Source: Terriglobales bacterium (GTDB lineage: Bacteria > Acidobacteriota > Terriglobia > Terriglobales > Acidobacteriaceae). From it: DNA of 40,022 nucleotides. Made by a program: the position numbers and the translations under genes. The stretch is taken from NCBI GenBank assembly GCA_035691485.1, contig DASSIZ010000094.1, positions 1-40,022 on the forward strand, given 5' to 3'. The notes beneath the pieces were generated by a model that was not told the DNA's origin, ran no database searches, and saw nothing but the letters and a program-made list of their open reading frames with translations. Shown in pieces: positions 1-40,022 of this stretch (within the stretch, counting starts at the first letter, position 1; each line of letters opens with the position of its first letter).

Positions 1-1640
1 GGACCGCCTGCCGGAGTGCTGGGTACGTGCAGGGTGGCGCTAAGAGCGGAAACGGGCTGCTGGTGGATTGTGTCCAGCCTTTGCTCCAGGGAATGACGAC
101 AAATGCCAAGACTGGCAAGCCTTTGCCGCAAGTGGATTCGCAATGGATCGCGGCATGCAAGGCCAGGAATCCGAGCTCTGCGCAGACACGCGGCCCGGCT
201 GCCAACCAGGACAGTGAACCCGCAGCGGCGCCATTGCCGCCGCCTGCGCATCCAGCCCCGGCCGGCAGTCCCAATATCGTCTTCGTGCTCACCGACGACC
301 TGTCCATGAACCTGGTGCAGTTCATGCCCCACGTGCTGGCGATGCAAAAGGCGGGCGTCACCTTCTCTAACTACTTCGTCACCGATTCGCTATGCTGCCC
401 GTCGCGGTCTTCCATATTCACGGGCCGCTATCCGCACGACACCGGAGTTTTCAAGAACGTGGGAGAAGAAGGCGGGTACCTCGTGTTCCGTGCCCGCGGC
501 AACGAGCAATCCACCTTCGCCACCGCCCTTTATGCGGCGGGATATCACACCGCATTTCTCGGTAAATACCTGAACGGCTATGCCCCGAGAAAACATCCTG
601 TCTCTCCCGGGTGGAACACCTGGGTTGTCGCCGGCAATGGGTATCCGGAGTTCAATTACGCGTTCAACCAGGACGGACAGGTGGTGCGGCACGGCGCGAA
701 GCCCGAGGATTATCTGACCGACGTGGTTGGCGAATTGGGCGTGCGTTTTATCAAGCAGCAGAAGGGCACTCCGTTTTTTATCGAGATCGCCACCTTCGCT
801 CCCCACGCGCCGTATACGCCCGCGCCCCGTGACGCCGGCGCCTTCCCCGGCCTGCGCGCGCCGCGCACGCCAGCCTACAATGCGCCGCATGATGCCGCGG
901 CTCCGCGCTGGCTCCAGAAACATGGGGCGCTCACGCCATCCGACATGGATGCGATTGACAACGGTTTTCGTAAGCGCGCTCAGTCCGTGCTCGCGGTGGA
1001 CAAGATGATCGGCGACCTTCAGGCCGCTGTCGAGTCCATCGGCCAGGCAAGCAATACCTACTTCGTTTTCAGCTCGGACAATGGCTATCACATGGGCGAG
1101 TACCGTCTCTTGCCGGGAAAAATGACGGCTTACGACACCGACATCCATGTTCCCTTGATCGTCACCGGCCCCGGGGTTCCTGCCGGTCGCACCATGGACG
1201 AGATTACGGAGAACGTGGATCTCTGCCCGACTTTCACCGAAGTTGCCGGCGCCGAGACCCCGGCGACCGTGGATGGCTTCAGCCTGGCACCGTTACTGAA
1301 AGGGCAAGCCGTCAAGCAGTGGCGGACCGCGGCGCTGGTCGAGCACCATGGCCCGGTGCGGGAGCCGTCGGATCCGGACATGCCCAGCCTTCGAAGCGGC
1401 AATCCGACTACTTACGAGGCCATTCGATCGCGCACTTCACTCTATGTCGAGTATGCCGACGGCGAAAAGGAATATCACGACTTGACCAGCGACCCTGACG
1501 AACTGCGCAACACCTTCTCGTCACTTTCGGCGGAAGAGAAGTCGTCCCTGCACCAGCGGCTTGCGGCCACCGTGAATTGTCACAATGCCAAGGAATGCCG
1601 GGCTGCCCAGGAGTCAGCCAGCGCTGCTCCCCAGCGCTAG
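1..1640 (+). CDS. Sulfatase (GNS-like), 5' end outside the window
   Basis: Type I sulfatase that would hydrolyse sulfate esters, probably on a glycan. The reading frame is open to the left edge; the first usable start is GTG at 27, but no start signal precedes it, so the gene is probably 5'-truncated and any signal peptide is lost. Numbered from that GTG: a low-complexity Pro/Ala linker at about 55-80, the metal-binding TDD at 89-91, and the formylglycine motif CCPSRS from residue 123, where C123 would be converted to formylglycine. The stretch around this motif (SLCCPSRSSIFTGRYPH) resembles human N-acetylglucosamine-6-sulfatase. A later SSDNGYHMGEYRL segment supplies further active-site residues. 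The true substrate cannot be read from sequence. No maturase (FGE or anSME) lies in the window. Confidence 0.9.
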   Translation, partial: TACRSAGYVQGGAKSGNGLLVDCVQPLLQGMTTNAKTGKPLPQVDSQWIAACKARNPSSAQTRGPAANQDSEPAAAPLPPPAHPAPAGSPNIVFVLTDDLSMNLVQFMPHVLAMQKAGVTFSNYFVTDSLCCPSRSSIFTGRYPHDTGVFKNVGEEGGYLVFRARGNEQSTFATALYAAGYHTAFLGKYLNGYAPRKHPVSPGWNTWVVAGNGYPEFNYAFNQDGQVVRHGAKPEDYLTDVVGELGVRFIKQQKGTPFFIEIATFAPHAPYTPAPRDAGAFPGLRAPRTPAYNAPHDAAAPRWLQKHGALTPSDMDAIDNGFRKRAQSVLAVDKMIGDLQAAVESIGQASNTYFVFSSDNGYHMGEYRLLPGKMTAYDTDIHVPLIVTGPGVPAGRTMDEITENVDLCPTFTEVAGAETPATVDGFSLAPLLKGQAVKQWRTAALVEHHGPVREPSDPDMPSLRSGNPTTYEAIRSRTSLYVEYADGEKEYHDLTSDPDELRNTFSSLSAEEKSSLHQRLAATVNCHNAKECRAAQESASAAPQR

Positions 1641-1663
1641 CCCGAGCGTAGCGCCGAAGAACC

Positions 1664-2407
1664 TTAGGGAATGCTTTCCAGCGCCCGCTTCTCTTCCGCC
1701 GTCAGACGCCGGGCCTGCCCTTTCTTCAGGTCGCCCAACTCCAGCGGTCCGATCGCCACCCGGATGAGCCGCAACACCTCGATGCCGAGCTCTTCCATGA
1801 TCCGGCGGATGTGCCGGTTCTTGCCTTCGTCGAGCACCACCGAGAGCCAGCAGTTCTTGCTGCCGTGGCGAAGGACCGAAACCCGCTTCACCCGCAGCAG
1901 TTCCCCTTCGCTCTCTACACCTCGCAGTATCTTCTGCAGCAGTTCCTCGTCGCCGGTCGCTCCCACGCGAACGTGGTATGTCTTCTCAACGCCCGACTTC
2001 GGGTCGGTGATCCGCGCCGCCCACTCCGTATCGTTGGTCATCAGCAGCAGGCCCTCGCTGGCCATGTCGAGCCGGCCTACCGGCGCCACCCAGGGCAATC
2101 CCGGCGGAAGGCACGCATATACCGTGTCGCGTCCGCGCTCGTCCGCCGCGGTTGTGACCACGGTGCGCGGCTTGTTCAGCATGAGGTAAACCTTTTCTTT
2201 CGCCTCCACCCGCTTGCCATCAATGCTGACACGATCTTTTTCCATCCGCACCGCTGTTTGCGGATCGCGCTGTACCGCTCCATTCAGCTTTACCCGGCCC
2301 GCGCGGATGATTTCCGCCGCCTCCGACCGCGAGCAGTACCCCAGCTTCGAAATCGTCCTCGCCAGCCCGACTTGCCGCTCACTTGGCCTCGATTTCATGT
2401 TCTTCAT
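1664..2407 (-). CDS. rluB: Ribosomal RNA pseudouridine synthase, RsuA/RluB/RluE/RluF family
   Basis: Isomerises a uridine in rRNA to pseudouridine. It is 247 residues, typical for the family. An N-terminal S4 RNA-binding domain (ISKLGYCSRSEAAEIIRAG, about residues 18-36) is followed by the catalytic domain with GRLDMASEGLLLMTND, whose Asp is the catalytic residue, and the C-terminal GKNRHIRRI motif. The start at 2407 is chosen because its ATG overlaps the stop of the upstream glycosyltransferase gene as ATGA, so translation is probably coupled. The open frame continues further upstream, but that part is the shadow of the glycosyltransferase gene. RluB (23S) is the most likely subgroup; RsuA (16S) cannot be excluded from sequence alone. 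Confidence 0.9.
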   Translation of the reverse strand: MKNMKSRPSERQVGLARTISKLGYCSRSEAAEIIRAGRVKLNGAVQRDPQTAVRMEKDRVSIDGKRVEAKEKVYLMLNKPRTVVTTAADERGRDTVYACLPPGLPWVAPVGRLDMASEGLLLMTNDTEWAARITDPKSGVEKTYHVRVGATGDEELLQKILRGVESEGELLRVKRVSVLRHGSKNCWLSVVLDEGKNRHIRRIMEELGIEVLRLIRVAIGPLELGDLKKGQARRLTAEEKRALESIP

Positions 2408-3645
2408 GGCCGCGTCTTCCCGTCCTGTGCCCTGCCCTTCCACTCGCCGCCCCGTCCGGACCAGTACTTCACGGCGGACCACACCGCCGCGCCCATATAA
2501 AAAGATGCAGCTAACGGCAGCGTTACTGCCCACAAGCCGTTCAAACGGTAATAAAGCACCACCGGCAAGTAAGCCAGAGTCATCAGCGCCCAGGCCAAAG
2601 CGCCGAGCATGAGCCCGAGGGTGCCCCACCCAAATCCGGAGTGGCCCACCCAAGCCGGGTTTGCTTGGGTGGAGTACAGAAAAATCAGCGCGACCGGCAC
2701 AACAAACGTAATCGCCATCCCCGCCAACCCGCCCGCCAGCATCAGCCACGAGTGCCGCAATTGATTGAACGCCGTCCGCGCGATCATCCGTCCGATCTCC
2801 GCGAACGACCCATACTCCCGCAAGCTTTCGCTCGAATCGCTCAATCCCAGCCACACTCTCCCGCTTTGAAGGGGCGCGGCTTCCGCTGCCGAGGGAAATC
2901 TCTCCGCCTTGATTGCTCTCGCCAGCGCGCAATCATCGATCACCTCTCCCCGGATGGCCTCCAACCCTCCCGCGCGCTCCAGCGCGTCCGCCCTCACAAG
3001 CATGCATCCGCCGGCCGCGCCCGCCGTCTTCTTGTTCGCCGCCGCGATCCAGCGCGGCGGGTACAGCATGAAGAAGAAAAATACGAACGCGGGAATCAGC
3101 AGCCGTTCCGCCATGCTCTCGCAGTGCAGCCGGACCATGAACGACGTCAAATCGTACCTGCCTTCTTTTGCGACGCTCACCAATGTTGCCAGGCTGCTGC
3201 GACCGTGCACCACGTCGGCATCGGTCAGCAAAATAAATTCGGGATGGAGGTCGCGCGCCGCCTCGATGCCCTGCTGCATTGCCCAAACCTTTCCCGTCCA
3301 TCCCGCGGGCAGCGCCTTGGCCTTGATCACAATCAACCGGTTGTCCTCGATTGACTCCCGCGCCGCCTCCGCCGTTCCATCTTCGCTGTGGTCATCTACC
3401 ACGACGACGTGCAGCCTCCCGGCGAATTCCTGCCCCAAAAGGGACTTGATCGCGGGCCCGATCGTCTCCCTTTCGTTTCTTGCGGGTACCACAGCCACTG
3501 CCGAGACCGGGACCCCAGTTTGGGCTTTTCCACAGATGTTCTTCGCGGAACATTTCCCTGCGCGCCAGAACCACCCCCGCCCCAGCAGCAGGTACACCCA
3601 GGCACCCACGCTCGTCACGCCCACCGCAATTGCCGCCGTATGCAT
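2404..3645 (-). CDS. hpnB: HpnB-like membrane glycosyltransferase, family 2
   Basis: Family-2 glycosyltransferase of 413 residues, the size of the hopene-associated HpnB proteins. A TM segment lies at about 4-21. The GT-A nucleotide-sugar site follows: VVPARNE (52-58), VDDHSEDGT (83-91), the HpnB-like PAGWTGKVWA (113-122), and the metal-binding TDAD (141-144). A hydrophobic ERLLIPAFVFFFFMLYP segment, the acceptor-side IDDCALARA (236-244) and three C-terminal TM helices (about 300-390) complete the HpnB layout. ATG 3645 gives the N-terminal TM; the frame stays open through the antisense of folD, which is not taken as coding. Its role in hopanoid side-chain synthesis is inferred from family likeness. 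No other hpn or squalene genes are in the window. It is coupled to the rRNA pseudouridine synthase gene downstream. Confidence 0.8.
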   Translation of the reverse strand: MHTAAIAVGVTSVGAWVYLLLGRGWFWRAGKCSAKNICGKAQTGVPVSAVAVVPARNERETIGPAIKSLLGQEFAGRLHVVVVDDHSEDGTAEAARESIEDNRLIVIKAKALPAGWTGKVWAMQQGIEAARDLHPEFILLTDADVVHGRSSLATLVSVAKEGRYDLTSFMVRLHCESMAERLLIPAFVFFFFMLYPPRWIAAANKKTAGAAGGCMLVRADALERAGGLEAIRGEVIDDCALARAIKAERFPSAAEAAPLQSGRVWLGLSDSSESLREYGSFAEIGRMIARTAFNQLRHSWLMLAGGLAGMAITFVVPVALIFLYSTQANPAWVGHSGFGWGTLGLMLGALAWALMTLAYLPVVLYYRLNGLWAVTLPLAASFYMGAAVWSAVKYWSGRGGEWKGRAQDGKTRP

Positions 3646-3659
3646 GCGTGCGCCTAAAG

Positions 3660-3665
3660 TACAAT
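3660..3665 (+). promoter_or_regulatory. Candidate -10 box (TACAAT) before folD
   Basis: TACAAT lies 37 bases upstream of the folD ATG in the 57-base divergent spacer with hpnB. No convincing -35 hexamer is visible. The same hexamer recurs upstream of starts at 20104, 32307 and 35081 (+) and 20061 (-). Confidence 0.3.
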
Positions 3666-3702
3666 GTTCTGCTGCATTTATTTCATTCTCTTGTGAGGAA
3701 AC

Positions 3703-4647
3703 ATGGCAGCCAGAATTCTGGACGGCGAAAAAATCGCCGCCGCCATCAAGTCCGAGGTCGCCGAGGAAGTGAAGACCATGAGCGCCGCCGGCATTCGCCC
3801 GGGGCTGGCGGTCATCCTGGTCGGCAACAATCCCGCGTCCGAAATTTACGTGCGCGGCAAGGTGAAGAGCTGCGAAGCGCTGGGCATCTACAGCGAGAAG
3901 CACACGCCGCCGGACACCTCCACCACCGACGATCTCTTGGCGCTGGTGCACGACCTGAACTCGCGCGACGAAATCGACGGCATCCTGGTGCAACTGCCGC
4001 TGCCCAAGCAGGTGGATTCCAAGCGCGTGCTGATGGCGGTGGACCCGGAAAAAGACGTGGATGGTTTCCACCCCGTGAACGTGGGCTTCTTGTCGACGCA
4101 GCGGCCGGGGCTGGTGCCGTGCACGCCGGCGGGCATCATCGAAATCCTGCGGCGCAGCGAGATCACGATTCCGGGTGCGGACGCGGTGGTGGTGGGACGC
4201 AGCGACATTGTCGGCAAGCCGACGGCGATGCTGCTCACCAACAACAACGCCACGGTCACCATATGCCACTCGAAAACGCGCGACCTGCCGGGCGTCTGCC
4301 GGCGCGCCGACATTCTGGTCGCCGCCATGGGACGCACGGGCATGGTCGACAAGAATTACATCAAGCCGGGCGCGACCGTGATCGACGTCGGCATGAACAA
4401 GATCACCGACCGCGGGGAATTCGACAAATTTTTCAAAGGCAATGAGAAACGCGAGAAGTCGTTCGCCGACAGGGGCTCGACGCTGATCGGTGACGTGCAC
4501 CCGCAGGCGGCCGAAATTGCCGGCGCGATCACGCCCGTGCCCGGCGGCGTGGGCCCGCTGACTATCGCCATGCTGATGGTGAACACGCTGAAGGCGTGCA
4601 AGATGCGGCGAGGACATAAAGTGCCGGCGTTGGCGACCGCGCGGTGA
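3703..4647 (+). CDS. folD: Bifunctional methylenetetrahydrofolate dehydrogenase / methenyltetrahydrofolate cyclohydrolase
   Basis: Cytosolic FolD interconverts 5,10-methylene-THF, 5,10-methenyl-THF and 10-formyl-THF with NADP, feeding purine and formyl-Met synthesis. The catalytic pair Y49-x3-K53 lies in SEIYVRGKVKSCEALG. DGILVQLPLPK and PCTPAGIIEIL are family signatures, and VVVGRSDIVGKP begins the Rossmann nucleotide site. At 314 residues it is longer than the usual 280-300 because of an insertion in the C-terminal third (about residues 245-260, NEKREKSFADRG), just before the conserved GDVHPQAAEIAGAITPVPGGVGP. The start is supported by GAGG seven bases upstream. It is transcribed divergently from hpnB. 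Confidence 0.97.
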   Translation: MAARILDGEKIAAAIKSEVAEEVKTMSAAGIRPGLAVILVGNNPASEIYVRGKVKSCEALGIYSEKHTPPDTSTTDDLLALVHDLNSRDEIDGILVQLPLPKQVDSKRVLMAVDPEKDVDGFHPVNVGFLSTQRPGLVPCTPAGIIEILRRSEITIPGADAVVVGRSDIVGKPTAMLLTNNNATVTICHSKTRDLPGVCRRADILVAAMGRTGMVDKNYIKPGATVIDVGMNKITDRGEFDKFFKGNEKREKSFADRGSTLIGDVHPQAAEIAGAITPVPGGVGPLTIAMLMVNTLKACKMRRGHKVPALATAR

Positions 4648-4773
4648 TTTTTATACATCGGTAAACGATATTTTAAGAACGACTGCAAGACTAGATGAAC
4701 CCCGAATGGAAGGATTTGAGCGCGGAGTGGTTCGTCAGGCGCAGATATGCGCCGGAGTTGAAGAAAGCATAGA

Positions 4774-4826
4774 TCCTGAGCTCGCCAAAAGCGGGCGTGC
4801 TCAGGACGACAATCTTTTAATTGTCG
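4774..4826 (+). other. Two consecutive inverted repeats before coaE
   Basis: The first has 8-base arms TCCTGAGC (4774-4781) and GCTCAGGA (4799-4806) with an inner CGCC/GGCG pairing. The second has 7-base arms CGACAAT (4807-4813) and ATTGTCG (4820-4826), followed by a T-rich stretch. Together they sit between folD and coaE. They could terminate folD transcription or form part of the coaE leader. They argue against the TTG at 4821 as the coaE start. Confidence 0.45.
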
Positions 4827-4874
4827 CTTTGTCCTTTGATTTTTTCTCACTACCCGGGTTTCGAAAGGGAAGCG

Positions 4875-5501
4875 TTGCTGAAGGTCGGTCTCACCGGCGG
4901 AGTGGCGTGCGGCAAGTCCACGGTGGGCGATATGTTCGTGGCGCGCGGCGCGAAGCTGATCAAGGCGGATGAGATCGCTCACCGCCTGATGCAGCCGGGG
5001 CAGCCGGTGTACGAGGAGGTGGTCCGGCACTTCGGGCGCGAGATCGTCAGCCCGGACGGGACCATCGACCGGCAGAAGCTGGCGCAGGCGGCGTTCGGAG
5101 GTGGGCGCGTCGAGGAATTGAACCGGCTGGTGCATCCGGCGGTGATCGCGGAACAGGACCGGTGGATGCAGGAGGAAGGGGCGCGACATCGCGATACTGT
5201 AGTGATGGTCGAGGCGGCGCTGATCCTGGAAGCAGGCGTGGGGAAACGGTTCGACAAGCTGGTGGTGGTGACCTGCCGGCCGGAGCAGAAGGCGGCGCGC
5301 TTTGCAGCGCGGCAAGGCCTGACCGCGGAGGAAGCACTCGCCGAAGTGGAGCGGCGGCAGAAGGCGCAGGTTTCCGACGAAGAGAAGGCGCGCGCGGCGG
5401 ATTACGTGATCGACAATTCCGGGCCGCGCGAGCAGACGGAGCGGCGGGTAGATGCTGTGTGGGGAGAACTAAGTCATTTGGCCGCCGATGAACAGAGATG
5501 A
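4875..5501 (+). CDS. coaE: Dephospho-CoA kinase
   Basis: CoaE phosphorylates the 3'-hydroxyl of dephospho-CoA, the last step of coenzyme A synthesis, in the cytosol. The 208-residue product has the P-loop GGVACGKST at 8-16, the family segment ADEIAHRLMQPGQPVYEEVV, and the lid-side VTCRPEQKAARFAARQGLTAEEA. The start is set to TTG 4875 because a purine-rich GAAAGGGA lies four bases upstream and the P-loop then begins at residue 8, as in the family. A TTG at 4821 would add 18 residues but falls inside a stem-loop. The gene lies 68 bases upstream of the HtrA-type protease gene and may be cotranscribed with it. Confidence 0.93.
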   Translation: MLKVGLTGGVACGKSTVGDMFVARGAKLIKADEIAHRLMQPGQPVYEEVVRHFGREIVSPDGTIDRQKLAQAAFGGGRVEELNRLVHPAVIAEQDRWMQEEGARHRDTVVMVEAALILEAGVGKRFDKLVVVTCRPEQKAARFAARQGLTAEEALAEVERRQKAQVSDEEKARAADYVIDNSGPREQTERRVDAVWGELSHLAADEQR

Positions 5502-5569
5502 ACGCAGAATTTCTGATTATTTAACTGCGCTGATCGGTGTTGCTCTGCGGCTGAAAGCTGAGAACTCAT

Positions 5570-6721
5570 ATGAGAGGACTTCGCGTACTGCTGCTGGCGC
5601 TCCTTGTGGTGGGTGCGTTTTATTTCTACACGACAGCGCACCGCGGCACTTTTGCGCCGGGCCGCTGGTTGGGCGGCGATTCGCGGGCCGGCAATCTGGA
5701 ACTGACAGAAGCGGCCGGGCCGGAGGCCCTGGATCCCGAGGAGCAGGTCAACGTCAGCGTGTACAAGAAGGGCGTTCCCTCGGTGGTGAACATCAAGTCA
5801 CGCTCCGTCTCGTTCAACTTCTTTTATGGAGTGGTGCCGGAGGAAGGACAAGGGTCGGGCTTCATTCTCGACTCGGAAGGTCACGTCCTGACCAATTTCC
5901 ACGTGGTCGCCAACGCGCGGCAGATCGAGGCCACGCTTTACAACCGCAAAACTTATAAGGCTGACCTGATCGGAGTGGACCGGGCACACGACCTGGCGGT
6001 CATCCAAATTCACGGCAGCGGGTTCACGCCGGCGACGCTGGGCAATTCACGCGGGCTGCTGGTGGGGCAAAAGGTGTTCGCCATCGGCAATCCCTTCGGG
6101 TTGAGCGGCACCATGACGCGGGGAATCGTCAGCTCGATCCGGTCGGTACAGGAACCGGGCGGGGCCGGTTTTATTGACGAAGCGATCCAGACCGACGCCG
6201 CCATCAACCCTGGAAATTCCGGCGGGCCGCTGCTGAATTCCAAGGGCGAGGTGATCGGAATCAATACGCTGATCGCGTCCAACGTGGGGCAGAGCGCGGG
6301 GATCGGGTTCGCCATCCCCATCAACACGGCGAAGGCGGTGCTGGGCGACCTGGTGTCCCTGGGGCGGGTGCGGCGTCCGTCGCTGGGCGTCCACACCATC
6401 CCCATCGGGCCGGAACTGGCGGCGCAACTGGGGCTGCCGTCCGATTATGGGTTGCTGATCAACGACGTGATTTCGGGCAGCGCGGCCGAGCGCGCAGGAT
6501 TGCGCGGCGGCAGCAAGCGCGCATTGCTGGGAAATACGCCGATCATGATCGGAGGAGACTTGATCGTCGCCATTGATGGCCAGGCGATCGAGGACCCGCA
6601 GGACCTGTCCCACATCATGAACAATCATCGCGCCGGCGACACGGTGACGGTGACGATTTATCGCGGCTCGAACAAAATGGATGTGAAAGTCACCCTGGGA
6701 GAGGCACGGGAACAAGCGTAG
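5570..6721 (+). CDS. Membrane-anchored HtrA/DegS-type serine protease with one PDZ domain
   Basis: Envelope quality-control protease of the S1C family, 383 residues. An N-terminal hydrophobic segment (about 4-20) has no clear cleavage site, suggesting a periplasmic protease tethered to the inner membrane as in DegS. The catalytic triad is visible as H111 (LTNFHVVANA), D141 (RAHDLAVIQI) and S217 (NPGNSGGPLL). One PDZ domain spans about 270-378, with RPSLGV as its entry and GDLIVAIDGQAI as the central strand. DegP or DegQ would have two PDZ domains and a cleaved signal, so DegS/HhoB-like is the better description. No RseA or sigma-E partner is in the window. Confidence 0.92.
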   Translation: MRGLRVLLLALLVVGAFYFYTTAHRGTFAPGRWLGGDSRAGNLELTEAAGPEALDPEEQVNVSVYKKGVPSVVNIKSRSVSFNFFYGVVPEEGQGSGFILDSEGHVLTNFHVVANARQIEATLYNRKTYKADLIGVDRAHDLAVIQIHGSGFTPATLGNSRGLLVGQKVFAIGNPFGLSGTMTRGIVSSIRSVQEPGGAGFIDEAIQTDAAINPGNSGGPLLNSKGEVIGINTLIASNVGQSAGIGFAIPINTAKAVLGDLVSLGRVRRPSLGVHTIPIGPELAAQLGLPSDYGLLINDVISGSAAERAGLRGGSKRALLGNTPIMIGGDLIVAIDGQAIEDPQDLSHIMNNHRAGDTVTVTIYRGSNKMDVKVTLGEAREQA

Positions 6722-6793
6722 AGTGGTCAGCGGTTGTCCTGTTTTGCGTTATTCGGCCTTTTGTACACCTCTTGTGTCAAAGGAGAATCACGA

Positions 6794-7141
6794 ATGCTTC
6801 CACGTCAAACAATCACTCGTATCCTGGGATGTATAGCCGCCGTGCTGCTGCTGGCAACGCTGGGCCTGGCGCAAAACACCAGCGCAGGCGGGACGAACAA
6901 AACCGACAAACATGCTGACGCGAGCGCCGTCAACCAAGCATGCTCGGCCGAGGCGCAGACCGCCGGTTGCGGTAGTGAGACCGTCGGCAAGGGCTTGCTG
7001 AAGTGCATCCACGCCTACAAAAAGGCACACTCGGATTTCAAGCTCTCCCCGGGTTGCCGCTCGGCGATGCAGCAACTGCGCGAGGATAGCGGGAAGGGCA
7101 AGGGCACTCACGCCGGGAAGACCACTCCTCCACCACAGTAG
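6794..7141 (+). CDS. Small exported cysteine-rich protein
   Basis: The 115-residue product has a signal peptide (basic LPRQTITR, hydrophobic core to about 24, likely cut after LGLA). ATG 6794 is preferred over upstream non-ATG starts because AAAGGAG lies directly upstream at good spacing. The mature part has four cysteines (C50, C59, C71, C88) in an arrangement with GKGLLKC and LSPGC. This resembles the cysteine-rich repeat first described in the Golgi apparatus protein 1 / FGF-receptor ectodomain, also found in bacterial exported proteins. One repeat with two disulfides is plausible. The tail is Gly/Lys/Thr/Pro-rich. No function is known to me. Confidence 0.75.
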   Translation: MLPRQTITRILGCIAAVLLLATLGLAQNTSAGGTNKTDKHADASAVNQACSAEAQTAGCGSETVGKGLLKCIHAYKKAHSDFKLSPGCRSAMQQLREDSGKGKGTHAGKTTPPPQ

Positions 7142-7166
7142 GCTGAGATACAGTGCTTTCTTATCC

Positions 7167-7202
7167 CCCACATCTGCCGCCTCGGCAGGTGTGGGCGGTT
7201 TT
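7167..7202 (+). terminator. Hairpin terminator after the Cys-rich protein gene
   Basis: A 13-bp stem (7167-7179 with 7183-7195, one G-T wobble) with a 3-base loop is followed a few bases later by TTTT. It sits 26 bases after the stop of the Cys-rich gene and contains the GTG at 7191, which therefore is an unlikely start for the next gene. Confidence 0.65.
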
Positions 7203-7208
7203 GAGGCC

Positions 7209-7631
7209 ATGAACATCGACTCCATCCGCGCGTATTGCCTCTCCTTTCCCGGCGCCACCGAAGGGCTGCAATGGGGCGACGACTTGCTGTTTCGCGTCGG
7301 CAACAAGATTTTTGTTTCGCTCTCGCTGGGTAGCGTGCCGGTGCGAATGACGGTGAAGAGCACGCCGGAACGATGCGCGGAGTTGCTGGAAATCGAAGGC
7401 ATTACGCGGGCGGCGTACGTCGGGCGCTACGACTTCATCACGCTGGAGCGTTTGGACCTGCTGCCGGACGAGGAAATGAAGGAGTTGATTGCGGAGTCGT
7501 ATGAAAACGTACGCCGCAAGCTGCCGCAAGCGGTGCGGGCTTCGCTTGACCAAAAGAAAGTCGAGAATGCCCGCCCGGCCAGGCGCAGCCGGGCAAAGGC
7601 CGAGAGGAAGCCGAAGCGCAGGTCTGCCTAG
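7209..7631 (+). CDS. MmcQ/YjbR family protein
   Basis: Cytosolic 140-residue protein of the MmcQ/YjbR group (cyclophilin-like double-wing fold; exact biochemical role unknown, possibly DNA binding). The conserved run RAYCLSFPGATEGLQWGDDL at the N-terminus, KIFVSLSLGSVPVRMTVKSTP, and the later AAYVGRYDFITLERLDLLPDEEMKELIAESYENV match the family from end to end. A basic C-terminal tail (RPARRSRAKAERKPKRRS) is added. ATG 7209 is chosen because the alternative GTG 7191 lies inside a terminator-like stem. Confidence 0.85.
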   Translation: MNIDSIRAYCLSFPGATEGLQWGDDLLFRVGNKIFVSLSLGSVPVRMTVKSTPERCAELLEIEGITRAAYVGRYDFITLERLDLLPDEEMKELIAESYENVRRKLPQAVRASLDQKKVENARPARRSRAKAERKPKRRSA

Positions 7632-7793
7632 CGGCAATGTGCGGCCACGGAAATCCAGGGCAAAAGATCCGTGCCATACGAACGTGTTGACGAAGCCTGC
7701 CTGGTCGCGTATTTTTGCCTCCTGCCGATGACTGCCGTCCGCTAGTCCGCGACCCTCTGCTGAAATCCTGCTGATCCATACGTGTGTATTTTT

Positions 7794-7828
7794 CAGTCCG
7801 TCATTCTGTCAGTCTGACTGACGGACTG
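7794..7828. repeat. Palindromic GACTGA-type junction repeat
   Basis: Ten-base arms CAGTCCGTCA (7794-7803) and TGACGGACTG (7819-7828) flank an inner stem GTCAG/CTGAC. It sits 25 bases upstream of the acetyltransferase start. Related GACTGA motifs occur before the arginase gene (13028-13047) and before the DUF711 gene (33028-33055). Confidence 0.6.
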
Positions 7829-7853
7829 AGCGACCGATTTCGAGAGGACAAGA

Positions 7854-8666
7854 ATGAAATTCGTGGACATAGAGATGGCGCGACGGCTAGAGGCAGCTGA
7901 GGACGTGCCGCAGGTGGAGATCGCGCGCGTGTTGCAGCGCACGCATCCGGAAATCGGGGCAGACATCCTGGAGATTGCGGGCGGTCATGCGGTTTTCGCC
8001 GGAGCCAATTCGCCGGTCGGGCGCGCGATCGGCCTGGGACTGGATGGCCCGGTCACGGCTGCAGCTCTGGACGAGGTGGAAGGGTTCTACCGCAAGCACA
8101 ATGTGGCGGCACAGGTGGACATCACGCCGGTGACGAACGGGTCTTTGCTGGAGTTACTCAAGACACGCGGATACGTGATGACAGAACTGAACAACGTGAT
8201 GGCCCGGAAGCTCGAACCGCACGAGCGATTTGACGAAAACGAGGCCGGGCTGGAGTTCTGCGCCTGTGCGCCGGAAGATAGAGCGCTGTGGGCGAAAACC
8301 ATGTTGCAGGGCTTTTTTGCCGGGGATTCGGTCCCGGTTGGTTGGGAAACATTCGTGGAACCGATGACCGAGGTGCCGGATTCACTGGCCACGATTGTGT
8401 GGTCGGGCGAGCGGCCGGTGGCATGCTGCGGGGGGCTGATCTCTCGCCGGCATCGCATGGTCGCGCTTGGCGGCACGAGCACGCTGCCGGAGTTTCGCAG
8501 GCGCGGCATCCAGGCTGCGGCGATTGGCCGGAGATTGAATCGCGCGGTGGCGGCCGGATGCGATTTGGCGGTGGTGGTCACGCAGGGGAACACGACTTCG
8601 CAGCGAAACGCGGAGAGGCTGGGATTTACGCTGGCTTACTCAAAGGCCACGGTAGTGAAAGCGTAG
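7854..8666 (+). CDS. GNAT family N-acetyltransferase
   Basis: A 270-residue acetyl-CoA-dependent acetyltransferase; the substrate cannot be read from sequence. The C-terminal half holds the GNAT core: the strand VALGGTSTLPEFRRRG, with the acetyl-CoA pyrophosphate loop RRRGIQ at 215-220, and the late motif NAERLGF at 252-258. The N-terminal half looks like a degenerate GNAT copy (LLELLKTRGYVMTELNNVM resembles the same late strand-helix unit), so the protein may be a tandem GNAT with one active half. ATG 7854 follows GAGAGGAC by a few bases. It is separated from its neighbours and carries a palindromic repeat immediately upstream. Confidence 0.85.
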   Translation: MKFVDIEMARRLEAAEDVPQVEIARVLQRTHPEIGADILEIAGGHAVFAGANSPVGRAIGLGLDGPVTAAALDEVEGFYRKHNVAAQVDITPVTNGSLLELLKTRGYVMTELNNVMARKLEPHERFDENEAGLEFCACAPEDRALWAKTMLQGFFAGDSVPVGWETFVEPMTEVPDSLATIVWSGERPVACCGGLISRRHRMVALGGTSTLPEFRRRGIQAAAIGRRLNRAVAAGCDLAVVVTQGNTTSQRNAERLGFTLAYSKATVVKA

Positions 8667-8797
8667 TCAGGGCTGGAGGCGAGGCTGGCTGGGGCGCTGA
8701 GTTCTGGCTGCTGACTCCGAGTCCGGCGCTTCGGTAATTTGACTCTCCACGACGCCTAGGCTAGCCTCTGAGATTCTGCTGCAGGTGAGCGCTTGCC

Positions 8798-10666
8798 ATG
8801 CCATTCCATCGCAAATCACTGACCGCGCATGCTTTCCCTGGCGTCGGGCTGTTTTTTGCGGCCCTCACCTTGATTTTGCCGGCGCTGCCGGGAGTGCGCG
8901 CCCAGGCGTCGGCGATGAGGCCGGCACACGCGCCACACACCATGGTCGCAAGCCAGCACGAGGCGGCGTCGCAGGCGGGCGTGGAGATCCTGAAGCAGGG
9001 CGGCAACGCGGTGGACGCGGCGGTGGCCACCGGTTTCGCGCTAGCTGTGGTCCATCCGCAGGCGGGGAACATAGGCGGCGGCGGGTTCATGCTGGTGTAC
9101 CTGGTGAACGGTAAACCCACATCGGCCAAAACCGGGCAGATGTGGGGCACCTTCAAGTTCATTGATTACCGCGAGAAGGCGCCGGCGGCCGCCACTCGCA
9201 ATCTATACCTGGACGCGCAGGGAAACGTGATTCAGGGCGCCAGCCTGGTGGGCTACAAAGCGATCGGAGTCCCCGGGTCGGTCGCAGGGATGGCATACGC
9301 GGAGAAGAAATTCGGCAAGCTGACGCTGGCGCAAGTGATGGCCCCGGCGATCCGGCTGGCGCGTGAAGGGTTTGCGCTCTCCTACGAAGATGCGCAGGAC
9401 TTGCGCAATCCGAAGCTGCACTTGCAGGAGTTTGCCGAGTCGCGACGCATCTTCCAGCGCGACGGCAACTATTACGAGCAAGGTGAAATCCTGAAGCAGC
9501 CGGAGCTGGCGCGCACCCTGGAGCGGATCGCGAAAAATCCTGAGGACTTTTATCACGGCGAGCTGGCGCGCGAGCTGGTGGCCGCGGTGCAGAAGGGTGG
9601 CGGCCTGATCACCGCAAAGGACCTGGCGGATTACGGGGTCAAGGAGCGGGAGCCGGTGCACGGGACGTATCGCGGCATGGATATTTACAGCGCGCCGCCG
9701 CCATCGTCGGGCGGAGTAGCGCTGCTGGAAATCCTAAACATCCTGGAGGGGTACGACCTGAAGAAGTACGGAGCGGGATCGGCGGAGGCGATGCACCTGA
9801 CCATCGAGGCCTACCGGCGCGCGTTCTATGATCGAGCGGAGTTTTTGGGCGACCCCGATTTTGCCAAGATTCCGGTGGCGCAGCTGATCGACAAGAAATA
9901 CGGCGCCGCGTGGCGGGAGTCGCTGGATCCGGACAAGGCAAGCGCGAGCAACGGGCTAAAGCGTCCGGCGATTTTCAGCGAGCTGGAGCGGTATGCGTCC
10001 AAATCAGTCGACGATCGAAGTTCGACGGTCGATGGTGGTCGTTTGCCGGAGTTGGCCCACGAGGGCGTGAACACGACGCACTATTCTGTTGTCGATGCTG
10101 AGGGCAACGCAGTCGCCGTGACGACAACGCTGAATGAGAGCTTCGGTTCGGCTGTAACCGCCGAGCGACTGGGCTTTCTGCTGAACGATGAGATGGACGA
10201 TTTCAGCTCGAAACCCGGGGTGCCAAACCTGTACGGGCTGCTACAAGGCGAGGCCAACGCGATTGGACCGGGAAAGCGTCCGCTGTCGGCGATGACGCCG
10301 ACGATGGTGATCAATAACGGGAAGCTGCTGCTGGTGATGGGATCGCCAGGCGGGCCGCGAATTATCACCACCGTGGCCAACGTGCTGCTGGGCGTGGTGG
10401 ATTATGGACTGAACGTGCAGCAGGCGGTCAATGCGCCGCGTTTCCACGAGCAGTGGTCTCCGGATTGGGTGTACGCGGAGCGGGTGGGATTTTCGCCGGA
10501 CACCATGAACCTGTTGCGCAACATGGGTCACAAGTTTGCCGGCGACGACCCGGTATGGTCGAGCGGATATTGGGGCGACGCCGAGGTGATCGAGATCAAT
10601 CCCAAGACCGGGGAGCGCCTGGGTGCGAGCGACGCCAGGAACAACGGGAAGGCAGTGGGATACTAG
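8798..10666 (+). CDS. ggt: Exported gamma-glutamyltranspeptidase
   Basis: Ntn hydrolase that cleaves gamma-glutamyl bonds of glutathione and related peptides in the periplasm. It has 622 residues including a signal peptide to about residue 35. The proenzyme cleaves itself before the nucleophilic threonine T426, visible in NTTHYSVVDAEGNAVAVTTTLN at about 425-446. Large-subunit signatures include MVASQHEAASQAGVEILKQG, GGNAVDAAVAT, NIGGGGFMLV and YRRAFYDRAEFLGDP; LSAMTPTMV and GSPGGPRI mark the small subunit. A Ser/Asp/Gly-rich stretch (residues 403-414) just before the cleavage site is encoded by a GTCGA-rich direct/inverted repeat and looks like a small insertion. An AT-rich repeat follows the gene. 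Confidence 0.96.
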   Translation: MPFHRKSLTAHAFPGVGLFFAALTLILPALPGVRAQASAMRPAHAPHTMVASQHEAASQAGVEILKQGGNAVDAAVATGFALAVVHPQAGNIGGGGFMLVYLVNGKPTSAKTGQMWGTFKFIDYREKAPAAATRNLYLDAQGNVIQGASLVGYKAIGVPGSVAGMAYAEKKFGKLTLAQVMAPAIRLAREGFALSYEDAQDLRNPKLHLQEFAESRRIFQRDGNYYEQGEILKQPELARTLERIAKNPEDFYHGELARELVAAVQKGGGLITAKDLADYGVKEREPVHGTYRGMDIYSAPPPSSGGVALLEILNILEGYDLKKYGAGSAEAMHLTIEAYRRAFYDRAEFLGDPDFAKIPVAQLIDKKYGAAWRESLDPDKASASNGLKRPAIFSELERYASKSVDDRSSTVDGGRLPELAHEGVNTTHYSVVDAEGNAVAVTTTLNESFGSAVTAERLGFLLNDEMDDFSSKPGVPNLYGLLQGEANAIGPGKRPLSAMTPTMVINNGKLLLVMGSPGGPRIITTVANVLLGVVDYGLNVQQAVNAPRFHEQWSPDWVYAERVGFSPDTMNLLRNMGHKFAGDDPVWSSGYWGDAEVIEINPKTGERLGASDARNNGKAVGY

Positions 10667-10673
10667 AAGCGCA

Positions 10674-10699
10674 TTTGAAATTTGTAATTTGTAATTGAA
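10674..10699. repeat. AT-rich AATTTG junction repeat
   Basis: A run of imperfect ATTTGAA and ATTTGTA units lies just after the ggt stop in an otherwise GC-rich region. The same wording recurs at 28214-28240 and in inverted form at 28285-28319. Confidence 0.5.
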
Positions 10700-10769
10700 A
10701 AGCGGCGCCAGATAACCGACCACCGTGAACCGCAAACCATGTTTTACTGGGAGCTGACGGCTAATAGCT

Positions 10770-11612
10770 ATGATGAAAGCGATGTCGACATTTGCTTACA
10801 TACGGGAGCGCCTGCATCCGGGGCTACTGGAGGGATTAACCCGAGCCGGGGCGGAGGCGATCGAGATTTTCGCTTTTCGCGGGCACTTCGATTACGCGCA
10901 GCGGCGGCAGCATGTGCTCGAAATCGCGGGCTGGTTCCGGGATTCGGGGGCACAACTGAACTCGGTACACTCGCCGTTCTATAACAGCTACGATTGGGGA
11001 CGGCGCGACGTGGCGCCACTCAACATTGCCGAGAAGGACCGCAAGGGCCGGATCGAGGCGATGGATGAGATCAAGCGTGCGATCGAAGTCGCCGAGCACG
11101 TGCCGTATCGTTACCTGGTGCAGCACGTCGGGATCAGCAACGAGGAGTTCGATGAACGCAAGTTCGAGGCGGCGATGACGTCGATCGAGCACCTGCGCGC
11201 CTTTGCCAAGCCGCTGGGCGTAAAGGTCCTGCTGGAGAACATTCCCAACGAGCTGTCGACGCCCGAGCGGCTGGTGGAGCTGCTGCAGACATCACATTTT
11301 GACGATGTGGGCGTGTGCTTCGACGTGGGTCACGCGCACATCATGGGGGACGTGGAGAGCGCCTTCACGATTCTGAAGCACTACATCCGCTCCACCCACG
11401 TGCACGACAACAAGAAAGATAAAGACGCGCACCTGTGGCCGGGGGAAGGAAACATTGACTGGGCGGAAACCATGAAGCTGCTGGGCTCGGCGCCGAATGC
11501 GCCGCCGCTGCTGCTGGAGATTGAGGGCGAAGGCAAGACGCAGAACCAGGTTATCAGCGGAATGAGCGAGGCGTTCAACCGGCTGGAGCAGGCGGTGAGC
11601 GCGGGAGCGTAG
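10770..11612 (+). CDS. Sugar phosphate isomerase/epimerase-like TIM-barrel protein
   Basis: A 280-residue member of the AP endonuclease family 2 / xylose isomerase-like barrel. The metal-site segments are visible: a Glu in KVLLENIPNE, Asp and His in VCFDVGHAHIMGD, His and Asp in STHVHDNKKDKDAHLWPGEGN, and the final Glu in LLLEIEGEG. These are the usual ligands for a divalent metal in this superfamily. It could be an epimerase, isomerase or endonuclease IV-like protein; EGNIDW and the lack of endonuclease IV signatures favour a sugar enzyme. Three in-frame ATGs (10770, 10773, 10782) are possible starts and none has a strong ribosome site. It lies between ggt and asnS on the same strand. Confidence 0.8.
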   Translation: MMKAMSTFAYIRERLHPGLLEGLTRAGAEAIEIFAFRGHFDYAQRRQHVLEIAGWFRDSGAQLNSVHSPFYNSYDWGRRDVAPLNIAEKDRKGRIEAMDEIKRAIEVAEHVPYRYLVQHVGISNEEFDERKFEAAMTSIEHLRAFAKPLGVKVLLENIPNELSTPERLVELLQTSHFDDVGVCFDVGHAHIMGDVESAFTILKHYIRSTHVHDNKKDKDAHLWPGEGNIDWAETMKLLGSAPNAPPLLLEIEGEGKTQNQVISGMSEAFNRLEQAVSAGA

Positions 11613-11643
11613 CCCACCAACTACGAGCCACGATTGAGCCATT

Positions 11644-12987
11644 ATGGAGACACAAGAGGCAAAGGCAGTCGCGCCATGGGCGCGGATTGAAGAGATCGGA
11701 AAGCACGAGGGGCAAACGGTAGAGCTGCGCGGGTGGCTGTACAACTTGCGCGAGAGCGGGAAGCTGCTGTTTCCGCAGTTCCGCGACGGCTCGGGCGTGA
11801 TCCAGGGCGTGGTACCGAAGAACCAGGCGCCGGAAGCGTTTGCGGCGCTGAAGGGACTGACCCAGGAATCAAGCGTGATTGTGCGCGGCAAGGTGCGGGC
11901 CGACAAGCGCGCGCCCGGCGGATACGAGCTCGACGTCAACGAAGTACAGGTAGTGCAGAAAGTGCCGGAGAACGATCCTTATCCGATCTCGCTGAAAGAG
12001 CATGGCGTCGACTTCCTGATGGAGCACCGCCACCTGTGGCTGCGCACGCCGCGGCAGGCGGCGATCCTGCGAATCCGCGCGGAGATCATCAAGGCAACCC
12101 GTGATTTCTTCGACTCCCAGGGATTTATTCTGACCGATCCTCCGATTTTGACGCCGGCCGCATGCGAGGGTACGACCACGCTGTTCCCGGTCGACTATTT
12201 CGAGGAGCAGGCCTACCTGACACAGTCGGGACAGCTGTACATCGAAGCCACGGCGATGGCCTTGGGCAAGGTGTATTCGTTCGGGCCCACTTTCCGGGCA
12301 GAGAAGTCGAAAACGCGGCGGCACCTGACCGAGTTCTGGATGGTGGAGCCGGAACTGGCGTTCGCCGAACTCGACGACTTGATGAACCTGGCCGAGGGGC
12401 TGCTCACGCACATCGTGGCGCGAGTGTTGGAAAGCCGGCGCAAAGAGTTGGGGCTGATTGGGCGCGACATCACGAAGCTGGAAAAGATTACCGCGCCCTT
12501 CCCGCGGATCAGCTACGACGAGGCAGTCGCAATCCTGCAGAAAGGTCATGCCGAGGGCAAGCTGGAGACAAAGTTCGAGTGGGGCGGCGACTTCGGTTCG
12601 CCCGACGAGACCTACATCTCGGGGCAGTTCGACCGGCCGGTGATGGTGCATCGCTACCCGGTGGAGGTGAAGGCGTTCTACATGGAGCCCGACCCGAAGA
12701 ATCCGAAGGTGGCGCTGTGCGTGGACGTGCTGGCGCCGGAAGGATACGGCGAGATCATCGGCGGGTCGCAGCGCATGTCGTCCTACGATTTGCTGCGGCA
12801 GCGGATCCACGAACACAACCTGCCGGAAGAGGCTTTCAAGTGGTATCTGGATCTGCGGAAGTATGGATCGAATCCGCACGGCGGGTTCGGCATGGGCATT
12901 GAGCGCGCGGTAGCCTGGATCTGCGGTTTGGAGCACCTGCGCGAGGCAATTCCGTTTCCCAGAATGCTGCACCGCTTGTATCCGTAA
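11644..12987 (+). CDS. asnS: Asparaginyl-tRNA synthetase
   Basis: Class IIb aminoacyl-tRNA synthetase of 447 residues. An OB-fold anticodon-binding domain covers about 12-110 ([24 protein letters not shown]). The catalytic domain has motif 2 as [17 protein letters not shown] (218-234) and motif 3 as [33 protein letters not shown] and the ending [10 protein letters not shown] point to AsnRS; AspRS has different residues at these sites, though a non-discriminating or archaeal-type AspRS should be kept in mind. Gat genes are not in the window. It follows the TIM-barrel gene by 31 bases and is probably cotranscribed. Confidence 0.93.
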
Positions 12988-12991
12988 GGTT

Positions 12992-13047
12992 TGTCAGTCG
13001 TGGCGGTTTGGACATAATCGATTGAAAGACTGACAGACTGAAAGACT
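12992..13047. repeat. GACTGA junction repeat between asnS and the arginase gene
   Basis: TGTCAGTC (12992-12999) is the inverse of GACTGACA (13028-13035), and GACTGA repeats follow up to six bases before the arginase ATG. It may act as an asnS terminator or leader stem; it lacks a T tract. Confidence 0.5.
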
Positions 13048-13052
13048 TTCCT

Positions 13053-14030
13053 ATGCCCGACGGAACCACAACACACCCCACGGCGTCGCCGGGGCCCATC
13101 ATGGCGCCCGGAATGCCCGCCAAGAAAATCCGCGTCATCGGTGTTCCGCTCGACCTGGGGCAGACGCGCCGCGGCGTGGACATGGGCTGCTCGGCGGTGC
13201 GCGTCGCCGGACTGGAAGCGCGCCTGGAAGCGCTGGGGCACAAGGTAGAGGACGCAGGAAACATCGGCGTCACCATTGCCGAGACCAAGGCATCGTTCGG
13301 ACATCCCAACGCCAAGTACCTGAAAGAAATTACGCAGACCTGTACCAAGGAAGCAGAGCTGGTGGTGAAAACGCTGGAAGCGGGCAAGGTACCGCTGGTG
13401 ATAGGTGGGGACCACTCGATCGCCGTCGGCACCGTGTCCGGGGTTTCGGAGTTTTACCGGCGGCAGAACCAGGCGGTCGGGCTGCTATGGATTGACGCGC
13501 ACAGCGACATCAATACGCCGGACAGCTCTCCCAGCGGCAACGTGCACGGCATGCCGCTGGCGGCGATCATGGGATTGTGGCCGTCGGAACTGGCCAATCT
13601 TTTCGGCTTCTCGCCCAAAGTCAGGCCGGAGAACTGCGTACTGATCGGGGTGCGTGACATCGATGCCATCGAGAAGGAAAACATCCGGCGCGCCGGCATC
13701 GAGGTGTTCACCATGCGCGACATCGACGAGCGCGGCATGCGTACAGTCATGGAAGAAGCGCTGCGCATGGCCGGCCGCGGCACCGCCGGGTATCACGTGT
13801 CACTCGACATGGATTGGATTGATCCCGAGGACGCGCCCGGCGTCGGCACTCCTGTGCGCGGCGGCGCCACTTACCGGGAAGCGCACCTGGCAATGGAAAT
13901 TATCGCCGACCACGGGCGCATGCTGGGCTTCGAGATCGTGGAGGTGAACCCGGTGATCGACGAGCACAATCGCACCGCCGACCTGGCGGTGGAGCTGGCG
14001 CTATCGGCGTTTGGTAAGAAGATTCTCTGA
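13053..14030 (+). CDS. rocF: Arginase
   Basis: Manganese enzyme that hydrolyses L-arginine to ornithine and urea; 325 residues with an N-terminal extension of about 24 residues relative to Bacillus arginase. Binuclear Mn ligands are visible: H121 (GGDHS), D148, H150 and D152 (IDAHSD), D252 and D254 (LDMDWIDP). The substrate-pocket segment is NTPDSSPSGNVHGMPLA (154-170), and the TPVRGGATYREAHLAMEI stretch favours arginase over agmatinase. ATGs at 13101 and 13113 would remove the extension, but no start has a clear ribosome site. No other arginine-catabolism gene is nearby. Confidence 0.93.
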   Translation: MPDGTTTHPTASPGPIMAPGMPAKKIRVIGVPLDLGQTRRGVDMGCSAVRVAGLEARLEALGHKVEDAGNIGVTIAETKASFGHPNAKYLKEITQTCTKEAELVVKTLEAGKVPLVIGGDHSIAVGTVSGVSEFYRRQNQAVGLLWIDAHSDINTPDSSPSGNVHGMPLAAIMGLWPSELANLFGFSPKVRPENCVLIGVRDIDAIEKENIRRAGIEVFTMRDIDERGMRTVMEEALRMAGRGTAGYHVSLDMDWIDPEDAPGVGTPVRGGATYREAHLAMEIIADHGRMLGFEIVEVNPVIDEHNRTADLAVELALSAFGKKIL

Positions 14031-14114
14031 AGGCCGGACATGACAAACAACGAACCTCAAAGGCAGCCATGGAAGCAGATGGAAAGCATTTCGCCCCCCG
14101 GTTCGCGCCGGAGT

Positions 14115-14203
14115 GACTTGACGCAAGTCGATTGCGACTCACGGCATTGCAGGCGGTCGCGTCCGGCCCGGCAGATTGCAACCCAGCAACTTTGATGTAT
14201 CAT
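14115..14203 (+). promoter_or_regulatory. Candidate cspA promoter and upstream hairpin
   Basis: TTGCAA (14176-14181) and TATCAT (14198-14203) are spaced by 16 bases and would start a transcript with a leader of about 105 bases, in keeping with the long 5' leaders of cold-shock genes. Upstream, GACTTG (14115-14120) and CAAGTC (14124-14129) form a tight hairpin. The 287-base spacer 14031-14317 otherwise shows no gene. Confidence 0.35.
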
Positions 14204-14317
14204 GACGGCGCGTTGTTTTGAAGCGGTCGAGAGCAGCATCTGCTACCAGCACGTTCCTGCCTCCGAGGTCCCGATTCAAGATCCAACGTAACACCATAAA
14301 AAAGGATTTGCCCAACC

Positions 14318-14518
14318 ATGGAACAAGGAACAGTGAAGTGGTTCAATGACGCGAAGGGATACGGCTTCATAAGCCGGGAAAATGGCGAGGACGTGTTCGT
14401 CCATTACTCGGCCATCCAGAGCGGCGGTTTTCGCAGCTTGCAGGAAGGCCAGACCGTGCAGTTCAACGTCGTCAAGGGACCCAAGGGCTGGCAGGCAGAA
14501 AACGTTCAACCGGTTTAA
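14318..14518 (+). CDS. cspA: Cold-shock protein, CspA family
   Basis: A single cold-shock OB-fold domain of 66 residues that binds single-stranded RNA and DNA and melts RNA structure. RNP1 is KGYGFIS at 13-19 and RNP2 is VFVHYSAI at 26-33; the opening [15 protein letters not shown] is the family signature. AAAAAGGA lies upstream at rather long spacing. It is monocistronic, with a long upstream spacer and its own terminator 23 bases after the stop. Whether it is cold-induced or constitutive cannot be told, so the symbol names the family. Confidence 0.96.
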
Positions 14519-14541
14519 GCGGACGAATTTATAAATTCTTC

Positions 14542-14570
14542 AGGGCGGCGCTGCCGCCCTTAGTTTTTTG
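14542..14570 (+). terminator. Rho-independent terminator of the cold-shock gene
   Basis: AGGGCGGC (14542-14549), loop GCT, GCCGCCCT (14553-14560), then TAGTTTTTTG. A perfect 8-bp stem with a T tract. Confidence 0.92.
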
Positions 14571-14774
14571 AACACCTTAGTCTTTCTGGTATGCTCTTTT
14601 CTTCCACCGGAGTGCAAATTCTTGCATTCCGAACTAACCCACCAGTCAGGAATTCAAACAGACTCGAGCCAAGCTGCTGATAACGCGGACAAAAATGTTC
14701 ATCGGAAAACCCGGGATGGGTGAGGCAATTGCTCAACTCTCACCTGACACTGGTATTGTGCCGGAGGCTTGAGG

Positions 14775-15362
14775 ATGCGTATTGCCCGATTGGTGATCTT
14801 GGCTTTCTTACTGCTGGCTACGTCAAGCTTGGTATGGGCGAATGGGGTGCCTGACCCGCAGATGATGGTGGATCCTCCGCCCTTTTGCGGGCCCCCAACC
14901 CTGGTGAGCTCGCCTTTCGATTTTGCCGCCAGTGGTGGAACTGGCACCTATTGCTTCCAACGAAGCGATGCCGGCCTTCCGTGGCTGACGTTGGATGTAA
15001 ACCTGGGGGGCCTTTCGCTGACATTTACGCCCTCCCAGATCAGTTGTCCCACCGATGACCTTTACTTTGCTACGCCGTGTCAAAAGGTCACCGACGGCAG
15101 CGGCAATGTCACGGACTTACTTTTTGTCGCCGATGGCGTGGTCCATCCGGGCATCGGTACGGGAGCGCTTTTCATCATCGACATTAATCCGCCGGCAGGC
15201 ACTTGCACGTTAACGGATACCTCCGGAACGTTCTGCTGGGGAACGGGGAATTTTCACGCCACCGGGCTCACGACGGTCGTCCCCGAACCGGCAAGCGCAG
15301 TCCTGCTGATAAGCGGAGTCGGGGCAATGCTGGGAAAACGTCGGTGGTTGCGGCGCTCCTAA
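14775..15362 (+). CDS. PEP-CTERM sorting-domain protein
   Basis: Exported 195-residue protein carrying a C-terminal exosortase signal. Signal peptide: MRIARLVILAFLLLATSSLVWA. The C-terminal 28 residues hold VPEP (169-172), a hydrophobic segment AVLLISGVGAML and a basic tail KRRWLRRS, the PEP-CTERM tripartite pattern. The middle, about 140 residues, has several cysteines and no domain I recognise. ATG 14775 is chosen for GGAGG seven bases upstream; a TTG two codons earlier overlaps that site. The exosortase that would process it is not in the window. PEP-CTERM proteins are usually linked with exopolysaccharide export. Confidence 0.82.
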   Translation: MRIARLVILAFLLLATSSLVWANGVPDPQMMVDPPPFCGPPTLVSSPFDFAASGGTGTYCFQRSDAGLPWLTLDVNLGGLSLTFTPSQISCPTDDLYFATPCQKVTDGSGNVTDLLFVADGVVHPGIGTGALFIIDINPPAGTCTLTDTSGTFCWGTGNFHATGLTTVVPEPASAVLLISGVGAMLGKRRWLRRS

Positions 15363-15380
15363 ACGGTCATCAATTCGAAT

Positions 15381-15411
15381 GCAAAAAAGGGCGGGAATTC
15401 CCGCCCTTTGC
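15381..15411. terminator. Bidirectional palindromic terminator
   Basis: A perfect 24-base palindrome (15386-15409) lies between the convergent PEP-CTERM and kinase genes. Read on the minus strand the stem ends in six T residues, so it is a strong terminator for the kinase gene; on the plus strand the T run is only three. Confidence 0.85.
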
Positions 15412-15434
15412 AATGCTGAATGGACCGGAAAGTG

Positions 15435-18272
15435 TTACTTAGTCTTGCCCTTATACTGCTGGACCAGAGTAGCGAATAACGGATTCGCCTGCAGGCTTGA
15501 CAGTTCGGGATCGCTCTCGGCCTGCCGCGCCGGATAGCCTCTCTCGAAGCATTGGCGCAGGGTTTGCAATGCCGGGACAGTATCGCCGGCGAGCGATTCG
15601 ACAACCGCCTGGTTGTAGATCTGATTCACGTCATTGGGATCGACTGCCCGCGCGCGGCGGATGAAGAGCGCTGCCTGCGCGCGATCACCTTTCTTGGCGT
15701 AGTACAAGGCCAACGATCCCATAACCTCCGTGTTTCGCGGGTTCACCTGTAACTGCTTCAATGCGAGTGCAATGGCCTTGTCGTAGGTAGCATTGGCCTC
15801 CGCCTGTTTCCCCGACCAACGGTAGGCATCAGCCAAGTTGCCGGCCACCATCTCCTGGTTGGGATTCATTTCCATGGCTTTCCTGAACATCTCGACAGAG
15901 TCGTTGTAGCGCTTCAGGTAAAAGTACGCGGTGCCGAGGTTCGAGTAAGTGACGAAGTGGGGCTGGAAGGAGAGCGCTTTCTGAAACATAGGGACGCTCT
16001 CGTCGAACTTGTTTTGCTGAAAATAAACGACGCCCATGTTGCGGTAAGGGACGGGGTTATTGGGCGCTAACTCGCTCGCCTTCTTGTAGGCCGCGAGTGC
16101 CTGGTCATTGTCGCCCATCTTTATGAATGCCGAACCCAGCGCGTCGTAATTCAGCCAGTAATACGGATTCGTCTGGATCGCCTTCTTATAAGCGTCCACC
16201 GCTTCCGGCTTCCGGCCCGCGGTACGATAGGCGTCGCCCAGCTTGCGATATCCCTCGTCAAAATTGGGCGCCAGTTCCAGCGTCCGTTTCAGTTCGGCAA
16301 TCGCCTCGGCCGGCTTGCCGGTGGCGGCATAGACCGCCCCCAGCGATGAGTGAACCTCGGGCAAGTTGTCATTAAGCCGATCGGCTTGTTTCGCCGCCGC
16401 CTCCGCCCTGGTGACCCAGCTGCCATCCGTGGTCTCGCGGTACATGCGCAGGCTGGCATCGGCAATTCCGGTATAGGCGAGCGCGAAGTTCGGATCTCGT
16501 TGCGTGGCCTGCTGGAACTGCTGCAGCGCCTCCTGGATGGTCTTGCGATCGAGTTCGCTGCGGCTGAAGACGTTTTTCGCCCGCAAGTAAACTTCGTAGG
16601 CATCGGCATTCTCGGTAGGATGGGCAGAAGTGCGCGCCATCTCCTCGGTGCTGGCCTTAATCGACAGCGCCGAGACCAATTTCGAGTAGGCGTTGTCTTC
16701 CAGCGTAAGCAGGTCCTGCTTGAGGCCGGAGAATTCCTGCGTCCACAGCCGCTTTCCGGCTTCGACGTCGTCCAGGTTCATGACCAGGCGGATCTTGTCG
16801 CCTTCGCCTTGCAAATTTCCGGTGACGACATACTTCGCGCCCAGGGTATTAGCGGCATCGGCCGGCGACGTATCGGGCTTGAGCTTGGCCACGGCGCTAG
16901 GCGCGGCGATCTGCACGTCCTTCAACTGGAAAAGCTTGGCGGTGAGGGCATCGACCACGCCGTCGCCGATGTAGCCCAGTGTCTTTTCATCGCCGATGAT
17001 CTTCAGCGGCAACACCGCGACGTGCTTGGTTTCGACCACCGGCACAGCTGCGGCCTGTGGGCCGCCAAAGATGCGATGGCGCACCCACGGAACCGCCATC
17101 AGCCCGGCAGCTAGGACCAGCACCGCGGCCACCGCCACCAGCCACGTCCGGCTGACCGCGAATCCTGGAAGCGCGATCTGCACGCTGCGCGAGCCGGACT
17201 TAGGCGGCGCGGTCGCGGTGTCCAGGTCGTGCAGGATTTCCCCGGCGGTCTGGTAGCGCTGCGCGGGATCGCGCTCGATGCACTTCATGATGACGCGCAC
17301 AATCCAGTCAGGCAGGTCGGGATTGAGGGTCTTAGGACTGGGCGGCGCTTCGTGCACGCGCTTGTACATCAGCTGCAGGGTGGTGTCGGCGTGGAACGGG
17401 ACATCCCCGGTGACCATCTCGTAGAGGATAAGGCCAAGCGCGTAGAGATCGGCGCGATGGTCGATTTTTCCGCCCTGCACCTGCTCCGGGGCCATATAGC
17501 GCGGCGTTCCGAGGAACTCGCCGCTCTTGGTCATGCCGGTGTCCTGCTCCAGCGACTTGGCAAGACCGAAGTCGGAGACGTACACGTTCTCCTGCTTGTC
17601 GAGCAGGATGTTCTGCGGCTTGAAATCGCGGTGCACCACACCTTCGCTGTGGGCGGCATCCAGTGCGCTGCACAGTTGCCTGGCGATCTTGATGGCATGC
17701 TCGATGCTGAGCTTGCCCTGCTGCGTGAGCAGGCCGTGGAGGTCCTGGCCTTCGACGTAGGCCATGGAGATGAACTTCACTCCGGCGGCCTCGCCCAAAT
17801 CGTGAATGCGCAGAATGTTCTTGTGGGAAACCTTGCTCGCCAGCAGCAATTCCTGCTTGAAGCGCGCCTCCACGCCGGGATCGCGAGCCAGGTCGGGACG
17901 AATCAGCTTGAGCGCGACAGGACGTTGCAACTCCTTGTCCCACGCTTTATAGACCGCGCCCATGCCGCCCTGGCCGAGCATGCGGTCAATGCGATATCGA
18001 GGGCCGAAGTCCACCTGGTCAGAACCGGCGCCGATGCCGAGCGCAGTCCAGGAACCGGCGGTCGGATGATTGGGATCTTGCGCCGGCGCGGCAGATGGAG
18101 CTAGAGCAGGAGCAGGCGCACTGGCCGCTCCCTGCGCTCCCACGCCGGGCACGGGCGGCAGGCTGACCCCGGCAAAGGTCGCCGCTTCGCCAATGGGAAC
18201 GAGCGCGGCACCGCAGCGGATACACTTCGATACGGCTGCGAGGTTACTGGTTCCACATTGCGGACAGTTCAT
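15435..18272 (-). CDS. Serine/threonine protein kinase with zinc ribbon, TolB-like region and TPRs
   Basis: Membrane-spanning Hanks-type kinase of 945 residues. Order of parts: zinc ribbon CPQC...CIRC (3-20), Pro/Ala linker (40-70), kinase domain (93-351) with GQGGMGAVY loop, K122, HRDFKPQN (214-221), DFG (234-236) and APE (261-263), one TM segment (about 377-397), a TolB-like/FlgO-type alpha-beta region (about 416-540, HVAVLPLKIIGDEKTLGYIGDG), then some nine to ten TPRs to about 930. All kinase catalytic residues are present. Topology predicts a cytosolic kinase and periplasmic TPRs that could sense a ligand or assemble partners. ATG 18272 is chosen because the zinc ribbon starts there; the frame is open 19 codons further. 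Converges on the PEP-CTERM gene. Confidence 0.93.
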   Translation of the reverse strand: MNCPQCGTSNLAAVSKCIRCGAALVPIGEAATFAGVSLPPVPGVGAQGAASAPAPALAPSAAPAQDPNHPTAGSWTALGIGAGSDQVDFGPRYRIDRMLGQGGMGAVYKAWDKELQRPVALKLIRPDLARDPGVEARFKQELLLASKVSHKNILRIHDLGEAAGVKFISMAYVEGQDLHGLLTQQGKLSIEHAIKIARQLCSALDAAHSEGVVHRDFKPQNILLDKQENVYVSDFGLAKSLEQDTGMTKSGEFLGTPRYMAPEQVQGGKIDHRADLYALGLILYEMVTGDVPFHADTTLQLMYKRVHEAPPSPKTLNPDLPDWIVRVIMKCIERDPAQRYQTAGEILHDLDTATAPPKSGSRSVQIALPGFAVSRTWLVAVAAVLVLAAGLMAVPWVRHRIFGGPQAAAVPVVETKHVAVLPLKIIGDEKTLGYIGDGVVDALTAKLFQLKDVQIAAPSAVAKLKPDTSPADAANTLGAKYVVTGNLQGEGDKIRLVMNLDDVEAGKRLWTQEFSGLKQDLLTLEDNAYSKLVSALSIKASTEEMARTSAHPTENADAYEVYLRAKNVFSRSELDRKTIQEALQQFQQATQRDPNFALAYTGIADASLRMYRETTDGSWVTRAEAAAKQADRLNDNLPEVHSSLGAVYAATGKPAEAIAELKRTLELAPNFDEGYRKLGDAYRTAGRKPEAVDAYKKAIQTNPYYWLNYDALGSAFIKMGDNDQALAAYKKASELAPNNPVPYRNMGVVYFQQNKFDESVPMFQKALSFQPHFVTYSNLGTAYFYLKRYNDSVEMFRKAMEMNPNQEMVAGNLADAYRWSGKQAEANATYDKAIALALKQLQVNPRNTEVMGSLALYYAKKGDRAQAALFIRRARAVDPNDVNQIYNQAVVESLAGDTVPALQTLRQCFERGYPARQAESDPELSSLQANPLFATLVQQYKGKTK

Positions 18273-18414
18273 GGCGAACCGGAGCCCGGTAAATGAAAAG
18301 ATTATTGAACAGTAAACAGGCTCACGCAAGCGGAAAACCCGTCCCTAACGCAGGTTGCGAGCCTGACAGCACCCGTATTGGTCTCCGTGTGCAGCGCGGA
18401 GTGTTACGCGGCGC

Positions 18415-20028
18415 TTAGTACCTGGCCATCTTCGCCTCGAAGGCGGCAAACTGTCCTTCCAGGTTCCACTGCAGGCGCGCCCGCTGACTGCCCTGGAGAA
18501 ATTGACGGCAGGCAGGAGTGAGCGAATCGTCGGAGGCGCCGGGGCGGTCCGCCTGGCATGCCGCGCGATGAAATGTCTTCGCGTCGGACCACAAGCTGGC
18601 GCCGGGAACGAAGGCGTGCTCCAGGCTGTTGCGCGACATCTGCTTAAGCGTGGCATAGCTGAACCCGTAGGTCTGGATGGCACGCAGGTACTCGTGATTG
18701 AGGTCGGAGCGGGCGACGCCCTCATCATCGGTGGCGAGCGAAACTGGTACGCCGTATTTCAAGTAGATCGGCAAGGGGTGGTCGGCGCCGCGCACGCCCA
18801 GGATCATGTCATTGCTGGTAAGGCAGATTTCCACCGCCACGTTTTTCTGCGCCATGGTGCGCAGCAGTTCAAGGGGATCGCGCTCATACATTACATCCAC
18901 GCCGTGGCCGATGCGTTCGGCGTGCCCAAGAAGGATGGACTCGCGAATATGAAAGCGCAGGCCGTCGGGCGGCACCAGGCCGGCGGCCAGTTCGCCGGCG
19001 TGCAGCGTGATGCGCACCTTTGGATAGAGCTTGTGCAGGAAATCCATCATCTGCATGTGGAGTGTAAAGTCGCGCATCTCGACGAAGCCGTCTTCCGGCA
19101 TGACCAGGTTGATCCCGACCACGCGCGGGTCCGCGGTGCCCATTTCGAATCCGGCCACCATCTCGGCGAAGACCTGGTCGCGTCCCAGGCCGCGATGCAC
19201 CTCGTACAAGTATCGGACCGTCACGCCGCATCCGGGATCGGCGTTCAACGAACTGCAGCCGAGCATGGAACGCATCTTGTCTTCGGCCTGGTCCACGCTC
19301 AAGCGGGCGGCAGCGACCACGCGGGCAATGTCTTTGTCGATCAGCTTCTGCCGTTGTGCGGCCATGTCACCGTTCCAGCCCATGCCGGAACCGAAGCGCG
19401 CCACCGCACCGTCGTCGGGGCTGAGGATGAATTCGATGTAGGACACGTGCTCGCGGCCGGCACGCGCGACCGCCTCGGCCAGCATCTCTCCCATGTGATC
19501 GTGCTTGGCGAGGGAGAATTTGCCGAAGGTATCGAAGAAATGATCGTGACCGGAGCGATCGTTTTCACCGGGCGTGAATTGACGCATCGACCAGGCATCC
19601 ACGATGTCACGGTAGAGAACGGGATCGGCGAACGCGCGCGCCGCCGGCACCTGTCCCTTGGCTTCATCGCAGCCCGGCTTCTGAGCATCGGGGGACTTCT
19701 CCGGGGAAACCGCGCGCAGGGTCTTCCGCTCGACGCAGAGATTATCGTGCACGGCGAAGTTGATGAAGGACTCCCCATAGATGGCCCCGGTGAGGTGGTT
19801 GTGCAGGTCGGCGCCTTTCGGCAACTGCTGCACAAAATCCAACAGCAATAAGGGCTGCTTGCGGATGGAGTCGAGGTAGCGCTCGGTGCGCTGCTCATTG
19901 TCGGAAGTCGGCGGCGCCGTTTCTCGGGCCGGGCTGCGCGGCGGATGTTGAGGCCTGGCGGTGGACTGCTGTCCGGCGGCGAGGGTCGCGATCAATAACA
20001 ACAGAAGAGAGTGCCAGCAGCGGCTCAA
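18415..20028 (-). CDS. Exported adenosine deaminase-like protein
   Basis: Zinc aminohydrolase of 537 residues that would deaminate adenosine, or a related purine, outside the cytosol. The start is taken as TTG 20028: GAGGTGA lies five bases upstream and it opens a good signal peptide (SRCWHSLLLLLIATLAAGQ). An ATG further upstream would bury that signal. Zinc and catalytic residues are visible: H76-N-H78, H343 and E346 (HAGE), H375 (HGVD), D434-D435 (ATDDEGV). It is longer than cytosolic ADA (about 340), closer in size to secreted ADA2/ADGF proteins, and has extra cysteines (C98, C120, C258, C267) that could form disulfides. It is divergent from the TonB-dependent receptor. Confidence 0.88.
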   Translation of the reverse strand: MSRCWHSLLLLLIATLAAGQQSTARPQHPPRSPARETAPPTSDNEQRTERYLDSIRKQPLLLLDFVQQLPKGADLHNHLTGAIYGESFINFAVHDNLCVERKTLRAVSPEKSPDAQKPGCDEAKGQVPAARAFADPVLYRDIVDAWSMRQFTPGENDRSGHDHFFDTFGKFSLAKHDHMGEMLAEAVARAGREHVSYIEFILSPDDGAVARFGSGMGWNGDMAAQRQKLIDKDIARVVAAARLSVDQAEDKMRSMLGCSSLNADPGCGVTVRYLYEVHRGLGRDQVFAEMVAGFEMGTADPRVVGINLVMPEDGFVEMRDFTLHMQMMDFLHKLYPKVRITLHAGELAAGLVPPDGLRFHIRESILLGHAERIGHGVDVMYERDPLELLRTMAQKNVAVEICLTSNDMILGVRGADHPLPIYLKYGVPVSLATDDEGVARSDLNHEYLRAIQTYGFSYATLKQMSRNSLEHAFVPGASLWSDAKTFHRAACQADRPGASDDSLTPACRQFLQGSQRARLQWNLEGQFAAFEAKMARY

Positions 20029-20054
20029 GAATTCACCTCGGAAAAAGTGAACAG

Positions 20055-20110
20055 GATTGTAGCGCCGGAATAGCGCAAGAGCGAAGCGTTCTCGCCGATT
20101 GGTTACAATC
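20055..20110. promoter_or_regulatory. Divergent promoter region between the deaminase and receptor genes
   Basis: GATTGTA (20055-20061) and TACAATC (20104-20110) form an inverted pair. On each strand this reads TACAATC, 10-30 bases before the respective start codon, so both may be -10 boxes of back-to-back promoters. No clear -35 elements are seen. Confidence 0.35.
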
Positions 20111-20118
20111 ATCTGCTC

Positions 20119-22992
20119 ATGCGCCGGCGGTTGGCCATTCTGTTCCTGGTGTGTCTCCTGCCGGATGCGGCGGGATACGGCCAGACGTCGCGGACAGGCG
20201 GAAGCGTAGCCGGTTTCATCCGCGACAGCACCGGCGCGGCCATTGCCGGCGCCCAGATCTTGCTGCGCAATCTGGCCACCGGCTACCAGCGCGAATTTCG
20301 CAGCGACGAGCACGGCACGTTTCATGCATTCGATCTGCCGCTGGGGGAGTTCGAGTTGCGCGCCGAAGCACCCGGCTTTGCTCCCTACTTTCACCGTGGT
20401 CTCAGCATTTCGATCGGGCAGACGGTGCACCTGCAGGTGCGGTTGGCGCCCGCCGCCGAATCCCGCACGGTGACGGTCACCGGACAGCCGCCTCCATTGG
20501 ACACTTCGCAGCCCACCACCACCACGACCGTGGACACTGAACGGATTGAAGAGCTGCCGGTGGTCAGCCGCAGCTACCTGAACTTCGTCTTGCTGGCGCC
20601 GGGGGTCACCCCGACCGAGCGCCAGCACCCGCCCAACACACACTCTCAATTGCCAGACAGCGGTTTCAGTTTTGGCGGTCTTCGCCCGCGAAGCAACAAT
20701 TTGTCCATCGATGGCGTGGACAACAATGACGAGTACACCGGCGCCGGCCGCACGGAGCTATCGCTGGAGACCATCCGCGAGTTCCAGGTGGTGAACAATG
20801 GCCTGTCGGCGGAATCGGGCGGGGCGTCAGGCGGGTCGATCAACGTGGTCACGCGAAGCGGCGCCAACATTTATCATGGCGACGCTTTCATTTTTGTCCA
20901 GAACGGTTCGTTGAACGCGCGGCCAGCGTTCGAGGAGGGGCCCGGCAAGCCCGACTTGTCGCGCTATCGCATCGGCGGCGCGCTCGGCGGTCCGCTGCGC
21001 CGCGACCGGACATTCTTCTACACCGCCTTTGAACAGGAACACGCGCGCGGCCAGACGGCCAGCGACGTCAGCTCGCAGGCGATTGCGGCGATCAATGCGC
21101 TCCTCGCCACCGGGGCCTATCCCGCGCTGGCGACGCGAAGGCTCGCCGCGTCATGGTCCCCAACCGCGCGCGCCGAAACCGAACTCTCCGCCAGACTGGA
21201 TCACCAATTGAGCCCGCATCATTCCCTGATGCTGCGCTACTCGTTCACCAATAACCGCGTGGCGAACGACGGTTTCAACACCGGCGGCCTGACCGACGTG
21301 AGCGCGCGCGGCTCCGCTTTCACCAAAGATCACGTGCTGGTTGGCTCGCTGGCGTCGGTTTTCAGCAGCAGCGCAGTGAACGATTTGCGCTTTCAGTTGG
21401 CCACCCGCCGGGTGGTCTCCGGCACCGCGGACGCTACCGGGCCGAACATCGAGATTCCAGGGGTGGTGAATTTTGGGCGTCCCTATGAGGGCAACAGCGC
21501 GCGGCACGAGAACCACTACCAGGTCAGCGACAGCATCACCTTTACGAAAGGCCGCCACCTGCTGAAAATCGGGGCGACGGTGAATCGCATACGCCTGCGC
21601 GCCTCCGTCCCGGATGGCTTCGGTGGCCTGTACATTTTTCCCGACTTGCAGTCATTCTTCGCAGGACAGCCTGATGAGTACCGCCAGGGCTTTGGCAGTC
21701 CCCGCAGCGACTTTCCGGTCACCGCGACCGGCGCATTCCTGCAGGACCATTGGACGGCAACTCGCGGCCTGGCGGTGGACGCTGGCATCCGTTATGACTT
21801 CGAACATTTGCCCGCAGGCTTCAACCAGGACACCAACAATTTCAGCCCGCGCATCGGCTTGGCATACTCGCCTGCGCCCACTTGGGTCATGCGCTCCGGC
21901 TACGGGGTCTTTTTCGATCGCTACCTGCTGGCAGCGGTCAACCGCGCCCTTGACCGCAATGGCATCGGCTCGTTCGAACTGGTGGCGGAGGGGAGCGACG
22001 CACAACGCTTTTTCTCCGCAGCCGCTCTGAATCCGCCGGCAGCAATGCCAATCCCGCCCTCGATCTACACGGCGGATCCGCGCCTTGCCGATTCCTACAG
22101 CCAGCAGGCAAACCTGGGAGTCGAGCACCTGATCTCGAGTAACTGGACCGCGGGGGCCAACTTTCTTGTTGCGCGCGGGGTGAAGCTGTCGCGGACCGTG
22201 ACCATCAATCTGCCGCCGCCGCTGGTGCTCACTGCTTCCAACGCAGCGATGCTGGGTTTCAGCGTGCCTCCCCCGCAAGCGATTGGACGCGAAGTATTCC
22301 CGCCGGAAAGAATGAATCCATTCTTTGGCGCCATCTACGAATGGCAGAATCGTGCCTCCTCCACCTACCAGGGCTTGTCGCTCGCGCTGAACCGCCGGTT
22401 GGCCAACGAAATTGAATTCTCGGCCGCCTACACACTGTCCAAGACCATCGATGACGCTTCCGACTTCAACGAGCAGCCGCAAAACACCTACGACATTCGG
22501 GCGGAGCGCGCCTTCTCCGGATTCGACCAGCGCCACCGGTTTGCCTTCAGCGGCCTCTTCGATCTGCCATTCGGCGATGAAGACGAAGGTGCAGCCGGTC
22601 GACCTGGCAAACTGGCGGCGGTTTTCGGCAATGTCGAGATCGCGCCCATCCTGTCGATCGGCAGCGGCCACCCGGTAAATCCGTTGGTTGGCACCGACAT
22701 TAACCGAAACTTCGCTCTGCCAGTTTCCTCGCGTCCGCTGGGCATGGCCCGAAATTCACTTCGCCTGCCCACCAACGCCGAACTCGATCTCCGCATCTTG
22801 AAACTGTTCAAACTCACCGAGCACGGGCATCTGGACCTGGTCGCCGAGTTCTTCAACCTGGTCAACCGCGTCAACATCAGCGGAATCAATCCCTATTTCG
22901 GGGCGGGAACGCTGCCGGCAAACTCGTTTGCCCGACCCATCGATGCCTTGAACCCGCGCCAGGTGCAGTTTTCGCTGGATTTCGAATTCTGA
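20119..22992 (+). CDS. TonB-dependent receptor, Oar-like, with carboxypeptidase-regulatory domain
   Basis: Outer-membrane protein of 957 residues. Signal peptide to about residue 22. A carboxypeptidase-regulatory (transthyretin-like) domain at about 28-110 starts with GSVAGFIRDSTGAAIAGAQI. The plug follows at about 115-250 (IEELPVVSRSYLNFVLLAPGV, SIDGVDNNDEYTGAG, INVVTRSGAN), then a long beta barrel ending in VQFSLDFEF, with a C-terminal Phe typical of outer-membrane barrels. This layout is the Oar-type receptor common in Acidobacteriota. The substrate is unknown. No TonB box is obvious. It is divergent from the exported adenosine deaminase. Confidence 0.92.
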   Translation: MRRRLAILFLVCLLPDAAGYGQTSRTGGSVAGFIRDSTGAAIAGAQILLRNLATGYQREFRSDEHGTFHAFDLPLGEFELRAEAPGFAPYFHRGLSISIGQTVHLQVRLAPAAESRTVTVTGQPPPLDTSQPTTTTTVDTERIEELPVVSRSYLNFVLLAPGVTPTERQHPPNTHSQLPDSGFSFGGLRPRSNNLSIDGVDNNDEYTGAGRTELSLETIREFQVVNNGLSAESGGASGGSINVVTRSGANIYHGDAFIFVQNGSLNARPAFEEGPGKPDLSRYRIGGALGGPLRRDRTFFYTAFEQEHARGQTASDVSSQAIAAINALLATGAYPALATRRLAASWSPTARAETELSARLDHQLSPHHSLMLRYSFTNNRVANDGFNTGGLTDVSARGSAFTKDHVLVGSLASVFSSSAVNDLRFQLATRRVVSGTADATGPNIEIPGVVNFGRPYEGNSARHENHYQVSDSITFTKGRHLLKIGATVNRIRLRASVPDGFGGLYIFPDLQSFFAGQPDEYRQGFGSPRSDFPVTATGAFLQDHWTATRGLAVDAGIRYDFEHLPAGFNQDTNNFSPRIGLAYSPAPTWVMRSGYGVFFDRYLLAAVNRALDRNGIGSFELVAEGSDAQRFFSAAALNPPAAMPIPPSIYTADPRLADSYSQQANLGVEHLISSNWTAGANFLVARGVKLSRTVTINLPPPLVLTASNAAMLGFSVPPPQAIGREVFPPERMNPFFGAIYEWQNRASSTYQGLSLALNRRLANEIEFSAAYTLSKTIDDASDFNEQPQNTYDIRAERAFSGFDQRHRFAFSGLFDLPFGDEDEGAAGRPGKLAAVFGNVEIAPILSIGSGHPVNPLVGTDINRNFALPVSSRPLGMARNSLRLPTNAELDLRILKLFKLTEHGHLDLVAEFFNLVNRVNISGINPYFGAGTLPANSFARPIDALNPRQVQFSLDFEF

Positions 22993-23029
22993 ACGAGCTT
23001 CATCTCCCCACCGTTCCGGCGCTGGTATC

Positions 23030-23593
23030 ATGCTGGACGAACATTCAGGGATGGCAGCCATGGAAATTTCCGAAGTCAAAGAGTTGCAGGAAGTCTCCGC
23101 CGAAGCGCGCACCCGCAATGACAAACGCATCGGAATGACGATGGCAGTGATTGCCGTGTTTTTGGCAATTTCAACCATGCTGGGGCATCGCACGCATACC
23201 GAGTCGGTCCTGCTGCAGACCCGAGCCACCGACCAGTGGGCGTTTTACCAGGCGAAGAACATCCGCGCCCACATGTACGAAGCGAACTCCGAGATGGTCG
23301 CGGCTTTGGGCGGCGCGCAAGGGGCAAAGCTGGCAGAAGACTTCAAGACACGCGGTGAAAAGCAGCGCGCAGACGCGGAAAAAATCCGCACCGACGCGGA
23401 AAAACTGGAAGCGGAAACGCAGGCGACGGAGAATAAGGCGACGCACTACAACTTGGGGGAGATCTTTTTCGAAATCGGCATTGTGCTCTGCTCCATCTCC
23501 CTGCTGACAGCGTCGCCGCTGTTCTGGCGTTTGTCGTTTCTGAGCACAGCGGTCGGAATTGTGATTGCGGCGCGGGGAGCGATGCTGCACTGA
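23030..23593 (+). CDS. DUF4337 family membrane protein
   Basis: A 187-residue protein that matches the DUF4337 family by its shape and by LLQTRATDQWAFYQAKNIRAH. A short acidic N-terminus is followed by a TM segment (IGMTMAVIAVFLAISTMLG, about 40-58), a charged, Glu/Lys-rich helical region likely to be a coiled coil (about 95-140), and two further hydrophobic segments up to the C-terminus. Alternative starts at 23051 and 23060 would shorten the N-terminus by 7 or 10 residues; none has a strong ribosome site. The function of the family is unknown. It lies 37 bases after the receptor gene and could be cotranscribed. Confidence 0.8.
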   Translation: MLDEHSGMAAMEISEVKELQEVSAEARTRNDKRIGMTMAVIAVFLAISTMLGHRTHTESVLLQTRATDQWAFYQAKNIRAHMYEANSEMVAALGGAQGAKLAEDFKTRGEKQRADAEKIRTDAEKLEAETQATENKATHYNLGEIFFEIGIVLCSISLLTASPLFWRLSFLSTAVGIVIAARGAMLH

Positions 23594-23620
23594 TCCCGGA
23601 ACCGTCCCGCAACTCGTCAA

Positions 23621-24817
23621 TCATTTGCTAATTCCGTGCGCCTTGAGGACCTCCTCCACCCGCTCCACCGGAATCGCTTCGACGGTATGACCGCGTCCGG
23701 TGACGGTCGTTGCCTTGAGCAATGAGTTGTAAATCGCCTCCTCGGTGGCCTCGATCGCTGCCAGGAAGAGTGGGGACATCGCTTCGTTGCCTAGCGCTAC
23801 CACTTGCCGCGGTTTCTCCGCATCGCCGCGCCGCACTCGCAACTCCGGCGCGGTGGAGAAAGCAATCGCATAATCGCCGCTGCCGTTGGATCCGCCAGCC
23901 CCGGTACGGGCCATGCCCATGATAGCCCGCGCCGCCAGGCGCTTCAGGTTGCGCGCGTCGACGGGAGCGTCGGTGGCTATGACGATCATGCAGGAGCCAT
24001 CCGCGTTACCGGCGGTCGAAGTGGAATACGGCGGATGTTTTATCAAATCGTGGGGCAAGGTCCCCAGTTGCTCCCGAAACTCGTACCTGCCCAGTTCCCG
24101 GCCGACAGGCGCACCGGCAATGGACAGCACGCCGCCGAAGTTCGACTGCACCAGCACGCCGACGGTGTATCCGCCGAGGGACGCCGGCAATTTTCGCGAC
24201 GCGGTTCCGATCCCGCCCTTCCAGCCGAACGCAACCGTACCCGTGCCCGCGCCGACGCTCCCCTCCTCGACCGGGCCGCCTTTCGCGCTCCTGATAGCGG
24301 CCAGCAGGTCGTCAGGCGTGACCGGCCGCGAGCGAATGTCGTTCAAGAAACCGTCGTTAGTCTCCCCGACGAGGGGATTGATGGATTGCACGTCTTCATT
24401 TCCGGGCAGCGAAAGCATGTAGTCAATGACGGCATCGGCCACGCGCGGAACGGCGAGCGTGGAGGTCAGCACGATGGGCGTCTCGATCTCGCCCAGCTCG
24501 TTCACTTGGGTGGAACCGGCAAGCTTGCCAAAGGCGTTGCCGACAAACACTGCGCCCGGCACCTTCTCGCGAAACAGGTTTCCGGCGTGGGGCAGAATGG
24601 CGGTCACTCCTGTGCGCACGTCCGCACCGCGCAAGATGGTGGCATGGCCGACCCTGACGCCGGCAACGTCGGTGATCGCATTCAGCGGTCCCGGCGGAAT
24701 CACACCGACGTTCACTCCGAGAGCGCGGAGCCGGGGGCGGGGCTGTGCCGGCGTCTGGGACGCGGCACTACCCAGGAGCGCGACCGTGATGAAAACTCGA
24801 CCAAGAAGCTTGGCCAT
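23621..24817 (-). CDS. Exported P1-family peptidase (DmpA / L-aminopeptidase D-esterase type)
   Basis: Self-processing peptidase of 398 residues. Signal peptide AKLLGRVFITVALLGSAAS, cleavage near residue 25. The autoprocessing site of the family is present as SNGSGDYAIAFST, so cleavage would fall between G312 and S313 and free S313 as the N-terminal nucleophile. Other family signatures are NAITDVAGVRVGHATI (46-61) and VGAGTGTVAFGWKGGIGTAS (188-207). ATG 24817 gives the signal peptide; longer starts do not. Family members act on D-amino acid amides, beta-peptides or short L-peptides. It converges on the DUF4337 gene with a 27-base gap. Confidence 0.9.
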   Translation of the reverse strand: MAKLLGRVFITVALLGSAASQTPAQPRPRLRALGVNVGVIPPGPLNAITDVAGVRVGHATILRGADVRTGVTAILPHAGNLFREKVPGAVFVGNAFGKLAGSTQVNELGEIETPIVLTSTLAVPRVADAVIDYMLSLPGNEDVQSINPLVGETNDGFLNDIRSRPVTPDDLLAAIRSAKGGPVEEGSVGAGTGTVAFGWKGGIGTASRKLPASLGGYTVGVLVQSNFGGVLSIAGAPVGRELGRYEFREQLGTLPHDLIKHPPYSTSTAGNADGSCMIVIATDAPVDARNLKRLAARAIMGMARTGAGGSNGSGDYAIAFSTAPELRVRRGDAEKPRQVVALGNEAMSPLFLAAIEATEEAIYNSLLKATTVTGRGHTVEAIPVERVEEVLKAHGISK

Positions 24818-25146
24818 AAAGCGGCGATTGTACTTCACCGTGTCTTGACAGGCGTCTGCCGCCGCCTTCCCCGACGAGTACCGGAGCCAAAAGGACACGC
24901 CCTTCCGAGTCGCGGAAATGGCATGTAGCGACTCAAGTCCGGGACTCGCAACCAGCCCAACCCTGTGATAGTGTTAGCGGCATTTCCAGAATACCTCCCG
25001 GCATCCGGGAGCCTGGCCATACCCGTTCGCGACCAGCTCTCCGGCGCCTCGAACTCCGGGCCCATTACGCGCCCGGTCACGGGCGACGAGTGCAAGCGGC
25101 GCGTGCCCCCGGCGGGCGGCTGAATTCAGCACGGAGTTCATCGTTT
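24818..25146. other. Divergent spacer with nested GAGTC inverted repeats
   Basis: This 329-base spacer between the P1 peptidase and TPR protein genes has no credible gene. It holds GAGTCGC (24907-24913) with GCGACTC (24928-24934), an overlapping AGTCC/GGACT palindrome (24936-24946) and a strong stem CTCCCGG-CAT-CCGGGAG (24995-25011). TTGACA occurs at 24846-24851 without a matching -10. None has a T tract. Confidence 0.5.
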
Positions 25147-27831
25147 ATGGCGCTCGGTTTTGGCTTCAACAAGGCGAAGGTCCTCAGCGCGGCGGAAAAG
25201 CACGTCCAACAGGGCAAGCTCCAGAACGCCATTGGCGAATACGAAAAGGTCGCCAAGGAAGACCCCAAGGACCTCACCGTACTGAACACTATCGGCGACC
25301 TGTACGCGCGGCTGGGACAGCCGGAGCGGGCGACCAACTTCTTTCGCCGGGTGGGTGACGCCTACGCGGCGGATGGCTTCACGGTGAAGGCCATCGCCAT
25401 GTACAAGAAGCTCACCAAGCTGACGCCCCACTCCCTCGACGGGCTTCAGAAACTGGCTGAGCTCTACACCCAGCAGGGCCTCTATAACGACGCCCGGCAG
25501 CAGTACGTGGCGCTCGCCGACCATTGGATGCGGGCCAACGACCTGGACGGGGCCGCCCGCGTCTTTCAGAAAATGCTGGAACTCGATCCGGAAAACGCCG
25601 CCATGCAGACCAAGCTGGCCGATCTCTATATCCGGATGGGAAAGCGCGAAGATGCAAAGGAAATTTACTTCCGCGCCGCCGAGTCGCTGTTCCAGCGCGG
25701 CGCCATGGACGCCGCCGACGAGGCGCTGGGCCGCATCCTCAGTATCGACCCCGCCAATACTCGCGCGCTGCTCAAGCGCGGACTGATCGCAGCCGACTCG
25801 GGCGACGGCGCCGCCGCCATCCAGCACCTGCAACGGATCCAGCATCTCGACACCAATCAGGAAGCGCTCGGCGTGTTGCTGCGCGCGCACTTGCAGGTGA
25901 AAGACTTTGCCTCCTGCGAAAAGATCGCGCGTGATCTGGCCGCCGAGCACAACGACCTCAGCGGCATCCAGGCGCTGGCGGAATCGCTGTTGTCGAGCGG
26001 CTCGATCCGGCCAAGTCTTGCCCTGTACAAGGAATTCTCCGGGCAACTCAGCCACCCGGAGTCGCTGCAGCACGCGCTGGACGCAGCTCTCCAGAAGGTC
26101 AATGAAGACGCGCCTTCGCTGGAAATCATCCGCGAAATGTACGGCCAGATCGGTGACAAGGCGCACTACATCGAAACCACGGAACAATTGGCGCACACCC
26201 TGGTCCATGCCGGCGAACTGACACGCGCCCGCGATCTTTATCGCGAACTCACCGAGAGCGAGCCCGAGAATCCCATTCATCAGCAGCACTATCGCCAGGT
26301 GCTGGCCAAGCTGGGAGAGGACCCGGCCGTCCGAACGCTCACTTCCGCGGAAGGCGAGCAGGCGTTCATGGTGGATGAGCTGCAGATGACGGCGCACGCC
26401 GTGTCGCAGGAATATCCCGAAGAGATCGCGGAAGTGATCGAGGCGGCGCTGACCGATTCCGATCTGCTCGAGTCCTACAACATGCCCGCCAAGGCGGTGG
26501 CGCCATTAGAGGCGGTGCTTCCGAAAGCGCCGCGCGATTCCCGAATCACCCAGCGTTTGGCCTCGCTCTACGCGGCCGCCAACCGGTTTGCCGATGCGGC
26601 CAACTGTTGCGATACATTGCATTCGATCTACGCGGAAGCCGGTTACGGCGAAGAGGCCCAGCAGTATAGCGACTTGGCCGCAAAGTACCGGGAGCGCGCC
26701 CGCACGGCGCCACCGATGGCGCATGCCGCACCCGCTTCGGCCTCCCCGGCCCCCGAGGTGGCGGTCCAGCCGCGCGCGGTTTCGGTTCAAGTCGAGCCCG
26801 CAGTAGTGGCGCCTGCGTTTCAAGTCGAGCCCGCAGTAGTGGCGCCTGCGGCCGCCGCGGAGCAGGAAATCGATATCTCGGATGAGTGGGAGGCGCAGGC
26901 GACCGAGCCCGCCGCCGAAGTTGTCCGGGAGCAGTCGGCGCCTTCGGTGGCCGACTTGTTAGAAGAGATCCGCTTCTATATCTCGCAGGGGATGTGGAAC
27001 GAAGCGCGCGTCGCCTGCGAACGCTGCCAGAGGATCGCGCCCGGCAATCGCGAAGTCCTCGAACTGGAGGCGAAGGTTTCCGCCGCGCTCGCGCCGGTGA
27101 TCGAGGTCGAGGGTCCGGCTGATTTTGGCATCAGCATGGAAACGGCGCCCGCAGTCGCTTCCATGGCTGCACCCGCGCCGGCTCCTGCCCCCGCCGCGAA
27201 GGCCGACGTGCTCGGCGACTTTGTCTCCGATCTTGAGCGGTCCCTCGGTTCAGATTTTGTGCCCGCAGCCGCCGCCTCTTCTGTACCGGCGAAAGTAGTC
27301 GCGGCGCCGGCGCCAGCCCCGGTCGTGTCCGCACCGGTTGCACAAGTCGTGGCGGTTGCAATTCCAGAGGAAGTCAAGGAAGAGGCGAACACAGTTCTTA
27401 CCGACATGTTCGCCGAATTCAAGGAAGACGCCGAAGCCGGCTCGACGGAAGTAGAGGACCCGGAAACCCATTACAACCTGGGCGTCGCCTTCCGCGAGAT
27501 GGGCCTGATGGACGAAGCCATCGGCGAACTGCAAAAGGTGTGCCTCGCCATCGACGGCGGCGCTCCCTTCAGCCAGACCATGCAGGCCTACACCTGGCTG
27601 GCGCAGTGCCTGGTCGACAAGGGCGTTCCCGGCGCCAGCTTCAAGTGGTACGAACGAGCGCTCAAAATCGCCACCGACGAGCATCAGCGCATGTCGCTTC
27701 ATTACGATCTGGCCGCCGCCTACGAGGCCTCCGGCGATCGCCCCGCTGCCCTGAAGCACTTCATGGAGGTTTACGGCAGCAATATTGACTACCGGGATGT
27801 CGCCGAGCGCATCAAAGCTCTAAGGTCGTAG
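25147..27831 (+). CDS. Large TPR-repeat protein with Pro/Ala/Val linkers
   Basis: An 894-residue protein without a signal peptide, so probably cytosolic. About 500 N-terminal residues form TPR or TPR-like helices (LNTIGDLYARLGQPERATNFF, AAMQTKLADLYIRMGKREDA). Then come disordered Pro/Ala/Val-rich linkers (about 515-585 and 675-740) around a small helical unit (VADLLEEIRFYISQGMWNEA), and a C-terminal TPR block (ETHYNLGVAFREMGLMDEAI). This resembles TPR scaffold proteins of myxobacteria and acidobacteria tied to pili, motility or secretion. ATG 25147 follows GGAG by ten bases. No partner gene identifies its job. The first linker contains a fresh 33-base tandem duplication. Confidence 0.85.
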   Translation: MALGFGFNKAKVLSAAEKHVQQGKLQNAIGEYEKVAKEDPKDLTVLNTIGDLYARLGQPERATNFFRRVGDAYAADGFTVKAIAMYKKLTKLTPHSLDGLQKLAELYTQQGLYNDARQQYVALADHWMRANDLDGAARVFQKMLELDPENAAMQTKLADLYIRMGKREDAKEIYFRAAESLFQRGAMDAADEALGRILSIDPANTRALLKRGLIAADSGDGAAAIQHLQRIQHLDTNQEALGVLLRAHLQVKDFASCEKIARDLAAEHNDLSGIQALAESLLSSGSIRPSLALYKEFSGQLSHPESLQHALDAALQKVNEDAPSLEIIREMYGQIGDKAHYIETTEQLAHTLVHAGELTRARDLYRELTESEPENPIHQQHYRQVLAKLGEDPAVRTLTSAEGEQAFMVDELQMTAHAVSQEYPEEIAEVIEAALTDSDLLESYNMPAKAVAPLEAVLPKAPRDSRITQRLASLYAAANRFADAANCCDTLHSIYAEAGYGEEAQQYSDLAAKYRERARTAPPMAHAAPASASPAPEVAVQPRAVSVQVEPAVVAPAFQVEPAVVAPAAAAEQEIDISDEWEAQATEPAAEVVREQSAPSVADLLEEIRFYISQGMWNEARVACERCQRIAPGNREVLELEAKVSAALAPVIEVEGPADFGISMETAPAVASMAAPAPAPAPAAKADVLGDFVSDLERSLGSDFVPAAAASSVPAKVVAAPAPAPVVSAPVAQVVAVAIPEEVKEEANTVLTDMFAEFKEDAEAGSTEVEDPETHYNLGVAFREMGLMDEAIGELQKVCLAIDGGAPFSQTMQAYTWLAQCLVDKGVPGASFKWYERALKIATDEHQRMSLHYDLAAAYEASGDRPAALKHFMEVYGSNIDYRDVAERIKALRS
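26786..26850 (+). repeat. 33-base in-frame tandem duplication
   Basis: Bases 26786-26817 are repeated exactly at 26819-26850. The copies encode QVEPAVVAPA twice in the first linker of the TPR protein. Exact identity at third positions shows a recent slippage event. Confidence 0.95.
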
Positions 27832-27840
27832 AATCCATAC

Positions 27841-28236
27841 ATGGGTCCAGCCAGCGATCCGAAGGAGCAAGCACGCCAGGTGATGCCGGAAGAAATGCTC
27901 CGGGCTGAGAGCTTGCCTGCAATGGACGGCAAGCTGCATCCGGTCTCCGTTCCCCCGAAAGTCTCGCGCACCACGGTGTGGCTGCACCGCGTGTCGCTGG
28001 TCATCTACGTCATCTTCTGCATCGAGTTGGGAATGCTGTTGGCTGTCCTGCCGTGGACGAAGGTCTGGACCGACAACTCTCTGCTGGGGGCGCATGCTTC
28101 CTGGCGCGTGGTGGTGCAGAACAATTTCGTGCGCGGCGTCGTTACCGGGCTTGGCTTGGTGGATGTCTGGATTGGCATCTGGGAAGCCGTGCACTACCGC
28201 GACCCGGGGAAGAAAAATTTGAAATTAGAAATTTGA
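27841..28236 (+). CDS. Small membrane protein, two TM segments
   Basis: A 131-residue protein of unknown function. A soluble N-terminus of about 50 residues is followed by a TM segment (SLVIYVIFCIELGMLLAVLPW), a short loop with WTDNSLLGAH and a second weakly hydrophobic segment (VRGVVTGLGLVDVWIGIWEAV). Proteins of this shape occur next to TPR genes in other acidobacteria as far as I recall, but I cannot name a family. It starts nine bases after the TPR protein stop and is probably cotranscribed with it. The last residues KNLKLEI are encoded by the AT-rich junction repeat, so the C-terminal end is probably variable. ATG 27883 is an alternative start. Confidence 0.75.
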   Translation: MGPASDPKEQARQVMPEEMLRAESLPAMDGKLHPVSVPPKVSRTTVWLHRVSLVIYVIFCIELGMLLAVLPWTKVWTDNSLLGAHASWRVVVQNNFVRGVVTGLGLVDVWIGIWEAVHYRDPGKKNLKLEI

Positions 28237-28320
28237 AATTGTGAGGGTTCTGTTTTCCCGGGCTGGGTCGGCTAGTCGGCGGCAAATCTCAAATTCTCCC
28301 ATTTCCAATTTCCAATTCCT
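28214..28320. repeat. AT-rich inverted junction repeat
   Basis: AATTTGAAATT units (28214-28240) are followed by a GC-rich core and then by inverted units built on AAATTC and CCAATTTCC (28285-28319). The two arms are imperfect inverses and would form a long hairpin. The right arm ends 19 bases before the next ATG. Confidence 0.55.
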
Positions 28321-28338
28321 GTATTCTTTCTACTCCTT

Positions 28339-29214
28339 ATGGATGACGAGACCCTCACTCGCGCGCCTCTCGCCTACGAAAACAAGAGGTTCCTCGATTC
28401 GCCGGATGGCCGCATCTTGCGCATTCTCTCGGAATACTCGGAGCCGCTGGCGCGCTTTCGCCGCGAGCGGATTCAGGACACCGTCGTTTTCTTTGGCTCG
28501 GCGCGGTTTCACAGCCGCCATGATGCACAGCGCAGCCTGGAAGTCCTGGAAAAACCCGGCTCGCGCGAACTCGCACCGCCCTCCGAGCAGCAGAAAATCC
28601 TGCAGGCAAGGGCTGCGGTCGAGATGGCGCGATACTACGAGGAGGCGCGGGCGCTGGCTTACAAGTTGACGCAGTGGGCCTCGACGATCCCCTCCAAACG
28701 GCGCCGTTTCGTGGTCACCACCGGGGGCGGGCCGGGCATCATGGAGGCGGCCAACCAGGGAGCGCGCGAGGCCGGGGGAAAGACCATCGGTCTCAACATC
28801 AATCTGCCCTACGAGCAGATGCCGAACCGCTACATCAGCCCGGAACTGAACTTCGAGTTCCATTACTTCTTCATGCGCAAGTTGTGGTTCGCTTACCTGG
28901 CGAAGGCGCTGATCGTTTTTCCCGGCGGTTTTGGCACCTGCGACGAACTATTCGAGATCCTTACCCTTGCGCAGACGGAAAAGCTGGCGAAAAAGATCCT
29001 GGTAGTGATGTACGGCAGCGCGTACTGGAAAAGTGTCTTCAACATGCAGGCCATGGTCGATGCCGGAACCGTCTCCGCCAGCGACGTCAACTTCTTCCGG
29101 ATGGTGGACTCGGTGGAGGAAGCCTTTACCTACTTGAAGGAAGGCTTGACCAAGTACCACCTCAATCCGCCGCAGCCACACAAAGCTCCGGAAATCGCCA
29201 AGACCAGGCCGTAG
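28339..29214 (+). CDS. LOG family protein (cytokinin riboside monophosphate phosphoribohydrolase-like)
   Basis: Rossmann-fold protein of 291 residues in the LOG/TIGR00730 family. The key motifs are GGGPGIMEAANQGA (129-142) and PGGFGTCDE (195-203), with FMRKLWF (178-184) between them. LOG enzymes cleave nucleoside 5'-monophosphates at the N-glycosidic bond; many are wrongly annotated as lysine decarboxylases. The N-terminal extension of about 45 residues and the insertion around 60-120 make it longer than plant LOG proteins (about 215) and place it among the longer bacterial type II proteins. The true substrate is likely a purine nucleotide. Confidence 0.9.
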   Translation: MDDETLTRAPLAYENKRFLDSPDGRILRILSEYSEPLARFRRERIQDTVVFFGSARFHSRHDAQRSLEVLEKPGSRELAPPSEQQKILQARAAVEMARYYEEARALAYKLTQWASTIPSKRRRFVVTTGGGPGIMEAANQGAREAGGKTIGLNINLPYEQMPNRYISPELNFEFHYFFMRKLWFAYLAKALIVFPGGFGTCDELFEILTLAQTEKLAKKILVVMYGSAYWKSVFNMQAMVDAGTVSASDVNFFRMVDSVEEAFTYLKEGLTKYHLNPPQPHKAPEIAKTRP

Positions 29215-29218
29215 GCAT

Positions 29219-29292
29219 GGTTTCGGGTTTCTGATTGCTTGTCACGACATAACTGCCAGGAACTGGAAACCAGAAACTGGAAACCAGAAACT
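29219..29292. repeat. 14-base tandem repeat with inverted partner
   Basis: AACTGGAAACCAGA is present exactly at 29261-29274 and 29275-29288, with the start of a third copy. CAGAAACTGGAAACC (29271-29285) is a 13-of-15 inverse match of 29219-29233, giving a large potential hairpin directly before the ATG at 29296. Confidence 0.7.
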
Positions 29293-29295
29293 CCC

Positions 29296-29874
29296 ATGAG
29301 CCTGCTCGCCAAAGCCGCGCTCATCATCTTCGGCGTCTTCCTTGTTTGGCTGCTGATTACCGGCGGCATTGCGCTGGCTCGGGGTCGATTCCACCAGATC
29401 TACCAGGCGCACCTGGGCGAATCGCGTCGCGAGCGCCACTTTCTCGGATCGCTTGCCTTCTTTCTGACCTTTGGCGCAGTTCGAGCCATCACCTACTCCA
29501 TCCGCGCCGGCATCGGCCCATTTCACGACATCAGCGCGGGCGGACGCCACATCCATCACCTTGTCTGGGGCATTCTGCTGTTGCTGATTGTCGGTTATCT
29601 CTGGCTGGCGGAGATCGGTACTGGAGCTCTCGACAGCTCGGTCTGGACGGGTCGCATTACTGTGCTGCTATACGGAGTTGGAGCCGCGCTTACCCTCGAC
29701 GAATTCGCGCTCTGGCTCAATCTTGCCGATGTCTACTGGTCGCCGCAGGGCCGCGCCAGCATCCGCGCCGCGTTCTTTTTCGGCAGCCTGCTGTCAGTCG
29801 GCTTCTGGGGCGGCCCGTTTCTGCACGCGCTCACCCGCCACGCGCTCGGCCTGCACAAATCTAAGAGCCGGTAA
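29296..29874 (+). CDS. Integral membrane protein with HxHH motif
   Basis: A 192-residue protein with five predicted TM helices (about 5-28, 49-70, 86-107, 120-141, 152-175). Charged and metal-prone residues lie at helix ends or inside them: H85-I-H87-H88 (GGRHIHHLVWG) and D135-E136 (TLDEFALWL). Such a pattern suggests a bound metal or a membrane hydrolase. I recognise the HIHH protein as a recurrent conserved hypothetical but cannot name a function. ATG 29296 is used because the sequence before it is a non-coding repeat. It ends before a terminator and lies after the LOG gene on the same strand. Confidence 0.8.
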   Translation: MSLLAKAALIIFGVFLVWLLITGGIALARGRFHQIYQAHLGESRRERHFLGSLAFFLTFGAVRAITYSIRAGIGPFHDISAGGRHIHHLVWGILLLLIVGYLWLAEIGTGALDSSVWTGRITVLLYGVGAALTLDEFALWLNLADVYWSPQGRASIRAAFFFGSLLSVGFWGGPFLHALTRHALGLHKSKSR

Positions 29875-30002
29875 CAAAACCTCCGTTGCGCCGCAGCAAG
29901 GCTCGCCATATGCCGCACCGAAGCTTGCCGCATTAGCGAACAGAAAGCGCAAGCTTACGTGAAGGCGAACCGCTACGACAGGTAGGGCAGCGTAATTACA
30001 AA

Positions 30003-30031
30003 GCCCGCCGTTGCATCGGCGGGCATTGTTT
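30003..30031 (+). terminator. Rho-independent terminator
   Basis: GCCCGCCG (30003-30010), loop TTGCAT, CGGCGGGC (30017-30024), followed by ATTGTTTG. It lies 128 bases after the HIHH gene and just beyond the stop of the convergent subtilase gene. Confidence 0.75.
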
Positions 30032-30071
30032 GTTGAGCAGCACGACCCGGTTGCTACAACTCAACGTTTTC

Positions 30072-31583
30072 TCATTGAGTAACCGCCGAAAGCGCGTTCA
30101 CCTGTCCGTGGCCATTGAAGCCGTTGTAACCCGTCCCGCCCTGGCATACCTGGGGCGCCCCGTTATCCACGGCCGGGAAAAAGCTGTAGATCGAAAGGTC
30201 AGATGGACACGGGGTTGCATCGGCCGTGTTGTTGATTTGTGCTGCCACGGCTCCCGGCGACGTGATACCGGTGCTCATGATCAGGGCTGCCACTCCGGCC
30301 ACGTGTGGTGATGCCATCGAAGTGCCCTGCAGGTAGCAATACAATGCAGGACCATCAAACACTTTTCGCAAACAGGTTCCGGCGAGGCTTGCGGGCCAGG
30401 TCGAAAGAACGCGCCCATTCGGGGCTGCAGCTGTGAGCTGCAGAATCGAGTCGCCTCCGGGAGCGATCACCTGTGCGGTTCCTACGCCATAGTTCGAGTA
30501 AAACGACTTGAGTCCCAGGTTCCCATTTGCCGTGACGCCAATCACGCCGGATACTTCAACCGGCACAACGCGACAGGCGTTGGTGATCTCTCGCAAAACG
30601 GGTGTGGTGTTGTCGGGGCTGGTGGCGTCCATCGTCGGATGCGCGAGGTCGTCGGCCGAGTTATTCATCGCAGCGACAACGGTAACGCCCCGCTGAATGG
30701 CGTACATTATGGCGCGCTGTTCCGCCTTCCAGATGGCGTGCTGGGCGGGATCGTTGGCGCAGTTGAACAGGTATGGGTCAGCAAAGTAGCTGTTATTCGT
30801 GACCTGCAGTTTGTGGGTACCTGCCCACATGAAGGCGCAGACCACGGCTTCGGGAAAGAAAAACCCGTTGGCGTCGCCCGCCTTGATGCCGGCAATCTTC
30901 ACGTTGGGCGCGACACCAACGATACCGATGCCGTTCTTTGCGGCCGCAATCGTGCCTGCCGTGTGCGTCCCATGGCCGTTTTCGTCGAACCAAGCTGCTG
31001 GACTGGTGTTCGGAACCCCGCCGATACAGGAAACGCTGTTGCTGAAATCCACGTTGGGCGCGAGGTCGGGATGGGTGTAATCCAATCCGGTGTCAATGTC
31101 GCCGACCACCACCGAACTGCTGCCTCCAGTGATGGCCCGGGCTGCCGGGGCCTGAATCTGGTCCATGTCCCATTGCAGACCCGAGAGGTTATCCGACCCG
31201 GGGGCGGGTGTGTTGATGGCGGGAACGTTGGTCCCGTCATTCACGTTGTCGTCATTAATTCGGCTGGCCAAGCCGGTCGTCGCCACAACGCTCTCAATCC
31301 GGGTGTCATTCAAGAGGTTGGCGGCGAAGGCGTCGTTGTCGGAACGGGCGATGACAACTCCAATTTGGCCGTAACTGGCGAGGAGCGTGCCGCCTGCCTG
31401 CTTTATCGCGGTGGATGCGCCGGTCGGCACCCCTTTTGCGTGGTAGAGCACGATGTAGTTCTGCATCGTGCCTGCACATGTTGCTGGTGCCGCAAAAGAG
31501 AATAGCAGCAACAGCCAGACCGTCACAGCACGTGCTTTGAAGGGAAGTTTCGCCGTATTCGCAGGCTCTCGAGACCATCTCAT
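30072..31583 (-). CDS. Exported subtilisin-like serine protease (S8)
   Basis: Secreted protease of 503 residues. Signal peptide to about residue 37 (VTVWLLLLFSFAAPATCA). An I9-type propeptide covers about 41-105, ending before the catalytic domain. The triad is D164 (GDIDTGLDYTHPD), H204 (NGHGTHTAGT) and S422 (GTSMASPHVAG); the oxyanion Asn lies in the AAMNNSADDLAH segment (N307 or N308). Several cysteines in the catalytic domain may form disulfides. The start is firm: AAAGGAG lies six bases upstream. The stop is next to a terminator. A possibly structured leader lies upstream. Confidence 0.94.
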   Translation of the reverse strand: MRWSREPANTAKLPFKARAVTVWLLLLFSFAAPATCAGTMQNYIVLYHAKGVPTGASTAIKQAGGTLLASYGQIGVVIARSDNDAFAANLLNDTRIESVVATTGLASRINDDNVNDGTNVPAINTPAPGSDNLSGLQWDMDQIQAPAARAITGGSSSVVVGDIDTGLDYTHPDLAPNVDFSNSVSCIGGVPNTSPAAWFDENGHGTHTAGTIAAAKNGIGIVGVAPNVKIAGIKAGDANGFFFPEAVVCAFMWAGTHKLQVTNNSYFADPYLFNCANDPAQHAIWKAEQRAIMYAIQRGVTVVAAMNNSADDLAHPTMDATSPDNTTPVLREITNACRVVPVEVSGVIGVTANGNLGLKSFYSNYGVGTAQVIAPGGDSILQLTAAAPNGRVLSTWPASLAGTCLRKVFDGPALYCYLQGTSMASPHVAGVAALIMSTGITSPGAVAAQINNTADATPCPSDLSIYSFFPAVDNGAPQVCQGGTGYNGFNGHGQVNALSAVTQ

Positions 31584-31608
31584 GGTGGGCTCCTTTCGGA
31601 ATGAAAAT

Positions 31609-31677
31609 GCCTATGGGCCGACTAAAGCCGTCCCAGGGTATCGCTGGAACAATGAAGCCGGGGGTGCTAAAACCTTA
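31609..31677 (-). promoter_or_regulatory. Possible structured leader of the subtilase gene
   Basis: The segment upstream of the subtilase ribosome site has alternative pairings in plus coordinates: GGG/CCC (31615-31617 with 31632-31634) plus CG/CG (31619-31620 with 31629-31630), or CCAG/CTGG (31633-31636 with 31644-31647). CTAAAGCC and GCTAAAACC repeat inside it. It matches no riboswitch consensus that I can recall. The rest of the spacer 31584-31846 shows no gene. Confidence 0.3.
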
Positions 31678-31846
31678 GAAAGGAAGAGCGCCGGAAACTA
31701 AAGCATGCGCGAGAGTTTCTGCTTGTCTGCAGGCGTTGTCAATACGCAACGGCCGTGCTTCAAGCATTAGCTTGTGCAAAGGTTTGCACGTCAATCGCCG
31801 TCGTACCATTGACCCTTGAGACGGAATTCGGCGAAGTGGGAATTGG

Positions 31847-32311
31847 TCACGCAGCGGGCTTTTGATTATCCAACTTCGGCCCGATTTCCTGCTTGACCCT
31901 GTGCTCGACCGCCTTGGCAACGAAGCGTTGCTTCTTCAGATCCTGCCGCAGCAGAGCGTACGCGCTCATGTATTGGTTGGCCACCCAGACCAGCGAGAAC
32001 ATGGCAATGATGTAGCCTCTCCAGTCCAGGTACAGCAGCTTGAAGTGCGTCAGCGCAAGAAAGGCAATGGCGACATAGTGGCTGAAGCAGTAGTGGCAGG
32101 TCAGAAGGTAATAGAACTTGCGCTTCCACAGGCGCGGGGCATTATCGCGCTGCCACTCGCAGAAGTCCCGCAGCTCGCGGAAGATTTCCTCCTGCGTCAT
32201 TGTCCAGGCGACACACGCTACCGGTATCGCCAGGACGAGCAACCACACAACCTGCGTCGACAAGTTCACGGTGGTGGGATGCAGCGCCGGGAGCTTCGGG
32301 ATTGCGTACAA
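31847..32311 (-). CDS. CxxC membrane protein of unknown function
   Basis: A 154-residue protein with three TM segments (about 20-37, 75-95, 99-118) and a CHYC motif at 72-75 (LLTCHYCFSHYVA). The likely topology places the Cys pair at a membrane boundary, fit for a metal or a disulfide. It may be a distant DUF1360-type protein; I cannot confirm this. The only start for the full frame is TTG 32311; a GTG about 14 codons on is possible, and neither has a good ribosome site, so the N-terminus is uncertain. It is divergent from thiE. Confidence 0.65.
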   Translation of the reverse strand: MYAIPKLPALHPTTVNLSTQVVWLLVLAIPVACVAWTMTQEEIFRELRDFCEWQRDNAPRLWKRKFYYLLTCHYCFSHYVAIAFLALTHFKLLYLDWRGYIIAMFSLVWVANQYMSAYALLRQDLKKQRFVAKAVEHRVKQEIGPKLDNQKPAA

Positions 32312-32312
32312 T
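32307..32312 (+). promoter_or_regulatory. Candidate -10 box before thiE
   Basis: GTACAATC lies 21 bases upstream of the thiE ATG and overlaps the first codon of the divergent membrane protein gene. No -35 hexamer and no TPP riboswitch are seen. Confidence 0.3.
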
Positions 32313-32333
32313 CGTCGGGAATTCTAAATTTCA

Positions 32334-33050
32334 ATGTTTCTCTATTACATCACCGATCGCCGCCAACTTTCGGGTACCGACGCGGAACAGCGAGAGGCAC
32401 TGCTCGGCAAAATTTCCCAGGCGACGCGCTGCGGTGTGGACTTCATCCAGCTGCGTGAAAAAGATCTCAGCGCACGCGAGTTGTTGTGCCTGGCCGAAGA
32501 AGCACGGGCAAGAATCGCGCAACACGCAGCGAGGGGGACCGGGAACTCGCGCGTGATAACCCGCTTGACTATCAATTCGCGCCTCGATGTTGCCCTCGCC
32601 GCCGGCGCCGACGGCGTCCATCTGCGCTCCGACGATATTTCCGCCGCCGATGCGCGCGCGGTTTCCATGGCGGCGGGCGGCGCAAGGCCCCTGAGCCCGG
32701 ATCGCTTCCTAGTCGCCTGTTCTTGCCATACGGCAGAGGAGGTGCGGCGCGCGGAAGCAGACGGCGCCGACCTCGTCGTGTTTGCGCCGGTGTTCGAGAA
32801 AAGCGGAGAGCCCGGTGTCGGATTGGAAGGGCTGCGCGCCGCATGCCTCGGTACACCACCGGCCAAGACACCCGAGCCTTCGCCGGCAATCAAGATTCCG
32901 GTGCTCGCCCTTGGCGGGGTGACGGTCGAGAACGCGAGCGCTTGTCTTGCGGCAGGCGCCGCGGGCATCGCCGGCATTCGCCTGTTTCAGGACCACGACA
33001 TGGAAGAAGTGGTAGCGCGGTTGCGAAAGACTGATCGACCAATCGACTGA
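32334..33050 (+). CDS. thiE: Thiamine phosphate synthase
   Basis: TIM-barrel enzyme that joins HMP pyrophosphate and thiazole phosphate to thiamine monophosphate. The 238-residue product has YITDR (5-9), VDFIQLREKDL (35-45), INSRLDVALAAGADGVHL (80-97), CHTAEEVRRAEADGADLVVFAPVF and ALGGVTVENA, which together define ThiE; the TenI thiazole tautomerase is a close relative that cannot be excluded. At 238 residues it is slightly long owing to an insertion of about 15 residues after GLEGLRAAC. The last residues KTDRPID are encoded by a GACTGA-type repeat. It lies 14 bases upstream of the DUF711 gene. Confidence 0.88.
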   Translation: MFLYYITDRRQLSGTDAEQREALLGKISQATRCGVDFIQLREKDLSARELLCLAEEARARIAQHAARGTGNSRVITRLTINSRLDVALAAGADGVHLRSDDISAADARAVSMAAGGARPLSPDRFLVACSCHTAEEVRRAEADGADLVVFAPVFEKSGEPGVGLEGLRAACLGTPPAKTPEPSPAIKIPVLALGGVTVENASACLAAGAAGIAGIRLFQDHDMEEVVARLRKTDRPID

Positions 33051-33055
33051 TAGAC
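33028..33055. repeat. GACTGA junction repeat overlapping the thiE stop
   Basis: GACTGA occurs twice (33029-33034 and 33045-33050), with the second copy providing the thiE stop. The wording closely follows the repeat before the arginase gene (13024-13047). Confidence 0.5.
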
Positions 33056-33064
33056 TTCTGCCCT

Positions 33065-34285
33065 ATGCGCAGAGTCTTGTTGTTCACCTTCATCGTTCTG
33101 GCTTCACTTCCCGCATTTGCGCAGGCCAAGCCGAAGGTGCGGGCCATCACCGCCTTCGTGCGTCTCGATCGCGCCCAGTACAAGAACCAGATTCGTGACA
33201 CGCTCGCATTCCTGCGCCGCGCCAAGGCAAGCTTCGAGCAGCGTGGATACCAGGTGGAAGGTGTGCGCATCACCACGCAGCCATTTCCGGAACTGGTGCG
33301 CGGGCTCAAGCACGACGAGGCCATGGCTTTCCTCCGCGGCTACGATGAGCTGGCGCAGAAGGAGAACTTCGACACTTCGATCGGTCCCGCCATGCTTTCC
33401 GACGCTGACGATCCCGCCAATGCACGACTGCTGGCGGAGGCGATCGCGGCCGGCAAGATCCTGGAGGGCAGCATCATCATCGCCGGCGAGGACGGGATTC
33501 ACTGGAAATCGATTGCCGCGGCCGCCGACGTCATCAAGTATCTCGAGGAACACAGCGCGCATAGCCAGGCGAACTTCAATTTTGCCGCCACCGCGATGCT
33601 GCCGCCGCTGGCGCCTTTTTATCCCGGCTCGTACCACACCGGCGCGGGCCACCAGTTCGCGGTTGGGCTGGAATCGGCGAACGTGGTGGCCGAGGCATTC
33701 GCGTCGGCGAGCGGGTTCGATACTGCCTCGCAGCAGCTCACCAGCCGTCTCGCCCCTTTTGCCTTGGACATCGAGGCGGGAGCGAAAGAACTCGCTGCCC
33801 ATGCCGGCTGGAGCTACGCTGGCCTGGACCTCTCGCCCGCGCCGCTGAAGGATGTATCGATCGGGGCGGCGCTGGAGAATCTGACCCACGCCCGTGTGGG
33901 CTCCAGCGGCACGATGAGCGCGGTCGCGGCAATCACGGCGGTGTTAAAGGCAATCCCGGTCCAGCAGGCCGGCTATTCAGGGTTGATGCTGCCGCCCCTG
34001 GAGGACAGTGTGCTGGCGCGGCGTTGGAGCGAAGGGGCGATCTCGGTAGATGCTCTGCTGGCCTACTCGGCCGTGTGCGGCACCGGGCTCGACACGATTC
34101 CGCTGCCTGGCGAAATCACCGCGGAGCAGCTTCGGCGCATGCTGGCCGATGTAGCATTTCTAGCGCGGAAATGGCACAAGCCGCTCTCGGCGCGGCTGCT
34201 GCCGGTGGCAGGAAAGAAAGCGGGAGAACGGACCGAGTTCGACGATCCGTTCCTGGTGAACGCCATGCTCCAGCCGCTGCCCTGA
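33065..34285 (+). CDS. Exported DUF711 (UPF0210) family protein
   Basis: A 406-residue protein whose C-terminal part holds the DUF711 signatures GTGLDTIPLPGEITAEQL and KPLSARLLPVAGKKAGERTEF, and an earlier VGLESANVV segment. The family is usually cytosolic and of unknown function, about 450 residues. Here a clear signal peptide (RRVLLFTFIVLASLPAFAQA) precedes the domain, so this one is probably periplasmic. It follows thiE by 14 bases and is likely cotranscribed. No catalytic residues can be named with confidence; GSSGTMSAVAAI may be part of the active region. Confidence 0.85.
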   Translation: MRRVLLFTFIVLASLPAFAQAKPKVRAITAFVRLDRAQYKNQIRDTLAFLRRAKASFEQRGYQVEGVRITTQPFPELVRGLKHDEAMAFLRGYDELAQKENFDTSIGPAMLSDADDPANARLLAEAIAAGKILEGSIIIAGEDGIHWKSIAAAADVIKYLEEHSAHSQANFNFAATAMLPPLAPFYPGSYHTGAGHQFAVGLESANVVAEAFASASGFDTASQQLTSRLAPFALDIEAGAKELAAHAGWSYAGLDLSPAPLKDVSIGAALENLTHARVGSSGTMSAVAAITAVLKAIPVQQAGYSGLMLPPLEDSVLARRWSEGAISVDALLAYSAVCGTGLDTIPLPGEITAEQLRRMLADVAFLARKWHKPLSARLLPVAGKKAGERTEFDDPFLVNAMLQPLP

Positions 34286-34421
34286 AATCCCGCAGTTCTG
34301 ATCTGAGCTGGTCCCAATCTGGACGGCGGCTGCGGCTAAGGAACAGGGTAGCACCGCGAAAAATCGCGTCTCGACGTCTGCCGGAGGCGCATCATATGCG
34401 AGGCAACAAACGTGACTGGGA

Positions 34422-34613
34422 TCAGCCCTGCTCGATGCGGCGCAGCTCGGTCTTAAGAGCCGCTTCGACTCGCGGGGAGCGGCGCTCGCCGCGAGCAACT
34501 CGGCTGACGTAGGAGCGGTCGACACCAAGCTGGCGGGCCACGCGAGCGTACAGCCCACGATACAGGCGGTATCGCTTCAGCCCCGAATCTTTGTTATTAT
34601 GCCGTGTCACCAA
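34422..34613 (-). CDS. Small helix-turn-helix DNA-binding protein
   Basis: A 63-residue (or 62-residue, from GTG 34610) protein with one HTH: LYARVARQLGVDRSYVSRVARGERRS at about 21-46 has the helix-turn-helix pattern of XRE or LacI-type readers with an Arg-rich recognition helix. The ends are basic. TTG 34613 and GTG 34610 are the possible starts, both inside a palindrome (34606-34620), which would suit autorepression. It is divergent from the second HTH gene. Targets are unknown. Confidence 0.65.
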   Translation of the reverse strand: MVTRHNNKDSGLKRYRLYRGLYARVARQLGVDRSYVSRVARGERRSPRVEAALKTELRRIEQG

Positions 34614-34620
34614 CGGTGAC
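34606..34620. promoter_or_regulatory. Operator-like palindrome GTCACC-AAC-GGTGAC
   Basis: A perfect 6-base inverted repeat with a 3-base spacer covers the start codon of the small HTH gene and lies 13 bases upstream of the -35 of its divergent partner. It could bind either regulator. Confidence 0.5.
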
Positions 34621-34633
34621 TCTCTGCTGGATT

Positions 34634-34660
34634 TTGATGTTCAGTGGAGCAATTTATAAC
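34634..34660 (+). promoter_or_regulatory. Candidate promoter of the XRE gene
   Basis: TTGATG (34634-34639) and TATAAC (34655-34660) with a 15-base spacer, or TTTGAT with 16, in an AT-rich pocket. Transcription would start about 20 bases before ATG 34688. Confidence 0.45.
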
Positions 34661-34687
34661 TTTAGCGTTAAGCGTGTGTCAAGCAGT

Positions 34688-34960
34688 ATGCGCGCTACAG
34701 GAACAAAACTCGCGAGACCTGAATGGGCGGTACGAATCGAGAAGTTAAGGGACAAGCTCCATTTGAGCCAGACCGAGTTCGCGGGCAAGCTGGACGTTTC
34801 GGCAATGGCGGTATCGCGTTGGGAACGCGGCATTAACGAGCCTCCAGCGAACGTTTATCTCGCCCTCGGAAAGCTGTGCGGCTACGATGGCTGCTGGTTT
34901 TTCTGGGAGCGGGCCGGAATCACCAAGAACGACGTACGCCGGGCCCTGAACGAACACTAA
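34688..34960 (+). CDS. XRE-family transcriptional regulator
   Basis: A 90-residue protein made almost entirely of one Cro/CI-type HTH: IEKLRDKLHLSQTEFAGKLDVSAMAVSRWERGINEPP (about 17-53), with the SQTEFA and VSRWERG helices typical of the family. The C-terminus (FFWERAGITKNDVRRAL) is probably a dimer helix. ATG 34688 is chosen because the HTH then starts about residue 17; the frame is open upstream through the AT-rich promoter. No phage or toxin gene is adjacent, so its regulon is not evident. Divergent from the small HTH gene across 74 bases. Confidence 0.82.
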   Translation: MRATGTKLARPEWAVRIEKLRDKLHLSQTEFAGKLDVSAMAVSRWERGINEPPANVYLALGKLCGYDGCWFFWERAGITKNDVRRALNEH

Positions 34961-35080
34961 ACCCTTCTGTTCCCCCTCCGTTTGTACACACTCGTGGTGC
35001 TAGGAGTTGAAGTGTGCCGATTTCAACCTTCGTCCCGCGAGTCTTTGACCCGATGTACTGCGCTCTGGTGTTTCGTCAAG

Positions 35081-35086
35081 TACAAT
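35081..35086 (+). promoter_or_regulatory. Candidate -10 box before the M2 peptidase gene
   Basis: GTACAATC lies 20 bases upstream of the GTG start, followed by AGGAGG. No -35 hexamer at normal spacing. Confidence 0.3.
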
Positions 35087-35106
35087 CTCCGTTTTCAGGA
35101 GGCGCC

Positions 35107-36951
35107 GTGATCCCACGCTGGTGCAGTGTTTTTGCTATTTTTCTGTTTTTCTCCACTTCTGTGATTGCCCAAAATTCCCCTTCAACTTCATCGGCCGGTG
35201 CAGCGCCGGTGAAGGCCGCTGACCCGGAAAGCTTCATGCGCGACGCCGAGGCGCAGCTCAGCGAGACGATGGTTAAGGCCAGCCGTGCGTCCTGGGTGCA
35301 GGAAACCTATATCACTGATGACACCGAAGCTCTGGCGGCCGCAGCCAATGAGCAGGTCCTGGCGACCACCTCCGACCTGGTGAAGCAAGCGAGGCAATTT
35401 CAGGGCACGCCGCTCTCGCCGGAACTGCAGCGGAAGTTCCTGCTGCTGAAGCTGTCGCTCACCGCGCCGGCGCCGAATAATCCCGCCGAACGCAAGGAAC
35501 TGGCGGAGATCGGTACCTGGCTGGAGAGCACCTACGGAAAAGGCAAGTACTGTCCGAAGACCGGGCCGTTTGCCGGCAGGTGCCTCGGCCAGAGCGAGAT
35601 CGAAGAAGCATTCGCGCGCACGAAAGACGAAGCCGTGCTCCGCGACCTGTGGACCGGCTGGCACGCCTTCGCCCCGCAGATGCGGCAGCGATATGCGCGC
35701 GGTGTCGAGCTCTCCAACAAGGGCGCGCGGGAGATCGGGTACCAGGATACCGGCGTGCTGTGGCGCTCCAACTACGACATGCCGCCGGAGCAGCTGCGCG
35801 CCGAACTGGAGCGACTGTGGAACCAGTTGCGGCCGCTGTATCTTTCGCTGCACGCATACGTGCGCTCGCAGCTGGTGAAAAAATACGGCGCGCAGCTAGT
35901 CCCGCCGAACGGGCCGATTCCGGCGCACCTGCTGGGAAACGTGTGGGCGCAGGATTGGACCAATATCTACGACCTGCTCAACGTTCCCGGCAAAAGCAGC
36001 GGGATTGACCTGACCCCCATCCTGCGGCAGCAGAAGTACGATTACAAACGCATGGTAAAGACCGGCGAGAATTTCTTCGTCTCGCTGGGATTCGATCCGC
36101 TGCCCAAGACCTTCTGGGAACGTTCCATGTTCGTGCTGCCGCGCGATCGAGAAGTCGTCTGCCACGCCAGCGCATGGGACATCGACAACAAGAATGACGT
36201 GCGGCTGAAAATGTGCATCCAGATCCGCGACGAGGACCTTCGCACCATTCATCACGAACTGGGACACAACTACTACCAGATGGCGTACCAGAACCAGCCG
36301 ACGCTGTTCCAAAGCAGCGCCAACGACGGCTTCCACGAGGCGGTGGGCGACACTATCGCACTTTCCATCACGCCCGAGTACCTGAAGCAGATCGGGTTGC
36401 TGCAGCAGGTGCCGCCGCCCAGCGAGGACCTCGGACTGCTGATGTACAAGGCGCTGGAGAAGGTCGCGTTCCTGCCGTTCGGTTTGCTGATCGACGAGTG
36501 GCGCTGGGAGGTGTTTTCGGGCCAGGTCCAGTCCGCCGATTACAACCAGGCGTGGTGGAAGCTGCGGCTGAAGTACCAGGGCATAACGCCGCCCGTGACT
36601 CGCACCGAGCAGGATTTCGATCCCGGCGCGAAATATCACGTGCCCGGCAACGTGCCGTACACGCGCTACTTTCTGGCCGACGTGCTCCAGTTCCAGTTCC
36701 ATCGCGGCCTGTGCAAATCGATCGGCTACAGCGGGCCGCTACATCGCTGCTCCATCTACAACAACAAGGCGGCCGGCGCGCGCCTGAAGAAGATGCTGGA
36801 GATGGGACAAAGCCGCCCCTGGCCCGATGCTCTGGAGGAGCTGACCGGCGAGCGCCAGATGGACGCCACTGCAATCCTGGATTATTTCGCACCGCTGCAG
36901 AAGTGGCTGGATGAGCAGAACGCGAAGAATGGCGTGAAGGTCGGATGGTAA
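35107..36951 (+). CDS. Exported M2-family (angiotensin-converting enzyme-like) dipeptidyl carboxypeptidase
   Basis: Zinc metallopeptidase of 614 residues. GTG 35107 is the chosen start: AGGAGG lies five bases upstream and it opens a signal peptide (IPRWCSVFAIFLFFSTSVIAQ); an upstream non-ATG start would add 31 unrelated residues. The zinc site HHELGH has H383, E384 and H387, with E411 (FHEAVGD) as the third ligand. Family stretches include SWVQETYITDDT near the N-terminus, the middle WERSMFVLPRDREVVCHASAWD and YTRYFLADVLQFQFHRGLC near the C-terminus. The enzyme removes C-terminal dipeptides from oligopeptides in the periplasm or outside. Confidence 0.95.
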   Translation: MIPRWCSVFAIFLFFSTSVIAQNSPSTSSAGAAPVKAADPESFMRDAEAQLSETMVKASRASWVQETYITDDTEALAAAANEQVLATTSDLVKQARQFQGTPLSPELQRKFLLLKLSLTAPAPNNPAERKELAEIGTWLESTYGKGKYCPKTGPFAGRCLGQSEIEEAFARTKDEAVLRDLWTGWHAFAPQMRQRYARGVELSNKGAREIGYQDTGVLWRSNYDMPPEQLRAELERLWNQLRPLYLSLHAYVRSQLVKKYGAQLVPPNGPIPAHLLGNVWAQDWTNIYDLLNVPGKSSGIDLTPILRQQKYDYKRMVKTGENFFVSLGFDPLPKTFWERSMFVLPRDREVVCHASAWDIDNKNDVRLKMCIQIRDEDLRTIHHELGHNYYQMAYQNQPTLFQSSANDGFHEAVGDTIALSITPEYLKQIGLLQQVPPPSEDLGLLMYKALEKVAFLPFGLLIDEWRWEVFSGQVQSADYNQAWWKLRLKYQGITPPVTRTEQDFDPGAKYHVPGNVPYTRYFLADVLQFQFHRGLCKSIGYSGPLHRCSIYNNKAAGARLKKMLEMGQSRPWPDALEELTGERQMDATAILDYFAPLQKWLDEQNAKNGVKVGW

Positions 36952-36979
36952 TCAGCTGCCGCACCGAAAGGTGCAACTC

Positions 36980-37003
36980 AATTAGCCGGAACAGCGGCTA
37001 ATT
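36980..37003. terminator. Stem-loop between convergent genes
   Basis: AATTAGCCG (36980-36988), loop GAACAG, CGGCTAATT (36995-37003) form a perfect 9-bp stem that includes the stop codon of the holin-family gene. A smaller GCACC-GAAA-GGTGC tetraloop hairpin (36961-36974) precedes it. No T tract on either strand, so termination is inferred from position. Confidence 0.5.
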
Positions 37004-37351
37004 ACGCTCGCGTTGCGGCAGCAGCGCGCGGAAAAGAAAGTTCACCAGCATGAGCACGACCGCGCCGATAAAGGCCGCGCCGAAGCCGGCGATGTGGAAT
37101 CCCGGCACCAGGGCCGATGCGATCCAGAGCATCAGGGCGTTGATAACCAGCCAGAACAGTCCCAGCGTGATGATGGTCAGCGGGAGGGTGATGAGCTTGA
37201 GAAATGCGCCCAGGGTGGCATTGATCAGGCCGATGATGACGGCGGCCACTAACGCGGCCCCGAACCCGCTTAAGTAGAAGCCGGGAACGATGTGGGCGAC
37301 GATGATCAACGACAATGCGCTGAGGATCCAGTGGAGCAGCAGTCGAACCAT
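36998..37351 (-). CDS. Phage holin family (4-TMS, superfamily IV) membrane protein
   Basis: A 117-residue protein with four TM helices matching the PF04020 type: the VPGFYLSGFGAALVAAVIIGLINATL and the later VPGFHIAGFGAAFIGAVVLMLVNFLF are the duplicated family motif. Despite the family name these proteins are widespread chromosomal membrane proteins with no proven lytic role, and no phage gene is near. ATG 37351 is chosen over the TTG six codons upstream as it starts the first TM helix. Confidence 0.85.
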   Translation of the reverse strand: MVRLLLHWILSALSLIIVAHIVPGFYLSGFGAALVAAVIIGLINATLGAFLKLITLPLTIITLGLFWLVINALMLWIASALVPGFHIAGFGAAFIGAVVLMLVNFLFRALLPQRERN

Positions 37352-37422
37352 AAAGAGATCCAGTCTCAAGATTCAGCCGTCAGCCGGAAGGACCGAATTG
37401 TACGCGCCCGGGCCGTGGGAGG

Positions 37423-37887
37423 CTAGCGCTCGCTGAGGTTACTGCCGGCGGCAAGCATGGCAATCGATTTTTCAAGACGTCGCACGCGGGTCTCGGGCTT
37501 TTTCGCTTCCGTGATCCACTGCGCAAATTCCTTGCGATGGCTGTAGGAATAGCGGTCCCAGGATGCGTGCGCGGCCTTGTTCGCCTTGAGCGCCTTTTTC
37601 AGGTCGGGTGGAGCTTCGATCGTACGTGGCGCGGTGTCGGGTTCCATGGTCACCGTGACGGTGTCGCCGACGCCGCACTTGCCTCCGGCACGCATGAATC
37701 GGTTCACGCAGACAAAGTACTCGCCGCCCATGGGGCACACCGTCGTCCGGAACTTGAACCCATTGATCGTGCCGGTGACCGGAACGCGAGACTTGCCCCA
37801 GACCTTTTTCACGTCGAAGGGAATGTTCATGCCGGCAACTTCGCCCTTGCCGGCGCCGAAAAGCTTAACCTTGAATTGTTTGCGCAT
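37423..37887 (-). CDS. DUF1905 / YdeI (OmdA)-type protein
   Basis: Cytosolic 154-residue protein with two parts: DUF1905 (about 1-90, IPFDVKKVWGKSRVPVTGTINGF, GGEYFVCVNR) and a YdeI/OmpD-associated C-terminal helical region (about 90-150, DLKKALKANKAAHASWDRYSYSHRKEFAQWITEAKKPETRVRRLEKSI). Function is not established; YdeI relatives are tied to stress or bacteriocin protection. ATG 37887 has GGAGG six bases upstream, a firm start. It is upstream of nothing on its strand; the M24B gene ends 26 bases before it, so the two may be one transcript. Confidence 0.85.
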   Translation of the reverse strand: MRKQFKVKLFGAGKGEVAGMNIPFDVKKVWGKSRVPVTGTINGFKFRTTVCPMGGEYFVCVNRFMRAGGKCGVGDTVTVTMEPDTAPRTIEAPPDLKKALKANKAAHASWDRYSYSHRKEFAQWITEAKKPETRVRRLEKSIAMLAAGSNLSER

Positions 37888-37912
37888 GACACCTCCGTTG
37901 ATGTTCCCGGTT

Positions 37913-39385
37913 CTATTTCGCGTTGACTACGTCATCAGCCAGGAGCCGCGGGTACTGCTTGAGAAGGCCCTTCTCGGCCATCAACGCTTCAATCTTGTCC
38001 GGATCCTCGGGAGCTTGCGGTGACAACACCTCCACGCCTTTTTCAGTAACCAGCAGCATATCTTCGAGCCGAATGTACGTTTCGTCATCGGCTACGGTCA
38101 GTGACGGTTCAATGGTGAAGACCATTCCGGGTTTCAGGATGTCCACCGGGCCACCGACGTCATGGGTTGACATTCCGACCCAATGCCCGAGCATGAAGCC
38201 GGGACGTTCGGACCGCTGATTGTAACTTTCGACAAAATTGGTTGCCGCAGCCGCATGTTTCGGATTCGCAAATGTCGTGTGTTGCAACAAGGCGCGCATG
38301 TCGCGTGCCGCCTCCTGCGCGATCGCGCGCGGCGAGACCTCGGGACGGATGTGACTGATGATGGCGCGATAACAGCCGAGATAAAACGAATACAACTGGC
38401 GCTGCTCGGGCGTGAATTTCCCGCTCACCGGCCACATCCGAGTGACGTCGGACATGTAGTAATGAAAATCCGGGGCGGCATCGAGCAGCAGCATCTCGCC
38501 TGCTTTCAACTGCGACGTTCCTGCATGGTAGTGCGGCGCGTAGGCGTTGGTGCCGGCAGCGACGAGCGGATAGTAAGCCTCGCCCTGTCCGCCATTGCGA
38601 AGATGCAGGAAGCGAACCAGCGCCGCCAGTTCGTATTCCTGCTGCCCAGCCACGGTGGAGCGCATGGCCTCTGCCAGCGTGAGCGATGCCAGTTCGCTGG
38701 AGCGGCGAATGATGGCGATCTCCTGCGGGCTCTTGATCAGGCGCATCTGGTCCACGATGGGCGTGAGATCGTGGATCGCAAGCGTCGGAAAGCGCCGATG
38801 AATCTGGTCGATGAATCGCGCTTCGCGGGGAGCCTCACCGTCCCAGGGGTCATTCATGCGATCGAGGTTGTAGCGGACCGCCAAATCGCGGCTGGTCGCC
38901 TCCACCTCTTCCGGCGCGGTCGGGATATACAAAGTGGCATGCTGCCGCTCATATCCGGCCAGCGCAGTGGCGAAATTTTCCAGGGGTTGGATTTTGATGG
39001 CGGCGATTTGGCTGGACGCGTCGTCGGGACCGAGCAGCGCGCCTTCGAACTTCTGGCGGCGCGGATCGCGCGCTGGCATGAACAGCATTTCGCACGCGTC
39101 GGCGCAGGCCAACCCGTTGACCACAACCAGGATCGAGCCTGGCGCCTCCGTGCCGGTGAAATAGAAAAGTTCGTTGTTCTCGCGAAAGGAGACGTAGTTG
39201 GGCAGGTCCTCGCGGCCGCGGATGATCGCCACCGCGTCTTTGCCGATGGCCGAGCGCAGCTTGGCGCGCCGGTCGGCGAATTCCTGCTTCGAAAATGTCT
39301 TCGTGAACTCCGGCTGCTTCTGGGCAAAGGCAGGGGTGAGCGCCAGCACGAGAAACGCTGCGGCAAGGTTCCGGCTATTCCGCAT
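37913..39385 (-). CDS. pepP: Exported Xaa-Pro aminopeptidase (M24B)
   Basis: Metallopeptidase of 490 residues that removes N-terminal residues preceding proline. It has a signal peptide (RNSRNLAAAFLVLALTPAFA), unusual for PepP. An N-terminal creatinase-like domain (about 25-190) is followed by the pita-bread fold. Metal ligands are visible: both Asp residues of LLLDAAPDFHYYMSDVTRMW, His in STHDVGG, Glu in FTIEPSL and Glu in RLEDMLLV. A GTG two codons upstream of the ATG overlaps the ribosome site GGAGG, so ATG 39385 is chosen. With GGT, the subtilase and the M2 peptidase it suggests extracytoplasmic peptide use. Confidence 0.93.
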   Translation of the reverse strand: MRNSRNLAAAFLVLALTPAFAQKQPEFTKTFSKQEFADRRAKLRSAIGKDAVAIIRGREDLPNYVSFRENNELFYFTGTEAPGSILVVVNGLACADACEMLFMPARDPRRQKFEGALLGPDDASSQIAAIKIQPLENFATALAGYERQHATLYIPTAPEEVEATSRDLAVRYNLDRMNDPWDGEAPREARFIDQIHRRFPTLAIHDLTPIVDQMRLIKSPQEIAIIRRSSELASLTLAEAMRSTVAGQQEYELAALVRFLHLRNGGQGEAYYPLVAAGTNAYAPHYHAGTSQLKAGEMLLLDAAPDFHYYMSDVTRMWPVSGKFTPEQRQLYSFYLGCYRAIISHIRPEVSPRAIAQEAARDMRALLQHTTFANPKHAAAATNFVESYNQRSERPGFMLGHWVGMSTHDVGGPVDILKPGMVFTIEPSLTVADDETYIRLEDMLLVTEKGVEVLSPQAPEDPDKIEALMAEKGLLKQYPRLLADDVVNAK

Positions 39386-39494
39386 CCGCACCTCCGGGGT
39401 GAGCCGCAGATTAACGCAGAAAGAGAGGGTTTTGGCAAGACAGGTCGGGGATCACAGACCGGAACCAGGCCGGTGAGTAGAATGCAGGATCCCA

Positions 39495-39734
39495 ATGAAC
39501 TTCAAGATTGTGGGCCCAATCCGCGAGACTGAGATCATCGCCAGCGGCGTGGCAGTTAAAACCCGCAAGAACCTCTGGAAAAAGTTTGGGCGCGACAACT
39601 GGAGGAAGGTGAAGGGCGTCGCCGAAGTGATGTATGCTGACGGGAGCATATGGCTAGCAGAGCTGCATTGGTACGAAGCACACGGGATCGGAAGAAAGCT
39701 GCTCAAGGTAAAAAGGCGGCTGCGGCGACTGTGA
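39495..39734 (+). CDS. Small conserved protein of unknown function
   Basis: A 79-residue basic protein (IASGVAVKTRKNLWKKFGRDNWRKVKGVAEVMYADG). AGGA stands six bases upstream of the ATG, and the sequence looks like a real conserved small protein with a beta-rich fold (WLAELHWYEAHGIG). I recall similar small proteins in many soil bacteria but cannot name a family. It overlaps the next gene through GTGA (stop and start share bases). Confidence 0.75.
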   Translation: MNFKIVGPIRETEIIASGVAVKTRKNLWKKFGRDNWRKVKGVAEVMYADGSIWLAELHWYEAHGIGRKLLKVKRRLRRL

Positions 39735-39973
39735 ACGGACGCCGCACGCGGTTCGTCGTGTGCATTGACGCGCGCGAGTACACGGAAGTGGATTTGGACG
39801 TGGGCAAGGTGTATCAGGCGCTGCCCACCGAGAAAAGCGCGCGGGATCATGGACTGATTCGGGTTATCGATAACTCCGGGGAGGATTACCTGTTCTCAGC
39901 CGACCAATTCGTCGAAGTGAAGTTGCCGCGCGCCGCGCAGCAGGCGGTGGTGCGGGCCCGGGAGTCTGCTTAG
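39731..39973 (+). CDS. Small conserved protein of unknown function, overlapping its neighbour
   Basis: An 80-residue protein from GTG 39731, whose start overlaps the TGA of the preceding gene. The core RFVVCIDAREYTEVDLDVGKVYQALPTE, HGLIRVIDNSGEDYLFSADQF looks like a common small conserved family that starts near RFVVCI, so the GTG is preferred. An ATG at 39650, preceded by CGGGAG, would add 27 Lys/Ala-rich residues read across the neighbour in another frame. Function unknown; the pair may be translationally coupled. Confidence 0.75.
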   Translation: MNGRRTRFVVCIDAREYTEVDLDVGKVYQALPTEKSARDHGLIRVIDNSGEDYLFSADQFVEVKLPRAAQQAVVRARESA

Positions 39974-39992
39974 GCTCTAAGCGGGAACGAAA

Positions 39993-40021
39993 AAGGCCAC
40001 ACGCTGTTCGCGTGTGGCCTT
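39993..40021. terminator. Terminator hairpin at the window end
   Basis: AAGGCCACACGC (39993-40004), loop TGTTC, GCGTGTGGCCTT (40010-40021): a perfect 12-bp stem. The tail beyond 40022 is not visible, so the T tract on the plus strand cannot be checked; the minus strand has a five-T tail. Confidence 0.8.
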
Positions 40022-40022
40022 G

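Follow-up and report, generated by a model that had tools for sequence, protein, structure and literature searches.

The window, a 40,022-nt stretch of contig DASSIZ010000094.1 from a Terriglobales bacterium (assembly GCA_035691485.1; this genome is called G000 below), contains arrays of the 8-base unit GACYGANN at three gene junctions, and TRF reported period 8 at each of them. Site 1 (7793-7837) lies between a YjbR-family ORF and a GNAT-family ORF and consists of two full arms. The left arm (7793..7814, minus strand, TRF period 8) reads GACTGACA GAATGACG GACTGA, while the right arm (7816..7837, plus strand), also of three units, reads GACTGACG GACTGAGC GACCGA and stops 16 nt short of the ATG at 7854. 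The earlier note on this DNA had described a 10-base palindrome at this site. The palindrome is present, although it is a perfect match of 11 bp (TCAGTCCGTCA at 7793-7803 with TGACGGACTGA at 7819-7829), and its 8-nt period and two-arm layout had been overlooked.

Site 2 consists of one arm and a one-unit partner. The partner (TGTCAGTC, 12992..12999, minus strand) lies just past the stop of a class II tRNA synthetase ORF that ends at 12987. The right arm, GATTGAAA GACTGACA GACTGAAA GACT (13020..13047, plus strand, detected by TRF), contains its GACTGACA unit at 13028-13035 and precedes an arginase-family ORF whose ATG is at 13053. Site 3 is a single arm, GACTGATC GACCAATC GACTGATA GACTTC (33029..33058, plus strand, detected by TRF), with GACTGA copies at 33029-33034 and 33045-33050 and a downstream ATG at 33065. 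It overlaps the 3′ end of a thiE-like ORF of the TMP-TENI family (32334-33050), and the second GACTGA copy provides the stop codon of this gene (TGA, 33048-33050), as had been proposed. The orthologous thiE spacers of two relatives, G121 and G297 (L332 and L336), contain both arms, which lie after the upstream stop. The 3′ end of thiE is longer in these relatives and the G000 gene looks shortened (window 33020-33065), and this sequence comparison suggests that a deletion fused the G000 array to a truncated thiE.

The full form of the element is (TCRGTCNN)n-loop-(GACYGANN)n, with the two arms opposed. Two arms were present in 17 of the 30 GACYGA elements of G000 and one arm in the other 13. RNA folding z scores were −3.59 for site 1, −2.27 for site 2 (12992-13047) and −0.43 for site 3 (33029-33058).

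Arrays built from other words also occur in the window. A period-7 array of AAATTTG type (10669..10704, plus strand) occupies the spacer after a gamma-glutamyltranspeptidase ORF; in the orthologous spacers the AAATTTG class is found in G121 and G297, and a GGTTNTC-type class in G073, G121 and G297. Another AAATTTG-type array of period 7 (28210..28245, plus strand) starts within the 3′ end of the upstream ORF and forms the left arm to an inverted right arm of its class, also of period 7 (28292..28324, minus strand); TRF detected both. A further period-7 array, AACTGGAAACCAG, with a 14-nt super-period (29259..29292, plus strand, TRF), lies in the spacer that precedes an ORF with a called start at 29296.

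GACYGANN arrays are more frequent than expected by chance

The pattern GACTGANNGACTGA, allowing at most one mismatch, matched 80 times in the whole genome (3,836,507 bases in 145 contigs), as compared to 6 matches for the reversed pattern; exact matches numbered 18 and 0, respectively. The motif that the earlier note had placed at three gene junctions is real, its coordinates hold, and it takes the form of 8-nt phased arrays. In the 441,637 bases made up of the window and 28 loci, the latter picked around matches, 42 GACYGA arrays reached a score of at least 10, whereas each of five control cores gave none; at a score of 8 the count was 63 against 5-11 for the controls. Unit pairs at spacing 8 numbered 109, compared to 5 for the reversed core. 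Spacings of 12, 16, 20 and 24 were raised as well (64, 56, 23 and 22 versus 8, 10, 6 and 7 for the reversed core), as expected when NN resembles CY. Conversely, neither lone GACTGA hexamers (18 versus 15.2 expected) nor a loose 14-mer with three mismatches (29 versus 24.8) was enriched in the window, indicating that the signal depends on the 8-nt phase.

The letters of the core were constant. Positions 1, 2, 3, 5 and 6 matched the consensus in 95 to 102 of 108 G000 units, whereas positions 7 and 8 were mixed, a contrast that is partly built in since arrays are detected by their core. The earlier description of the copies as common in wording but variable in letters was apt. A scan for exact triple units gave matches in at least 117 stretches of named genomes and in 74 stretches of viral contigs, scattered in both sets and, among named genomes, over many groups; some of these matches are longer or 4-nt tandem repeats, and the scans say little about distribution.

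Many classes of arrays share a nearly fixed arm order

At lag 7, a periodicity scan of the G000 spacers that covered lags 3-30 found 37 hits, and at lag 8 it found 18, compared to 0.3 at either lag in shuffled spacers. Hits of the same type in 384,717 coding bases were limited to two at each of these lags. A scan for arrays of periods 7-10 in four genomes of the genus (G000, G073, G121 and G297) identified 268 arrays in 564 sampled spacers and none in one shuffle of each, in stretches whose G000 loci and some of whose G121 loci had been selected around GACYGA. The periods were 7 (178 arrays), 8 (70), 9 (15) and 10 (5). GACYGANN is one class among more than ten, chiefly of period 7 or 8, whose words include RGCTNTC, GGTTNTC, GGTCGNT, AAATTNG, GTTTCRN, AATTCNGC, GTAATCGG and AGTACYTN. 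Each class consists of a core plus one or two free positions. As the classes were clustered by simple cut-offs, some that are counted as different may be related; TCRGTC, TCRGCT and TCRGTT share letters.

Arm order, scored on neighboring arrays within 90 nt, is nearly fixed in the classes with enough pairs. The two orders occurred in a ratio of 33:1 for GACYGANN (plus one same-direction pair), 18:0 for GGTTNTC (plus one), 9:0 for RGCTNTC, 8:0 for GTTTCRN and 7:0 for GGTCGNT (plus two each), 6:0 for GTAATCGG, 4:0 for TTAGCTA and 3:0 for AATTCNGC. The order was mixed for AAATTNG (7:2, with three same-direction pairs), and AGTACYTN had one pair of each order. Reversed-motif controls were clean for GACYGANN (0 versus 87), GTAATCGG (0 versus 22) and AAATTNG (1 versus 32), and weak for RGCTNTC (34 versus 65), GGTCGNT (18 versus 44), GGTTNTC (12 versus 59) and TTAGCTA (11 versus 29).

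In the five sources searched (the window, L034, L036, L054 and L055), no array matched an Rfam family at gathering score, in keeping with the earlier opinion that no named family fits. The sole Rfam hit in these sources, Acido-Lenti-1 at L034 9825-9872, is not an array; this RNA points to Acidobacteriota as the phylum.

The surroundings of this hit (L034 9742-9934) resemble L055, with 77% identity over 110 nt. Long spacers at L054 3659-4290, L055 15271-16000 and L036 1-553 are similar to one another (74-92% identity in stretches of up to 492 nt) and, by sequence, form a separate multicopy intergenic family.

Arrays favor spacers between co-directional genes

Among the 30 GACYGA elements of G000, 24 were at co-directional junctions, four at divergent junctions and one at a convergent junction, with one lying within a called gene. 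Elements wholly within spacers numbered 25, although spacers make up 13.0% of the bases; the remaining five overlapped called genes, the gene calls being home-made, trained on these loci and approximate in their starts. The earlier note had held that its proposal would fail if the motif were no more frequent at junctions than in shuffled intergenic sequence, and the junction excess is upheld by these counts.

Considering arrays of any class in spacers of 60-300 nt in the four genomes, a count that keeps the GACYGA-selected spacers, arrays were present in 142 of 286 spacers between co-directional genes, in 12 of 43 between convergent genes and in 6 of 51 between divergent genes. When spacers were dropped if they contained the selecting motif or any GACYGA array, 48 of 189 G000 spacers of this size still held an array of some class (41 of 128 between co-directional genes, 7 of 29 between convergent genes and 0 of 32 between divergent genes). 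Similarly, none of 64 G000 array spacers of 40-260 nt was divergent. Arrays are depleted in divergent spacers, but they are not absent. In the 142 co-directional array spacers, the median gap was 14 nt on the side of the upstream stop and 34 nt on that of the downstream start, and the array was closer to the stop in 86 cases and to the start in 56. Arrays favor co-directional spacers without a fixed distance to the start codon, contrary to the anchoring to start codons suggested by the first three sites.

Orthologous junctions often keep an array and exchange its word

Through synteny searches and retrieved stretches, one or more orthologues were obtained for 44 junctions. In the comparisons of a G000 junction with a relative, arrays were present in both in 43 cases, in neither in 37, in the relative only in 29 and in G000 only in 8. 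Junctions with arrays in both species were more frequent than in permutations for each species pair (P 0.001 to 0.028), partly through spacer length, as 0 of 7 G000 spacers under 50 nt held an array. At such junctions the class was identical in 3 of 15, 2 of 13, 8 of 15, 7 of 17, 8 of 20 and 8 of 19 cases in the six species pairs. The chance expectation of 0.8 to 3.2 was exceeded in five pairs (P 0.03 or less), whereas the count for G000 and G121 was not above chance (P 0.21). Thus, where both species have an array, roughly half or more of the junctions differ in class, and the combination of identity above chance with frequent differences points to vertical inheritance accompanied by frequent class exchange. 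That arrays persist between species or swap class at orthologous junctions runs against the notion of a single decaying element.

The tRNA synthetase/arginase junction of site 2 contains GACYGA arrays in G000, G073 and G297 and a period-7 GTCGATG/CATCGAC pair in G121, and at the L034:8260 junction four species have four different classes. The number of units also varies between orthologues. In aligned same-phase orthologous columns, identity was 298 of 334 for the core, a figure inflated since the core locates the arrays, 44 of 88 for NN and 27 of 67 for Y, compared to 1493 of 1990 outside the arrays; out-of-phase columns (201 of 333 identical) were left out.

Dialects of the unit and distribution beyond the genus

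In G000, the Y of GACYGANN was T in 119 units and C in 22. Summed over the three relatives the balance was the opposite, with 93 C and 41 T (50 versus 25 in G121, 6 versus 5 in G073 and 37 versus 11 in G297). TCRGCTN leaned the same way more weakly, with A in 36 of 46 units in G000 as compared to 60 of 91, 21 of 35 and 45 of 65 in the relatives; the TCRGTTN class had no comparable shift. We considered loss of CpG as the cause of the change from GACCGA to GACTGA. This explanation is disfavored because the observed/expected CpG ratio of spacers was barely lower in G000 (1.10 versus 1.16-1.19) and TCRGTTN was unshifted, although TCRGCTN leans.

Elsewhere in the family, AGTYAGCR takes the place of this word in some genera. 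Arrays of this octamer occur at L280-L309 (genera g4, g6 and g8), some of them inverted as AGTYAGCR-loop-YGCTRACT, and G130 contains 35 exact 14-mers of this type, compared to 0 for the control. By reading, two junctions with AGTYAGCR arrays in another genus (L289 and L304) look orthologous, with a largely common loop. In G242, from another family of the same phylum, CTGACARR octamer arrays were found (L252, L258, L267 and L273; 131 exact 14-mers in 7.3 Mb). In the CTGACARR pairs viewed, the arm order was opposite to that of the GACYGANN class and the units were more identical, so that these arrays look to be in a more slippage-like state. In 20 genomes of the phylum, sampled as stretches of up to 20 kb, the picture was patchy: other words with inverted partners occurred in, for example, G009, G051 and G285, several stretches had no arrays, and none was present in 50 kb of E. 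coli K-12.

Copying, pairing and slippage as explanations

The main rival to recognition of the core, and somewhat less probable, is that the arrays are dispersed elements of the REP/REPIN or MITE kind without a host function, which would be copied whole or in part, tolerated where promoters stay unbroken, and replaced by other families at junctions prone to insertion. Inverted pairs, variable loops (about 1-45 nt in 41 two-arm elements of the four genomes), many families per genome, a location mostly in spacers and least in divergent ones, and class replacement at orthologous junctions would all be in line with such an origin. REPs are likewise extragenic inverted repeats of many families, often close together and opposed, and are found mainly in gaps between unidirectional and convergent ORFs (PMC3733652). 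The best-matching pair of elements, at L043 (~1576-1607) and L056 (~8030-8060), shares 31 nt at 96.8% identity, including the same NN and the same GACTGG variant unit. This match may reflect partial copying of an array between loci, and it raises the weight of dispersed elements at the expense of the reading by recognition set out below.

However, no pair among the 30 G000 elements, each taken with 25 nt on either side, reached 90% identity over at least 40 nt, and the next-best pair had 78% over 68 nt. Recent spread as a whole element, which had been suspected at the outset, is therefore not borne out, even if the 31-nt match speaks for copying in part. NN was not common to units or copies beyond chance overall, the recurrence of consecutive NN pairs in the four genomes was not above expectation, and pure decay should erode core and NN equally. 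A REP is a 20-40 bp palindrome, most often with a GTAG or CGTC tag, and the mobilization of GTAG REPs is attributed to RAYT transposases (PMC3733652). By contrast, the present arms, by reading, are direct tandem 7- or 8-mers with no palindrome of their own, complementarity being between arms. The transposase domain PF01797 had one match in G000, whose 2,375-base locus held no lag array. Among 17 of the 31 PF01797 loci viewed in the four genomes, arrays lay beside several, with no consistent class of 7- or 8-mers; a RAYT gene flanked by these repeats was thus not found.

One of these loci, L363 in G121, has a PF01797 RAYT-like gene (1483-1929) between inverted arrays of 10-nt units (~1271-1307 and 2090-2119) that belong to one class, GATGAACGCRG/CATCCGCGTT. 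By its layout, this locus is possibly a REPIN-like unit with tandem 10-mers.

We regard it as unlikely that the arrays serve as RNA hairpins at gene ends, where they would protect mRNA 3′ ends or decouple operon neighbors; any class would do, hence the exchange, and NN mismatches would avoid long perfect duplexes. Array spacers did fold, with a median RNA folding z of −2.44 in 64 G000 array spacers and −0.65 in 187 others, as inverted arms necessarily do. The arrays also lie near the upstream stop between co-directional genes, and in the P6b stems of the Nostoc trnL (UAA) intron complementary heptanucleotides of class I and class II have repeatedly replaced one another with a similar fold (PMC4476775). 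However, the arms did not covary. In 41 two-arm elements of the four genomes the NN match between arms was below the permutation mean (29.4 versus 38.5, SD 3.6; 99.4% of permutations reached the observed value), and variant core units common to both arms numbered 2 versus 2.25 expected in 33 elements, although stem pairing in any register would not require compensatory changes. The transcribed strand was no better folded than its complement (77 versus 71 spacers, P 0.28), a null result that leaves DNA and RNA recognition indistinguishable. An asymmetry between arms that tolerates GU pairs was apparent as a leaning in G121 and G297 and was absent in G000. Moreover, convergent spacers are depleted, unlike what is expected of terminators, 13 of 30 GACYGA elements have a single arm, site 3 has a z of only −0.43, and the use of one word at many loci in a strict arm order would be left unexplained.

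Minisatellites made by slippage are improbable. Tandem units, a unit number that varies between orthologues and the over-representation of heptamers in some bacteria (PMC4692102) would be in their favor, but adjacent units had the same NN in 22 of 180 cases, as compared to 24.3 expected from shuffling units within species. Since the similarity of neighboring units does not exceed that of randomly drawn ones, the GACYGANN arrays are very unlikely to be slippage products, as the earlier note had suggested they might be, and the inverted second arm in nearly fixed order is equally unaccounted for. Least credible of all are insulators that place stops in all frames: although GACTGA holds TGA, the period of 8 is not divisible by 3, inverted arms would serve both strands and thiE takes its stop from an array, the average number of frames with a stop in the first 75 nt past the upstream stop was 1.91 for array spacers, 1.88 for their shuffles and 1.74 for other spacers, GACCGA (common in G121 and G297) lacks TGA, and by reading the GGTTNTC word has no fixed stop.

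Intrinsic terminators are not supported: by reading, the right arms of the three sites in the window are not followed by a long T run, and convergent spacers hold fewer arrays (12 of 43) than co-directional ones (142 of 286).

Discussion

The explanation that we favor, with a probability of a little under 0.4, is that the core is a recognition word read by a putative sequence-specific DNA- or RNA-binding factor. The core would be kept by selection, and the putative factor would advance along the array unit by unit. Different factors that can stand in for one another, or dialects of a single factor, would read the individual classes; with such readers, a junction could swap class and yet keep its array. 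Such factors would work chiefly in the spacer between co-directional genes, which holds the 3′ end of one and the 5′ leader of its downstream neighbor. Because the arms are inverted, the transcript could also fold, with pairing itself unlikely to be the trait under selection. The constant core, the free NN, the lack of covariation between arms, the nearly fixed arm order and the genome-wide dialect fit recognition of the word by a putative trans-acting factor better, in our reading, than a stem selected for pairing. Class exchange at a junction would then require that such factors be interchangeable, unless the arrays are REP-like passengers.

Several observations sit uneasily with this explanation. 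Exchange of class in about half or more of the junctions with arrays in both species is awkward for class-specific regulators, and the depletion of divergent spacers speaks against ordinary promoter regulation. A stem that pairs in any register would likewise preserve the core without covariation, the 31 nt shared by L043 and L056 at 96.8% point to copying between loci, reversed controls were weak in some classes (RGCTNTC and GGTCGNT), and the dialect shift is not confined to one class, as TCRGCTN leans too. A broader proposal, about which we are doubtful, is that of a widespread and hitherto overlooked system in these bacteria, in which putative factors each read a 7- or 8-nt word of their own, unit by unit, and arrays, many of them paired, occupy about a quarter of spacers. 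The word would change genome-wide and junctions would swap class, such that the spacer would be a slot for the system and not for a sequence.

Paired arrays of heptamers or octamers are already known; what is new here is the exchange of classes and the contrast between core and free positions. The closest likeness is to the predicted "global regulator" binding sites of Geobacter metallireducens, classes 1-3, in which paired tandem octa- or heptanucleotide units lie on opposite strands at variable distance (PMC2700814). The window arrays likewise consist of 7- or 8-nt tandem units with free positions, and arrays of their type are paired on opposite strands at variable distance, apart from the 13 of 30 elements with one arm. 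The Geobacter unit words, such as GTTGCTYN and MTYCTGA, have free positions too and form few classes of 8 to 24 pairs; the proBA spacer of G. sulfurreducens has a different conserved sequence, and binding of IHF/HU to the sites is a hypothesis of that paper (PMC2700814). Unlike the present arrays, those sites use other words in what we take to be another phylum, and the accessible part of the paper holds no measure of class exchange, arm covariation or core versus free positions (PMC2700814).

The Nostoc trnL P6b stems differ from the window arrays in that they occupy one locus, within a group I intron, and comprise two classes, with no genome-wide population in spacers in the part of the work available (PMC4476775). 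The heptamers GGGAATC and GGGGAYT of Xanthomonas and Nostoc, with free positions as GGGANTN, are 89% and 93% intergenic in two xanthomonads, lie nearer the 5′ neighbor, are under-represented between divergent genes and have no known function; two species mostly carry them at the same gene junctions, where their length and sequence vary (PMC4692102). They share placement and the absence of a known role with the present arrays, but their word is G-rich and forms quadruplexes, inverted pairs occur in some only, and class exchange is not described in the accessible text (PMC4692102). The TAACTGA repeats of Beggiatoaceae are also short intergenic heptamer arrays with a suspected post-transcriptional role; in contrast to those described here, they are nearly all direct (169 sets, one indirect), use one word and mostly lie just upstream of starts (PMC4679880). 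In the open-access literature searched, which left subscription papers outside its scope, arrays of this kind were not seen to be described for Acidobacteria, although the text of PMC3733652 mentions Koribacter once.

Spacers tend to be interpreted as promoters, terminators or junk; in the sampled stretches of G000, about a quarter of the spacers with a length of 60-300 nt hold an array, and one junction can carry different array classes in sister species. These observations make the multicopy heptamer and octamer families of Geobacter, Xanthomonas and Nostoc, an old loose end, testable, through the question of whether the junction is a slot for a function that any word can fulfill or a landing site. 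They also provide a natural experiment for comparing core, free positions and arms between species.

Other features of the window

Within the gamma-glutamyltranspeptidase ORF, positions 9115-9154 contain a palindromic sequence of about 40 nt (CCCACATC...GATGTGGGGCAC). Matches at about 78-98% identity were listed dozens of times for G121, G073 and G297, with one or more further copies in G000; from these copies, it seems to be a dispersed element tolerated in frame. The ORF at 25147-27831 contains a perfect two-copy tandem repeat of 33 bp (26786-26850), and a small ORF at 14847-15362 has a C-terminal PEP-CTERM sorting motif (PF07589, barely over the cut-off).
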